The notes under the pieces are model-generated. The model made no database searches, was not told the DNA's origin, and worked only from the letters and a program-made list of their open reading frames with translations. Positions 1 to 45,061 of a stretch of DNA of 45,061 nt are shown here, piece by piece. The number at the start of each line of letters is the position of its first letter. Position 1 is the first letter of the stretch. The DNA lies in the IMG/VR virus record IMGVR_UViG_3300011116_001097, positions 1-45,061 of that record; one strand, written 5' to 3'. The stretch is from a virus. The position numbers and the translations under genes were made by a program.

Positions 1-141
1 TTTATTATGTTCAATTAAAAGGTTGACATAAAGTTCTCTCTCCCAGAACATCATTTCATCCAAGTCAGACAAAGACCATTTTCCACTTGATATTAAACTA
101 AAATTTGTCATATAATAATCTTTTAAATCAAAAAACTTCAT
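1..141 (-). CDS. gp51-like / tape-measure chaperone frameshift partner (partial)
   Basis: This reading frame starts at an ATG at 141-139 and runs off the left edge after 47 codons with no stop. Its ATG overlaps the TGA of the gp26-like gene (ATGA). The visible part contains DLDEMMFWERELYVN, the acidic/aromatic W-E-R-E-x-Y pattern typical of the short second frame of tail assembly chaperones (lambda GT, P2 E'). In T4 the gene after 26 is 51, a baseplate hub assembly factor, so a gp51-like role is the best guess from position. It lies in the -1 frame relative to gp26, and a TTTTTTT heptamer at 156-150 would join the two. It may therefore be made mainly as a gp26-gp51 fusion rather than from its own ATG. 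The family call is inference; the reading frame and overlap are seen directly. Confidence 0.55.
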   Translation of the reverse strand, partial: MKFFDLKDYYMTNFSLISSGKWSLSDLDEMMFWERELYVNLLIEHNK

Positions 142-797
142 CGCAAGGTAAAAAAAGTCAGGATACCTGACACCTCGCTTTCATCTTCATTTGACTTTAT
201 GTTTATATAAAGTTCTGGATGATTTAATTTTTCTAATTGCGTCAAAATATTTATTGGCAAATTATTTAAAAAATCTTCAATTTCCTTTGGAACAAATGTT
301 TCTACATTATAGATTTCCTGATTTGCCACTATAAATTTAATTGATGATAGAAGTATGGTTTTTTTGGTTATTTCCTTCAATTGCAACAAAGATTTTAGTT
401 TTGGGGTTTCAATTTTTAAAGTAAGACCTTGAGAAATTTTTATTTCACTTTTTACAAATTCATTTCTTGTTTTTATTTCAAAAATATTTACCTGTACTGG
501 ATTTCCTTTTACAATCAAATTTATGTTTTCTTCTATGCTTTTTGATCTTATCATGAGAAAAAGATATTCTGCATCAGCAAGACAAAGGTCTTCTGGATTG
601 ATATCAGAACAGCAATTTTTTAATAATTCTACCATTGCTTTTAATGACAATGTCTTGTTTTCTTCTTGCAATATTATTGAAATATTTTTGGAATCCTTCA
701 CTTTGAATGGTGTGAAAGAAACCGTTTGCTTTGAGAAAGGTAATTCCGTTGAATAAGTTGGAAGTAACGAATTTAAATTTTTCAATAAATTGTTCAT
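138..797 (-). CDS. 26: gp26-like baseplate hub assembly protein / tail chaperone
   Basis: A protein of 219 aa if it starts at the ATG at 797-795, which overlaps the TGA of the gp54-like gene as ATGA; an in-frame TTG at 824 would add nine residues but is less likely. T4 gp26 is 208 aa. The pattern LPFSKQTVSFTPFKVKDSKN followed by LKAMVELLKNCC and DAEYLFLMIRSKS fits the T4 baseplate protein family (gp26), whose members resemble the first-frame tail assembly chaperones of other phages. In T4 it is needed for hub assembly around the tape measure. It is followed at once by the gp51-like frame, with a slippery heptamer at 156-150. It belongs to the minus-strand operon 4-54-26-51 read from the divergent late promoter near 1800. 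Confidence 0.7.
   Translation of the reverse strand: MNNLLKNLNSLLPTYSTELPFSKQTVSFTPFKVKDSKNISIILQEENKTLSLKAMVELLKNCCSDINPEDLCLADAEYLFLMIRSKSIEENINLIVKGNPVQVNIFEIKTRNEFVKSEIKISQGLTLKIETPKLKSLLQLKEITKKTILLSSIKFIVANQEIYNVETFVPKEIEDFLNNLPINILTQLEKLNHPELYINIKSNEDESEVSGILTFFTLR
150..156 (-). other. Candidate -1 ribosomal slippery site (T TTT TTT)
   Basis: Near the 3' end of the gp26-like gene the minus strand reads ACT TTT TTT ACC in the gp26 frame, giving the X XXY YYZ heptamer T TTT TTT. A -1 slip here leaves the gp26 frame three codons before its TGA and continues Y-L-A-M-K-F-F-D through the ATG of the next frame. Tail assembly chaperones upstream of tape-measure genes commonly use such a slip. 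No clear downstream pseudoknot was identified by eye. Confidence 0.5.
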
Positions 798-1378
798 GGT
801 GTTGTTGATATCTGATAATAACAATCTCTAAATCCAAAAACCACAGGATATATAACATATGAATTTTCAGTTTTCATTGACAGATTGAATGGTTGTGTTT
901 CTACGGGGAATACTTCCGTGAATACCACATTATTGTTTATATTTCCATTCGGATCTAGTATGCTTACTTCCATTCTTACTGGCTTTACAGCTTCATCGTA
1001 ATATGGTAAAGTAAAATTTCTTCCATCGGATACACCTGTAAGTGTACTAGCATAAAAATAATTAAACCATCTATTGAAAAAGTCCATTATGAAAGAGTCA
1101 TTAGTAACAGGAAAATTTATCAATACTCCTTTTGCCAATATATTTTGGTATCTAGGAACATATCTTCCTGGGCCATATCCCTGTAGCTGATCTGCAACGG
1201 TGCTGATTTCTCTTGGAGGAAAGACAACTTCCTGTGCATGTATTCCCTGAACAACTCCACTTGTCGTGTAAGAAGGTACATTATAAAAATTTACAACGAA
1301 TCTGTTGCTTAATTGAAGACCACCATGGCCAGCAAAGTAATCTTTAATTGTTTGAATGGAATTGTTAGTTAGTGGCAT
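794..1378 (-). CDS. 54: gp54-like baseplate tail-tube initiator
   Basis: A 194-aa protein. The start NSIQTIKDYFAGHGGLQLSN followed by RFVVNFYNVP is the tube-fold opening also seen in gp19. IMDFFNRWFNYFYAS, the Y-Y-D-E-A-V-K-P block and the Pro-rich FPVETQPFNLS stretch line up in order with the first two thirds of T4 gp54. T4 gp54 (320 aa) sits on the hub and starts tube polymerisation; this protein lacks the long C-terminal part. It overlaps the preceding gene 4 by 14 bases and the following gene 26 by 4, so the three are translationally coupled. gp19 or gp48 are alternatives because all share one fold, but separate copies of those occur elsewhere in the window. Confidence 0.6.
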   Translation of the reverse strand: MPLTNNSIQTIKDYFAGHGGLQLSNRFVVNFYNVPSYTTSGVVQGIHAQEVVFPPREISTVADQLQGYGPGRYVPRYQNILAKGVLINFPVTNDSFIMDFFNRWFNYFYASTLTGVSDGRNFTLPYYDEAVKPVRMEVSILDPNGNINNNVVFTEVFPVETQPFNLSMKTENSYVIYPVVFGFRDCYYQISTTP

Positions 1379-1790
1379 TGCTGAATATTTCTTTTTCTGT
1401 TATTATCTTGAATTCAATTCCGTGCTTGTTGCAATAAGATTCTGCCGCTTTCCATTTTGCCTGATTTATTATCCAAGTGATCTTTTCCTTTTTTGAAGCA
1501 TTTTCTTTCAAAAAAGTTTGTTTTTTTGGTTTAACTTCTACCATCCAAGTTTTGATTCCGTTTCCATTGTCAAATTCTATTAAAAAGTCTGGAAAATAGT
1601 TGTGTACTTTTTTATCTATTGGGCTCTGATATGGTATCACTATCTCTTCAAATGACCATTTTTTTATGCTTTCGTTTTCATCACAAAATTTACACACATT
1701 TCTTTCCCACAAAGATCTGCACACTATCTTTGATGTGTCTCCTACATATTTTTTTGGGTTTTGTGGCATGAATCTTGTTTTATAGGCCAT
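1365..1790 (-). CDS. 4: gp4 head completion protein (PD-(D/E)XK nuclease fold)
   Basis: A 141-aa protein matching T4 gp4 (also called gp50, about 150 aa), needed to complete filled heads before tail joining. The N-terminus MAYKTRFMPQNPKKYVGD and the following R-S-x-W-E are closely similar to the T4 protein. The nuclease core is visible: Glu49, Pro67-Asp68-Phe69 and Glu85-Val86-Lys87, with the family continuation KPKKQT. It is thought to trim the protruding DNA end of the packaged genome. The start is ATG at 1790-1788, six bases after a GATAAATA late-promoter box. It is the first gene of the leftward operon and diverges from the gp48-like gene. Confidence 0.85.
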   Translation of the reverse strand: MAYKTRFMPQNPKKYVGDTSKIVCRSLWERNVCKFCDENESIKKWSFEEIVIPYQSPIDKKVHNYFPDFLIEFDNGNGIKTWMVEVKPKKQTFLKENASKKEKITWIINQAKWKAAESYCNKHGIEFKIITEKEIFSNATN

Positions 1791-1796
1791 ATTAAA

Positions 1797-1804
1797 TATT
1801 TATC
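1797..1804 (-). promoter_or_regulatory. Late promoter box GATAAATA (leftward)
   Basis: Reading the minus strand, GATAAATA is followed by six bases and the ATG of gene 4 at 1790. T4 late promoters have TATAAATA around -10, so transcription would begin at or very near the start codon. It shares base 1804 with the rightward box. Confidence 0.6.
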
Positions 1805-1811
1805 ATAAATA
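1804..1811 (+). promoter_or_regulatory. Late promoter box CATAAATA (rightward)
   Basis: CATAAATA, then TTTTC, then the ATG at 1817. The same 17-base stretch TCATAAATATTTTCATG recurs before the gp13 gene at 8853. It fits the gp55-dependent late box and implies a near-leaderless transcript. Confidence 0.65.
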
Positions 1812-1816
1812 TTTTC

Positions 1817-2164
1817 ATGGTTCAACAAATCACTGATGATGCTTGGTATTATCAATACCCTAAAGGGGATTATGCTGCAGAGCAACCACTTTGGATTACA
1901 TTTTATGCATCAAAATATTCATTGATTAACTTTAAACGAACAAACGCGGGAATAATACAGAATTCTTTTGGCCAAATAAAACTCCCTTTGCCAAGAGAAG
2001 TAGGCTACAACGCCAATCATGAATTTTCAATGGCTGGCAGTCCATTGTTGCCAAGTGTTGATTTAGCTCCAAATTTAGCAAATAATGGTGGATCCTACCT
2101 AACAAGAGATGGAGAAGATCGTGAAGCTGCGTTATCAAGGGCTAATTTTTTTGCCGAATACTAA
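1817..2164 (+). CDS. 48: gp48-like baseplate tail-tube cap, N-terminal part
   Basis: A 115-codon frame that ends at TAA 2162-2164 inside an otherwise continuous gene. The same frame stays open after the stop and runs to 2683. Read through, the whole would be 288 aa, shorter than T4 gp48 (364 aa). The text around the stop (FFAEY, stop, NATTASTSTFRRYSNITELT) reads as one domain. The N-terminal part has the Gln/Asn- and Pro-rich composition of gp48 N-termini (QIKLPLPREVGYNANHEFS). gp48 caps the gp54 ring at the base of the tail tube. The gene is first in the rightward operon behind a late box. Either the stop is a mutation or sequencing error, or the product is short with rare readthrough. Confidence 0.6.
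   Translation: MVQQITDDAWYYQYPKGDYAAEQPLWITFYASKYSLINFKRTNAGIIQNSFGQIKLPLPREVGYNANHEFSMAGSPLLPSVDLAPNLANNGGSYLTRDGEDREAALSRANFFAEY
2162..2164 (+). other. In-frame TAA interrupting the gp48-like gene
   Basis: The codons read GAA TAC TAA AAT GCA ACA ACC in one frame that is open from 1817 to the TGA at 2681-2683 apart from this stop. TAA is used as a normal stop by most neighbouring genes, so genome-wide recoding of TAA is excluded. One base change (TAA to CAA or GAA) would restore the gene. Confidence 0.8.
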
Positions 2165-2218
2165 AATGCAACAACCGCTAGTACCAGCACTTTTAGAAGA
2201 TATTCAAATATAACAGAA

Positions 2219-2683
2219 TTGACTTTAGTTTCAGAAGCAAGAAAAAAGTACGTTTTTGAATACATATTTGCTCCAAAGAATAAGGATGAAAGTCTTGAAG
2301 TCGAAGATATAATTGGATCTTTTAGAAAAGTTTCATATCCAACCGCAGTATTTGAATTGCCTGAAAGAACATATCCTCAAAACTTGTGGTCTATGCAAAT
2401 AACTTATGGAGCTAGTGCACCAAGTTCCGTTGAATCTGAAAATCCAACAAGGGATTGGTTGGGAGATCCACTTCCATGTGTTTTAAAAACAGTGAGCGTT
2501 AAGAAAAACGACAGAGCGGATCCAATAGTTAGATTGCTTCCAAGTGGTTATTCCAACGTAACAATGCTTGGACTTGTTTTTGAAGAATTTGAAACAGGAA
2601 CATTCGACCCAGAAACCAATGAAGTATTGTCCAAATCTGAAATCTCTTATAATTATTTTGGATATACACCAACAAGTCCATGA
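2219..2683 (+). CDS. 48: gp48-like baseplate tail-tube cap, C-terminal part
   Basis: The frame is open from 2165; 2219 is the first usable start (TTG), giving 154 aa, but a TTG start would cut off FRRYSNITE, which belongs to the domain. The block LTLVSEARKKYVFEYIFAPK, then IIGSFRKVSYP, then PCVLKTVSVKKN and a final beta-rich L-x-F-E-E-F-E is the signature order of gp48-type tube caps. A separate ATG at 2166 opens only a 15-codon frame. It ends ATGA into the gp53-like gene. This half cannot be expected to work without the N-terminal half, so a readthrough product or an error in the sequence is more likely than two separate proteins. Confidence 0.6.
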   Translation: MTLVSEARKKYVFEYIFAPKNKDESLEVEDIIGSFRKVSYPTAVFELPERTYPQNLWSMQITYGASAPSSVESENPTRDWLGDPLPCVLKTVSVKKNDRADPIVRLLPSGYSNVTMLGLVFEEFETGTFDPETNEVLSKSEISYNYFGYTPTSP

Positions 2684-3546
2684 AATATTTTTTATCTCAA
2701 TCCAAATTGCAGTATGCAACAACAATAGGCACATTCAGTATTGTTGATCTTACGTCATATTTGAAGGTTGATGATTCTCAATTTAAAACAAAAGAGATAA
2801 ATGTAGACAATACACAGACTTTAGTTGAATTAGCTCAATCAATCTATGATGATGTGGATTCATTTTGGTTATTTTTATTTGCCAATAAAACTATAAACCC
2901 TTTTGATTTACTTGATTTTAGCAATACATCAGTAAAAGAATCTGCAAGTCAATTACTTGGACTAGGAGTTCAACAACAATTGGTTCCAGATTACAATGAT
3001 GCTATATTGACTCCTGGATCAATTATATTTCCAGCAACAGAGGTAACAGGGGCATCTTGGAGCTACGGAAGCACCGGTAACTTTAGTCTCACTGGTGGTT
3101 TTGCTGTTATTGATTCTTATAACACGTTTTCAAAGCGAGCAATAACCAAACAACCAATTGGCTTCACCTTTCAATTGTCTAGTCTTATTTCAGCTTTGAT
3201 TAAGGGACCAACCGGATATTCTTTATATAATTTTACAAAAGAAATTTTTGGAACAACATATACTGGTGAAATTTATATTGGAAGCACCGCTGCCACTCTT
3301 AGTATAACAGATGAAATAACTTTTCAGACAGCTGAAAAAACATCATACGCAACTGTAAAATCCGAATATCCATTGATTAAAAAGGGATTTGGTCTTTCTC
3401 CCTACGAAATACCACCGGAAGGCCCAACTCAATATATTGATATAAACCAAACAATTCAAACAAAACAAAATAATATAAATTCGTATATTTCTGGAACAAT
3501 GAAATATTCGGCATTTACAAGAGTAGTTCAAAACTATGAGGTATAA
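2680..3546 (+). CDS. 53: gp53-like baseplate wedge protein
   Basis: A 288-aa protein that begins by ATGA overlap with the gp48-like gene. Residues about 45-80 (TQTLVELAQSIYDDVDSFW, then LFLFANKTINPFDLL) have the LysM-like pattern of T4 gp53: 'A-x-x-I/L-Y-x-D-x-x-x-x-W-x-x-L-x-x-N-x-I-N-P'. gp53 in T4 (196 aa) locks neighbouring wedges together around the hub. The rest, Gly/Ser/Thr-rich beta segments and a C-terminal SYISGTMKYSAFTRVVQN tail, is not recognised and makes it longer than T4 gp53. The role is inferred from the motif and from its place among baseplate genes. Confidence 0.55.
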   Translation: MKYFLSQSKLQYATTIGTFSIVDLTSYLKVDDSQFKTKEINVDNTQTLVELAQSIYDDVDSFWLFLFANKTINPFDLLDFSNTSVKESASQLLGLGVQQQLVPDYNDAILTPGSIIFPATEVTGASWSYGSTGNFSLTGGFAVIDSYNTFSKRAITKQPIGFTFQLSSLISALIKGPTGYSLYNFTKEIFGTTYTGEIYIGSTAATLSITDEITFQTAEKTSYATVKSEYPLIKKGFGLSPYEIPPEGPTQYIDINQTIQTKQNNINSYISGTMKYSAFTRVVQNYEV

Positions 3547-3551
3547 TTTTT

Positions 3552-5594
3552 ATGGGTGATGCTCCTTTAGATTACAGTTCGGCAAATCCACTATACTCAA
3601 AAATTTCTGAGATTTGGTTGTACAATGACGATGCTAGTGGTGGGGGAACCGAAGATTTATCATTAATGAATAATGTTCATTGCAAGTTTGAAAAACTTGA
3701 AATGATTGAGAGTGTTTTTGAGCAGTATCCAAAGGGTGCTATCACTGTAAGAGATCTGACAGACATTGTTACTGTTATCAAGGAAAATGAATTTAATGCA
3801 ATAATGATAAAATACCTTGATGGAACTTTTCATAATTTTTATATATCAAGCACTAGTTATTTGAACAACGCAGCATCAGAAACTAGTGAAACTTATGTTT
3901 CCATAAATTTTACAAATCATCTTTATCATACGATTGAACAAGAATCATTAGTAAACATTGTAAATACAAAAAAACCAACAGTATCATTGATACATGAATT
4001 TATGGAAGACATAATTCCAAAATTAAATAATGCAATGCATACACATTTTAGTGCTGCAGATGATATAAAATTAACAGTAGATAAAACAGAAAATTTTGTT
4101 TTATATAAACCTTTAAATTGTTTGGAAAGTAGAACTGATCTACCAACAGACAATTGCATGCAATACTTTTCTTATTTAAGTTCATATGCGGTTGGAAGAA
4201 ATCCAAATGCTAATAGATATTTGCCTAGATTCCTTTTTTGGACTGGTTGGGACAATACTGTAAATTTTAAATATTTTTACCAACATCCAGATGAAGATGA
4301 AAATCAATTAACAAAATTAGATGAAAATAATTTTAGGTATGCTGTATATGATAGTGATACTCCAGCTATAACAATTGATAGAGATGGTGATGAAAAAATA
4401 TTCAAAAAAATATATACCTTTCTTACAGATCCAGCAGATCAATTTATGTCAACAAAGGCTTTTTATGTAAGAAAAACTCCAAGACTTTTGAGCCCAAGTT
4501 CTGGACTGCCATACGATCAACTTCTATATCAATATCAAGATGAGGGAGAAAAATACACAATCTCTATTGTAACATCTGATGGAATCTTTAACACCGTACC
4601 GAATGGGGCGAATGAAATAACATATGATGGTCATTGGGGATATTATGATGATTTGACATCCATCAATAAAGTAAATAAACCAACACACATTGGAAACGTA
4701 TTTGGCTTGGAACAAAAATACGTAAATCCTGAATTTATGGGACTTACTGGATTGTTTCCTTATATTGATAGCACGGAAATGTGGAGACATCAATTTGATT
4801 TGACTTCATTGCATCCAAATTGTCCTCTTACTTCTTATACAAAAAATAACACTAATTTGGATAAAATTATATCTTTAAGGTATGAAGTATTTAAAGAAAC
4901 AAATGGAATTCCAGATCAATTGGAAAAGATAAGAGAAATAGAAAGACAAAATTTTGTCGCTTATGTTTTGTGTTGTTTGACAACACCGGAAGAAAATCTA
5001 CAAGATGAAACCTTTTTTGCCGCAATAACAGGATATACACCAGAAATAAGTCCCTATGCAGAGAATGGCGTAAATGGTGAACCACTGAAGTATCTTTACT
5101 ACTTCGTTCGTCTAAAGCCAACTGCCCCTTCTTCATCAGTAATATCATCTACAAAAACAAACAATCCATTCCGAGGGTTTGAAAAACCATTCTGGGAATT
5201 TGATATAACAAGCACAGATAAATCAGTTCCCGATGATTTTTCTACTTATGCAATAAATTTAAATGAACGAACAAATTTTGTAGACACAAGTCTTGGAATT
5301 GGAAAATATGCCCCTGGGTGGCATGCGTTGAGTATTTTAGCGAATGAATATACAAATGTTACCTATAGACCAATAGGGCATAATATAAGAGATCTAGACA
5401 CTGAATCTGGTTGTGCTAATTTTGATTGTGGTAAATATCACATTGTTAGAATGACAAAAACACCAATGAAAAGATTGTTAATTGAAGCTGAAGTAACAAA
5501 AGAAGATTTGTTAGAATATTATTCCAATCGTTACCTTTATACATTCGCAGCAGAAAACGTTACGGACGGTCGCTGCCCAACCCCAACTACTTAA
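3552..5594 (+). CDS. Large baseplate protein, probable hub (gp27-like)
   Basis: A 680-aa protein. The N-terminal region (residues about 35-150) with FEKLEMIESVFEQYPKGAIT, a D-L-T-D-I-V turn and PTVSLIHEFM resembles the first barrel domain of hub proteins of the gp27/gpD/VgrG type, which form the trimeric ring at the centre of the baseplate. The middle has many Tyr, Asp and Asn residues and no motif I recognise. It is far longer than T4 gp27 (391 aa). It is followed after a single base by a second hub-like frame, and the pair may share the hub role. An alternative is an unrelated wedge or peripheral baseplate protein. No lysozyme domain like that of gp5 is visible. Confidence 0.4.
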   Translation: MGDAPLDYSSANPLYSKISEIWLYNDDASGGGTEDLSLMNNVHCKFEKLEMIESVFEQYPKGAITVRDLTDIVTVIKENEFNAIMIKYLDGTFHNFYISSTSYLNNAASETSETYVSINFTNHLYHTIEQESLVNIVNTKKPTVSLIHEFMEDIIPKLNNAMHTHFSAADDIKLTVDKTENFVLYKPLNCLESRTDLPTDNCMQYFSYLSSYAVGRNPNANRYLPRFLFWTGWDNTVNFKYFYQHPDEDENQLTKLDENNFRYAVYDSDTPAITIDRDGDEKIFKKIYTFLTDPADQFMSTKAFYVRKTPRLLSPSSGLPYDQLLYQYQDEGEKYTISIVTSDGIFNTVPNGANEITYDGHWGYYDDLTSINKVNKPTHIGNVFGLEQKYVNPEFMGLTGLFPYIDSTEMWRHQFDLTSLHPNCPLTSYTKNNTNLDKIISLRYEVFKETNGIPDQLEKIREIERQNFVAYVLCCLTTPEENLQDETFFAAITGYTPEISPYAENGVNGEPLKYLYYFVRLKPTAPSSSVISSTKTNNPFRGFEKPFWEFDITSTDKSVPDDFSTYAINLNERTNFVDTSLGIGKYAPGWHALSILANEYTNVTYRPIGHNIRDLDTESGCANFDCGKYHIVRMTKTPMKRLLIEAEVTKEDLLEYYSNRYLYTFAAENVTDGRCPTPTT

Positions 5595-5595
5595 T

Positions 5596-6312
5596 ATGGC
5601 CAATACACCAAATCAAATAAAGACAATTGGTGCAACCAAGATAAACTATGCAAAGAACACAATTTCTTCGCATGATTCTTATATGTGCGCCAATGCTTTG
5701 ATAACAAGGGGTGTAACAAGTGCACCTGAGACTCTGAACGATTGTTTTGAAAGATTTCCGAATGTAGCACTAATAGCATCTAATCTTGGTGTATCTTCCA
5801 CTATGTGGGCAGGTCCAGGAAGCCCTCCACCAGAAGGTAGTGTTCCTACTATTTTTGATCCATTGCTTGGAATTACATCTGAAGAATGCGAAAAAGTTAA
5901 AAATGTTTTGGGCGAATCGTGGTTAGGGTGTCTTTGGGGTTCTCCTATGGCTCCATTTAGTTGTACTTGCCCAGACGTTGGTCAAAATTATGTAAATTAC
6001 TTAAAATTGAGATTAAGTGATGCTACGTTCTGGTATACACCAATAGATGCTCCCGTCATGAGAAATCAATTTGCGGAGTTAATAAATCATGGTGAAAAAA
6101 TTTCAATTGATATTGCTGGAGATTTTAGAATAAAACCGGGAAATGTGGTTGAACTCAAAGTGGACAACATGGCAGCATATTCAAATACAATACCAGTATC
6201 AATTCTTTCTAAGAAATATTATGTTCTTTCGGTAAAACATACCATATCAAATTCCGGTGTACATGAGACAAAATTAGTTCTTTCGGATATCAGGGCAAAT
6301 GAAGTTTCATAA
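5596..6312 (+). CDS. Baseplate hub-domain protein
   Basis: A 238-aa protein whose ATG lies one base after the previous stop, so the two are surely co-translated. The C-terminal half (residues about 150-238) has IAGDFRIKPGNVVELKVDN and KYYVLSVKHTISNSGVHE followed by TKLVLSDIR, the beta-barrel close of gpD/gp27-type hub proteins ('x-P-G-x-x-V-x-L', then 'Y-x-V-x-x-V-x-H'). Six Cys residues occur in the first two thirds, two of them in FSCTCPD. It could be the C-terminal half of a hub that is one protein in other phages, or a separate hub-plug protein. The gp25 late promoter box follows at 6320. Confidence 0.4.
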   Translation: MANTPNQIKTIGATKINYAKNTISSHDSYMCANALITRGVTSAPETLNDCFERFPNVALIASNLGVSSTMWAGPGSPPPEGSVPTIFDPLLGITSEECEKVKNVLGESWLGCLWGSPMAPFSCTCPDVGQNYVNYLKLRLSDATFWYTPIDAPVMRNQFAELINHGEKISIDIAGDFRIKPGNVVELKVDNMAAYSNTIPVSILSKKYYVLSVKHTISNSGVHETKLVLSDIRANEVS

Positions 6313-6319
6313 TATTTAA

Positions 6320-6327
6320 TATAAATA
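6320..6327 (+). promoter_or_regulatory. Late promoter box TATAAATA before gp25
   Basis: Exact match to the T4 late consensus TATAAATA. The GTG start at 6334 lies six bases after the box, the same geometry as the other late genes here, which supports GTG over the out-of-frame ATG at 6330. Confidence 0.65.
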
Positions 6328-6333
6328 TTATGA

Positions 6334-6714
6334 GTGTACAGCAAAGACTTCAATATTCTCGGACTTAAAATAGATTCCACAAACAACAAGAAAGACATTT
6401 CTTTTGTTAGTGATATAAACTCATATGTTCAAAAAATAGAGAATATATGCAGATTGCAAAAGGGTGAAATACCTTCAACATCATATCTTGGGACCAACTA
6501 TTATTCTTTCATATTTGATCCAAGATCAAATAAAAATGGTTTGGAAAGTGAAATAGCTAATTCAATAAAAAGTTCTATAAAAGATATTTCTAAGGTCAAA
6601 GTTAAAGTAATTTATTACGATGATGAAAAAATAATAATGAATGTGACCTTTTCTCTTAGATATCAAAAAACAAGTAACGAAACAACATGTAAAATAGAGG
6701 TAGATCTAGTATGA
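6334..6714 (+). CDS. 25: gp25-like baseplate wedge protein
   Basis: A 126-aa protein (T4 gp25 is 132 aa) of the GpW/gp25 family. INSYVQKIENICRLQKGEIP followed by a Tyr/Phe-rich stretch and FDPRSNKN matches the family pattern 'I-x-x-x-I-x-x-L-L-x-T-x-x-G-E-x-x-x-x-P-x-x-G'. gp25 nucleates sheath assembly on the wedge and shares the sheath handshake domain. The start is GTG at 6334: a TGA lies directly before it in frame, so no earlier start is possible, and the ATG at 6330 opens only 12 codons in another frame. It ends ATGA into gene 6. Confidence 0.75.
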   Translation: MYSKDFNILGLKIDSTNNKKDISFVSDINSYVQKIENICRLQKGEIPSTSYLGTNYYSFIFDPRSNKNGLESEIANSIKSSIKDISKVKVKVIYYDDEKIIMNVTFSLRYQKTSNETTCKIEVDLV

Positions 6715-7781
6715 CACTTGACTTTAGAAAATTAAATGTAGCGTCTTTAAATTATGCCGATATTGTTGCATCACTGAAGACCTTTTTAAAATCGGAACCA
6801 TCTCTCAGTTCATTGGATTTTGACAATGATGCTAGTGCGATAAACATGCTTTGCAACATTCTGGCCACTGGTGTTGCATATAACGGAATTTATTCTCAAT
6901 TTGGCTATCATGAATCTTTTTTGAGTACCGCAACTTTGCTTGAATCAATAGTTGGGCTTTCATCCAATAGTTCAGTATTGCTAGAAGTAAAAAAATCCGC
7001 AAAGGTTAGTAATTCAGTTTCAATATCATCCGCTGGTCTGAGTGCTTATACACCATTCAATGCAACAGCAGTTGATGGGACAACCATACTCTTTTTCAAT
7101 ACAGTTGGGTTAACTAGCGATACGGAGACCACGGTTGATCTGTATTCTGGATCTGCAATGGTCCAATATACAGATTGGGATTTCAATACACAATCAATAG
7201 TTTTACCCCTGACAGTCGATCCAGAAACAATAAATCTATATTCAGTTGACGTATATGGAACAGAAACTACATGGACAAGGCTCGATAAATCTAGTTTTTC
7301 AGCTTCTCTTGGGAATTATTATACTGTTTTAAACACTGTAAATGGATATTTGGTAACAGCAAATCTTCCAGAATCCAATCCCCTAGATTCCACATTAACT
7401 GTGTATGTAAAAGCAGTAACAACGAATGGATCAATAGGAAATGGTGCAATAATAACTCCTGCATCTGGGGTGACTTTCCTTACAAATAATACTCCAAGCG
7501 GTGGTTATGATACGATATCCGTTGATCTTGCTAAAGCAAAAGTTCAATTTGCAGCATCCTCTGAACACAGATGCGTAACATTGGAAGATTACGAAAATGC
7601 AATATTGCAGTCCGGAATACCCGGAACAGATGATATAACAAAAATAACTGTTGCAAATGGTTCTGTTCCATGTCAGGTAAAAGTTTACGTCAATGGATTG
7701 AGTGGCGACAATCAATCTGCTTTAATGGTTTATCTTGGAATTAGAGCGGTGGCTGGAATAAACTTGATATATTCACTATGA
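6711..7781 (+). CDS. 6: gp6-like baseplate wedge protein (baseplate J family)
   Basis: A 356-aa protein. The N-terminal region, IVASLKTFLKSEPSLSSLDF followed by DNDASAINMLCNILA and a helical stretch, is the opening of T4 gp6, whose ring of dimers forms the inner frame of the baseplate. The C-terminal part, SSEHRCVTLEDYENAI then ITKITVANGSVPCQVKVYV, is the baseplate J-like close ('A-V-T-x-x-D-Y'). T4 gp6 is 660 aa, so this one lacks much of the middle, as is common in distant T4 relatives. It overlaps gene 25 before it and the gp7/gpI-like gene after it by four bases each. Confidence 0.75.
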   Translation: MTLDFRKLNVASLNYADIVASLKTFLKSEPSLSSLDFDNDASAINMLCNILATGVAYNGIYSQFGYHESFLSTATLLESIVGLSSNSSVLLEVKKSAKVSNSVSISSAGLSAYTPFNATAVDGTTILFFNTVGLTSDTETTVDLYSGSAMVQYTDWDFNTQSIVLPLTVDPETINLYSVDVYGTETTWTRLDKSSFSASLGNYYTVLNTVNGYLVTANLPESNPLDSTLTVYVKAVTTNGSIGNGAIITPASGVTFLTNNTPSGGYDTISVDLAKAKVQFAASSEHRCVTLEDYENAILQSGIPGTDDITKITVANGSVPCQVKVYVNGLSGDNQSALMVYLGIRAVAGINLIYSL

Positions 7782-8398
7782 TTTTACTCTTCAATAAATT
7801 ACCTGTAAGCCTAGATACAAAAATAACCAAGATGGTTAGTTTGGTTGCTGAAACTCTTGGTTCAAATTTTTACAATGTATCTGGAGATCGTTGGTTGGGT
7901 GACAACTTAACTGTTGATGCACTTTTTCCTAAATGGATAATTCAAAAATCAAAAGAAGATCCATCAAATGTGTTGATTGTAGATATAGTAAAAAGTTATC
8001 AAAGATGGTTATTTGATATTGAGCGCGGATATGGGGCGGCAGTTCCATGGGAAACAATTCACGTTCCACAAAAAATAACAGACAAATTGTTATTAGGATT
8101 AGCGGATCTCTATTTTCCTCAATTTGATTTTTCAACAGACGAGTTTTCAGATATACTTCCTAATTTAAGAAAGTTTTCAATCAATGTTGATGCAAACTAT
8201 TTTCACAAAAAGGGAAGTCTTGAGGCAATACATTATCTTTTGGTGACATTGTTGGGAATTCCATATGAATCCTGCGAAGTCGTCACCGGAAGTCCTGGAT
8301 TTATAATTGTAAGAGCAAATGTTCAAGACAAATACAAAAATTTCTTAAACAAATGTGTATATCCAGCGGGAATTGTTGTTTTGTATGAAAGTGTGTAA
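7778..8398 (+). CDS. gp7/gpI-like baseplate wedge protein
   Basis: A 206-aa protein translationally coupled to gp6. The C-terminal half (residues about 140-206), FHKKGSLEAIHYLLVTLLGI, then a V-V-T-G-S-P-G-F-I-I-V-R beta strand and a closing YPAGIVVLYES, follows the pattern of tail protein I of simple myophages, the partner of gpJ (gp6) in the wedge. In T4 that role belongs to a domain of gp7 (1032 aa). The position directly after gene 6 agrees with this. T4 gp7 is five times larger, so the wedge here is the minimal type. Confidence 0.55.
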   Translation: MILLFNKLPVSLDTKITKMVSLVAETLGSNFYNVSGDRWLGDNLTVDALFPKWIIQKSKEDPSNVLIVDIVKSYQRWLFDIERGYGAAVPWETIHVPQKITDKLLLGLADLYFPQFDFSTDEFSDILPNLRKFSINVDANYFHKKGSLEAIHYLLVTLLGIPYESCEVVTGSPGFIIVRANVQDKYKNFLNKCVYPAGIVVLYESV

Positions 8399-8400
8399 TC

Positions 8401-8844
8401 ATGTTTACAAAAATTATGTCTTTTGCGATGTCTATTGCGTCCCGTGGACTCAAAGATAATGTTGTTGATTTAGCTACTAAAAAATTAAGATATGTGTCTT
8501 GTTTTGGTTTGGAAGATATTAAACCATGTCAAAATTTAACTCAAAGTTCCAAATCACAATATTATTATTGTTCTGGGTGTGACTGTGGTGATCATTCACA
8601 TACATGGCTGCAAAAAGCGGATGAAGAATATTCAAAATTAGATTATCCGTTTTTAAAATGTCCTTTGGCGATGCCTGGATTCAGCAACTATGACCCGAAT
8701 TCACCAAAAAATTCTTTAGAGAGAAAAAAACAGATAGAAAACATAGATCCAGAAAAATTAAATTTAATACAACTCACCGTATCAGTTGACTTAGAAAAAC
8801 AAAAAGTTTTTGAAAGAGTTGCCAATATCATAGAAAATTCATAA
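8401..8844 (+). CDS. Cys/His-rich small protein, unknown function
   Basis: A 147-aa protein I cannot name. Cys34, Cys43, Cys57, Cys60, Cys62, His65, His67 and Cys87 are clustered (YYYCSGCDCGDHSHTW), which suggests a zinc site or iron-sulfur cluster. The segment EYSKLDYPFLKCPLAMPGFS is rich in aromatic residues and proline, and the last 40 residues look helical. It lies between the wedge gene gp7/gpI and the neck gene gp13, where T4 has unrelated baseplate genes, and ends eight bases before the gp13 start with a late box spanning its stop codon. A structural or assembly role is inferred only from its neighbours. Confidence 0.6.
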   Translation: MFTKIMSFAMSIASRGLKDNVVDLATKKLRYVSCFGLEDIKPCQNLTQSSKSQYYYCSGCDCGDHSHTWLQKADEEYSKLDYPFLKCPLAMPGFSNYDPNSPKNSLERKKQIENIDPEKLNLIQLTVSVDLEKQKVFERVANIIENS

Positions 8845-8847
8845 ATA
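8840..8847 (+). promoter_or_regulatory. Late promoter box CATAAATA before gp13
   Basis: CATAAATA, TTTTC, ATG at 8853: identical spacing and 17 identical bases to the box before 1817. It overlaps the TAA of the upstream gene. Confidence 0.65.
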
Positions 8848-8852
8848 TTTTC

Positions 8853-9683
8853 ATGCAACCTACCACTAAGCAGCAATTTATAGACTATTGCTTCCGATCT
8901 TTGGGTGCCCCGGTAATTCAAATTAATATTGATACCGAGCAGGCCGAAGATAGACTAAATGAAGCACTTGAATACATGTACGAAAGACACTTTGATTTTA
9001 ATCAAAGAGCCTGGTATTTGTATCCAGTAACTCAACAAGATTTATCTAATAGATATTTTGACACTTCTACTTTTGGAAATGCCGTAGGTGCACAAGATCG
9101 CTATGACGAATCAACCGGGATTACAGGTGCGTGGCCAAATGCATCTGACATTCGTACAATAACAAAGGTATACAGACCATCTGATATTTCTGGTGATTAT
9201 ATGTTTGACCTCAGATATCAGCTTACTCTGTTTGATTTCTTTGGCTTGTATTTTAACCAAGGTGGTCTTAACACTGGTCCTATGGCATCCTACATGGAAT
9301 CCATGAGTTATCTAAAGTTAGTAAATGATGTTTTCAATTATCCTTGCTCATTTACATTCTCAAGAACAACACAACGACTGTTTCTTGAATTAGAAAACCA
9401 GAAACTCAATGCTGGACACTATCTTTTAGTTGAAGCCTATGTTCAAATTGATCCCAATCAATATTCCAGAGTGTGGAATGATCGTATCTTCAAAAAGTAT
9501 TATACGGCACTTTTGAAGAAACAATGGGCACAGAATTTGATGAAATTTGCTGGCGTTCCACTTCCAGGTGGAGCACAATTGAATGCTGCTGCAATAATGG
9601 CTGATGCTGTGAATGAATTAAATCAAATAGAACAAAGTCTTGTCAAGACTCAGGAATTGCCACCGGATCCACTTATAGGATAA
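8853..9683 (+). CDS. 13: gp13-like neck protein
   Basis: A 276-aa protein (T4 gp13 is 309 aa). It starts with a helical FIDYCFRSLGAPVIQINIDT then EDRLNEALEYMYERHFDF, and its C-terminal part holds SRVWNDRIFKKYYTALLKKQ and FAGVPLPGGAQLN, both well kept among T4-like gp13 proteins. gp13 forms the ring under the portal that closes the filled head and docks the tail. In T4 it is followed by gp14, but here gene 15 follows directly. It has its own late box, with the start only five bases after it. Confidence 0.8.
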   Translation: MQPTTKQQFIDYCFRSLGAPVIQINIDTEQAEDRLNEALEYMYERHFDFNQRAWYLYPVTQQDLSNRYFDTSTFGNAVGAQDRYDESTGITGAWPNASDIRTITKVYRPSDISGDYMFDLRYQLTLFDFFGLYFNQGGLNTGPMASYMESMSYLKLVNDVFNYPCSFTFSRTTQRLFLELENQKLNAGHYLLVEAYVQIDPNQYSRVWNDRIFKKYYTALLKKQWAQNLMKFAGVPLPGGAQLNAAAIMADAVNELNQIEQSLVKTQELPPDPLIG

Positions 9684-9685
9684 TA

Positions 9686-10351
9686 ATGTTTGATTATTAT
9701 TACAACAAAAGTCTTAGAAAATTAGTAGTAGGATTTGGAACGCTATTCAACAGCATTTACGTTGAACATATAAATCCAGATGATCTCAATATACCAATAA
9801 AAATACGGGTGCCAATAACATATGCACCACAAGAAAAATTTATTAGAAGACTTTTAGAGCCATCATCGATTGCCGAAGGAACTAGGATTGAAACTCAACT
9901 CCCAAAATTGAGTTATATTATGAATTCAGTGAAACCAGATCCATCTAGAAGAAGAAACAAGTTGAGTCCGATTACTACGTCTAGCACAACTGAAGGCGTA
10001 TGTTCTTCAGAAGCATCTCAAATCCTTGAGGAAGTTCCGGTGAACGTAAGTTTCTCTTTATTCATATACACCAGACACATCGATGATACTCTTCAAATCG
10101 CAGAACAAATAATACCATATTTTAATCCCGATCACATAATTCAACTAGATTTGAACACGGTGCAACAAGGATTAAAGATTCCCATCATAATGATAGATAA
10201 CAATATCACAGAAAAATTTGATGGGGATTTTATGAATCGAAGAATAAATATCTCTTCATTTTCTTTTATAGCAAAAACATACATTTATGGACCTATTAGA
10301 TCTATAACTAGAATTATTGGGGATGGTGATGTGATCGTGGATACGGAATAA
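9686..10351 (+). CDS. 15: gp15-like tail sheath stabiliser / tail terminator
   Basis: A 221-aa protein clearly related to T4 gp15 (272 aa): the start MFDYYYNKSLRKLVVGFGTL parallels MFGYFYNSSFRRY, then KIRVPITYAPQEKF, IETQLPKL, LFIYTRHIDDTLQIAEQIIP and YFNP match in order. gp15 forms the ring at the top of the tail, ends tube and sheath growth and joins the neck. The Ser/Thr-rich segment SPITTSSTTEG is a local insertion with low complexity. The C-terminal 50 residues of the T4 protein are absent. Confidence 0.88.
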   Translation: MFDYYYNKSLRKLVVGFGTLFNSIYVEHINPDDLNIPIKIRVPITYAPQEKFIRRLLEPSSIAEGTRIETQLPKLSYIMNSVKPDPSRRRNKLSPITTSSTTEGVCSSEASQILEEVPVNVSFSLFIYTRHIDDTLQIAEQIIPYFNPDHIIQLDLNTVQQGLKIPIIMIDNNITEKFDGDFMNRRINISSFSFIAKTYIYGPIRSITRIIGDGDVIVDTE

Positions 10352-10353
10352 AG

Positions 10354-10815
10354 ATGAATATCAATAAAAATTTAGCAGCATTTTTTAATGTTCCAAGTGA
10401 AAACAATGTTCCAAAAACCGTTAATGGTGGTACATTTGATTCTCAAAATTTTCAAAAAGATTATGAATTAGTTCAATCAAACTTTAAAAATTTAATTGGA
10501 ACCGGAAATCTTGCGCTTGAAAGTGCTCTTAAGGTTGCCACTCAGTCTGACAGTCCAAGGGCCTTTGAGGTAGTTGCAATATTGCTAAAGACTATGGCAG
10601 ACTTAAATAACAATGTGTTAGATGTGCACAAAAAAGCCAAAGATACAACAAACAGTAAAACTGAAATAAAACAAACTAATAACTCCGTTTTCGTTGGCTC
10701 CACAAAAGATCTTCAAAATCTATTGAACAAAGAAAGAAGTACGGAAAAAAATGTTGTGGATGCTGAGGTAGTGATAGATGAGCAACAATCAACAGGGATA
10801 TCGAAACAATCCTAA
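10354..10815 (+). CDS. 16: gp16-like small terminase subunit
   Basis: A 153-aa protein, close in length to T4 gp16 (164 aa). The central coiled-coil, NLIGTGNLALESALKVATQS then RAFEVVAILLKTMADLNNNV, is the hallmark of the family and forms the oligomer core. The C-terminal tail is polar and low in complexity. gp16 binds DNA and stimulates the gp17 packaging motor. It overlaps the 5' end of gene 17 by 38 bases, an unusually long overlap that fits coupled synthesis of the two subunits. Confidence 0.82.
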   Translation: MNINKNLAAFFNVPSENNVPKTVNGGTFDSQNFQKDYELVQSNFKNLIGTGNLALESALKVATQSDSPRAFEVVAILLKTMADLNNNVLDVHKKAKDTTNSKTEIKQTNNSVFVGSTKDLQNLLNKERSTEKNVVDAEVVIDEQQSTGISKQS

Positions 10816-12424
10816 TCTAAAACTTCCTGGAGTAGAACTCCAATATACGAAGGAAGAATTAGAGGAATATCTCAAGTGTGCTAACGATCCTGTGTATTTT
10901 TGCGAGAAATACATAAAGGTCAAAACCCTTGATAAAGGTGTTGTTCCATTCAAACTTTATGAATATCAGAAAAAATTTATCAATGAAATTCATAAAAATC
11001 GTTTTGTAATTTCAAAATGGCCACGCCAGTGTGGAAAGTCAACCTGTGTTACTAGTTACATATGCCACTACGTTACATTCAATCAAAGCGTCAATGTAGC
11101 AATTCTGGCAAATCGCCTTAAGACAGCAAAAGAAGAATTGTTCTCAAAACTTCAACTTGCTTATGAGAACCTACCTCACTTCCTTCAACAGGGGGTCGTA
11201 GAATGGAATAAGACGAGCTTCAAGCTTGAAAACGGGTCTCGGGTCATGTGCGACGCCACATCGTCTACAGCCATTCGTGGTGGCTCCTATAACCTCCTGC
11301 TGTTGGACGAATATGCCTTCTTGCCAAGCCACGTGGCGGAAGAATTTTATACTGCAACATATCCAACAATTTCTGCTGGTACTACGACCAAACTTATTAT
11401 CGTATCAACTCCAAATGGATTAAATCACTTTCACAAACTTTGGGTTGATGCCAACAGGCTAGATGGTCATAAACTAAAAAACAAATTTGTTCCTGTTGAA
11501 GTTGGTTGGCGAGAAACACCAATAAGTCCCGGTAAACCCGAACTCCGTAATGAGAAATGGGCTGAGGAGCAAATAGCCAATACAAGCGCAGAGCAATTTG
11601 AACAAGAGTATGGTTGCAATTTCTTGGGTTCTGCCAATACGCTGATATCGAGCACCAAATTAAACGTATTGGCCGCTGAAGAATTTTTATCAGAAAATTC
11701 AGAAGGTCTTAGAATATATGAAAAACCAGACAAAGATAAAATATACTTTTTGATGGCTGATGTGGCACGTGGACAAGGATCTGACTATTCTGCTTTCTCG
11801 GTATTGAGTGGAAATGAAGCGCCATACAAAGTAGTTGCAACTTTTAGAAACAACACAATAAGTCCATTTGCTTTTCCAAACATAATAAAAAATGTTGGTG
11901 AAATGTACAATAATGCATATGTGCTTGTAGAAACAAATGACATAGGTGGACAGATATCTGCCATTTTGTACAATGATTTAAATTATGAAAATCTTTTGAT
12001 GACCAAAGTCATGGGCAGGAAGGGTCAAATACTTTCTCAAGGTTTTGCAAATGGAAAAAGTGAAATGGGAATCAGAACAACAGCCCAAACAAAAAAATTG
12101 GGTTGTGCCATACTTAAAAATTTGATTGAGCATGATAAAATTTTATTAAACGATGATCGAATAATTCATGAACTGATGGCATTCGTGTCAAAGTCAAATA
12201 CATTTAAGGCAGAGGAAGGTCATAACGATGACTTAGTAATGACTTTGGTTTTCTTTTCCTGGTTATGTCGCCAAGAATATTACTCTGATTTGATTGAAAC
12301 CGCAAAATTAAATTATGAAGAGACTAAAAAACCAGAAGATGACAATACTTTGTTCATGTTGAATGCAGATGACTCGGATGATGATAAATTTACAGCAAAT
12401 GGTGTTGTTTGGTATCCAGCCTAA
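10778..12424 (+). CDS. 17: gp17 large terminase subunit (ATPase and nuclease)
   Basis: A 548-aa packaging motor (T4 gp17 is 610 aa). ATPase domain: Q-motif region around residues 62-65, Walker A PRQCGKST at 82-89, Walker B LLLLDE at 173-178, coupling motif IIVSTPNG at 207-214. Nuclease domain (RNase H fold): Asp328 in FLMADVARG, Glu385 in VLVETN, and Asp484/485 in HNDDLVM, corresponding to T4 D401, E458 and D542. It pumps DNA into the prohead and cuts the concatemer. The start ATG at 10778 lies within gene 16. A stretch around Walker B (11221-11340) is markedly richer in G+C than the rest of the gene. Confidence 0.96.
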   Translation: MSNNQQGYRNNPNLKLPGVELQYTKEELEEYLKCANDPVYFCEKYIKVKTLDKGVVPFKLYEYQKKFINEIHKNRFVISKWPRQCGKSTCVTSYICHYVTFNQSVNVAILANRLKTAKEELFSKLQLAYENLPHFLQQGVVEWNKTSFKLENGSRVMCDATSSTAIRGGSYNLLLLDEYAFLPSHVAEEFYTATYPTISAGTTTKLIIVSTPNGLNHFHKLWVDANRLDGHKLKNKFVPVEVGWRETPISPGKPELRNEKWAEEQIANTSAEQFEQEYGCNFLGSANTLISSTKLNVLAAEEFLSENSEGLRIYEKPDKDKIYFLMADVARGQGSDYSAFSVLSGNEAPYKVVATFRNNTISPFAFPNIIKNVGEMYNNAYVLVETNDIGGQISAILYNDLNYENLLMTKVMGRKGQILSQGFANGKSEMGIRTTAQTKKLGCAILKNLIEHDKILLNDDRIIHELMAFVSKSNTFKAEEGHNDDLVMTLVFFSWLCRQEYYSDLIETAKLNYEETKKPEDDNTLFMLNADDSDDDKFTANGVVWYPA

Positions 12425-12429
12425 AAAAT

Positions 12430-12437
12430 TATAAATA
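12430..12437 (+). promoter_or_regulatory. Late promoter box TATAAATA before gp18
   Basis: Exact TATAAATA just after the gp17 stop. Fifteen bases separate it from the ATG at 12453 and include AAGG, so this transcript has a short leader with a ribosome-binding site, unlike the near-leaderless ones. Confidence 0.65.
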
Positions 12438-12452
12438 ATTTTAAGGTACAAA

Positions 12453-13739
12453 ATGGCAAATCCAACACTAAACTCATTTATTTCACCAAATTATCTTAAT
12501 AGAGAAAAAGCAGTCACACCATTATATGCAGCGATGTTGGCAGGATCTACCTATAAGGCGCCCACTTTTGGTGGAGTAAGTGGTGCTGCAAGCACAAATC
12601 CAGGTGGTTTGTTTGGTTGGCTGATATATTCTAGGACCTCGTTGGCTACACCAATAAAGGGGACAACTTCAGATTCATACATTGTTTACTCCGATCCATT
12701 TGAAATGGTAAACGATTTAAATAATTTAAGTGGCACAACAGCATGCTTATTGAGCTCTGTTGCTGCACAAGGTGGCACATTCGGATTCTTTATGAACAAT
12801 GGAAATTCGATTGTAGGGCTTACAAATGGAATAGACTTTATCTATGCCTTAACTTATTTGAGTTATGGTGGAACTTTAATTTTGGCTGGATCCACCGCTG
12901 GTCTTGTAAATTATGAAACCACAACTTCAAATTTTGTAGACATTTTGATTGGCCAAAATGGAAATACAGCTGAAGTCAGATATGTTGAAGAAACTCCAAA
13001 CGTCATCGGAATATTTGCTTCTCAAAACTTTGGAGAAGGATATACTGCAATAAATTACGACAGACTGTTTTCCACGTCATCATTTGTTACTGGAAATACT
13101 GTTGCTGACAGAATATTTAACGTGGCTGGCAAAAACAACAGAACATTCATCACAAGCACCTTAAAGGAAAATTCAACATATGAATCATCCACAAGCATGG
13201 TAAGCGATGTGGCTGGTGCCTTCATTCGTGCAAAGAATAACAATACTCTTTATTTTAGCATCGGTGGTCTCAAGAATTCGTTTGTTTTGAATGGAAAAGT
13301 CGCACTCCCAGTAAAATGGACTTCTACTGGAGAAAAAGATGTTTATAAGAAAAATCGTGTAAATTTTTACACAAACTCCCAACAACAAGATTTCTTAGGA
13401 TTAGATCTTGTTGGAGCAACGGCTTCAACAGGTTCCACATACTCTGCAAATGATCGTGTGGGGCCATCCAAGATTACACAGGATGTTGAAACAAATGTAA
13501 AAAATATACTTCTTAAGTATGTTTTTCAGTCAAACGATGCGACAACAAGAACAGCAATTACTTCAGAAATTTCACTATATCTGTTTAGTATTGGTCAATA
13601 CCTAGATCCAAAATATACTCAAATTTTCTGTGATTCTAGCAACAACACAGATTTCGCATCAACTATAAATGCAAGAGTTGTAATAAAACCACTTATCTCC
13701 TCGGATGAATTTGTTATTAATGTCTCAACAACATCATAA
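12453..13739 (+). CDS. 18: gp18-like tail sheath protein
   Basis: A 428-aa protein in the T4 position between genes 17 and 19. The C-terminal half carries the sheath core: a N-R-V-N-F-Y-T stretch, then DRVGPSKITQDVETNVKNIL and a helical TRTAITSEISLYLFSIGQYL, then the final beta strands ending FVINVSTTS that donate the handshake strand to the neighbour. T4 gp18 is 659 aa, so the outer protease-resistant domains are much reduced. It contracts to drive the tube into the host. It lies behind an exact late box with a short leader, as expected for an abundant protein. Confidence 0.8.
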   Translation: MANPTLNSFISPNYLNREKAVTPLYAAMLAGSTYKAPTFGGVSGAASTNPGGLFGWLIYSRTSLATPIKGTTSDSYIVYSDPFEMVNDLNNLSGTTACLLSSVAAQGGTFGFFMNNGNSIVGLTNGIDFIYALTYLSYGGTLILAGSTAGLVNYETTTSNFVDILIGQNGNTAEVRYVEETPNVIGIFASQNFGEGYTAINYDRLFSTSSFVTGNTVADRIFNVAGKNNRTFITSTLKENSTYESSTSMVSDVAGAFIRAKNNNTLYFSIGGLKNSFVLNGKVALPVKWTSTGEKDVYKKNRVNFYTNSQQQDFLGLDLVGATASTGSTYSANDRVGPSKITQDVETNVKNILLKYVFQSNDATTRTAITSEISLYLFSIGQYLDPKYTQIFCDSSNNTDFASTINARVVIKPLISSDEFVINVSTTS

Positions 13740-13741
13740 TA

Positions 13742-14314
13742 ATGCCAATAACTACTAATTCCATAGCGACATTCAAACAGAACTTCAACGGTGGAACTAG
13801 ACCAAATAGATTTGAAGTAGATATGTCATCGGCATTTCCAACTCAAATCAAAGTATTTCAACCCAATGCAAATGAAAAATTTAAAATCTATGCAACAAGT
13901 TTGCCATCTGCTGAACTAGGAACAATTCAGGTTCCATACAGAGGAAGATTGTTAAACTTTGCTGGTGATAGAAATTACTCTGCTTGGACTATAGGAATTT
14001 ATGACGATAACAATGTAGATAATCTTTGGAGATCATTTCAACACTGGAAAGAAAGAATTGATGGCCATGTAAGTCACCAAGTTGGTGGAAAAACTCCAGA
14101 AAATGATTTTGGTTATAAAAAACTACAGACAACATGGACGATCAAACAATTAAATTTGAACGGTGATGCTTCGATTAGAACAATAACTCTTTATAATTGC
14201 TGGCCTGAACAAGTAACTGCATTAAATCTTGACATGAATTCTGCGGATTTTTCTAGATTTACTGTAAATCTTGTATTTGATTATTACCAAATAACACAAG
14301 GACTGGGTTCTTAA
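13742..14314 (+). CDS. 19: gp19-like tail tube protein (copy 1)
   Basis: A 190-aa tube protein (T4 gp19 is 163 aa). FKQNFNGGTRPNRFEVDM is the family opening; then KIYATSLPSAELGTIQVPYR, GRLLNFAGDRNYSAWTIGIY and DNLWRSFQHWKERIDGH follow as in T4. Hexamers of this fold stack to form the DNA channel within the sheath. The gene follows gp18 directly and overlaps a second, related tube gene by one base (TAATG). Confidence 0.88.
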   Translation: MPITTNSIATFKQNFNGGTRPNRFEVDMSSAFPTQIKVFQPNANEKFKIYATSLPSAELGTIQVPYRGRLLNFAGDRNYSAWTIGIYDDNNVDNLWRSFQHWKERIDGHVSHQVGGKTPENDFGYKKLQTTWTIKQLNLNGDASIRTITLYNCWPEQVTALNLDMNSADFSRFTVNLVFDYYQITQGLGS

Positions 14315-14862
14315 TGGCAATTAGCATTTCAGATTTCAAGAATGCCTTTAATGGTGGAACCAGATCAAATAGATTTTTGGTTGAAGGTGTTATTCCGGGA
14401 AATGGTGAATTTAGCAAATTTCACATACAAACAACTACAATTCCAGCCATGTCTTCACAAAGAATTCAATATGAATACTTTGGAAGAAAGGCATATTATC
14501 CTGGTGAAAAGCAATATGGTCCTTGGTCTGTGATAGTATTGGATGATACTGGAGACACGCAAAATCTTTGGCAAAAATTTTCAACCTGGCACAATACTAT
14601 AAACAACCACGTTACTAACATTAGTACCATTCCAAATGCTGCTTTTGATTATAAAGCCATGAATTGGAAAATAAAACATTTGAATCTAAATGGAGAAGAA
14701 GATCCACATAAATCATTCACATTGCATGGATGTTGGCCAAAAACAATTGAACCAATAGCGTTTAGCATGGGATCACCGAATACTTTGGTAAAATTTAGTG
14801 TTATTTTTATCTACGATTCGATTGAAATAGACGGTGTTACGGATGTTGTGCCTGATAATTGA
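14314..14862 (+). CDS. gp19-like tail tube protein (copy 2, paralogue)
   Basis: A 182-aa paralogue of the tube protein before it: FKNAFNGGTRSNRFLVEG, ATTIP-like TTTIPAMSSQRIQYEY, FGRKAYYPGEKQYGPWSVIV, then NLWQKFSTWHNTINNHV and WKIKHLNLNGEEDP. Copy 1 has the matching WTIKQLNLNGD. The two have diverged widely outside these blocks, so the duplication is old. One may form the bulk of the tube and the other a special ring or a decorated or terminal segment. Which one is the main tube protein cannot be told from sequence. Confidence 0.8.
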   Translation: MAISISDFKNAFNGGTRSNRFLVEGVIPGNGEFSKFHIQTTTIPAMSSQRIQYEYFGRKAYYPGEKQYGPWSVIVLDDTGDTQNLWQKFSTWHNTINNHVTNISTIPNAAFDYKAMNWKIKHLNLNGEEDPHKSFTLHGCWPKTIEPIAFSMGSPNTLVKFSVIFIYDSIEIDGVTDVVPDN

Positions 14863-14885
14863 TATAACTACATAAGAGAACAATC

Positions 14886-16463
14886 ATGGAAATAGAAGTA
14901 TTTGGATTTGAATTTGGAAAAAAACAAAAGACCAAAAAAGAGGTCGAAGATATAGCTTTACAAAAAATTGCGGCTCCAGAAACATTTGATGGAACCGTAA
15001 CAGTCGAGGCTGGTGGATATTTCAGTTCTGCGATAGATTACACAGGCACGCTGAAAGACGAAAGCAGTGCAGTAATTCAATACAGAAACATGTCTGTATA
15101 TCCTGAAATAGATAATGCAATTGAAGAAATTGTAAATGCTGCTATTGTAAAAGGAAGCGAAGCAAATCCTGTAAAATTGGATTTAAAAAATCTTGAAATA
15201 CCAGAATCAATTAAGATAAAAATATACAGAGAATTTGACAGAATCATTCATCTTTTGGATTTCAATCATAGAGGATATGAAATTTTTAGAAGATGGTATA
15301 TTGATTCCAGACTTTTCTATAACATTGTAATAGACAAAGACAATCCAGTAGACGGAATAAAAGAAATAATTCCAATCGATCCACTAAAGATCAAAAAAGT
15401 AAGAAAAATTAAAAAAGAACAAGAAAGAACAAAAACAGGTTCAGTCAATTTAATCAAAGAAATTGAAGAATATTACACATACACTGATTCCGATAAGGAA
15501 TCATTCTTGATGACTGGACCTGGTGGGCTTCAATTGTCGTTGGACAGTGTTGTATACGTTCCATCGGGATTGGTGGACATGAATACAAAGAGAGTCCTAG
15601 GTTATCTTCATAAAGCGATTCGTCCTCTGAATATGTTAAGACAACTAGAAGATGCTCTTCTAGTTTATCGTGTTGCCCGTGCACCTGAGCGCAGGGTGTT
15701 CTATGTTGACGTTGGTCAATTGCCAAAACAAAAAGCTGAACAATATTTGCGCGATATGATGAGTAGATTCAGAAATAGAATCATTTATAATCAGAGTTCT
15801 GGTGAAATACGTGATGAAAGAAATCACCTTTCAGTGCTTGAGGATTATTGGTTACCACGACGTGAAGGATCACAGGGTACACAGATTTCAGTTCTCCCTG
15901 GTGGAAACGCCATGTCTCAAATAGAAGATGTGGACTACTTCAAGAAGAAACTTTATAATTCGTTGAACGTTCCACTCAGTCGCTTGGTTGCAGAGCAAAC
16001 TGGTTTTAACATGGGTCGTTCTCTTGAAATTACAAGAGAAGAAGTAAAATTCTATAAATTCATCGATAGACTTCGTCAACATTTTTCAAAATTATTCTTA
16101 GATTTTTTGAGAGTCCAACTCCTTCTAAAGGGAGTTATGACCGAGGACGACTGGAATCAACTAAAACAAGATATCAAACTTGTTTATAACACAGACAATT
16201 ATTTCTGGGATTTGAAAGAAGCAGAAATTTTGTCAGAGAGAATCAAAATGCTTTCCATAACAGAGCCTTATGTTGGAAAGTATTTCTCAACAGAATATAT
16301 TCGAAGCAAGATTTTAAAGCAAACTGAGAATGAAATGAAACTTTTGGACAAGCAAATGGAAGTTGATAGAGAAAAAATGAGGCAAGAACAGATGATTATG
16401 ATGGCACAGCAACAGGCCATGGCAGCACAACAAGGTCAACCACCACCCGAAGGACAGCAATAA
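14886..16463 (+). CDS. 20: gp20 portal protein
   Basis: A 525-aa portal (T4 gp20 is 524 aa). Recognisable blocks are AVIQYRNMSVYPEIDNAIEE, then PIDPLKIKKVRKIKKEQ, AIRPLNMLRQLEDALLVYRV followed by ARAPERRVFYVDVGQLPK, LEDYWLPRREGSQGTQI and SRLVAEQTGFNMGRS. It forms the dodecameric ring at one head vertex, starts prohead assembly and is the docking site of gp17 and the neck. The C-terminus is Gln-, Met- and Ala-rich (residues about 490-525, low complexity). It has a plain leader with AAGAGAA; no late box was seen close to it. Confidence 0.95.
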   Translation: MEIEVFGFEFGKKQKTKKEVEDIALQKIAAPETFDGTVTVEAGGYFSSAIDYTGTLKDESSAVIQYRNMSVYPEIDNAIEEIVNAAIVKGSEANPVKLDLKNLEIPESIKIKIYREFDRIIHLLDFNHRGYEIFRRWYIDSRLFYNIVIDKDNPVDGIKEIIPIDPLKIKKVRKIKKEQERTKTGSVNLIKEIEEYYTYTDSDKESFLMTGPGGLQLSLDSVVYVPSGLVDMNTKRVLGYLHKAIRPLNMLRQLEDALLVYRVARAPERRVFYVDVGQLPKQKAEQYLRDMMSRFRNRIIYNQSSGEIRDERNHLSVLEDYWLPRREGSQGTQISVLPGGNAMSQIEDVDYFKKKLYNSLNVPLSRLVAEQTGFNMGRSLEITREEVKFYKFIDRLRQHFSKLFLDFLRVQLLLKGVMTEDDWNQLKQDIKLVYNTDNYFWDLKEAEILSERIKMLSITEPYVGKYFSTEYIRSKILKQTENEMKLLDKQMEVDREKMRQEQMIMMAQQQAMAAQQGQPPPEGQQ

Positions 16464-16882
16464 TGAATCTTTCTACCATAATTTTGAAAAGCGGAATCAA
16501 TTCTTTGATGTATGAAAGCGATGATTCCTTTAAGAAAAGTTTAGTCAACTCTCTTTCATTCAAGTTGAATGAGGCAGTCAAAGAAGTTCAAAAAGAACTT
16601 TCTTCAAAAATTTTGCTCATAAAAGATTCAACAGAAATAAATGAAGACATTTTAATGTTTTTAGAATTTATTGACAATTACAATCCAAAAACGAATAAAA
16701 ATTTAAAATGCAAAAATGGTACAACTATAAATATTACTGAAAATGATTTAACAAAAATAAAATTTCTTTTTGACTCCTTAAATTCAAAAAATCGTCAAAT
16801 GATGGTCAAAGAACTTTTTGAAAATCAAGGTGGATTAAAAAGAACTTTAGATTTTTACGATAAGGCAAAAAAGGCAATCTAA
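16463..16882 (+). CDS. Small protein in the gp67/gp68 (prohead core) position
   Basis: A 139-aa charged, mostly helical protein starting by TAATG overlap with the portal stop and ending by TAATG overlap with the next small gene. In T4 the interval between genes 20 and 21 holds 67 and 68, minor scaffold proteins. The segment SFKKSLVNSLSFKLNEAVKE is an amphipathic helix of the type found in such scaffold proteins. It carries no enzymatic motif. The prohead-core role is inferred from position, size and composition; sequence identity to T4 gp68 cannot be claimed by eye. Confidence 0.55.
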   Translation: MNLSTIILKSGINSLMYESDDSFKKSLVNSLSFKLNEAVKEVQKELSSKILLIKDSTEINEDILMFLEFIDNYNPKTNKNLKCKNGTTINITENDLTKIKFLFDSLNSKNRQMMVKELFENQGGLKRTLDFYDKAKKAI

Positions 16883-17061
16883 TGAACAACAAAGTAAAGA
16901 ACATGATCAAAGACGTGGTAGAGGAAAATGCTGTCGGTTTCAAGAAAAGCACAAGTGATGCTCTTTATGAGAAGATCAATCATAAGTTAAAAGATCAATA
17001 TGTCGTTGTGGCCAAAAATATTTTTTCACAGAATAAAAACGAATCGGGGGAAACTAAATGA
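16882..17061 (+). CDS. Very small helical protein before gp21, probable scaffold component
   Basis: A 59-aa frame: ATG at 16882 overlaps the previous TAA (TAATG), and its TGA at 17059-17061 overlaps the ATG of gene 21 (ATGA). These tight junctions make it a real gene despite its size. It starts MNNKVKNMIKDVVEENAVGF and continues with a basic helix (KKSTSDALYEKINHKLKD). T4 has gp67 (80 aa) and gp68 in this interval; this is likely a counterpart that sits in the prohead core and is cleaved by gp21. Confidence 0.65.
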   Translation: MNNKVKNMIKDVVEENAVGFKKSTSDALYEKINHKLKDQYVVVAKNIFSQNKNESGETK

Positions 17062-17702
17062 AACTGATCACCGAGCTAACAGAAGACATCAAGTACGTAA
17101 AAGAAAACGTTGGCAATGGAGATAAAAATTACTTCATTGAAGGCATCTTTATGCAGTCTGATGTCAAAAACAAGAATGGAAGAATCTACCCAAAAAACAT
17201 TCTTGCAAAGGAAGCTAGTCGTTACATCAACGAATATGTAAATAAGGGTCGTGCACTCGGTGAACTAAACCACCCAACAGGTCCAACTGTTAATCTTGAT
17301 CGCGTTTCTCATATTGTCAAAGAACTTCATGAAGATGGAAAAAATGTTTATGGCAAGGCAAAGGTTATGGACACCCCGATGGGAAGAATTGTAAAAAATC
17401 TCATTGAAGAAGGTGCTCAACTTGGAGTTTCTACTAGAGGAATGGGATCACTCAAGGCAAAGAATGGCTATCAAGAAGTGCAAGAGGATTTTATGCTTGC
17501 CGCTATTGATATAGTAGCAGATCCATCAGCACCAAATGCTTTCGTCAATGGAATCATGGAAGGAAGAGAATGGATCTATGAGAGTGGAATTTGGCAGGAA
17601 AGAGAAATTGATAGAGCAAGAAAATTGGTAAAAACTTCCTCAAATCGAAATTTACAAAAAAATATCGTAAAGGTATTTGAGCAATACTTCAAAAATCTAT
17701 AA
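17058..17702 (+). CDS. 21: gp21 prohead core protease
   Basis: A 214-aa protease (T4 gp21 is 212 aa). The catalytic His72 lies in GELNHP and Ser125 in QLGVSTRGMG, the herpesvirus-type serine protease pair; DFMLAAIDIVADPSAPNAF is the typical closing block. It sits in the scaffold core, is activated after shell assembly, and cuts head proteins after the sequence Leu/Ile-x-Glu. ATGA overlap with the small gene before it and TAATG with the gene after it place it in a continuous head operon. Confidence 0.93.
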   Translation: MKLITELTEDIKYVKENVGNGDKNYFIEGIFMQSDVKNKNGRIYPKNILAKEASRYINEYVNKGRALGELNHPTGPTVNLDRVSHIVKELHEDGKNVYGKAKVMDTPMGRIVKNLIEEGAQLGVSTRGMGSLKAKNGYQEVQEDFMLAAIDIVADPSAPNAFVNGIMEGREWIYESGIWQEREIDRARKLVKTSSNRNLQKNIVKVFEQYFKNL

Positions 17703-18544
17703 TGAATACTTTCGATCCATACACCAAGAACATAATTTGCTCTTATTTAACAGAGCAATCTGTTCCACCTAGTACACGAAGTCAACCAAAGCAAAGAACA
17801 CCAGAAGAACAACAAAAAAAATCTCAGATGATTCGATATGGAAGAACTGGAGTCCCTAGTGGATGGGATCTTGAAAATCAAGCCATGTGGTGGAACCACA
17901 GAAACATGGTTGAAAAAATGCTTGAAGGTATCACTGCTGGTGGTATTGCTAGTGCAACTGGTCTTGTTGGAAAAGGAATGGATCTAGCAAAGTATGGTCT
18001 TTTTGGTGGAAGGCCAGCAGGAACACCAAAAAGTGCTTATGAAGTTGGATTTGACTTTGCGACCGGAGCAATGAACAAAGCGGGTCAAGCGATGGCTGCT
18101 CCAGCGGAATATGCATTAAAGCAAGTTGCAAGAACTGCGATGGCAAGGCTTTATCTTGGTCAAGAAGACGACATTGGAGAAGCCATAAACAAATCTATTG
18201 GTGAACTTGGACTCGGAGAGGGTCTAGGTATCATGGGTGCACCATCCGAGGCTGCTAGCAAAATCTTCAACCTTGCTTATGGTTTAATTGATCCAACGAC
18301 ATACGGTGGATCAACACAAGGATTCTTGGCGAAAGGAAGACTCGGTGAAACTGGAATTCGTCAAGCAGAACGAATTGGAAAAATTGCAATTCTTGGAAAA
18401 GATCCATTTGAATATGCTTTAACAAGAATGGGAGCCAAAGAAGCATCTGATTCAATAGGTAGACAAGCAACCACAAATGTTGGTGCTGTAGGCACTTTAG
18501 GTGGATCTTTAGAAAATCTAAGGAGAATGGGAATTGCTAAATAA
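17702..18544 (+). CDS. Unknown Gly/Ala-rich protein, probable internal head protein
   Basis: A 280-aa protein with no counterpart between genes 21 and 22 in T4. After a charged, Gln/Pro-rich N-terminus (residues 20-45) it has Gly/Ala-rich helical stretches that look hydrophobic or amphipathic (about 76-105, 118-150, 170-197). Five Leu/Ile-x-Glu triplets that match the gp21 cleavage rule occur: LTE 16-18, IGE 158-160, IGE 166-168, LGE 171-173 and LGE 214-216. Its place between the protease and the scaffold, with TAATG coupling to gp21, suggests a protein packed in the head and processed there, perhaps one injected with the DNA or acting on membranes. The function is inference only. Confidence 0.6.
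   Translation: MNTFDPYTKNIICSYLTEQSVPPSTRSQPKQRTPEEQQKKSQMIRYGRTGVPSGWDLENQAMWWNHRNMVEKMLEGITAGGIASATGLVGKGMDLAKYGLFGGRPAGTPKSAYEVGFDFATGAMNKAGQAMAAPAEYALKQVARTAMARLYLGQEDDIGEAINKSIGELGLGEGLGIMGAPSEAASKIFNLAYGLIDPTTYGGSTQGFLAKGRLGETGIRQAERIGKIAILGKDPFEYALTRMGAKEASDSIGRQATTNVGAVGTLGGSLENLRRMGIAK
18536..18543 (+). promoter_or_regulatory. Late promoter-like box GCTAAATA before gp22
   Basis: GCTAAATA overlaps the stop of the preceding gene; the gp22 ATG is at 18567 with AAGGA between. It resembles the NATAAATA/TCTAAATA boxes elsewhere, with a C in place of A at the second position. Confidence 0.4.
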
Positions 18545-18566
18545 GTAAGATCAAGGATCTATTGAT

Positions 18567-19622
18567 ATGAAGAGAACAAAAAATACAATCAATGAACAAA
18601 TGCAACAGGGTATGGGTATGGTTATGCCAGCAAATGGTGTTGCTTATACACCAGATGGCAAGGGCAACGTGACCCCAACTCCAGTTGTAACCGCAAATAA
18701 TTATGCAAAAGCACAGGTTCCAACCACCATGGCTGCTATGGCTGGTGGAATGGCTTCAATGGGTGGTGCTCCAGCATCTGGACCAGCACCAACTCAAAAT
18801 GAACCAGAAGAAGAACCAATGGAATCTGAGGAGGAAGAGGAAGAGGAAGAAGAGCCAACCGAGACCAACGAGTCTGCAATCAAATTCAAGAATGCTTTGG
18901 TTGAACTCCTTGGTGAAGAGGCCGCTGACTCAACCCTCGTAACACAACTTGAGGCAATTTTTGAAGCCGCAGTTCAAGAAAAAGTAAATGCAGAAGTATC
19001 AAAGACCGTAGTTTCTTTGGACGAAGGTGTCAAAAATTATCTTGAGAACGTCACCAACAATCTAGTAGAAAAAGTAGATGATTATCTAGACTATGTTGTT
19101 GAAGAGTGGATGCAAGAAAATGCCGTTGCCGTTGAGCAAGGCATCAAGACACAAATTGCTGAAAACTTCATCTCGGGACTCAAGAATCTCTTTGAGAATC
19201 ACTACATTGATGTTCCAGCAGAAAAGTACAATGCACTTGATGAACTTTATGCTCACAACGTAGAACTTTCAAACACCTTGAATAGTGCAATCAATGAAAA
19301 CATCAATCTTCGCAAGGAAATGGCACTTACTGAGTGCGCTGGAATCTTTGTTTCTGAAACAAAGGATCTTGCAGACACACAAGTAGCCAAACTTCAATCA
19401 TTGATGGAAAACGTTGCCTTTGGAACTCCAGAAGAATATCGTGAAAAACTCGTAACAATCAAAGAAAATTACCTAAAGAACCCACAATCTTCACAACGTG
19501 TTGTTCGCCAAGCGCCACAACAAATCAATGAAGAAATGACATTCTCAGCTGTGTCGAAGCCCGAAAACAGCACAGTTGAGTCTTATGCAAGTGTTATCGG
19601 CAAACTCAACAAGAAACTCTAA
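18567..19622 (+). CDS. 22: gp22-like prohead scaffold protein
   Basis: A 351-aa protein (T4 gp22 is 269 aa) in the position between protease and capsid. The N-terminal third is Met-, Gly-, Ala- and Pro-rich, then a run of nine Glu (residues about 88-97, in 18829-18855) leads into a long acidic, helical region with coiled-coil character (FKNALVELLGEEAADSTLVT; NALDELYAHNVELSNTLNSA). Acidic helical scaffolds of this kind fill the prohead core and are degraded by gp21; LGE and LTE sites are present. The C-terminal segment has Ser/Gln/Arg (SSQRVVRQAPQQINEEMTFS). Confidence 0.8.
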   Translation: MKRTKNTINEQMQQGMGMVMPANGVAYTPDGKGNVTPTPVVTANNYAKAQVPTTMAAMAGGMASMGGAPASGPAPTQNEPEEEPMESEEEEEEEEEPTETNESAIKFKNALVELLGEEAADSTLVTQLEAIFEAAVQEKVNAEVSKTVVSLDEGVKNYLENVTNNLVEKVDDYLDYVVEEWMQENAVAVEQGIKTQIAENFISGLKNLFENHYIDVPAEKYNALDELYAHNVELSNTLNSAINENINLRKEMALTECAGIFVSETKDLADTQVAKLQSLMENVAFGTPEEYREKLVTIKENYLKNPQSSQRVVRQAPQQINEEMTFSAVSKPENSTVESYASVIGKLNKKL

Positions 19623-19633
19623 CAAGGAAATAT

Positions 19634-19641
19634 CCTAAATA
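19634..19641 (+). promoter_or_regulatory. Late promoter-like box CCTAAATA before gp23
   Basis: CCTAAATA lies 28 bases before the gp23 ATG. A strong ribosome-binding site CAGGAGAT (19652-19659) lies between them. The most abundant virion protein would be expected to have its own late promoter and a good leader. Confidence 0.45.
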
Positions 19642-19669
19642 ATTTTAACTCACAGGAGATACTAAGAAA

Positions 19670-21091
19670 ATGAACTTTCAAGACAACACACCTTACGACA
19701 TCTTGACCGAGAAGTGGAATCCAGTTCTCGCTCATGATGCTCTTCCAGAAATCCAAGATGACTATCGCAAGAAAGTCACAGCCGTCCTTCTAGAGAACCA
19801 AGAGCAAGCTCTTCGTGCTCAACACCTAACAGAAGACATGACCTCCAACAATTTGGGAATGCCAACCACCTTCACCAACACAGGTGCAGTGTCTGGTTAC
19901 GATCCAGTTCTCATCTCACTGGTTCGTCGTGCTATGCCAAACTTGATGGCCTATGACATCTGCGGCGTTCAGCCAATGACTGCTCCAACCGGCCTCATCT
20001 TTGCAATGCGCGCTAACTACGGTGGTTACGAATATGGTAACACCAGATTGTACGCTGAAGCAATGTTCCAAGAAGCACAACCACAATACGGTGGTTCTGG
20101 TTACACAATCGGTCAAGACTATGCTGGTCAAACAGCCTTCTATGGTCTCTGCGGCTTCTCCGGATCTTCTGCAAGCAATCCAATTACACTTCGTAATTTT
20201 GCTGCTGCAGATTTCAGCCGATTCCGTGGATTGTTGACAGGCAGAGGTGAAGGTTTGGGTGGCGGTGGTTCCAATCCAAACTTCAACCAAATGGCCTTCT
20301 CAATCGACCGTGTTGCCGTACAAGCTCGTACACGTGCTCTGTCCAGCAACTACACAATCGAATTGGCACAAGACCTCAAGGCTGTTCACGGTCTAGACGC
20401 TGAAGCTGAACTCGCCAACCTACTCAGCACAGAAATTCTTGCTGAAATCAACCGTGAAATCATTCGCACAGTTTACTACGTTGCCCGCAAGGGATCACAA
20501 CAGAACGATCTCACAGCAGTTGGTGGCGGAAGATACGACCTAAATCAAGATTCTGATGGTCGTTGGTCTGCCGAACGCTTCCGTGGCCTCACTTTCCAAA
20601 TCGAAAGAGAGTGCAACGCAATCGCCAAGGAAACACGTCGTGGCAAGGGTAACTTCATCATCTGCGATAGCGATACAGCTGCTGCTCTAGCCATGTCTGG
20701 CTTTATGAGCCTCAGCCCCGGAATCGCTCCTCAGATCAATGGTGACGATACTCAGTCAACCTTTGCTGGTGTACTTAACGGCAAGATCCGAGTCTACATC
20801 GATCCCTATTCACAACTCGGTGTAAACTTCTTCGTTGCTGGCTATAAGGGCGAGTCTCCATATGACGCAGGTCTGTTCTACTGCCCATACGTTCCTCTCC
20901 AAATGGTCCGTGCAGTTGATCCAAATACTTTCCAACCACGTATTGGATTCAAGACTCGTTACGGCGTAGTCGCAAATCCATACGTTCTAACTGGGTCGAA
21001 CGTACCAGATGGCGAAAACCTCACACAAGGTTTGAACCAATACTACCGCATCACCGAAATCACAAACCTCCACGGTATGACCCTCGGTTGA
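19670..21091 (+). CDS. 23: gp23 major capsid protein
   Basis: A 473-aa HK97-fold capsid protein (T4 gp23 is 521 aa). TNTGAVSGYDPVLISLVRRA, then MPNLMAYDICGVQPMTAPTG, LIFAMRANYGGYEYGN, TRALSSNYTIELAQDLKAVH, then GLDAEAELANLLSTEILAEI are the classic T4-like blocks used for marine gp23 surveys. A gp21 site L-T-E at residues 53-55 would give the mature N-terminus at Asp56. Codon use differs from neighbours: many C-ending codons (GAC, AAC, TTC, CGC), as in very highly expressed genes. It has a strong AGGAG site upstream and a strong hairpin terminator 27 bases after the stop. Confidence 0.97.
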   Translation: MNFQDNTPYDILTEKWNPVLAHDALPEIQDDYRKKVTAVLLENQEQALRAQHLTEDMTSNNLGMPTTFTNTGAVSGYDPVLISLVRRAMPNLMAYDICGVQPMTAPTGLIFAMRANYGGYEYGNTRLYAEAMFQEAQPQYGGSGYTIGQDYAGQTAFYGLCGFSGSSASNPITLRNFAAADFSRFRGLLTGRGEGLGGGGSNPNFNQMAFSIDRVAVQARTRALSSNYTIELAQDLKAVHGLDAEAELANLLSTEILAEINREIIRTVYYVARKGSQQNDLTAVGGGRYDLNQDSDGRWSAERFRGLTFQIERECNAIAKETRRGKGNFIICDSDTAAALAMSGFMSLSPGIAPQINGDDTQSTFAGVLNGKIRVYIDPYSQLGVNFFVAGYKGESPYDAGLFYCPYVPLQMVRAVDPNTFQPRIGFKTRYGVVANPYVLTGSNVPDGENLTQGLNQYYRITEITNLHGMTLG

Positions 21092-21117
21092 TCGAATAGT
21101 ATAAGTTAAGTCAACGA

Positions 21118-21151
21118 AACCCCCCAGAGAAATCTGGGGGGTTTTCTTTTT
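21118..21151 (+). terminator. Strong Rho-independent terminator after gp23
   Basis: A perfect 9-bp stem, CCCCCCAGA (21120-21128) against TCTGGGGGG (21133-21141), closed by a GAAA tetraloop and extended by two A-T pairs, followed by TTTTCTTTTT. It is the strongest hairpin noticed in the window and would end the head-gene transcript directly after the capsid gene. Confidence 0.92.
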
Positions 21152-21153
21152 AC

Positions 21154-21161
21154 CATAAATA
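21154..21161 (+). promoter_or_regulatory. Late promoter box CATAAATA before the tube-fold protein
   Basis: CATAAATA, TTTCT, ATG at 21167: the same five-base spacing as at 1804 and 8840. It lies just behind the gp23 terminator, so this gene is a separate late transcript. Confidence 0.6.
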
Positions 21162-21166
21162 TTTCT

Positions 21167-21709
21167 ATGAGCAGCAATCCATGCCAAGATAATTTAAATC
21201 TTCTTTACTCCAATTATTTTCAATTAAAAATCTTGAGAGGAACAAAGGTTTTGGAATTGATGGCAACAAAAGTAAATCTACCTGGATTGTCCATCCCAGA
21301 TCAAGCACAACCAACAATATTTGGAACTACAATTCCGGTTCCAACCATGTCTGTTCAATTTGACCCACTTTCAATTGAATTTCTTGTAGACGATGATTTA
21401 ACAAACTGGAAAAGCATATATTCATGGATGAGAAATGTTACAAATATAAAAAATTCAACAAGCAACAATATTGAAAATTATCAAGACTGGCATTACCAAG
21501 CAACATTGATACTTCAATCAAATCTATACAAATATGGTGGTTGTACAAGTCCAGTTTTAACTGTTGAATTTTCAAACTTAATTCCAATAAAATTAAGTGG
21601 ATTGATTTTTCAATCTGATTCGGCTGATGCGCAACACGTCAAGGCATCTTGTAGTTTCAAGTATTCATACTATGAATTAAATCCAGATGCTCCAGATGAT
21701 TTATCATGA
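21167..21709 (+). CDS. Tube-fold virion protein in the gp3 position
   Basis: A 180-aa protein. YFQLKILRGTKVLELMATKV followed by NLPGLSIPDQAQPT and FDPLSIEFLVDDDLTNWKSI is a pattern found in tail-tube-fold structural proteins of marine T4-like phages ('F-x-L-x-I-x-R-x-x-x-x-x-x-x-x-x-x-x-x-L-P-G'). In cyanophage relatives the gene after gp23 is often labelled gp3, the tail completion protein (176 aa in T4), so that is the first candidate from position and length. It could instead be a further tube or tail-tip ring protein. It meets the next gene tail to tail with a six-base overlap of the stop regions and no terminator. Confidence 0.55.
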   Translation: MSSNPCQDNLNLLYSNYFQLKILRGTKVLELMATKVNLPGLSIPDQAQPTIFGTTIPVPTMSVQFDPLSIEFLVDDDLTNWKSIYSWMRNVTNIKNSTSNNIENYQDWHYQATLILQSNLYKYGGCTSPVLTVEFSNLIPIKLSGLIFQSDSADAQHVKASCSFKYSYYELNPDAPDDLS

Positions 21710-22324
21710 CAGATAGTCATTTGGATTGTCAGACCAACCTTCAGCTGTATTTGGATTTGCTTCTGGATTGTAAGGAAGTTTAGTGGCCTCTGGTTTGAAT
21801 TTCTTTTTCTTCTTTGGCTTTGGATCTTCTATTTTTTCTTCCTTTTCATCCTCTTCATCCAAATCAAAAATTTCTGTATCTTCGTAGTTTTCAATAAGTT
21901 CATTCACAAAATCAACAAAATCAGAATTGTTGAACAATTCATTCAACATTTGCAGTCCAACAAACTCTGAATTTGTGTTGGCATCTTCTGCTGCAGAGCT
22001 TATAATCATTTTTGGATTTTGGCGTAAATACTCACAATAAGTCATGTACATTATTTTTAATTCATCATTTGGTTTTGAGATAAAAATAACTGAGTTTGAA
22101 GGTATTTTTATGACAAACAAAGATGTGAATGCAGCGTAGTTACTTAGTTTTATAAATTCTGTTGGTCCTTCTGGACCCTTTCCATAACTAACATCTACTC
22201 TAGCAGGAAATGAAAGTTCATATTCCGTCTCAGAATCATTCATTAAAATGCCCACGATTTCTTCACCCGTTGTCAATTTGACAATTCTTATTGACTCTGA
22301 AGAATCATTGGATTCGTCGGACAT
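21704..22324 (-). CDS. Sm-like N-terminal domain protein with acidic/Lys-rich tail
   Basis: A 206-aa protein. IRIVKLTTGEEIVGILMNDS at residues about 12-31 has the Sm1 pattern (hydrophobic-x-x-G-x-x-x-x-G-hydrophobic), followed by beta strands ending SVIFISKPNDELKIMY, as in LSm/Hfq-like folds. The C-terminal part is strongly acidic (DLDEEDEKEEKIED) followed by KPKKKKKFKPE and a Pro/Asn-rich end. It has a good SD (GGAGGA, six bases from the ATG) and a GATAAATA box. It lies downstream of uvsW. RNA binding or a small acidic single-strand-DNA partner are possible; the function is unknown. Confidence 0.55.
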   Translation of the reverse strand: MSDESNDSSESIRIVKLTTGEEIVGILMNDSETEYELSFPARVDVSYGKGPEGPTEFIKLSNYAAFTSLFVIKIPSNSVIFISKPNDELKIMYMTYCEYLRQNPKMIISSAAEDANTNSEFVGLQMLNELFNNSDFVDFVNELIENYEDTEIFDLDEEDEKEEKIEDPKPKKKKKFKPEATKLPYNPEANPNTAEGWSDNPNDYLS

Positions 22325-22330
22325 TGAATG

Positions 22331-22351
22331 TCCTCCTTTTAATTATTTATC
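22331..22351 (-). promoter_or_regulatory. Late box GATAAATA and SD GGAGGA for the Sm-like gene
   Basis: On the minus strand, GATAAATA (22351-22344) is followed by AATTAAAA and GGAGGA (22336-22331), six bases before the ATG at 22324. The box lies at the end of the uvsW coding region, so the Sm-like gene can be made late and apart from uvsW. Confidence 0.5.
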
Positions 22352-23851
22352 TTCAGAGATGTTTTTGAACGACATTACGTGGATCACATGATCAAATTTT
22401 TCTTTCTTGTATATCTTGAGTCGTTCTTCAAAATGGCGAAATATATGATTTTTGTGTGACTTCCAGCATAGGTCATCAACTATGTCATAGACTTTTAGTG
22501 TTTTTTTCTTCTCAGATACACGAAGACCCCGTCCAATACTTTGAAGCAATCGAATTACTGATTTAGTAGGCGAGGCAAATACAATATTGTCAAGGTTGAC
22601 AATATTGATCCCAGCGCTAGTAGTGCCGTAACTTGCAACCAGAATGGCATCTTTTTCGGTATCAACAATCTTGCGAATATATTCTCTGGCGTCTGCTTCG
22701 GTTTTGCCTGAGATAAAATATACCTTGCGTGTTCCCGCTTCTTTTTTGAATAATTCGTAGAGAGGCTTCCCTTGCCCTTCAACGTAGTTAAAGAGTACAA
22801 GTGTATTGCCTTTTGTTCGGAAGACCAGTTTTTGTATGAATTCATTCCGCTTAGAATTACTTATGATCCACTTGATCTCATCGGCATATCTTTGTTTCTT
22901 GATGAATTGTTTTTCTTCATCAGAATATTTTAAAGCAATACAGTCTATTGCCAACTTTGCCAAGAGTCCTTTATTCATCAAGTTTTTGGTGTGAATGAAC
23001 TGAATTGCTGGACCAAGAATACCTTCTATGCTTAGGCGGTGTGCCTGCGTCTGCTGCAACGTGCCAGTGGTTCCAATTCGAAACCATGCCTTGCTGAGTT
23101 TTTGACCGATAAAATTTATTGATTCTGCCTTCGCTTGATGGCATTCATCAAAAAATATTGCGTCAAAATCGTCAAACCATTGCTTTGGCAACTTGTAAAT
23201 TGACTGCCAGGTAGAGACTACTATCTGCTTTTTAGTATCCTTTTCGGCACCAGCAGATATTTTGTATATGTTCTTATTTGTACTCCATGTTTTGTCTTGT
23301 CTTGAATAATCAAAAAAATCAGACTCCATCTGATTGACAAGACCCACCGTTGGCACCAGGATTAAAATCTTCCGATCTGATTTTAATACGGATTGTAGAA
23401 AACGGACCAACACGTATATGATCAAACTTTTTCCCGAACCAGTAGGCGAAATCAGCACGCATCTGTGATGATTCAAAGCATGTTGTATAGCCTTTTGCTG
23501 ATGATCGTGCATCTTCACAGGTTGTTTCTTCACGGAAACCTGCAATGAATCGTAGAACTGTGTAAGTTTCTCCTCCGTGATGCATAGAGGATTTTGATTC
23601 TCCTTGATATTTATGGAGTATTTCCGATCCTCGCAAAACTTGTTGAGATATGATTTGAGACCACGTGGAAGAGTGGATGAAAGAATATCAAAAAGACGAA
23701 TTTTACCATCCCACAATCTTTTTTTGTACATAGGCATATATTGAGCACCCGGAACCATAAATGAGAAATAGTCCCGTAGCTCCTGTTTTATGCCTCGATC
23801 TGTTTTGATGTAGTAACGAACTTCATCAATAGATTCAACTTCAATATCCAC
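22343..23851 (-). CDS. uvsW: UvsW-like DNA/RNA helicase
   Basis: A 502-aa SF2 helicase, nearly the same length as T4 UvsW (503 aa). The start is GTG at 23851: M-D-I-E-V then matches T4 M-D-I-K-V, and ELRDYFSFMVPG and LWDGKIRLFD match its N-terminal domain. Motif I SPTGSGKS is at 135-142, motif II DECH at 235-238, and motif VI QSIGRGLR about 45 residues before the conserved HVIHV end. UvsW unwinds R-loops and branch-migrates recombination intermediates, shutting off origin-type replication late in infection. A TCTAAATA box lies four bases before the start, which agrees with late expression in T4. It follows uvsY. Confidence 0.92.
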   Translation of the reverse strand: MDIEVESIDEVRYYIKTDRGIKQELRDYFSFMVPGAQYMPMYKKRLWDGKIRLFDILSSTLPRGLKSYLNKFCEDRKYSINIKENQNPLCITEEKLTQFYDSLQVSVKKQPVKMHDHQQKAIQHALNHHRCVLISPTGSGKSLIIYVLVRFLQSVLKSDRKILILVPTVGLVNQMESDFFDYSRQDKTWSTNKNIYKISAGAEKDTKKQIVVSTWQSIYKLPKQWFDDFDAIFFDECHQAKAESINFIGQKLSKAWFRIGTTGTLQQTQAHRLSIEGILGPAIQFIHTKNLMNKGLLAKLAIDCIALKYSDEEKQFIKKQRYADEIKWIISNSKRNEFIQKLVFRTKGNTLVLFNYVEGQGKPLYELFKKEAGTRKVYFISGKTEADAREYIRKIVDTEKDAILVASYGTTSAGINIVNLDNIVFASPTKSVIRLLQSIGRGLRVSEKKKTLKVYDIVDDLCWKSHKNHIFRHFEERLKIYKKEKFDHVIHVMSFKNISEDK

Positions 23852-23855
23852 ATAA

Positions 23856-23863
23856 TATTTAGA
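23856..23863 (-). promoter_or_regulatory. Late promoter-like box TCTAAATA before uvsW
   Basis: On the minus strand TCTAAATA is followed by TTAT and the GTG start at 23851. It spans the end of uvsY. T4 uvsW is a late gene, so a late box here makes sense. Confidence 0.45.
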
Positions 23864-24296
23864 CTATGCCGTTCATCATTTTTTGCCAATCAATGGCAGA
23901 ACGAATCATGAAGTTTCTATTGTTTACCGATTTTAAAAATTCTTCAATCATCTTGATCTTGGTTTCATTTAATGAAATTTTAAGTTTAAGATCAATGAGT
24001 GATTTGTCAGCATCCATGAACTTGTCCACATCTGTCTTGAGTATGTCAAGATCAAATGGTTCCTCTTTCCACGACTCAAGTTCCTCTTGTGATGCTTTTC
24101 CTGTGTAAATTTTCCACTTACGTAAACGCAATATGGCAAAGTCGTGTTGAAGTTTGCTCAAAAGTAATCTTAGTTCAGTAAGCATGTTAAGATACTTACT
24201 GTGTATTTGAGGTATTTTAAGAGACTCATTACCTAACTCTGTAGAGTCTATTTGAGAGTCTTTAGTAATAGAGTTCTTTAGTTCTTCTAGATTCAT
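23859..24296 (-). CDS. uvsY: UvsY-like recombination mediator
   Basis: A 145-aa protein (T4 UvsY is 137 aa). MNLEELKNSITKDSQIDSTE parallels the T4 start MRLEDLQEELKKDVFIDSTK; then HSKYLNML, a long helix LRKWKIYTGKAS (T4: LDYYSGRG), LKTDVDKFMDADKSLIDLKL and the aromatic C-terminal block RNFMIRSAIDWQKMMNG follow in order. UvsY displaces gp32 and loads the UvsX recombinase on single-stranded DNA. It is first in the leftward recombination operon uvsY-uvsW-Sm-like protein, read from the sigma70-type promoter at 24351-24324. The leader can form a small hairpin, GTTCTT against AAGAAC (24325-24307). Confidence 0.85.
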   Translation of the reverse strand: MNLEELKNSITKDSQIDSTELGNESLKIPQIHSKYLNMLTELRLLLSKLQHDFAILRLRKWKIYTGKASQEELESWKEEPFDLDILKTDVDKFMDADKSLIDLKLKISLNETKIKMIEEFLKSVNNRNFMIRSAIDWQKMMNGIV

Positions 24297-24323
24297 ATTT
24301 TCTTATGTTCTTTTTTAATAAGA

Positions 24324-24351
24324 ACTATAGAGTACCTTTAGATAAAGTCAA
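24324..24351 (-). promoter_or_regulatory. Sigma70-type early promoter for uvsY (leftward)
   Basis: On the minus strand TTGACT (24351-24346), 16 bases, TATAGT (24329-24324). The uvsY ATG is at 24296. It is the mirror of the rightward promoter, and both -35 elements lie in one inverted repeat. Confidence 0.65.
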
Positions 24352-24367
24352 ATAAATATATTTGACT
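24346..24367. repeat. Perfect 9-bp inverted repeat holding both -35 elements
   Basis: AGTCAAATA (24346-24354), four bases AATA, then TATTTGACT (24359-24367). Each arm carries the TTGACT -35 hexamer of one of two divergent promoters. The region 24297-24405 is the longest gap without a gene and holds only these signals. Confidence 0.85.
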
Positions 24368-24389
24368 ATTCTATAGAGTAATCTATAAT
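24362..24389 (+). promoter_or_regulatory. Sigma70-type early promoter for the sugar island (rightward)
   Basis: TTGACT (24362-24367), 16 bases, TATAAT (24384-24389). It is close to the host vegetative consensus. Transcription would begin near 24396, only about ten bases before the first ATG, with TGAGG as ribosome-binding site. CTATAGAGTA occurs both here (24371) and in the leftward promoter (24325). Confidence 0.75.
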
Positions 24390-24405
24390 TCCTGTGAGGT
24401 CTACA

Positions 24406-25038
24406 ATGATTATTGATTTGCGTGAAATTCCGGTTGTTTGGATAAATTTGGATTCCGCAACCAAAAATGCGGAAATAATGGAAGAAAGATTTAAGAAACA
24501 TGGGTTTAAAAATACTCATCGTCGTTCTGGGTTGGTGATTCCACCACCACCCGACACGGAAAAGAGTATAGCACACTTTATGGGGTGTGGAAAGACCCAT
24601 ACTGGCATTTTAGGGGATTCTGCCTACCCAACACCCCTTCTCGTACTTGAAGATGATGTTGAGTTTGTGGAGCCTTTTAACCCCGTTCTAGAGGTTCCTG
24701 ATGAAGCTGATGGTATTTATTTAGGTATTTCACATGGAAATTTTTATTATAAAAGTAAAAGATATAATGAAAATTATCTAAGAATCGGTGGCGTTCTAGC
24801 AGCACATGCAATTTTGTACCTTAAACAGGATTATAGAAATCAAATGTGCAATGTTGGCAATTATTGTTTGGATCAACTCAAGAAACCATGGGACATGGGA
24901 ACAGCAGCATTACAAAACAATCATCTTGTATTGACTCCAAACACACCTATGATGTATCAATCAAATCATCGTGAAAATTCCAACAAATGGCAAGAACTGA
25001 CAGATAAACCTTTATCTGACAGAAATAGTGAATTTTAA
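24406..25038 (+). CDS. Glycosyltransferase family 25-like protein
   Basis: A 210-aa protein. The ATG at 24406 is chosen because TGAGG lies six bases before it; an in-frame GTG at 24394 would overlap the promoter. IPVVWINLDSATKNAEIMEE is the usual family 25 opening (a hydrophobic strand, then N-L-D/x-x-x-R), and PLLVLEDDVEFVEP has the E82-D83-D84 sugar-nucleotide and metal site. It lacks the long C-terminal part of full-length LPS transferases. It opens the island and overlaps the fucosyltransferase after it by one base (TAATG). The donor sugar cannot be told. Confidence 0.6.
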   Translation: MIIDLREIPVVWINLDSATKNAEIMEERFKKHGFKNTHRRSGLVIPPPPDTEKSIAHFMGCGKTHTGILGDSAYPTPLLVLEDDVEFVEPFNPVLEVPDEADGIYLGISHGNFYYKSKRYNENYLRIGGVLAAHAILYLKQDYRNQMCNVGNYCLDQLKKPWDMGTAALQNNHLVLTPNTPMMYQSNHRENSNKWQELTDKPLSDRNSEF

Positions 25039-25862
25039 TGATAACTTTTAATTCTTTGGGTAGGTTTGGAAAACTTGGAAACCAAATGTTCCAATATGGA
25101 GCATTGTTTGGGTTAGCCAAAAAAAGAGGCTATGAGTTTGGCATACCATTAAAAAACAGTGAATGGGGAATAAGTGCCTGGTATGATTGTAAACTTTTTT
25201 TGCCAGATCTTTTCAACATAACAGCAAAAGATTCAAGCGATGTGCAACACACACAGCAATTGAGATATGAAAAACCATACTTCACTGAAGCTATTTTTGG
25301 TTTACCAGACAATATAGACTTGTTGGGTTACTTTCAAAGTGAAAAATACTTCAAAGAAAATAAACAAGATTTATTGAAAGAATTTTCTTTCAAAAATCAA
25401 GAATTGGTGGATAATACAAAAAAAGAGTTCAATGGTAGAAATTTTATAGGACTGCATGTTAGGCGTGGTGATTATTTAAAGTTGCCACAAATACATGTAG
25501 CATGTGATTATGAATACTATAAAAAATCAATAGACATAATAAAAAATAAAAACAGGGATGTTTGTTTGTATGTTTTCAGTGATGATATAAACTGGTGCAA
25601 ACAAAATTTAAATTTTTCAATGCCAATGTTTTTTGATGATGCACCTGAGTCTGAAGAAAAATATTACACCAATCAAGAAAAAACTTTGATAAAGATGAGT
25701 TTATGCAATCATTTTATCTGTGCGAATAGTTCATTCAGTTGGTGGGGTTCTTATTTGATTAACAATCAAGACAAAATAGTGTGCATGCCACAAAATTGGT
25801 TTGGTCCTGCAGTAAAAGAAAATTGGAATGATGTTTATTATGAAGGAGTGGTTGTTGTATGA
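25038..25862 (+). CDS. Alpha-1,2-fucosyltransferase (GT11)
   Basis: A 274-aa protein with all family 11 marks: GRFGKLGNQMFQYGALFGLA at residues 8-27, the donor-binding H140-V-R-R-G-D145 in LHVRRGDYL, and ANSSFSWWGSYL at about 229-240. These enzymes move L-fucose from GDP-fucose to the 2-position of galactose or a similar sugar on O-antigen or capsule. The donor can be made by the GDP-fucose genes in the same island. It overlaps the next gene by four bases. Confidence 0.88.
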   Translation: MITFNSLGRFGKLGNQMFQYGALFGLAKKRGYEFGIPLKNSEWGISAWYDCKLFLPDLFNITAKDSSDVQHTQQLRYEKPYFTEAIFGLPDNIDLLGYFQSEKYFKENKQDLLKEFSFKNQELVDNTKKEFNGRNFIGLHVRRGDYLKLPQIHVACDYEYYKKSIDIIKNKNRDVCLYVFSDDINWCKQNLNFSMPMFFDDAPESEEKYYTNQEKTLIKMSLCNHFICANSSFSWWGSYLINNQDKIVCMPQNWFGPAVKENWNDVYYEGVVVV

Positions 25863-26677
25863 ATGCTTTAAACATAATAACAAATGCCTTTGAAATCGGA
25901 TCTTGTTTGAATTCTCCTCCAAAAAACTTCAAGTGGATATTCAACGAATATCCACAAGATAATTCACCAGTAATATATTTTGATGATGCAATATTTCGAA
26001 GTATAAATGACGGTTATGCTGGACCACGTTATGGTTGGCTCGGTGAATCCAGTGAAATTATACCACACTTAATAAATGGATGCGTTTCAAACAAAGATAT
26101 ATTAAAGTTAAAATACAAAAATATATTTACAAATGACAGAAGAATCATAAACTTAGATCCTTCTTTCTTTAAATATAATCCACCAGCATCAAATATGCCT
26201 TGGATAAAACAACCAGCAGTATATCAAAAAAACAAATTATGCTCATATATAACAAGTTTTAAACGGTATACAAGTGGACACGTAAAACGACTTGAATTGT
26301 TTGAAAAATTAAAAAATAATCCAAAATTTGAAAATCATATTTTTGGCAGAGACTATAGAAATCTTGCTGACAAGTTAGATGGTTTGAAGGATTACATGTT
26401 CTCGATTGTCATAGAGAACAGCATCTATCCAAAGTATTATACAGAAAAAATAACAGACTGTTTTGCAACAGGAACAATCCCAATTTATTATGGGGATGAA
26501 AGTATAAGTGAAGACTTTGATCGTAATGGAATTATATTCATAGACGAGATAGACGTAAACGATTTAAGTCCAGAGTTATACGAAAACAAAATTAATTCTG
26601 TGATAAATAACTATAACTTAGTACAAAATCTTGTTACGGCTGATGATTATTTATATGCGAGTGTGAAGAATGATTAA
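25859..26677 (+). CDS. Fucosyltransferase-like glycosyltransferase (GT10), copy 1
   Basis: A 272-aa protein. Residues 179-213 hold the alpha-1,3-fucosyltransferase signature: YMFSIVIENSIYPKYYTEKI followed by TDCFATGTIPIYYGD ('F-x-x-x-x-E-N-S-x-x-x-x-Y-x-T-E-K-I-x-D/x-x-x-x-x-x-x-P-I-Y-x-G'), which binds GDP-fucose. The segment CSYITSFKRYTSGHVKRLEL is also typical of bacterial members. The first 110 residues are not conserved and probably bind the acceptor. It overlaps the second family 10 gene by eight bases. Confidence 0.78.
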   Translation: MNALNIITNAFEIGSCLNSPPKNFKWIFNEYPQDNSPVIYFDDAIFRSINDGYAGPRYGWLGESSEIIPHLINGCVSNKDILKLKYKNIFTNDRRIINLDPSFFKYNPPASNMPWIKQPAVYQKNKLCSYITSFKRYTSGHVKRLELFEKLKNNPKFENHIFGRDYRNLADKLDGLKDYMFSIVIENSIYPKYYTEKITDCFATGTIPIYYGDESISEDFDRNGIIFIDEIDVNDLSPELYENKINSVINNYNLVQNLVTADDYLYASVKND

Positions 26678-27536
26678 ACTTTCAATATATGGATTTTGGC
26701 CACACTTCAACTACCATGATAATTTTTTCAAATCAATGTTTGAAGAAATTTATGGCAATGATTTTCAATATACTTTAAATCCACAAGAATCTAATATTTG
26801 TTTGATAGGAGAAAATTTAATACCTCCTGGATTGGATAGATCAAAAACAAAACTTATCTCACATATTGCAGAACCAAAAAATCCATTCTACGGTGTATCT
26901 GATTATCATTTTACTTTTGATCCAACGGACACATCTAAAGGAAACATAAGATTTCCTTTGTGGCTTTTGTATATTGACATATATGCTTTTAAAACAGAAC
27001 AAAATCCAATAGCACCAGTAAATTTTAAAACTTTAGAAAATAATCCATGGTACAATACACCTAAAACAAAATTTTGTGTAACGCCATTTTCAAATGCAAA
27101 AGAAAACCGAATAGAGTTTTATAATACTTTCAATACCTATAAAACAACTGATGGTTTTGGGTTACCATTTGGAAATGGTGACGATGGTAGAAATCAGTTG
27201 ATAAAGTACAACGTATTGGCACCATATCGTTTTTGTATGGCATATGAAAATACAAATAAATTGGGTTACGTGACAGAAAAACTTTTTCAAGCAAAAACAG
27301 CAGGCTGTATTCCAATTTATTGGGGAAACGAAATGGTATTTGAAGATTTTAATAAAGATTGCTTCATATATGCCAATAGTTTCAATACTACAGGAGATCT
27401 TTTGGAGTATGTGAAAACAGTAGATCAAAATGAAGAACTTTACAATAAAATTCATTCCTCAAGAATGTTTAATTATGACTTAAATCAATTTTATGATAAT
27501 TTGAAAAAACAAATTAAAGAAATGATTTCAATATGA
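26670..27536 (+). CDS. Fucosyltransferase-like glycosyltransferase (GT10), copy 2
   Basis: A 288-aa protein and second family 10 member. FCVTPFSNAKENRIEFYNTF at 136-155, and the signature YRFCMAYENTNKLGYVTEKL followed by FQAKTAGCIPIYWGN at 186-220, are clear and closer to the Helicobacter-type alpha-1,3-fucosyltransferases than copy 1. Outside the signature the two copies differ widely, so they probably use different acceptors rather than being a recent duplication. It overlaps the next gene by four bases. Confidence 0.82.
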   Translation: MIKLSIYGFWPHFNYHDNFFKSMFEEIYGNDFQYTLNPQESNICLIGENLIPPGLDRSKTKLISHIAEPKNPFYGVSDYHFTFDPTDTSKGNIRFPLWLLYIDIYAFKTEQNPIAPVNFKTLENNPWYNTPKTKFCVTPFSNAKENRIEFYNTFNTYKTTDGFGLPFGNGDDGRNQLIKYNVLAPYRFCMAYENTNKLGYVTEKLFQAKTAGCIPIYWGNEMVFEDFNKDCFIYANSFNTTGDLLEYVKTVDQNEELYNKIHSSRMFNYDLNQFYDNLKKQIKEMISI

Positions 27537-28291
27537 AAATTTGCGTTATAACTCTGCCGGATGCGACAGAAAGACAAAATAGAATCATAGATTCTTTTTC
27601 TTCTAACAATTTAAAGTTTGAATTTAAAAATGGAATTAAAATTGAAGATTGTAAATTTTTTAAATCAGAAAAAAATTATTATGTAGAATGCAAAGGCAAC
27701 CAAATACAAATAAATGAAGATAAATTTATTGAAAACACAAAACGTTCTTGGATGCGTTTTGGAGAGATTGCAGCATACGTAGCTCACTACAATATTTGGA
27801 AAGAATTCAAAGAGTCTGGGGACGACAAGATCATCATATGTGAAGATGATGCATATCCACAATCAGACATGTCTTTCTTGAACGAAATAAATTTTGACGG
27901 TATTTCTTTTGTGAACCTGCAAACAGTTACAGCACACAATCAAGAGAAACAGCCTCTATACAGAGAACCATTTATTAGTTTTTCAAATAATGGATTGGTG
28001 AAATATGAGAAGTACATAGGCATTCTATGTGAAGGTTTGGCTGCGTATATGCTTACAAAAACTGGAGCAAAAACTCTGTGTGATTACATAGAAGCCAATG
28101 GTTTTGTGGGCCCAAATGACTGTTTGATAGCCAAATTAGCGGAAACAGATATAATGGATGTACATTCTCCTGTAGATTTACAAAAATGCTTTGGTTTGGA
28201 TCCGGAAACAAATCAAATGTCATACACACATTCCGGGACTTTTAAAGACTACAAAAATTTCAACAAAACTAAATTACAAATAAAGGAATAA
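27533..28291 (+). CDS. Glycosyltransferase family 25 (LPS galactosyltransferase type)
   Basis: A 252-aa protein. It opens MKICVITLPDATERQNRI, the family 25 N-terminus; GEIAAYVAHYNIWKEF at 77-92 and IIICEDDAYP with E104-D105-D106 form the conserved core ('G-E-I-A-x-x-x-S/A-H', then 'E-D-D-A'). KYIGILCEGLAAYMLTKTGA is the usual later block. It adds a hexose, often beta-galactose, to LPS or a similar glycan. It is a better family member than the first gene of the island. Confidence 0.82.
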   Translation: MKICVITLPDATERQNRIIDSFSSNNLKFEFKNGIKIEDCKFFKSEKNYYVECKGNQIQINEDKFIENTKRSWMRFGEIAAYVAHYNIWKEFKESGDDKIIICEDDAYPQSDMSFLNEINFDGISFVNLQTVTAHNQEKQPLYREPFISFSNNGLVKYEKYIGILCEGLAAYMLTKTGAKTLCDYIEANGFVGPNDCLIAKLAETDIMDVHSPVDLQKCFGLDPETNQMSYTHSGTFKDYKNFNKTKLQIKE

Positions 28292-28292
28292 T

Positions 28293-28916
28293 ATGCAAAT
28301 AGAAAATTTAAAAAATGCAATGTTTTATGCTCTCAATAATGAAAATTCTCATAATGTTACAGAAGACATTTTTACTATAAAAGGATTTTCTGGAAAAGAA
28401 TATAAAAAGTTTGCAAATAGACTTTTGTCAAAAGACGTTGTAAAAAATTATCTTGAAATAGGTGTTTGGTATGGTTCAACTGTTATAGCGGCATTAAAGG
28501 GAAATGAGAATAGAGTCAACCATAAAGTTATAGATAACTTTTCTCAGTTTGGATCACCAAAAAATGAATTTACAGAAAATTGGAATAAACACCTTACGTG
28601 TCCTAATACTCTTATAGACCAAGATTGTTTTAAGATAGATTTTCAAAAAGAAGGCATAAAGGATATTGACGTGTATTTCTATGATGGTGATCACAAAGAA
28701 GAGGATCATTACTTAGCCCTAAAATACTATTATCCAGTAATGGCACAACAATTTATATACATGGTTGATGATTGGGGTTGGCCAGCAGTGCAACAGGGGA
28801 CCATCAGAGCTATCAATGAATTGGGCTTAAAAACACATTCTTATGTTTCTTTTTATGGGAATGAAGATGCAAATGGTTGGTGGAATGGATGTGGAATTTT
28901 TGTTTTTGAAAAATAA
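28293..28916 (+). CDS. SAM-dependent methyltransferase-like protein
   Basis: A 207-aa protein. NYLEIGVWYGSTVIAALKGN at about 52-71 is motif I (E55-I-G-x-x-x-G61) of class I methyltransferases of the methyltransferase_24 type; DVYFYDGDHKEEDHY is the D-G-x-H block of that group, and FIYMVDDWGWPAVQQ comes after. Enzymes of this type in glycan clusters methylate sugars or are of unknown target. It starts two bases after the previous stop. Confidence 0.6.
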   Translation: MQIENLKNAMFYALNNENSHNVTEDIFTIKGFSGKEYKKFANRLLSKDVVKNYLEIGVWYGSTVIAALKGNENRVNHKVIDNFSQFGSPKNEFTENWNKHLTCPNTLIDQDCFKIDFQKEGIKDIDVYFYDGDHKEEDHYLALKYYYPVMAQQFIYMVDDWGWPAVQQGTIRAINELGLKTHSYVSFYGNEDANGWWNGCGIFVFEK

Positions 28917-28918
28917 AC

Positions 28919-29815
28919 ATGAATGAAGTTAACTCTATTGTTTTTTATAATGAGGGTCACAATGGCGATGTACATTATTCTAGAGAATTTGTAAAATATA
29001 TTACAAAAAACATTCCTATTCCTTATACTTACAACATAAGATGTGATGAATCAATTTTAAAAAATTCTAATATTGTAGTAAACAAAGAAAACTGTAAAAA
29101 CATCTTACATAAGTATCGCCAAGAAGAAATTGTTTATTTTGAAAAAGAAAAAATATTGTTAATAAATGCCTGGATTGGTTCTTCTAATGCAAAATTTATA
29201 TGGGAGAACGAAGCGGGCTGTTCTTTAACAGCCAACTTTAATAAATATTCTCAAATATTTAATAAATTAAACATTAAAATTTTAAATCCAGTAGATTATA
29301 TTCCTGAGATGAGTTGGGAAAACTGTGATACAGATCAGATAGATAATTTTTTGCAAAATTATTTTTTAGAAAAAACAATTTTAATTTGTAATGGTCCAGT
29401 AAAATCTGGGCAATCTGAAAATATAGATTTAAATCCAATTGTTGAAAAATTAGCCAATTTAAATCCAAAAGTATTGTTTATTTTAACTGACAGTGAAAGA
29501 AAAATAAACAAAAATAATGTTGTTTATACATCTGATATAATAAAAATAAACGGAAGTGATTTAAATGAGATAGCATATATTGGAACAAAATCAGATATTA
29601 TTGTTGGTCGTGCAAGTGGACCATTTTGCTTTTGTCACAATAAAGCAACTTTATTTGATCCAACTAAAACTTTTTTAGCATTCACATATTACAAAAATGA
29701 TGGTTTGTGGGCACTGCCGGAACAATTACCAGAAAAAAAAGCAAAACAAGTTTGGTCAAACAAATTTGACTTCGATTCTGTTTGTGATACAATAAATAAA
29801 GAATTAAACCAATGA
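28919..29815 (+). CDS. Glycosyltransferase-like protein, family uncertain (possible GT-B)
   Basis: A 298-aa protein I cannot name with confidence. It starts with NSIVFYNEGHNGDVHYSREF, a Gly-rich turn like those that open GT-B transferases (compare 'G-x-x-G-D' of heptosyltransferases). A second half has ILICNGPVKSGQSENIDLNP and YIGTKSDIIVGRASGPFCFC, the latter similar in place to the donor site 'x-x-x-D-x-x-I-x-x-x-S-G'. It is very AT-rich. It is coupled (ATGA) to the DUF4254-like gene. The role in glycan synthesis is inferred from position. Confidence 0.4.
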   Translation: MNEVNSIVFYNEGHNGDVHYSREFVKYITKNIPIPYTYNIRCDESILKNSNIVVNKENCKNILHKYRQEEIVYFEKEKILLINAWIGSSNAKFIWENEAGCSLTANFNKYSQIFNKLNIKILNPVDYIPEMSWENCDTDQIDNFLQNYFLEKTILICNGPVKSGQSENIDLNPIVEKLANLNPKVLFILTDSERKINKNNVVYTSDIIKINGSDLNEIAYIGTKSDIIVGRASGPFCFCHNKATLFDPTKTFLAFTYYKNDGLWALPEQLPEKKAKQVWSNKFDFDSVCDTINKELNQ

Positions 29816-30165
29816 ATGATATATCTTTAAAAATTGAAGAAGCAATTCAAAACAAAATTGTAGAATTGCTCAATAATTCCAATAAATCTATTCCAGAGCT
29901 TCCAGTTGATCTTGTTCCCACTGATAATATCGCAGAGGTAATAGAAAAGCTAGTAATTCTTCATATACGAACCTGGATGCTTGAAGATGCCATAGGACTT
30001 GCTCAATCGGATGAAGAAATAGGAAAACTGAAAAAAAAGATAGACATTTGTTTTAAGCAAAAAAGACCTATGTATATTCAAGCAATAAACAAAATGATTG
30101 ATGATGCTATTAAAAACAACAAAAGTCTTCAAGAAGACAGTGTAAAAATTTATAAAAGTTTTTAA
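29812..30165 (+). CDS. DUF4254-like small helical protein
   Basis: A 117-aa, all-helical protein. LVILHIRTWMLEDAIGLAQS at about 48-67, then DEEIGKLKKKIDICFKQKRP and MYIQAINKMIDDA follow the pattern of the DUF4254 family ('L-H-x-x-N-x-x-L-W-x-x-E-D', then 'I-D-x-x-N-Q-x-R-N-x-x-I-x-x-I-D'). Such proteins occur beside glycosyltransferases in bacterial surface-glycan loci; their biochemical role is unknown. It is coupled to the gene before it and sits one base before the ColD-like gene. Confidence 0.5.
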   Translation: MNDISLKIEEAIQNKIVELLNNSNKSIPELPVDLVPTDNIAEVIEKLVILHIRTWMLEDAIGLAQSDEEIGKLKKKIDICFKQKRPMYIQAINKMIDDAIKNNKSLQEDSVKIYKSF

Positions 30166-30166
30166 C

Positions 30167-31330
30167 ATGGAACAGATTAAACTAGTAAAAGATACGATCA
30201 CACATTCTGAAATAGACAGTCTTTGTGATTGGTTGAAAACATATCCACAACTAACTAAGGGAAAATTAACAGAACAATTTGAACAAGAGTGGTCAAAGTG
30301 GTTGGGTGTAAAATATTCGGTATTTGTAAATTCTGGATCATCGGCAAATCTTGCAATGCTTTATGCATTGAAGGTTGGAAAAAAACTTAAAAACAATAAA
30401 GTCATTGTTCCTTGTGTTTCGTGGGTTACGACTGTAAGTCCGGTAATACAATTCGGTATGGACCCAATTCTCTGTGATACAGACAAGGAAACTCTTGGAT
30501 TGGATATTGAATACTTTGAACAGTTGTGCAAGGAACACAATCCAGCGTGTGTCATAATTGTTCACGTTCTTGGATTTCCAAATAAAATGAAGGAAATTCA
30601 AGATATTTGCAACAAATACGATGTAATACTACTTGAAGATTCATGTGAAAGTGTTGGCTCAGAATATTCTAGCAAACAGACTGGAACATTTGGCTTGATG
30701 TCTTCTTTTTCAACATATTTTGGTCATCATTTTTCCACTATTGAGGGTGGATTTGTATGTACCGATGATTTTGAACTATATGAAATACTGAAATCAATCA
30801 GATCACATGGTTGGAGCAGAGATCTTTCTGATGAAACAAAGCAAAAATTACAGAAAGAAAATAATATAGATGATTTTAAAAACTTCTATACTTTTTATTA
30901 TCCAGGATTCAATCTAAGAGCTACCGATGTTCAGGCTTTTTTGGGATTGAATCAATTGAAAACTTTGAAAGATAAAAATAATAGAAGATACACAAATTTA
31001 AAGTTGTATGACAGTTTAATAAAAAACGATTATTGGAAAATACAATTTAGTGAATTTACTAGCAACTTTGCTTATCCAATAATTCATCCCAACAAAAGTA
31101 TTATAGCTCAAAATTTGAAAAAAGGAAACGTGGAATGTCGTCCACTGATTTGTGGAAGCATGTCACGACAGCCATTCTTTTATAAACGGTATGGATTTAA
31201 GGAATATGCTTTCTCTGATATTATTCATGACAATGGTCTGTATCTACCAAACAACCCAGACATGTCAGATGATGAAATAAAATATATATCAGAAATTGTT
31301 AACAAATCAATTAACGAGGTGATGTCTTGA
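30167..31330 (+). CDS. ColD-like PLP-dependent 3-dehydratase (DegT family, His in place of Lys)
   Basis: A 387-aa member of the DegT/DnrJ/EryC1/StrS family. NSGSSANLAMLYAL (55-68) is the phosphate-binding block and LLEDSCESVGS with Asp158 holds the PLP ring nitrogen. Where aminotransferases have the Schiff-base lysine, this protein has H187-H188 (FSTYFGHHFSTIEGGF). That is the mark of ColD, GDP-4-keto-6-deoxymannose 3-dehydratase (388 aa, catalytic His numbered 188). It would remove the 3-hydroxyl to give a 4-keto-3,6-dideoxy sugar. Its TGA overlaps the TTG start of the Fcl-like gene, so the two enzymes are coupled, as expected for ColD and ColC. Confidence 0.72.
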   Translation: MEQIKLVKDTITHSEIDSLCDWLKTYPQLTKGKLTEQFEQEWSKWLGVKYSVFVNSGSSANLAMLYALKVGKKLKNNKVIVPCVSWVTTVSPVIQFGMDPILCDTDKETLGLDIEYFEQLCKEHNPACVIIVHVLGFPNKMKEIQDICNKYDVILLEDSCESVGSEYSSKQTGTFGLMSSFSTYFGHHFSTIEGGFVCTDDFELYEILKSIRSHGWSRDLSDETKQKLQKENNIDDFKNFYTFYYPGFNLRATDVQAFLGLNQLKTLKDKNNRRYTNLKLYDSLIKNDYWKIQFSEFTSNFAYPIIHPNKSIIAQNLKKGNVECRPLICGSMSRQPFFYKRYGFKEYAFSDIIHDNGLYLPNNPDMSDDEIKYISEIVNKSINEVMS

Positions 31331-32271
31331 ATAAAAATTCAAAAATATTTGTTGCAGGACACAACGGTCTTGTAGGCTCTGCAATTGTAAGAGAGCTAAA
31401 CAATCGTGGCTATAAAAACATTGTTACCAGATCAAGGTTGGAGTTGGACCTAAGAGATCAATTGGGAGTTTTGCATTTTTTTAATCACGAAAAACCAGAA
31501 TATGTATTTCTATGTGCTGCAAAAGTTGGTGGTATAGGTTGGAACAAAGAATGTCCAGCAGAATTTACATATGACAATCTTCAAATTCAAAATAATGTGA
31601 TTCACAGCGCCTACATAAACGAAACAAAAAAATTATTGTTTTTGGGGTCTGCTTGCATATATCCAAAGATAACACCACAACCAATAAAAGAATCTTATTT
31701 GATGACAGGTGAATTAGAATCAACAAATGCTGGTTATGCTTTGGCAAAAATTGCAGGATTAAAACTATGTCAATATTACAAGCAACAATATGGATTTAAT
31801 TGTATTTCGCTAATGCCAGCAAATGCATATGGTATCAATGATAATTTTAATGTTGAAAAATGCCATGTAATTCCAGCATTGATAAAAAAGTTTCTTGATG
31901 CAAAAGAAAAAAATGAAAAAGAAGTTGTTTGTTTTGGTGATGGAACGCCAACAAGAGAGTTTATCTGTTCAGATGATATGGCTGATGCTTGTCTTTTTTT
32001 GATGGACAATTACGATTCGTCTGATATAATCAATGTGGGTACTGGGATTGATGTAACGATAAAAGAGTTGGCAGAGACAATCAAAGAAAAAATTGGATAT
32101 AAAGGCAAAATAATTTGGGACACAACAAAACCAAATGGAACACCTTTAAGAAAACTATGTAATGAAAAACTAAATTCATTGGGTTGGAAACCAAAAATTT
32201 CTTTGGAACATGGAATAGAAAAAACAATTGAATGGTATTTGAAAAATAGAAACAATTATTGCAGAAACTAA
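31327..32271 (+). CDS. fcl: GDP-L-fucose synthase (Fcl/WcaG) or GDP-colitose synthase (ColC)
   Basis: A 314-aa SDR. The start is TTG at 31327 (TTGA overlap with the previous stop, GAGGTGATG before it); no in-frame ATG gives the full nucleotide-binding fold. GHNGLVG at 11-17 binds NADP; GSACIYP has Ser108 and Cys110; Y137-A-L-A-K141 is the SDR pair; His180 in KCHVIP completes the Cys/His pair that epimerises C3/C5. This is the Fcl set (S107, C109, Y136, K140, H179 in E. coli). With Gmd (38466) it would make GDP-L-fucose. ColC, the last enzyme of colitose synthesis, is a close relative, and the coupling to the ColD-like gene makes that role equally plausible. Confidence 0.85.
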   Translation: MNKNSKIFVAGHNGLVGSAIVRELNNRGYKNIVTRSRLELDLRDQLGVLHFFNHEKPEYVFLCAAKVGGIGWNKECPAEFTYDNLQIQNNVIHSAYINETKKLLFLGSACIYPKITPQPIKESYLMTGELESTNAGYALAKIAGLKLCQYYKQQYGFNCISLMPANAYGINDNFNVEKCHVIPALIKKFLDAKEKNEKEVVCFGDGTPTREFICSDDMADACLFLMDNYDSSDIINVGTGIDVTIKELAETIKEKIGYKGKIIWDTTKPNGTPLRKLCNEKLNSLGWKPKISLEHGIEKTIEWYLKNRNNYCRN

Positions 32272-33573
32272 ATGGAACAGATTTTAAATTCAATAAAAGA
32301 TTTTGTAAATAATAAACCAAAAAAAACCTGGATTCCAGGTCACGATACCGTTCAATATGCTGGCCCCTACTTTGATGCAGAAGAATATGTTGCTGCTGTA
32401 GAATCATTGATGGGTGGATGGTTAGTTCTCGGTCAGGCTGGAATAAAGTTTGAAAATACTTTTCCTAAGTTGTTTGACAAAAATTTTGGTATTTTAACAA
32501 ACAGTGGTAGCAGTTCAAATTTAATAATGATGTCTGCATTGACATCAAAAAGAATGTATAATTTTCCAAAAGGAACAAAAGTTATCACACCGATTGCTGG
32601 ATTTCCTACCACAATAAATCCAATTTTTCAAGTTGGTTTTGAACCAGCTTTTGTTGATATTGATCTTGACACACTGAATCTAAATCTAGATCAAGTTGAA
32701 GACAGAGCAAAAAAAGGTTGCAAAATAATAACTTTTGCACATGTCTTGGGAAATCCCCCAAACATGGATAGATTGATGGATATAGTAAAGAAGTATGATT
32801 TGTTGTTGCTGGAGGATTGCTGTGATGCTCTTGGTTCATATTACAAAGACAAACCTCTTGGTTCTTTTGGGGAATTTACTAGTTGCTCTTTTTATCCAGC
32901 GCATCACATGACCATGGGTGAAGGTGGATTCATTGCATGCAATACATATGATCAAGAAATAGTCATAAGAAGTTTTAGAGAATGGGGACGAGGATGTTTT
33001 TGTGTTGGACAAAAGGCAAATCTTCTAAAAGACGGGTGCTGTGGAAAGCGTTTTTCTAACTGGCTTCCATCGTTGCCTGATGAAGTATTCGATCACAAAT
33101 ATGTGTATGATGAGATTGGATACAACCTCAAGCCTATAGAACTACAAGCCGCAATTGGTCTTGCGCAAATGAAGAAGCTACCAGCGATTCACCAGAAGAG
33201 AAAAGAAAACCACAAAAGGTTGTATGACATTTTTAAAAATTATGAAGATTCATTTGTGTTGCCAGTTGCAACTCAGCACTCGGATCCAAGTTGGTTTGCT
33301 TTTGCCTTGACTATTAAGGATTCTGCTAAGTTCAAGAGAAAAGACATAGTAAATTTTCTTGAAGATCATAAAATACAAACTAGACCATATTTTGCAGGAA
33401 GTTTAATGTTGCAACCAGCGTATAGCGGACTGATGAATCAAGATGAGGTCATAAACAATTACCCAAATGCTAGAAAGGTAACTACAGACACTTTCTTCCT
33501 TGGTACGAGTCCGGTAATCACGTCCGAACAGTTGGATTATATAGAAAAAGTTATTAATAAATTTTTTGCCTAA
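32272..33573 (+). CDS. rfbH: RfbH-like [2Fe-2S]/PMP 3-dehydrase (CDP-4-keto-6-deoxyglucose type)
   Basis: A 433-aa protein, the size of RfbH/AscC (about 437 aa). It has TNSGSSSNLIMMSAL, LLEDCCDALGSYY, and the E1 motif SCSFYPAHHMTMGEGGF with H211-H212 in place of the aminotransferase lysine. Cys242, Cys244 and the pair Cys256-Cys257 (WGRGCFCVG, then DGCCGKRF) match the iron-sulfur cysteine cluster of E1. DHKYVYDEIGYNLKP is a further RfbH block. E1 makes 4-keto-3,6-dideoxyglucose for abequose, tyvelose and ascarylose. No E3 reductase (RfbI) and no RfbF/RfbG pair is seen here, so partner enzymes must come from the host or lie outside the window. Starts directly after the Fcl stop. Confidence 0.85.
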   Translation: MEQILNSIKDFVNNKPKKTWIPGHDTVQYAGPYFDAEEYVAAVESLMGGWLVLGQAGIKFENTFPKLFDKNFGILTNSGSSSNLIMMSALTSKRMYNFPKGTKVITPIAGFPTTINPIFQVGFEPAFVDIDLDTLNLNLDQVEDRAKKGCKIITFAHVLGNPPNMDRLMDIVKKYDLLLLEDCCDALGSYYKDKPLGSFGEFTSCSFYPAHHMTMGEGGFIACNTYDQEIVIRSFREWGRGCFCVGQKANLLKDGCCGKRFSNWLPSLPDEVFDHKYVYDEIGYNLKPIELQAAIGLAQMKKLPAIHQKRKENHKRLYDIFKNYEDSFVLPVATQHSDPSWFAFALTIKDSAKFKRKDIVNFLEDHKIQTRPYFAGSLMLQPAYSGLMNQDEVINNYPNARKVTTDTFFLGTSPVITSEQLDYIEKVINKFFA

Positions 33574-33578
33574 TTAAA

Positions 33579-34256
33579 ATGTCAAAACTAGACTTAAAAA
33601 ACGTAACGCTACTTTCATATAACTGTGTAAACCCAATAGAAAGCATAAAGGCTTTACTTTACAGTTCAAAGGATATTGATTTTGCTGAGATGGTGTTGGT
33701 TACAAATGAAAAACCAGATTGCCTTCCACCCAACATAAGATTTGTAAAAACAGATTACAAAACTCATAAAGAATCCTCTCTCTTCGTATATACCGATTTA
33801 CATAAAATAATCAACACGGATTATTATCTTGGTATACACGATGATGGATTTGTTATAAATCCACATCTATGGACAAATGAATTTTTTCAATATGATTATA
33901 TCGGGGCCCCATGGAAATGGGAAGGCAGAAGAAACAGAGTTGGTAATGGTGGATTTGTTTTTAAGAGTAAAAAATTTATTGAGCTAACAAAATATCTAAC
34001 ATTTTTGGGAAAATGTGATGATGGCGAATTGACAAATGATTATTATGATTTTTTTGTTGCAAATGGTTGTAGATATGCACCAGTAGAGGTTGCCATGAAA
34101 TTTTCATTGGAATCTAGAATCCCAGAGTGCGAGTTTGACTTAAACAATTCATTTGGATTTCATGGTAGAGGAAATCCAAAATCAGTAGAAGTACATGATG
34201 GGTTTTATCAACAATTTCAAGATAGAATAAAATTACTAGAAAGTATAAAATTATGA
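33579..34256 (+). CDS. DUF5672-like putative glycosyltransferase
   Basis: A 225-aa protein. The strand TLLSYNCVNPIESIKALLYS opens a GT-A-like fold; YLGIHDDGFVINP supplies a D-D pair (88-89) at the donor-site position; and YDYIGAPWKWEGRRNRVGNG followed by GFVFKSKKFI is the DUF5672 signature ('D-Y-I-G-A-P-W-x-x-x-x-x-x-x-V-G-N-G-G-F-S/V-x-x-S'). DUF5672 proteins lie in glycan clusters and are thought to be glycosyltransferases. Coupled (ATGA) to the next gene. Confidence 0.6.
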   Translation: MSKLDLKNVTLLSYNCVNPIESIKALLYSSKDIDFAEMVLVTNEKPDCLPPNIRFVKTDYKTHKESSLFVYTDLHKIINTDYYLGIHDDGFVINPHLWTNEFFQYDYIGAPWKWEGRRNRVGNGGFVFKSKKFIELTKYLTFLGKCDDGELTNDYYDFFVANGCRYAPVEVAMKFSLESRIPECEFDLNNSFGFHGRGNPKSVEVHDGFYQQFQDRIKLLESIKL

Positions 34257-35050
34257 ACAAATACATTGTAATAACACCTGAACACTATTCAGGTATGTTT
34301 GGTCTTGTGTGGCAAGTTATAAAGGCAATATATCACAATCCTGATAAATTGTATTACATTAATTTTTATGATACAAGATATAATGTAAAACAAGAAAATA
34401 TGTTCGATCACTTTTTTTATCAGCCACATATAAATCATCCTCCAGAAAGACATGAAATTGAAAAATTTGTTGGAGATATAAACACACCTGAAAGCAATTT
34501 TATTTGGTCGATGATTGAACCTAATACCAAAGAAGAGATTCAAAGAAGGCGTGTAATTTTTAATTCTATAATAAACAAATATTTGAAACTCAAGCCAAAT
34601 GTTGAAAACAAAATAAATTCATTTGCAAACGATCATTTTTTAAACAAAAAAATATTGGGAGTTCATTTGCGTGGTACAGACCATCCATTTAAACAACCAA
34701 TAGAAGTGTATGTAAATGAAATTAAAAAATTGGAGCCAATGTATGATAAAATTTTTGTTGCATCAGACGAACAAGGAAGAGTTGATGCTGTAATTAATGC
34801 GTTTGGTGATAAAGTTGTTCAATATTCAGCTCTTAGAAGTCCAAAACCAGACGAACCATATCACATGACACACTATGAAACTAGATGGGTTAGGAATCCA
34901 TCATATGAGTTTCAATATAAAATTGCAGAAGACGTAATAGTGGAGTCATATTTGATGTCCAAAACAGATTTTTTGTGTTGTTTTTCTGCATCAAATGTTA
35001 ACACATATGCAAGAGCATTAAACGTTAATTTGGAATCCATGGAACTATAA
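34253..35050 (+). CDS. NodZ/GT23-like or O-fucosyltransferase-like protein
   Basis: A 265-aa protein. ILGVHLRGTDHPFKQPIEVY with H138-L-R140-G-T-D143 is the 'H-x-R-G-T-D' GDP-fucose site of alpha-1,6-fucosyltransferases of the NodZ/GT23 type and related protein O-fucosyltransferases. KIFVASDEQGRVDAVINAFG and AEDVIVESYLMSKTDFLCCF then SASNVNTYARALN are the expected next blocks. It would be a fourth fucosyltransferase in this island. The acceptor is unknown. It is one base before the RmlB-like gene. Confidence 0.65.
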   Translation: MNKYIVITPEHYSGMFGLVWQVIKAIYHNPDKLYYINFYDTRYNVKQENMFDHFFYQPHINHPPERHEIEKFVGDINTPESNFIWSMIEPNTKEEIQRRRVIFNSIINKYLKLKPNVENKINSFANDHFLNKKILGVHLRGTDHPFKQPIEVYVNEIKKLEPMYDKIFVASDEQGRVDAVINAFGDKVVQYSALRSPKPDEPYHMTHYETRWVRNPSYEFQYKIAEDVIVESYLMSKTDFLCCFSASNVNTYARALNVNLESMEL

Positions 35051-35051
35051 A

Positions 35052-36005
35052 ATGAAAATAGTTTATGTTACAGGTTGTTTAGGGTTCATTGGTTCGTATG
35101 TAACAATGTCGTGCCTAGACAAAGGTTGGTTTGTCAAAGGGATTGATTCTTGCACATATGCTGCCAACAAAGAGATGTTGGGAGTATTTGCACAGTACAA
35201 TAATTTTTCATTTGTAAAATGCGACATAAATGATTTAAAGTTTTTGTATGATTGTGATTATATCATCAACACTGCAGCAGAAACCCACGTCGGGAACTCA
35301 ATCGCAAAAAGTGATGAGTTTGTAAAATCAAATGTAAATGGAGTTCATAATTTACTAGAATTAGTAAAAAATTATCGGCAGGAACACACCAAAATACCGA
35401 CGCTTCTCCATTTTAGCACCGATGAAGTTTATGGAGATATTGTTGGTGGAACACACACAGAAACAGACTTGCTGAAACCATCCAACCCATATTCTGCAAC
35501 AAAGGCCGCAGCAGACATGTTGATCATGGCCTGGGCTCGTACTTATAACGTGCCATACATCATCGTAAGACCAACCAACAACTATGGAATAGGACAATAC
35601 GTTGAAAAACTTATTCCAAAGGCATGTAAGTATCTACATCTTGGCCGCAAAATACCTTTGCACAACAATGGAACTCCTATTCGAACTTGGCTCCACGCAG
35701 CAGACACAGCATCTGCTGTGGTTAAAATAATTGAGTCTGGTGTACGAAATGAGATATACAACATCTCTGGTGGATTTGAGCAATCTAATATGGAGACAGT
35801 TATAAAAATATTAGATGTTATTTTTGGAAAAAATAACTATGATTTGAATCAATATCTCGACTTGTCCTATTCTAGGGTTGGTCAAGATGTTAGATATTCT
35901 TTGGATGATACAAAATTAAAATCGCTTGGGTGGAAACCAAAAATGTCATTTGATGAAGAACTTTCAAAAATTGTTTCATATTACAAAAACAAATTTATAT
36001 GGTGA
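35052..36005 (+). CDS. RmlB-like nucleotide-sugar 4,6-dehydratase
   Basis: A 317-aa extended SDR. G8-C-L-G11-F-I-G14 binds NAD; FSTDEVYGD gives Thr123-Asp124-Glu125, the catalytic triad partner of 4,6-dehydratases; PSNPYSATKAAADMLI has Y147 and K151; RPTNNYGIGQYVEKLIPKAC is the RmlB substrate block. The likely reaction is conversion of dTDP-glucose (or another NDP-glucose) to the 4-keto-6-deoxy sugar, which could feed the RfbH-like enzyme. It is slightly shorter than typical RmlB (about 350 aa) and CDP-glucose dehydratases. The central part (35480-35760) is richer in G+C than its neighbours. Confidence 0.8.
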   Translation: MKIVYVTGCLGFIGSYVTMSCLDKGWFVKGIDSCTYAANKEMLGVFAQYNNFSFVKCDINDLKFLYDCDYIINTAAETHVGNSIAKSDEFVKSNVNGVHNLLELVKNYRQEHTKIPTLLHFSTDEVYGDIVGGTHTETDLLKPSNPYSATKAAADMLIMAWARTYNVPYIIVRPTNNYGIGQYVEKLIPKACKYLHLGRKIPLHNNGTPIRTWLHAADTASAVVKIIESGVRNEIYNISGGFEQSNMETVIKILDVIFGKNNYDLNQYLDLSYSRVGQDVRYSLDDTKLKSLGWKPKMSFDEELSKIVSYYKNKFIW

Positions 36006-36009
36006 AATT

Positions 36010-36567
36010 ATGAATAAAGGAATAACACTAGTACCACAATCTCTTTGCGATTTAATAGTAAATCATTTAACTAATGAAAATGGAAATTACCTTGAAATAG
36101 GTTCATACTATGGAAAATTTATTTCTGAAATTGCTGCTAAATTTTCCAACAATCAATTTAATAGTATAGATCCCTTCATTGCTGATGGATGGACTGGTGA
36201 GACTGAAGGAACAGTGTTGGAATCTGTAGAATCAGTTTTTATAGAAAATACACAACAATATACAAATATAAAACACTTTAAAAAAAGAAGTTGTGAATTT
36301 GTAAACAATCCGGATCTAATAAAACAATTTAAAGATATAAGTTGTGTTTTGATTGATGGATCGCACCATAAAAAAGATATTTTATGTGATATCGAGTTGG
36401 CAACAAGTATAATTACAAATAAAAAATTGTTAATTATCTTTGATGACCTACACATAAAAGATGTTAATGATTGTGTTGAATTGTTTAAAAATCAATTTAA
36501 AGAACGAATTTTTGATGATAAAAATTTTAATAGTTTCGCTAGTTTTACATTATATCCAAATCAATGA
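36010..36567 (+). CDS. SAM-dependent methyltransferase-like protein (second copy)
   Basis: A 185-aa protein if it starts at ATG 36010, four bases after the RmlB stop; an upstream in-frame ATG at 35926 would overlap that gene by 80 bases and is unlikely. NYLEIGSYYGKFISEIAAKF is motif I (E-I-G-x-x-x-G) and CVLIDGSHHKKDILCDIE is the D-G-x-H block of the methyltransferase_24 type, as in the gene at 28293. LIIFDDLHIKDVNDC follows. Two such enzymes suggest more than one methylation or related step. Coupled to the thiamine enzyme after it by ATGA. Confidence 0.6.
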   Translation: MNKGITLVPQSLCDLIVNHLTNENGNYLEIGSYYGKFISEIAAKFSNNQFNSIDPFIADGWTGETEGTVLESVESVFIENTQQYTNIKHFKKRSCEFVNNPDLIKQFKDISCVLIDGSHHKKDILCDIELATSIITNKKLLIIFDDLHIKDVNDCVELFKNQFKERIFDDKNFNSFASFTLYPNQ

Positions 36568-37205
36568 ATACCAAAGAAAGAATACTAGGCATAGCATATA
36601 AAAATAAATTGTCACATCTTGGCAGTTATTTTTCAAGTTTGGACGTAATAGATAATATTTACAAAAACAAAAACAAAGATGATATCTTTATTTTGTCTTC
36701 AGGGCATGCTGCATTAGCTCTATATGTTTGCATTGAAAAGTACGAAGGAAAAAATGCTGAAGAACTTTTTAAAAAGTACGGTGGACATCCACATCTCAGC
36801 GAAACAGACGGTATATATTGCTCGACTGGGAGTCTTGGTTTGGGCATCACAGTTGCTCTCGGTAGAGCTATTGGAAACAAGAACAGAAAAGTCCACGTTC
36901 TAATAAGTGATGGGGAATGTGCTGAAGGCAGCGTATGGGAAGCTTTAAAAACAATACACGAACAAAAAATAGAAAATATTGAAGTTCATGTAAATATAAA
37001 CGGTTATGCCGCATACATGGAAGTTGACAAAAATTATCTTGTAAACCGTTTAAACAGTTTTTTGCCAAACATTAGATTGTGGTTTACCAGAGTCGATCAT
37101 TTTCCATTCCTTAAGGGTTTGAATGCACACTACCATGTTATGAGTGAATCTGACTATCTTTCTGCATTAGAATTGATTGGAGATAAAGATGCGTCGTCAA
37201 TTTGA
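36564..37205 (+). CDS. Transketolase-like N-terminal (ThDP-binding) subunit
   Basis: A 213-aa protein covering only the pyrophosphate domain of transketolase. LSHLGSYFSSLDVIDNIY, then DDIFILSSGHAALALYV, STGSLGLGITVALGRAIG and LISDGECAEGSVWEALKT match split transketolase alpha subunits; D116-G117-E118 with Asn143/145 forms the 'G-D-G...N' metal and diphosphate site (Ser for the first Gly). Usual alpha subunits are about 270-285 aa. It overlaps the next gene by 17 bases, so the two form one enzyme. In a sugar island it may transfer a two-carbon unit to a keto sugar rather than serve the pentose pathway. Confidence 0.75.
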   Translation: MNTKERILGIAYKNKLSHLGSYFSSLDVIDNIYKNKNKDDIFILSSGHAALALYVCIEKYEGKNAEELFKKYGGHPHLSETDGIYCSTGSLGLGITVALGRAIGNKNRKVHVLISDGECAEGSVWEALKTIHEQKIENIEVHVNINGYAAYMEVDKNYLVNRLNSFLPNIRLWFTRVDHFPFLKGLNAHYHVMSESDYLSALELIGDKDASSI

Positions 37206-37665
37206 ATCATTGTTGTTTGAGGCGATGAAAACAAACCAAGATATTTTCTTGATAACAGGTGATCTCGGATATGGGTTGTGGGACAGAATAAGAGATTCAT
37301 ATCCAGATAGATTTATGAATGTTGGGTCTTCCGAAATGACAATGATGGGAATTGGGGTTGGGCTTGCACTTGAAAACAAAATACCATTTGTGTATTCTAT
37401 CACCCCATTTGCAATATATCGACCATTTGAAATGATACGAAACTATTTGAGTCATGAAAGAATAGCTGTAAATATTGTTGGTGGGGGAAGAGACAGAGAC
37501 TATGGATATCTTGGATTTTCTCACTGGGCTGAAGAAGACAAGCAGATAATTGGTTCGTTGAAAAACATAAGAATGTGTCATCCGGATAATGAAGAACAAC
37601 TTAATTCGGATTTCTTGTCGATTATGGAAATACCAAAGCCAACTTACATCAATCTGAGAAAATAA
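37189..37665 (+). CDS. Transketolase-like pyrimidine-domain subunit
   Basis: A 158-aa protein if started at ATG 37189; a TTG at 37177 is possible. LITGDLGYGLWDRIRDSYPD, then NVGSSEMTMMGIGVGLALEN with Glu49 (the residue that activates thiamine diphosphate; compare 'G-I-A-E-Q-x-M-x-G') and PFVYSITPFAIYRPFEMIRN identify the Pyr domain. It stops there: the usual transketolase C-terminal domain of about 120 residues is absent. With the partner subunit the enzyme totals about 370 aa, far below the 600 aa of usual split transketolases. It follows the partner with a 17-base overlap. Confidence 0.75.
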   Translation: MRRQFESLLFEAMKTNQDIFLITGDLGYGLWDRIRDSYPDRFMNVGSSEMTMMGIGVGLALENKIPFVYSITPFAIYRPFEMIRNYLSHERIAVNIVGGGRDRDYGYLGFSHWAEEDKQIIGSLKNIRMCHPDNEEQLNSDFLSIMEIPKPTYINLRK

Positions 37666-37668
37666 TAT

Positions 37669-38436
37669 ATGAAAATCTTGCTTACTGGTGCTGAAGGCTA
37701 TATAGGAAAACATGTATACAAATCATTTTCTTCAAAACATGAAATAACAGCAATTGGAAGAAAAGATTTGGATCTTTCAGATTCATCCCAGGTTGATTCA
37801 TGGTTTTCTGGAAAGTCATTTGACGTTGTGATTCACTCTGCTGCAATTGGTGGAAGCAGACTTGTTCCGGATACTTCTTTTGTAACAAGTCAAAATCTCA
37901 ACATGTATTTCAATCTACTGTCACATAAAAATAAGTTTGAAAGATGTATTACATTCGGCTCCGGTGCAGAAATTTTTATGCCAGAATCATTTTATGGGTT
38001 AAGCAAAAGAGCAATAGCACAGTCAATCAACAATACGAATAATTTTTTCAATCTCAGAATATTTGCCGTGTTCAATGAAAGTGAATTGAATACAAGATTC
38101 ATAAAATCAAATATAATGAGGTATAAGAGAAAAGAACCGATGGAAATAGATTGCAATAAAGTGATGGATTTTTTTCATATGGAAGATCTTATGACCCTTG
38201 TTGATTATTATCTAAAAGAACCAAATCCTCCGAAGGAAATAAATTGCAACTATGAAACAAAATATACATTAAAAGACATTGCAAATATCATCAACAAAAG
38301 TGAAAAACACAAAGTTAAGATCAACATCAAAAATGAAGTTGAATTGCAATTTTATTGTAGTTCCCACACAAAACTTCCATTAAAATATTTGGGTCTTGAA
38401 AAGGGTGTAGAAAAAACTTTTAAATTGTTGCAATAG
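37669..38436 (+). CDS. NAD-dependent epimerase/dehydratase (SDR), sugar reductase-like
   Basis: A 255-aa SDR. MKILLTGAEGYIGKHVYKSF with G7-A-E-G10-Y-I-G13 is the nucleotide-binding turn; IHSAAIGGSRLVPDTS resembles Fcl; Ser98 in FGSGAE and Y109-G-L-S-K113 form the catalytic set. It is shorter than Fcl or RmlB and has no clear Cys/His epimerase pair, so a simple 4-keto reductase (abequose or colitose type, like RfbJ) is a reasonable idea. It follows the thiamine enzyme by three bases and may reduce its product. Confidence 0.6.
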   Translation: MKILLTGAEGYIGKHVYKSFSSKHEITAIGRKDLDLSDSSQVDSWFSGKSFDVVIHSAAIGGSRLVPDTSFVTSQNLNMYFNLLSHKNKFERCITFGSGAEIFMPESFYGLSKRAIAQSINNTNNFFNLRIFAVFNESELNTRFIKSNIMRYKRKEPMEIDCNKVMDFFHMEDLMTLVDYYLKEPNPPKEINCNYETKYTLKDIANIINKSEKHKVKINIKNEVELQFYCSSHTKLPLKYLGLEKGVEKTFKLLQ

Positions 38437-38465
38437 TTTTTTTATAAGTTATAGTTAACCACGTT

Positions 38466-39470
38466 ATGAACAAAACAGCATTAATAATCGGAGCTAATGG
38501 CCAAGATGCATCATATCTTGCAGAATTTCTTCTCGATAAAAACTATAATGTGCACGGAACAATCAGAAGAAACTCGGTTCCGGAATCACAGACTACAAGA
38601 ATTCAGCATTTACATGACAAAAATCAAATAACACTGCATTATGCGGATTTAACGGATGCTCTTAGCATTGAAAGTGTTATTCAAAGATTGCAACCAGATG
38701 AAATTTATCATCTCGCAGCACAATCACACGTTCAAATTTCATTTGATCTACCACAATATACTCTGGATGTAAATGGTGGTGGGACTCTTGCCGTTCTTGA
38801 GGCAGTTAGGCGATTTTCACCACATTCAAAAGTATATCATGCTGCAACATCCGAAATGTTTGGAAATTCAAAGGATGTGGATGGATATCAGCGTGAAACA
38901 ACTCCCATGATTCCAGTCAGTCCATATGGTTGTGCAAAACTATATGCACACACACTTTGCAGAAATTATTCACAGGCATATGGAATTTTTGCATGTTCTG
39001 GAATTCTTTTTAATCATGAATCTCCAAGACGTGGAATTAACTTTGTCACAAACAAGGTTGCTCTCCAAGCAGCAAAGATCAAATTGGGATATGCAGATAA
39101 ACTGGTTTTGGGAAACCTAGACTCATATAGAGACTGGGGACATGCAAAGGATTATGTTGAAGGAATGTGGTTGATGGTCCAGCAGGAAACTCCACAGAGT
39201 TATGTTATTGCCACCGGAGAAACACGTTCAGTTCGTGAGATGGTAAACTATGTATTTGACTACGCTGGTCTTGACGTAGCAAAGTATGTATTCACGGATG
39301 AGAAGTATTGCAGACCGGAAGAATTGCATTATCTTCGTGGCGATTCATCAAAGGCTCAAAATGAGCTAAATTGGAAGCCAAAGATCTCGTTCATGGAAAT
39401 GATGGAAGAGATGGTTAACTATTGGAGTCACAGATTGACTAACAAAAAGGTTGATTTTGCAGAAGTATAA
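38466..39470 (+). CDS. gmd: GDP-mannose 4,6-dehydratase
   Basis: A 334-aa enzyme, the usual Gmd length. G9-A-N-G12-Q-D-A binds NADP (usually G-x-T-G-Q-D-G); RRNSVPESQTTRIQHL is the Gmd Arg/Thr loop; HLAAQSHVQISFD, ATSEMFG with Thr128-Ser129-Glu130, and Y154-G-C-A-K158 complete the active site; FNHESPRRGINFVTNKV and LGNLDSYRDWGHAKDYVEGM are unmistakable Gmd blocks. It makes GDP-4-keto-6-deoxymannose, the branch point to GDP-fucose (Fcl), GDP-colitose (ColD, ColC) or GDP-perosamine. A 29-base gap separates it from the previous gene. Confidence 0.95.
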   Translation: MNKTALIIGANGQDASYLAEFLLDKNYNVHGTIRRNSVPESQTTRIQHLHDKNQITLHYADLTDALSIESVIQRLQPDEIYHLAAQSHVQISFDLPQYTLDVNGGGTLAVLEAVRRFSPHSKVYHAATSEMFGNSKDVDGYQRETTPMIPVSPYGCAKLYAHTLCRNYSQAYGIFACSGILFNHESPRRGINFVTNKVALQAAKIKLGYADKLVLGNLDSYRDWGHAKDYVEGMWLMVQQETPQSYVIATGETRSVREMVNYVFDYAGLDVAKYVFTDEKYCRPEELHYLRGDSSKAQNELNWKPKISFMEMMEEMVNYWSHRLTNKKVDFAEV

Positions 39471-39484
39471 GGTAGAATAAATTC

Positions 39485-40051
39485 GTGAAAAAGCCAAAGA
39501 AGAAAAAATCAAAGGCATCCGATGCCGATTATGTGGACAATCAGATGCTATATGATGCTTTGGTTGAATATAGAAAAAAGTGCCGTGAAGCAGAAAACAG
39601 TGGAAGAAAAAAACCAAAGGTAACAGAATACCTAGGTGAATGCATACTTAAAATAGCAACAAGATTATCTTATAGACCAAACTTTGCCAACTACCCATAC
39701 AGGGAAGAAATGGTATCAGATGCAGTCTTAAATTGCATAACCTACATTGACAATTTTGATCCAAAAAAATCAACTAGCCCGTTTGGTTACCTAACCCAGA
39801 TATGCTGGTTTTCTTTCGTCCGGATAATAAACAAGGAAAAGAAAGAAAAGTATATTCAATACAAGTTTGCGGAACAGCAGAATGACAAAGACTTTCACAA
39901 CTGGTTCAACGAAACGTATGCTGGAGTTGATATTGGCAGACGAGATTTCTTTGGGTTGACGGATTTGGACATGGAGCGCTTTGATGAAATGTGCTCACCA
40001 AAGAAGAAGAAAAGAAAAAAGCGCAAAGTCAAATCACCATTCGAAGAATGA
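39485..40051 (+). CDS. 55: gp55 late-transcription sigma factor
   Basis: A 188-aa protein (T4 gp55 is 185 aa), started at GTG 39485. EEMVSDAVLNCITYIDNFDP followed by KKSTSPFGYLTQICWFSFV and RIINKEKKEKY is the sigma region 2-like core of gp55, which recognises the late box TATAAATA. The ends are unusual: MKKPKKKKSK at the start and KKKKRKKRKVKSPFEE at the finish. T4 gp55 ends in a hydrophobic sliding-clamp binding motif (S-L-D-F-L-Y-E), and no equally clear motif is seen, although S-P-F-E-E could be a remnant. It overlaps gene 47 by four bases. Confidence 0.88.
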   Translation: MKKPKKKKSKASDADYVDNQMLYDALVEYRKKCREAENSGRKKPKVTEYLGECILKIATRLSYRPNFANYPYREEMVSDAVLNCITYIDNFDPKKSTSPFGYLTQICWFSFVRIINKEKKEKYIQYKFAEQQNDKDFHNWFNETYAGVDIGRRDFFGLTDLDMERFDEMCSPKKKKRKKRKVKSPFEE

Positions 40052-41094
40052 AAGCAGTAATTTTAAACGATACCCATTTTGGTTACAAAAATGATTCCAG
40101 CATCGTGCTGGATTACTTCTTGGATTTTTTTACAGATGAGTTGTTTCCATATATAAAGAAACACGACATCAAGACAATATTTCATTTAGGCGATCTTTTT
40201 GACAGGAGAAAATATGTTAATTTTAAGACGCTTCATAGAGTCAATGAAGAGTTTTTTAAGCCTCTTCAGGCAAACCAAATCAAAGTCCATGCCATTTGTG
40301 GAAATCACGATACCTACTACAGAAACACAAATAGCGTCAACTCTTTACGAGAATTGGTTGAGCATTATCCAAACTGGTCAGTCTACTCCGAACCTACAGA
40401 GGTACATCTTTCCATGGGATGTGTGGCACTCGTACCGTGGATCAATCCGGAAAACGAAGACCTGACTGCCAAGTTTCTTTCTGAGACTTCTTGTTCCGTA
40501 TTGTTCGGGCATCTGGAACTTGCTGGTTTTCAAATTCTTCCAGCAACATTTATAGAACATGGTTATGATCCAAAACATTTCAACAAATTTGAGTATGTTC
40601 TTAGTGGGCATTATCATATTAAGTCTTCCCGTGATAACATACATTATCTCGGAACGCAATATCAGATGGGCTTCTCGGATGTTTGGGAGAAAAAGGGATT
40701 TCACGTGTTCGACTTTAAGGAACGCACTCTTGAGTTTGTCGAGAATCCAAAAAAACTTTTCTATACGTTTGACTACAACGAAGACGAACCAAAAAAGATA
40801 GACTATGAATCGTTGAAGAATTGTTATGTCAAGGTATTCATAAAGAAAAAAACAAAGCAACCTTTGTTTGAAAAATATCTTGACAAATTTTATGATGCTG
40901 GGGTGGCGGAATTGGCTATTGCAGAGCAAGACATTGCAAACCCAGAACTTGTAAGTGTTGACATTCACAAGGATACTCTGCAACTTCTGCATGAGGAAAT
41001 TGACACCATCACCGAACAGTCAATCGACAAGAAACAACTTGCAGACATCATAAACACAGCATATAATTCTGCATTGTCTAAGGATGAAGAATGA
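40048..41094 (+). CDS. 47: gp47 recombination endonuclease, Mre11/SbcD-like subunit
   Basis: A 348-aa protein (T4 gp47 is 339 aa) if started at ATG 40048, which overlaps the gp55 stop (ATGA); the frame is open further upstream but that would lie within gp55. Metallophosphatase motifs are in order: D8-T9-H10 in VILNDTHFG, G48-D49 in HLGDLFDRR, G85-N-H-D88 in ICGNHDTYY, then LFGHLELAG and LSGHYHIKS. With gp46 it resects DNA ends and degrades host DNA, giving the 3' ends used by UvsX/UvsY. It ends ATGA into gene 46. Confidence 0.92.
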   Translation: MKAVILNDTHFGYKNDSSIVLDYFLDFFTDELFPYIKKHDIKTIFHLGDLFDRRKYVNFKTLHRVNEEFFKPLQANQIKVHAICGNHDTYYRNTNSVNSLRELVEHYPNWSVYSEPTEVHLSMGCVALVPWINPENEDLTAKFLSETSCSVLFGHLELAGFQILPATFIEHGYDPKHFNKFEYVLSGHYHIKSSRDNIHYLGTQYQMGFSDVWEKKGFHVFDFKERTLEFVENPKKLFYTFDYNEDEPKKIDYESLKNCYVKVFIKKKTKQPLFEKYLDKFYDAGVAELAIAEQDIANPELVSVDIHKDTLQLLHEEIDTITEQSIDKKQLADIINTAYNSALSKDEE

Positions 41095-42815
41095 TTGAAT
41101 TTGAATGTGTTCGATTCAAGAACTTTGGTTCTTTTGGTGGGAACTTTTCTGAAATAAAACTAAACAGCAACAAGACCACTCTTGTAACCGGCACGAATGG
41201 TCACGGAAAGTCTTTTGCTCTTCTGGACTCACTTTGCTTTGGTTTGTTCGGAAAGCCATTTAGACCAATCAATATTCCTCAGTTGGTCAATACGGTCAAC
41301 GGAAAAAACTGTGTTGTTGAGATCGAATTCACACGGTCAAACTCCAAGTATCTGGTTCGTCGTGGCTTGAGTCCCAAGATCTTTGAGATTCACAAAGACG
41401 GTGAGATGGTAGATCAGCATGCCAAGAGCAAGGATTACCAAGATTATTTTGAAGAACAGATATTGGGGTTCAACTATGCTGCCTTCAAGCAAGTGGTGAT
41501 TCTTGGAAAGTCCAACTTTGTTCCTTTCATGCAGTTGACTCCAGCAGATCGCAGAAAGATTATCGAAGGACTTTTGGATCTAGACATTTTGGCTGACATG
41601 AATACACATGTTCGCAGCCAACTCGTAAAATTGAAATCTGATATTTCTGAAAACGAAAGTTTTTTGAAGATTGCAAACGAGAAGATTCGATCACTCACAG
41701 AACTCAAGGAACAGATCGATAGCAACAAAAACATTGAACTTAAGGAAAAAGAGAAGGAACTTGAGGAACTAGAAAAACTTCATGAACTTCAAACTTCCAG
41801 CCTCAATAAAATCACTGAAAAATTTCATGAATTGCAGAACACAGACAAAAAAGCCATAACGTCTAGAATGGTTCCCCTGAACGGGGTTCCGGTCATGCAC
41901 TCCAAGGCATTGGAGATGGAGAAGGGGCTTATAGAGCAAATACAGGCCCTAGAAAACGATCCTAAATGCACTTGCTGCGGCCAGGTTCTACCAGAAGAGG
42001 CCAGACAGGAACATTTGAAGGAAAAGCGTGAAAAATTGTTTGCCTGTAGAAAATCTTTGACTGTTGCCAACAAAAAATTGAAAGAATTGGAAGTTTGCAA
42101 GGTTGATCTTGAAGAAGTAGAAAAACAAATTTTAGAAGCCCAAATTCAGCAGGCTCAAGCAGTCACGGCCAAAAATTCCACCAACAGAGAGATAATTGCC
42201 CTTAAGCAAAAAATTGAAAAGATTCGATCATCTCCAAGTGAATCCGGAGTGGATGGCAAGATCGAAGAGGCAATTAAGCAGAAAGACTCACATGCCAAGA
42301 ACCTTCAAAAAGCCATCAATGATCAAATTCACTACGATGTTGTCTACGATATGCTCAAGGATGGCGGACTCAAGAGCCGTATTATCAAACATTATGTTCC
42401 CATCATCAATGGACTCGTCAACAAGTACCTCGGAAAACTTAATCTCTTCGTTGACTTCACCATCGATGAAGAGTTCAAGGAAACAATCAAGTCACGATAC
42501 CGGGATGCATTCTCATATTCCTCTTTCTCTGAGGGAGAGAAACAGCGTATCGATCTGGCCATTCTCCTGACTTGGAGAGAGATTGCCAAGATGAAGAATA
42601 GTCTCAATTGCAATCTTCTCATCTTTGACGAGATTCTAGATTCATCCTTGGACTCTGCTGGAACTGAGGCTTTCCTGAAATTGCTCAACAAGATGAAGAG
42701 CAAATGTTCAATATATATCATCAGCCACAAAGCTGACTCTTTGACTGATAAATTCGATCAGCAACTGCAATTTGAGAAGAAAAACAACTTTTCTAGGATC
42801 AAGTCACAAGTCTAA
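41091..42815 (+). CDS. 46: gp46 recombination endonuclease, Rad50/SbcC-like ATPase subunit
   Basis: A 574-aa protein (T4 gp46 is 560 aa). Walker A G34-T-N-G-H-G-K40-S41; a Q-loop region at about 140-150; long coiled-coil arms (about 185-255 and 300-400) with a zinc hook C293-T-C-C296; ABC signature F479-S-E-G-E-K-Q485; Walker B LLIFDE at 509-514 with D-loop S-S-L-D-S-A-G, and a switch His in IISHKADS. The subunit powers and clamps the gp47 nuclease on DNA ends. The order 55-47-46 is that of T4. It is followed by a late box and fibre genes. Confidence 0.94.
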   Translation: MIEFECVRFKNFGSFGGNFSEIKLNSNKTTLVTGTNGHGKSFALLDSLCFGLFGKPFRPINIPQLVNTVNGKNCVVEIEFTRSNSKYLVRRGLSPKIFEIHKDGEMVDQHAKSKDYQDYFEEQILGFNYAAFKQVVILGKSNFVPFMQLTPADRRKIIEGLLDLDILADMNTHVRSQLVKLKSDISENESFLKIANEKIRSLTELKEQIDSNKNIELKEKEKELEELEKLHELQTSSLNKITEKFHELQNTDKKAITSRMVPLNGVPVMHSKALEMEKGLIEQIQALENDPKCTCCGQVLPEEARQEHLKEKREKLFACRKSLTVANKKLKELEVCKVDLEEVEKQILEAQIQQAQAVTAKNSTNREIIALKQKIEKIRSSPSESGVDGKIEEAIKQKDSHAKNLQKAINDQIHYDVVYDMLKDGGLKSRIIKHYVPIINGLVNKYLGKLNLFVDFTIDEEFKETIKSRYRDAFSYSSFSEGEKQRIDLAILLTWREIAKMKNSLNCNLLIFDEILDSSLDSAGTEAFLKLLNKMKSKCSIYIISHKADSLTDKFDQQLQFEKKNNFSRIKSQV

Positions 42816-42818
42816 ATA
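42811..42818 (+). promoter_or_regulatory. Late promoter-like box TCTAAATA before the fibre genes
   Basis: TCTAAATA spans the gp46 stop codon and lies seven bases before the ATG at 42826. It is the same variant as before uvsW and marks the return from recombination genes to late structural genes. Confidence 0.5.
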
Positions 42819-42825
42819 TTTGTGA

Positions 42826-43440
42826 ATGTTCAAGGGAAAGTTTAGGTTTAAAAATGCCTCTGGTACTCCCTACACCTATACCATAGGTGATTCTGTAATT
42901 TTTCAAGGAAAGATATACGAGTGTCGAAAAGTCACTCAATCTTCTCCTTTTCAATCTCCTGATAGTTGGTATTTGACTAGTGAAACGGAGACATACCAAG
43001 GACCAACTCCTCCACTCCAACCGATAGAAACTCAGTCTTGGCTCAGTGATGATGTTGTCGAATATGTCTACTTTCAAGACGAGAATGGGGGACAGTGGGT
43101 TCAACCTGGGTTCAAGGGTGGTGCTGGTGGTGGAACTTCGATTTCCATACTAGCCACAAAATTTGTTACTGGTGCTACATATCAGGCCACCAACACAGAT
43201 TATTATATCGGAGTAAGTTATGCTGGTCCGGTTGGAATAAGTTTGCCAAGTTTTCCTGAAACTGGAAGAGAAATGGTTATAAAAGACGAATCCGGGAATG
43301 CCGGAAACGGGATAAATAGACAGATAACCATAACCGGATATTCTGCAGTAGATAAGATAGACAATCAAACATCAGCGATAATAAATCTAGACAACGCTGG
43401 TCTGCACTTCATTTACAGAAGTGGATGGAGAATAATATAA
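42826..43440 (+). CDS. Fibre or neck-appendage protein with CBM5/12-like module
   Basis: A 204-aa protein. Residues about 16-52, YTIGDSVIFQGKIYECRKVT followed by P-x-x-S-P-D-S-W-Y-L, match the small carbohydrate-binding module CBM5/12 pattern ('Y-x-x-G-D-x-V-x-x-x-G-x-x-Y', 'W'). A Gly-rich hinge (FKGGAGGGTS) follows, then the C-terminal module YQATNTDYYIGVSYAGPVGI with EMVIKDESGNAGNG and a final FIYRSGWRII, common in phage tail appendage proteins. It probably binds a surface glycan. It is coupled by TAATG to the next protein. Confidence 0.6.
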   Translation: MFKGKFRFKNASGTPYTYTIGDSVIFQGKIYECRKVTQSSPFQSPDSWYLTSETETYQGPTPPLQPIETQSWLSDDVVEYVYFQDENGGQWVQPGFKGGAGGGTSISILATKFVTGATYQATNTDYYIGVSYAGPVGISLPSFPETGREMVIKDESGNAGNGINRQITITGYSAVDKIDNQTSAIINLDNAGLHFIYRSGWRII

Positions 43441-44675
43441 TGTCATACCTATTCAATGATCTCGTAGGATTTAAGGGAAATGCCGTTGATGCATTTAATC
43501 GTCTGAAAGTCAGCAATCCGTTTACACTGTTTGACAGCCAACAACGATATACATTGAGTGATAAATGGAACTACATAGGACTTAGTGGTGGTACTTACTC
43601 ATTTAACATAAATGAAAGCACGGTATCCCTAACATCTGGGTTGACAAATGGTTCAAAAATGTATGTAGAGACAAAAAAAGTATTTCCATACCAGCCCGGA
43701 AAATCTTTGACAATTGTAGACACCTTTGCCATGGCTCAACCAAAAACTGGATTACGTCAAAGAGTTGGGTACTTTGGAATAACAGGTGGTGTTACATCCG
43801 GGACTCCGTACAATGGAGTTTATTTACAACAAGATGGTTTGACTTTATCAATATGTTTGGCTTCTGGTTCACTTAACACCACTCAAACAATACCACAGTC
43901 AAGTTGGAATGCTGATCCATTTGATGGATCTGGACCATCTGGAGTGACTATAGATGTAACCAAAGGAAATATTTTTTGGATGGATGTTGAGTGGCTTGGC
44001 GTTGGTGACGTAAGAACAGGATTCTTTATAGACGGAAGACCTGTTGTTGCTCATACATTCTACAACACAAATAAAAATTCTACAACCTACATGACAACAG
44101 CATGTCTTCCTTTAAGATATGAAATTGAAAATACTGCGGGGCAAACAGGCACAAGCACAATGAGACAAATTTGTTCAACAATATTGTCCGAAGGTGGTTA
44201 TGAAGGTTTCACTAGAAGATACAATATTACCAAAAATGGTTCAAATCCAACAATACTAACAACACAGGATATACAATATCCAATGGTTGCATTGAGGTTG
44301 AATTCTAATCGTTTAGACAGCATTATTATTCCATCAAATATCAGTGTTGTTGCGGAACCGGGAACAAACAACAAACCAACTACAGTTCAATACAGAATTT
44401 TGTTAAATCCCACATTAACTGGCAATACTTGGACCACCCATTATAATGGAAACGTTGATTATAACATTACCGCAACAGCAGTAACTGGTGGAACAGATAT
44501 TATAGGTGGTTATATCAGCAGCAGCGGATCTTTGGATATTTCTAGTATCAATGACTTCAATTTTCAATTAGGAAGAACCCAATTGGGAGTCAGTGATACA
44601 TTTGTCTTGACTATGACTCCAATTGAAGATGGAACCAATGTTTATTGCGATCTTTCTTGGTTTGAAATAATTTAA
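43440..44675 (+). CDS. Virion appendage/structural protein, unknown
   Basis: A 411-aa protein from ATG 43440 (TAATG overlap with the previous stop); an in-frame ATG at 43425 would add five residues. The N-terminus, [20 protein letters not shown] then [11 protein letters not shown], recurs in structural proteins of marine contractile-tailed phages, but I cannot give a T4 counterpart. The rest is beta-rich with many Gly, Thr and Ser residues and blocks such as [20 protein letters not shown] and [10 protein letters not shown] that suggest a lectin-like jelly-roll domain. A role in host contact or as a capsid or tail decoration is inferred from context. Confidence 0.5.
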
Positions 44676-44676
44676 C

Positions 44677-45061
44677 ATGGCAATAGACTTTCCATCATAT
44701 CCTTCATTAAACCAGATATACACCTACCAAGGTAGATCTTGGCAATGGAATGGATTTGCCTGGGATGTCTATCCAGTTGACCCAAATGCTGTAACATTTT
44801 TAAATGGATTTACGGGGAATGTAACAATTGCTGGTGGCACTGCAATAAATATTGCAAATTCTCTTAATACCATAACGGTTTCATATGCTGGAACTGGTGG
44901 TGGGGGTGGTGGAGGAACTGGTGTTGGGCCTCCAGGACCTCAAGGAAACACAGGTGCCACCGGAGCCACTGGAGCCACTGGAGCCACAGGTGCAACAGGA
45001 GCCACTGGTCCCCAAGGCATCCAAGGAATCACTGGAGCAACTGGAGCCACTGGAGCCACTG
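44677..45061 (+). CDS. Collagen-like tail fibre protein (partial)
   Basis: Starts with ATG 44677 two bases after the previous stop and runs off the right edge after 128 codons. The N-terminus [20 protein letters not shown] then N-G-F-A-W-D-V-Y is the short fibre-attachment module common in phage fibres ('F-P-x-x-P-x-x-G-Q-x-Y-x-x-x-G-x-x-W-x-W-N-G-x-A-W'). After a poly-Gly linker (near 44898-44920) come Gly-x-y repeats: [19 protein letters not shown] and on, with a GPQGIQGIT interruption. Such repeats form trimeric collagen-like shafts; the receptor-binding tip must lie beyond the window. Confidence 0.75.
44926..45061 (+). repeat. Tandem 9-base GGAGCCACT-type repeat encoding Gly-Ala-Thr
   Basis: The 9-mer GGAGCCACT and close variants (GGTGCCACC, GGTGCAACA) repeat in frame, each encoding Gly-Ala-Thr, interrupted once by a Gly-Pro-Gln/Gly-Ile-Gln stretch. 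It continues past the window end. Repeats of this kind change length easily by slippage or recombination. Confidence 0.8.

Follow-up and report, generated by a model that had tools for sequence, protein, structure and literature searches.

A minimal split transketolase in a T4-like phage occupies an exchangeable carboligase slot and is proposed to branch a nucleotide sugar

The virus record IMGVR_UViG_3300011116_001097, analysed here over its whole length of 45,061 nucleotides (the window), carries two short overlapping genes for a thiamine-diphosphate (ThDP) enzyme among genes of nucleotide-sugar metabolism. The initial annotation had proposed that a transketolase-type enzyme adds a two-carbon branch to the 4-keto-3,6-dideoxy sugar formed by an RfbH-like enzyme of the same cluster. 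The window belongs to an aquatic T4-like phage, in which capsid, portal and terminase genes were also found, and the sugar cluster sits inside it. The features discussed below, all on the + strand, are:

30167..32271, +, ColD-like dehydratase and GDP-fucose/colitose-synthase-like SDR, a separate GDP-sugar route
32272..33573, +, RfbH-type PLP/[2Fe-2S] NDP-4-keto-6-deoxyglucose 3-dehydratase, 433 aa (NF011936, PDB 3bcx)
35052..36005, +, RmlB-like NDP-glucose 4,6-dehydratase, 317 aa, with STDEVYGD and YSATK motifs; left border of the slot defined below
36028..36567, +, Methyltransf_24 protein (PF13578, 27.2 bits)
36564..37205, +, TKN, diphosphate (PP) half of a minimal split transketolase, 213 aa (PF00456, 6yak, residue census, AlphaFold2)
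37189..37665, +, TKPYR, pyrimidine half, 158 aa counted from the ATG (PF02779, 6yaj, residue census)
37669..38436, +, SDR, RmlD/epimerase-like, 255 aa (PF01370, 65.9 bits); right border of the slot
38466..39470, +, GDP-mannose 4,6-dehydratase-like gene of the same separate GDP-sugar route (TIGR01472, 396.6 bits; cut-off 415)
39485..42815, +, phage genes gp55 (late sigma factor), gp47 and gp46

The two ThDP genes, whose ORFs overlap by 17 nt and together encode only 371 aa, are the PP- and Pyr-binding halves of a split transketolase without the transketolase C-terminal domain. TKN matched PF00456 Transketolase_N (34 bits; cut-off 22) and TKPYR matched PF02779 Transket_pyr (50 bits; cut-off 27), and their closest PDB relatives by sequence are the two chains of the Carboxydothermus hydrogenoformans split transketolase (TKN with 6yak, E 6.5e-15; TKPYR with 6yaj, E 9e-17). 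The same two structures ranked first in Foldseek searches with AlphaFold2 models (mean pLDDT 92.5 for TKN and 88.9 for TKPYR). Only these single chains were modelled, and the assembly of the pair into an alpha2beta2 ThDP-dependent ketolase is inferred. No Transketolase_C domain (PF02780) was detected anywhere in the 45 kb record, in a search that was positive in 14/14 control genomes, and the TKPYR-type genes of 62 relatives stop after the Pyr domain (156–187 aa). Profiles, structures and models thus uphold the initial description of a two-subunit ThDP enzyme with diphosphate and pyrimidine domains, a catalytic Glu49 in the second protein, no C-terminal domain, and a position between a methyltransferase (PF13578) and an SDR (PF01370).

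The residues expected of a transketolase are retained. In TKN, positions H18, H48, H75, D116, E118, E121, N146 and H189 are invariant in 61 sequences, and in TKPYR the catalytic E49 and H112 are invariant in 62/62 distinct sequences; these cofactor residues, the catalytic Glu and the five transketolase histidines can be aligned with a full transketolase and stay intact in homologues diverging down to about 40% identity. The diphosphate motif of TKN reads SDGE..EG...NG, not GDG, and its PP domain is some 30 residues shorter than in bacterial relatives. The Carboxydothermus enzyme likewise distributes the PP and Pyr domains over two chains and has the cofactor motif, the catalytic Glu and the transketolase histidines, but it keeps the C-terminal domain (in a chain of 341 aa), whereas the Pyr chain of the phage is only 158 aa long; acceptor-contact positions differ as well. 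The equivalents of the sugar-phosphate/acceptor contacts H469, D477 and R528 (yeast transketolase numbering) are substituted in the pair, and the region of yeast R359 was too divergent for comparison. The family has an invariant R101 that could bind a phosphate, so the type of acceptor cannot be excluded by residues alone.

Both subunits co-occurred in 112/112 viral loci retrieved, which argues that the pairing is not due to chance. No close match to the pair was found in named phages by a direct phage-database search, in which the matches (24–34% identity) were mostly unannotated fecal records and short bacterial-looking records; the dehydratase likewise gave none at 1e-60, and PHROGs returned no family for TKN or TKPYR.

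To place the pair in its genomic context, we defined the slot as the interval between the 4,6-dehydratase and SDR genes in viruses with the same neighbours, and carried out a census on a sample anchored on the dehydratase gene and thus selected independently of the transketolase pair. Exactly one ThDP carboligase was present in 60/60 distinct complete slots: 40 held a YerE/JanthE-like enzyme, 13 the transketolase pair and 7 a PDH-E1-type pair. ThDP genes made up 60/189 of the genes inside slots versus 2/746 outside (odds ratio 173, p 6e-43), and equal-sized control slots contained none (0/57 upstream, 0/37 downstream). When all sets were pooled, a carboligase was found in 125/125 slots. The YerE-like assignment is illustrated by the occupant of locus L199, whose best PDB match is JanthE (8rph; 400 bits, versus 255 for acetolactate synthase), and the PDH-type occupant can also be a minimal pair (208+178 aa, PF00676 plus a weak PF02779). 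The Methyltransf_24 gene of the window is an occasional slot passenger, with BLAST matches in few other transketolase loci. This constant context, always with a thiamine carboligase, is the decisive evidence for a branching role, a function not shown biochemically.

The pair belongs to neither of the other two classes. It lies outside the single-chain YerE-like class (TPP_enzyme_N/M/C), which it could resemble at most in action, and it is not an alphaKADH2 (PDH-E1-type) enzyme, since it matches neither PF00676 (E1 alpha) nor PF02780.

Three pairs of loci revealed exchange of the slot content: L024 (transketolase) with L244 (PDH-type), L261 (PDH-type) with L273 (YerE-like), and L218 (transketolase) with L206 (YerE-like). 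Their flanking DNA is 77–89% identical, and this identity ends at the dehydratase stop codon and resumes at the SDR start. At least three carboligase cassettes, the transketolase pair among them, can replace one another in this slot of aquatic phages. The idea that the SDR is tied to the product of one cassette was dropped, as its tree showed no sign of following cassette type (41 changes; the dehydratase tree had 37, and shuffling gave a mean of 55).

It has been asked if marine phages make use of their LPS-type sugar clusters or carry them as stuffer DNA, a question still open (PMC3037559), and the genes could in principle be decayed or mere packaging filler. We consider this very improbable, given that subunits are always paired and that about 60 distinct viral copies preserve every tested catalytic, cofactor and histidine position; the precise cassette exchange and the conserved catalytic residues speak instead for function, probably in surface sugar variation. 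Likewise, an auxiliary transketolase of the pentose-phosphate pathway, driving the carbon flow of the infected host, would agree with the transketolase homology and with the other carbon-metabolism genes known from cyanophages (PMC3037559). Against it, the pair sits in a sugar-nucleotide cluster, lacks the C-terminal domain, has replacements at the canonical phosphate-contact positions and is swapped with carboligases that are not transketolases, so that this explanation is also highly unlikely.

The acceptor is inferred from the neighbouring genes. The product of 32272..33573 scored 457.7 bits against the RfbH model NF011936 (cut-off 423) and matched PDB 3bcx (1.5e-98), with His in place of the catalytic Lys (FYPAHHMTMGEGG) and the Fe-S cysteines retained. 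An RfbH or RfbH-like dehydratase is present in 28/29 long records bearing the transketolase pair, and the 4,6-dehydratase adjoins the pair in most viral loci. The cluster thus resembles a yersiniose-type pathway, in that the two dehydratases share it with the pair and a ThDP carboligase lies beside an SDR-type reductase. The CDP-glucose start of that pathway (RfbF/RfbG) is absent: the 4,6-dehydratase reached 295.6 bits with the dTDP-glucose model TIGR01181 (cut-off 365) and only 76.6 bits with the CDP-glucose model CDP_4_6_dhtase, and the window contains no NTP-transferase (PF00483). A CDP-glucose route was accordingly set aside, and dTDP is the more likely nucleotide, which corrects the CDP or GDP of the initial annotation; the NDP-glucose may be supplied by the host. 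A GDP-colitose acceptor, suggested by the ColD, GMD and fucose/colitose-synthase-like genes of the window, was also set aside because, unlike the dehydratase and the SDR, those genes rarely accompany the pair elsewhere. The SDR carries TGxxGxxG (TGAEGYIG) and YxxxK (YGLSK) motifs, had no PDB match by sequence and was too divergent for the pattern scan; its role as the ketone reductase of the branch is presumed.

We propose, with a probability of roughly 0.7, that the pair takes a hydroxyacetyl unit from a common ketol and attaches it to C-4 of an NDP-4-keto-3,6-dideoxyhexose, the product then being reduced by the SDR; neither an enzyme activity, nor the sugar, nor a structure of the complex has been shown. 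In this pathway the RmlB-like enzyme would turn host NDP-glucose, probably dTDP-glucose, into NDP-4-keto-6-deoxyglucose, from which the RfbH-type enzyme would make NDP-4-keto-3,6-dideoxyglucose. A donor ketol that is common in the cell, either a ketose phosphate or hydroxypyruvate, would then be cleaved by the pair, and its two-carbon hydroxyacetyl unit would be added to the ketone at C-4 to form a tertiary alcohol. Reduction of the side-chain ketone by the SDR would yield NDP-3,6-dideoxy-4-C-(1,2-dihydroxyethyl)hexose, to be used by the phage's own glycosyltransferases. The predicted gain is +60 Da, or +62 after reduction, in place of the +44 or +42 Da initially expected. The branching idea itself is supported by comparative genomics, without biochemistry, because in sister viruses the slot is filled by YerE/JanthE-like or PDH-type carboligases and an RfbH-type enzyme accompanies the pair almost throughout.

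The inference of a ketol donor rests on two observations only, the conserved histidines and the lack of accessory genes. Yeast H103, in the GHP motif and equivalent to H75 of TKN, contacts the C1 hydroxyl of the donor. Keto-acid-forming enzymes were encoded in 42/52 YerE slots, 0/42 transketolase slots and 0/28 PDH slots; the absence of a donor-making enzyme from the latter two cassettes points to common metabolites as likely donors. Alternatively, the acceptor and pathway could be the same but the donor pyruvate or another 2-oxo acid, giving an acetyl branch as in yersiniose (+44 Da) with the pair a transketolase only by descent. The YerE-like and PDH-type swap partners are expected to use 2-oxo acids, and structures of DXPS ranked high for TKPYR in Foldseek. 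Transketolase-like ThDP folds such as DXPS use pyruvate. Nevertheless, the transketolase histidine constellation, including H75, is invariant in 61/61 sequences, and the pyruvate niche of this slot is already taken by a PDH-type pair of its own, which makes this alternative unlikely.

The remaining alternative is that the product of the pair is a ketose, free or phosphorylated (for example a tetrulose, heptulose or octulose), later activated by a kinase and a nucleotidyltransferase, the dideoxy-sugar neighbourhood being secondary. In its favour, the deep-branching viral relatives L050, L122, L123, L126 and L140 carry the pair beside genes for a pfkB kinase, a nucleotidyltransferase and a phosphatase (HAD), without dehydratases, which suggests that part of the family may use another substrate. 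Moreover, the cyanophages P-TIM68 and S-SM2 encode fused PDH-type E1 proteins (AVU42_gp190 and SSM2_198, annotated 'transketolase central region') beside a kinase, a heptose-type adenylyltransferase and an epimerase; these are phage ThDP carboligases of ~380–400 aa in sugar clusters, but are related to the PDH-type cassette and not to the transketolase pair. However, kinase-bearing loci are a minority, in the window and most relatives the neighbours are the RfbH-type enzyme, the dehydratase and the SDR, with no adjoining kinase, and a ketose-making role leaves the swaps with YerE-like enzymes in a single slot unexplained. We therefore regard it as very unlikely and retain C-4 branching as the preferred reading.

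Carbon-chain addition to keto sugars is known from few ThDP enzymes. YerE/ErwE/JanthE-like enzymes of branched deoxysugars (yersiniose, erwiniose), of which YerE-like genes are found in the same slot of sister phages, share with the pair an inferred ThDP-dependent carboligation of a 4-keto-3,6-dideoxy nucleotide sugar, but are single chains of ~590 aa from the decarboxylase superfamily with 2-oxo acid donors, a different ThDP superfamily. Both JanthE and YerE join a keto acid to a ketone, YerE acting on CDP-4-keto-3,6-dideoxyglucose (PMC12247030, PMC12188165). The alphaKADH2 pairs (AviB1/AviB2, Pau11/Pau12, KbDH-alpha/beta) are two-subunit enzymes making C2-branched sugars, but of the E1-type alpha/beta class with a pyruvate donor. 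Split transketolases have been proposed to place a hydroxyacetyl branch on a keto sugar in miharamycin and amipurimycin synthesis, so the phage pair is not the first case for which transketolase-type sugar branching is suggested. These enzymes and 13 further candidates come only from Streptomycetes; according to a 2025 review, they are uncharacterised in vitro and a ketone-accepting transketolase of known structure is lacking (PMC12247030). They serve antibiotic pathways, with no virus, LPS-type cluster or dideoxy sugar involved. The phage pair is a minimal transketolase-type candidate accompanied by its presumed pathway, and its slot makes it possible to compare three unrelated carboligase types that probably act on one and the same acceptor. 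A bacterial contig (L135) has a transketolase pair with the C-terminal domain near RfbH, CDP-glucose-dehydratase-like and nucleotidyltransferase-like genes.

That viruses of this kind build and diversify rare branched sugars is strongly suggested by the slot, in the absence of laboratory data; the open-access literature searched, which excluded subscription papers, held nothing relevant on branched sugars of phages. In some loci the interval from the pair to the next genes contained no recognised SDR, and in one (L193) the pair lies on the opposite side of the dehydratase. On balance, and with only a modest margin, we favour a bolder reading, in which aquatic phages practise combinatorial nucleotide-sugar diversification: a constant chassis (4,6-dehydratase, 3-dehydratase and reductase) would be combined with an exchangeable ThDP cassette from three superfamilies (transketolase, YerE-like and PDH-type), the transketolase pair being a first viral ketone-accepting transketolase. 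If so, branched sugars not yet described would be expected, for example for modification of the virion or host surface. Some carboligase cassettes bring putative donor-pathway genes (PanB, MhpE/MhpF, NeuB-like, HpcH-like and DHQ-synthase-like), and these accompanying genes predict several new branched sugars.

The window, an IMG/VR virus record with T4-like head, portal, terminase, gp55, gp47 and gp46 genes, carries a sugar gene cluster at about 24.4–39.5 kb, in which the following two genes encode a split transketolase-like protein (the TK pair).

36564–37205: TKN, 213 aa, Transketolase_N match
37189–37665: TKPYR, 158 aa, Transket_pyr match

TKN and TKPYR share a 17-nt overlap, and only 3 nt separate the TKPYR stop from the start of the SDR gene. 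Both ORFs are real, and their domain matches agree with the diphosphate and pyrimidine domains that the initial annotation described; its statement that the transketolase C-terminal domain is lacking also held, since a domain search found none in the whole record. Among solved structures, sequence and predicted fold agree in placing the two chains of a split transketolase from a bacterium closest. Elsewhere in the cluster (30167–32271 and 38466–39470), GDP-mannose 4,6-dehydratase, ColD-like (dehydratase) and fucose/colitose-synthase-like genes form a second route, likely to a GDP-colitose- or fucose-type sugar.

Pattern scans for relatives of either subunit collected 112 viral loci, and both subunits were present in 112/112. 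Residues H18, H48, H75, D116, E118, E121, N146 and H189 were invariant in TKN (61 distinct sequences), as were E49, R78, R84, R101, Y105 and H112 in TKPYR (62 distinct sequences); the Glu49 singled out by the initial annotation is therefore conserved. Alignment with full-length transketolase equated the invariant histidines of the pair with the five active-site histidines (H30, H69, H103, H263 and H481 of the yeast enzyme) and revealed other residues at the sugar-phosphate/acceptor contact positions H469, D477 and R528. We thus infer that thiamine chemistry and donor-hydroxyl recognition are retained and the acceptor pocket altered, activity not having been demonstrated.

Most relatives had the order dehydratase, TKN, TKPYR and SDR, often with an RfbH-type 3-dehydratase close by. 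Further viral loci were retrieved by the dehydratase alone and, separately, by RfbH alone; those without the TK pair carried a different thiamine enzyme in the same slot between dehydratase and SDR. One alternative was a decarboxylase-superfamily enzyme of 575–595 aa (TPP_enzyme_N/M/C), whose tested example, from locus L199, best matched in the PDB the YerE-like enzyme JanthE (400 bits), followed by acetolactate synthase (255). The other was a PDH-E1-type pair of 208 and 178 aa (PF00676; PF02779 weak), likewise without the C-terminal domain; it occurs at L212 8876–10038 and as about 40 distinct relatives. In the dehydratase-anchored set, exactly one carboligase of the three types occupied 60/60 complete slots (40 YerE-like, 13 TK, 7 PDH-type), and slots without one were truncated by contig ends. 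Thiamine enzymes accounted for 60/189 genes within the slot versus 2/746 outside, and equal-sized upstream and downstream control slots contained none. Pooling all sets gave a carboligase in 125/125 complete slots, three of which had two; as these sets were partly selected via the carboligase itself, the unbiased count is 60/60. These 60 slots differ in sequence but are not independent in phylogeny, and the Fisher p-value accordingly implies more independence than there is.

Near-identical dehydratases accompanied by unlike cassettes (slot carboligase genes) indicated clean replacement in three locus pairs. Between L024 (TK) and L244 (PDH-type), identity of the dehydratase is 95% at the protein level and 89% at the DNA level, and homology returns at the SDR. 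For L261 (PDH-type) and L273 (YerE-like), identity is 86% on the flank that stops where the dehydratase ends and 77% on the flank that begins with the SDR; the corresponding values for L218 (TK) and L206 (YerE-like) are 83% and 81%. FastTree phylogenies required at least 37 cassette-type changes for the dehydratase (122 rows; shuffled 49–62) and 41 for the SDR, counts inflated by weakly supported branches. Cassette type closely followed neither tree, which is what one would expect of a dehydratase and an SDR that serve every product. A 2025 review (PMC12247030) lists decarboxylases (YerE-like), alphaKADH2 and transketolases as the thiamine-diphosphate superfamilies with known or proposed ketone acceptors; all three exchange here in one slot. 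According to that review, the transketolase kind is merely proposed, for Streptomycete antibiotics, with none characterised in vitro; it speculates on viruses and cites none. We found no earlier report of such viral enzymes in the literature searched, which excluded subscription papers.

Regarding the acceptor, RfbH was present in 17/29 long TK-bearing records, and 11 of the 12 without it encoded a 383-aa RfbH/ColD relative (in L031 5897–7048, Lys is replaced by His and the Fe-S cysteines are missing); hence 28/29 have a 3-dehydratase-type enzyme. The slot-flanking dehydratase, with TDE and YxxxK motifs, matches the dTDP-glucose model much more closely than it does the model for CDP-glucose. 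Consequently, dTDP-4-keto-3,6-dideoxyglucose is the most likely acceptor, although the nucleotide is inferred and neither acceptor use nor product has been demonstrated. The 4-keto-3,6-dideoxy acceptor suggested by the initial annotation is thus kept, and its CDP or GDP nucleotide is not favoured. An NTP-transferase match occurred in only 5/30 records, each time in a protein of about 640 aa, so the host likely supplies the NDP-glucose. That virions or host surfaces are glycosylated is only a guess, prompted by the glycosyltransferase-like genes of the cluster, no biological role, activity or complex having been demonstrated.

As for donors, 42/52 YerE-like slots contained extra enzymes: PanB (ketopantoate hydroxymethyltransferase), acetaldehyde dehydrogenase with 4-hydroxy-2-oxovalerate aldolase, a NeuB-like synthase, an HpcH-like aldolase or a DHQ-synthase-like protein. 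Judging by family, most would yield 2-oxo acids, the class from which YerE-like enzymes draw their donors, and the aldolase cassette fits the reported preference of ErwE for 4-hydroxy-2-oxo acids (PMC12247030). No such enzymes occurred in 42 TK or 28 PDH-type slots; the simplest reading is therefore that these cassettes would draw on common metabolites, the TK type on ketols and the PDH type on pyruvate, no donor having been demonstrated. PanB shares the slot with the YerE-like enzyme in L199 2369–5091, L200, L231, L263 and L274, which predicts that the branch comes from ketopantoate or from a 2-oxo acid related to it. The dehydrogenase and aldolase do so in L248 8942–12551, L257, L264 and L214, which predicts a branch that is longer and hydroxylated, like those of erwiniose-type sugars. 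In L204 4332–8498 and L233 8948–13455, a DHQ-synthase-like cyclase, a small SDR and an HpcH- or NeuB-like enzyme adjoin the YerE-like enzyme.

Omnitrophota, Patescibacteria and Elusimicrobia genomes contain relatives of the pair in a cluster with the order SDR, methyltransferase, TKN, TKPYR and GT2 glycosyltransferase; these pairs also lack the C-terminal domain. A more distant group (L135–L138) retains it; in L135 the pair has RfbH in its neighbourhood, along with genes resembling a CDP-glucose dehydratase and a nucleotidyltransferase. In a second lineage (L050, L122, L123, L126, L140), a kinase, a nucleotidyltransferase and a phosphatase accompany the pair; in the deep relatives L050 7968–10970, L122, L126 and L140 these are a pfkB kinase, a nucleotidyltransferase and a HAD phosphatase, without dehydratases. 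Mainly because of this unexplained lineage, the branched-sugar reading may not cover the whole family. L113, L114, L115, L122, L123 and L126, filed as Maricaulis, Thaumarchaeota, Planctomycetaceae and Euryarchaeota MAGs, show the viral-locus gene order and are likely viral contigs binned into MAGs. Finally, the cultured cyanophages P-TIM68 (L307 11049–14128) and S-SM2 (L308 10971–15666) encode a fused PDH-type E1 without the C-terminal domain, annotated 'transketolase central region', which adjoins a kinase, a heptose-type adenylyltransferase and an epimerase.
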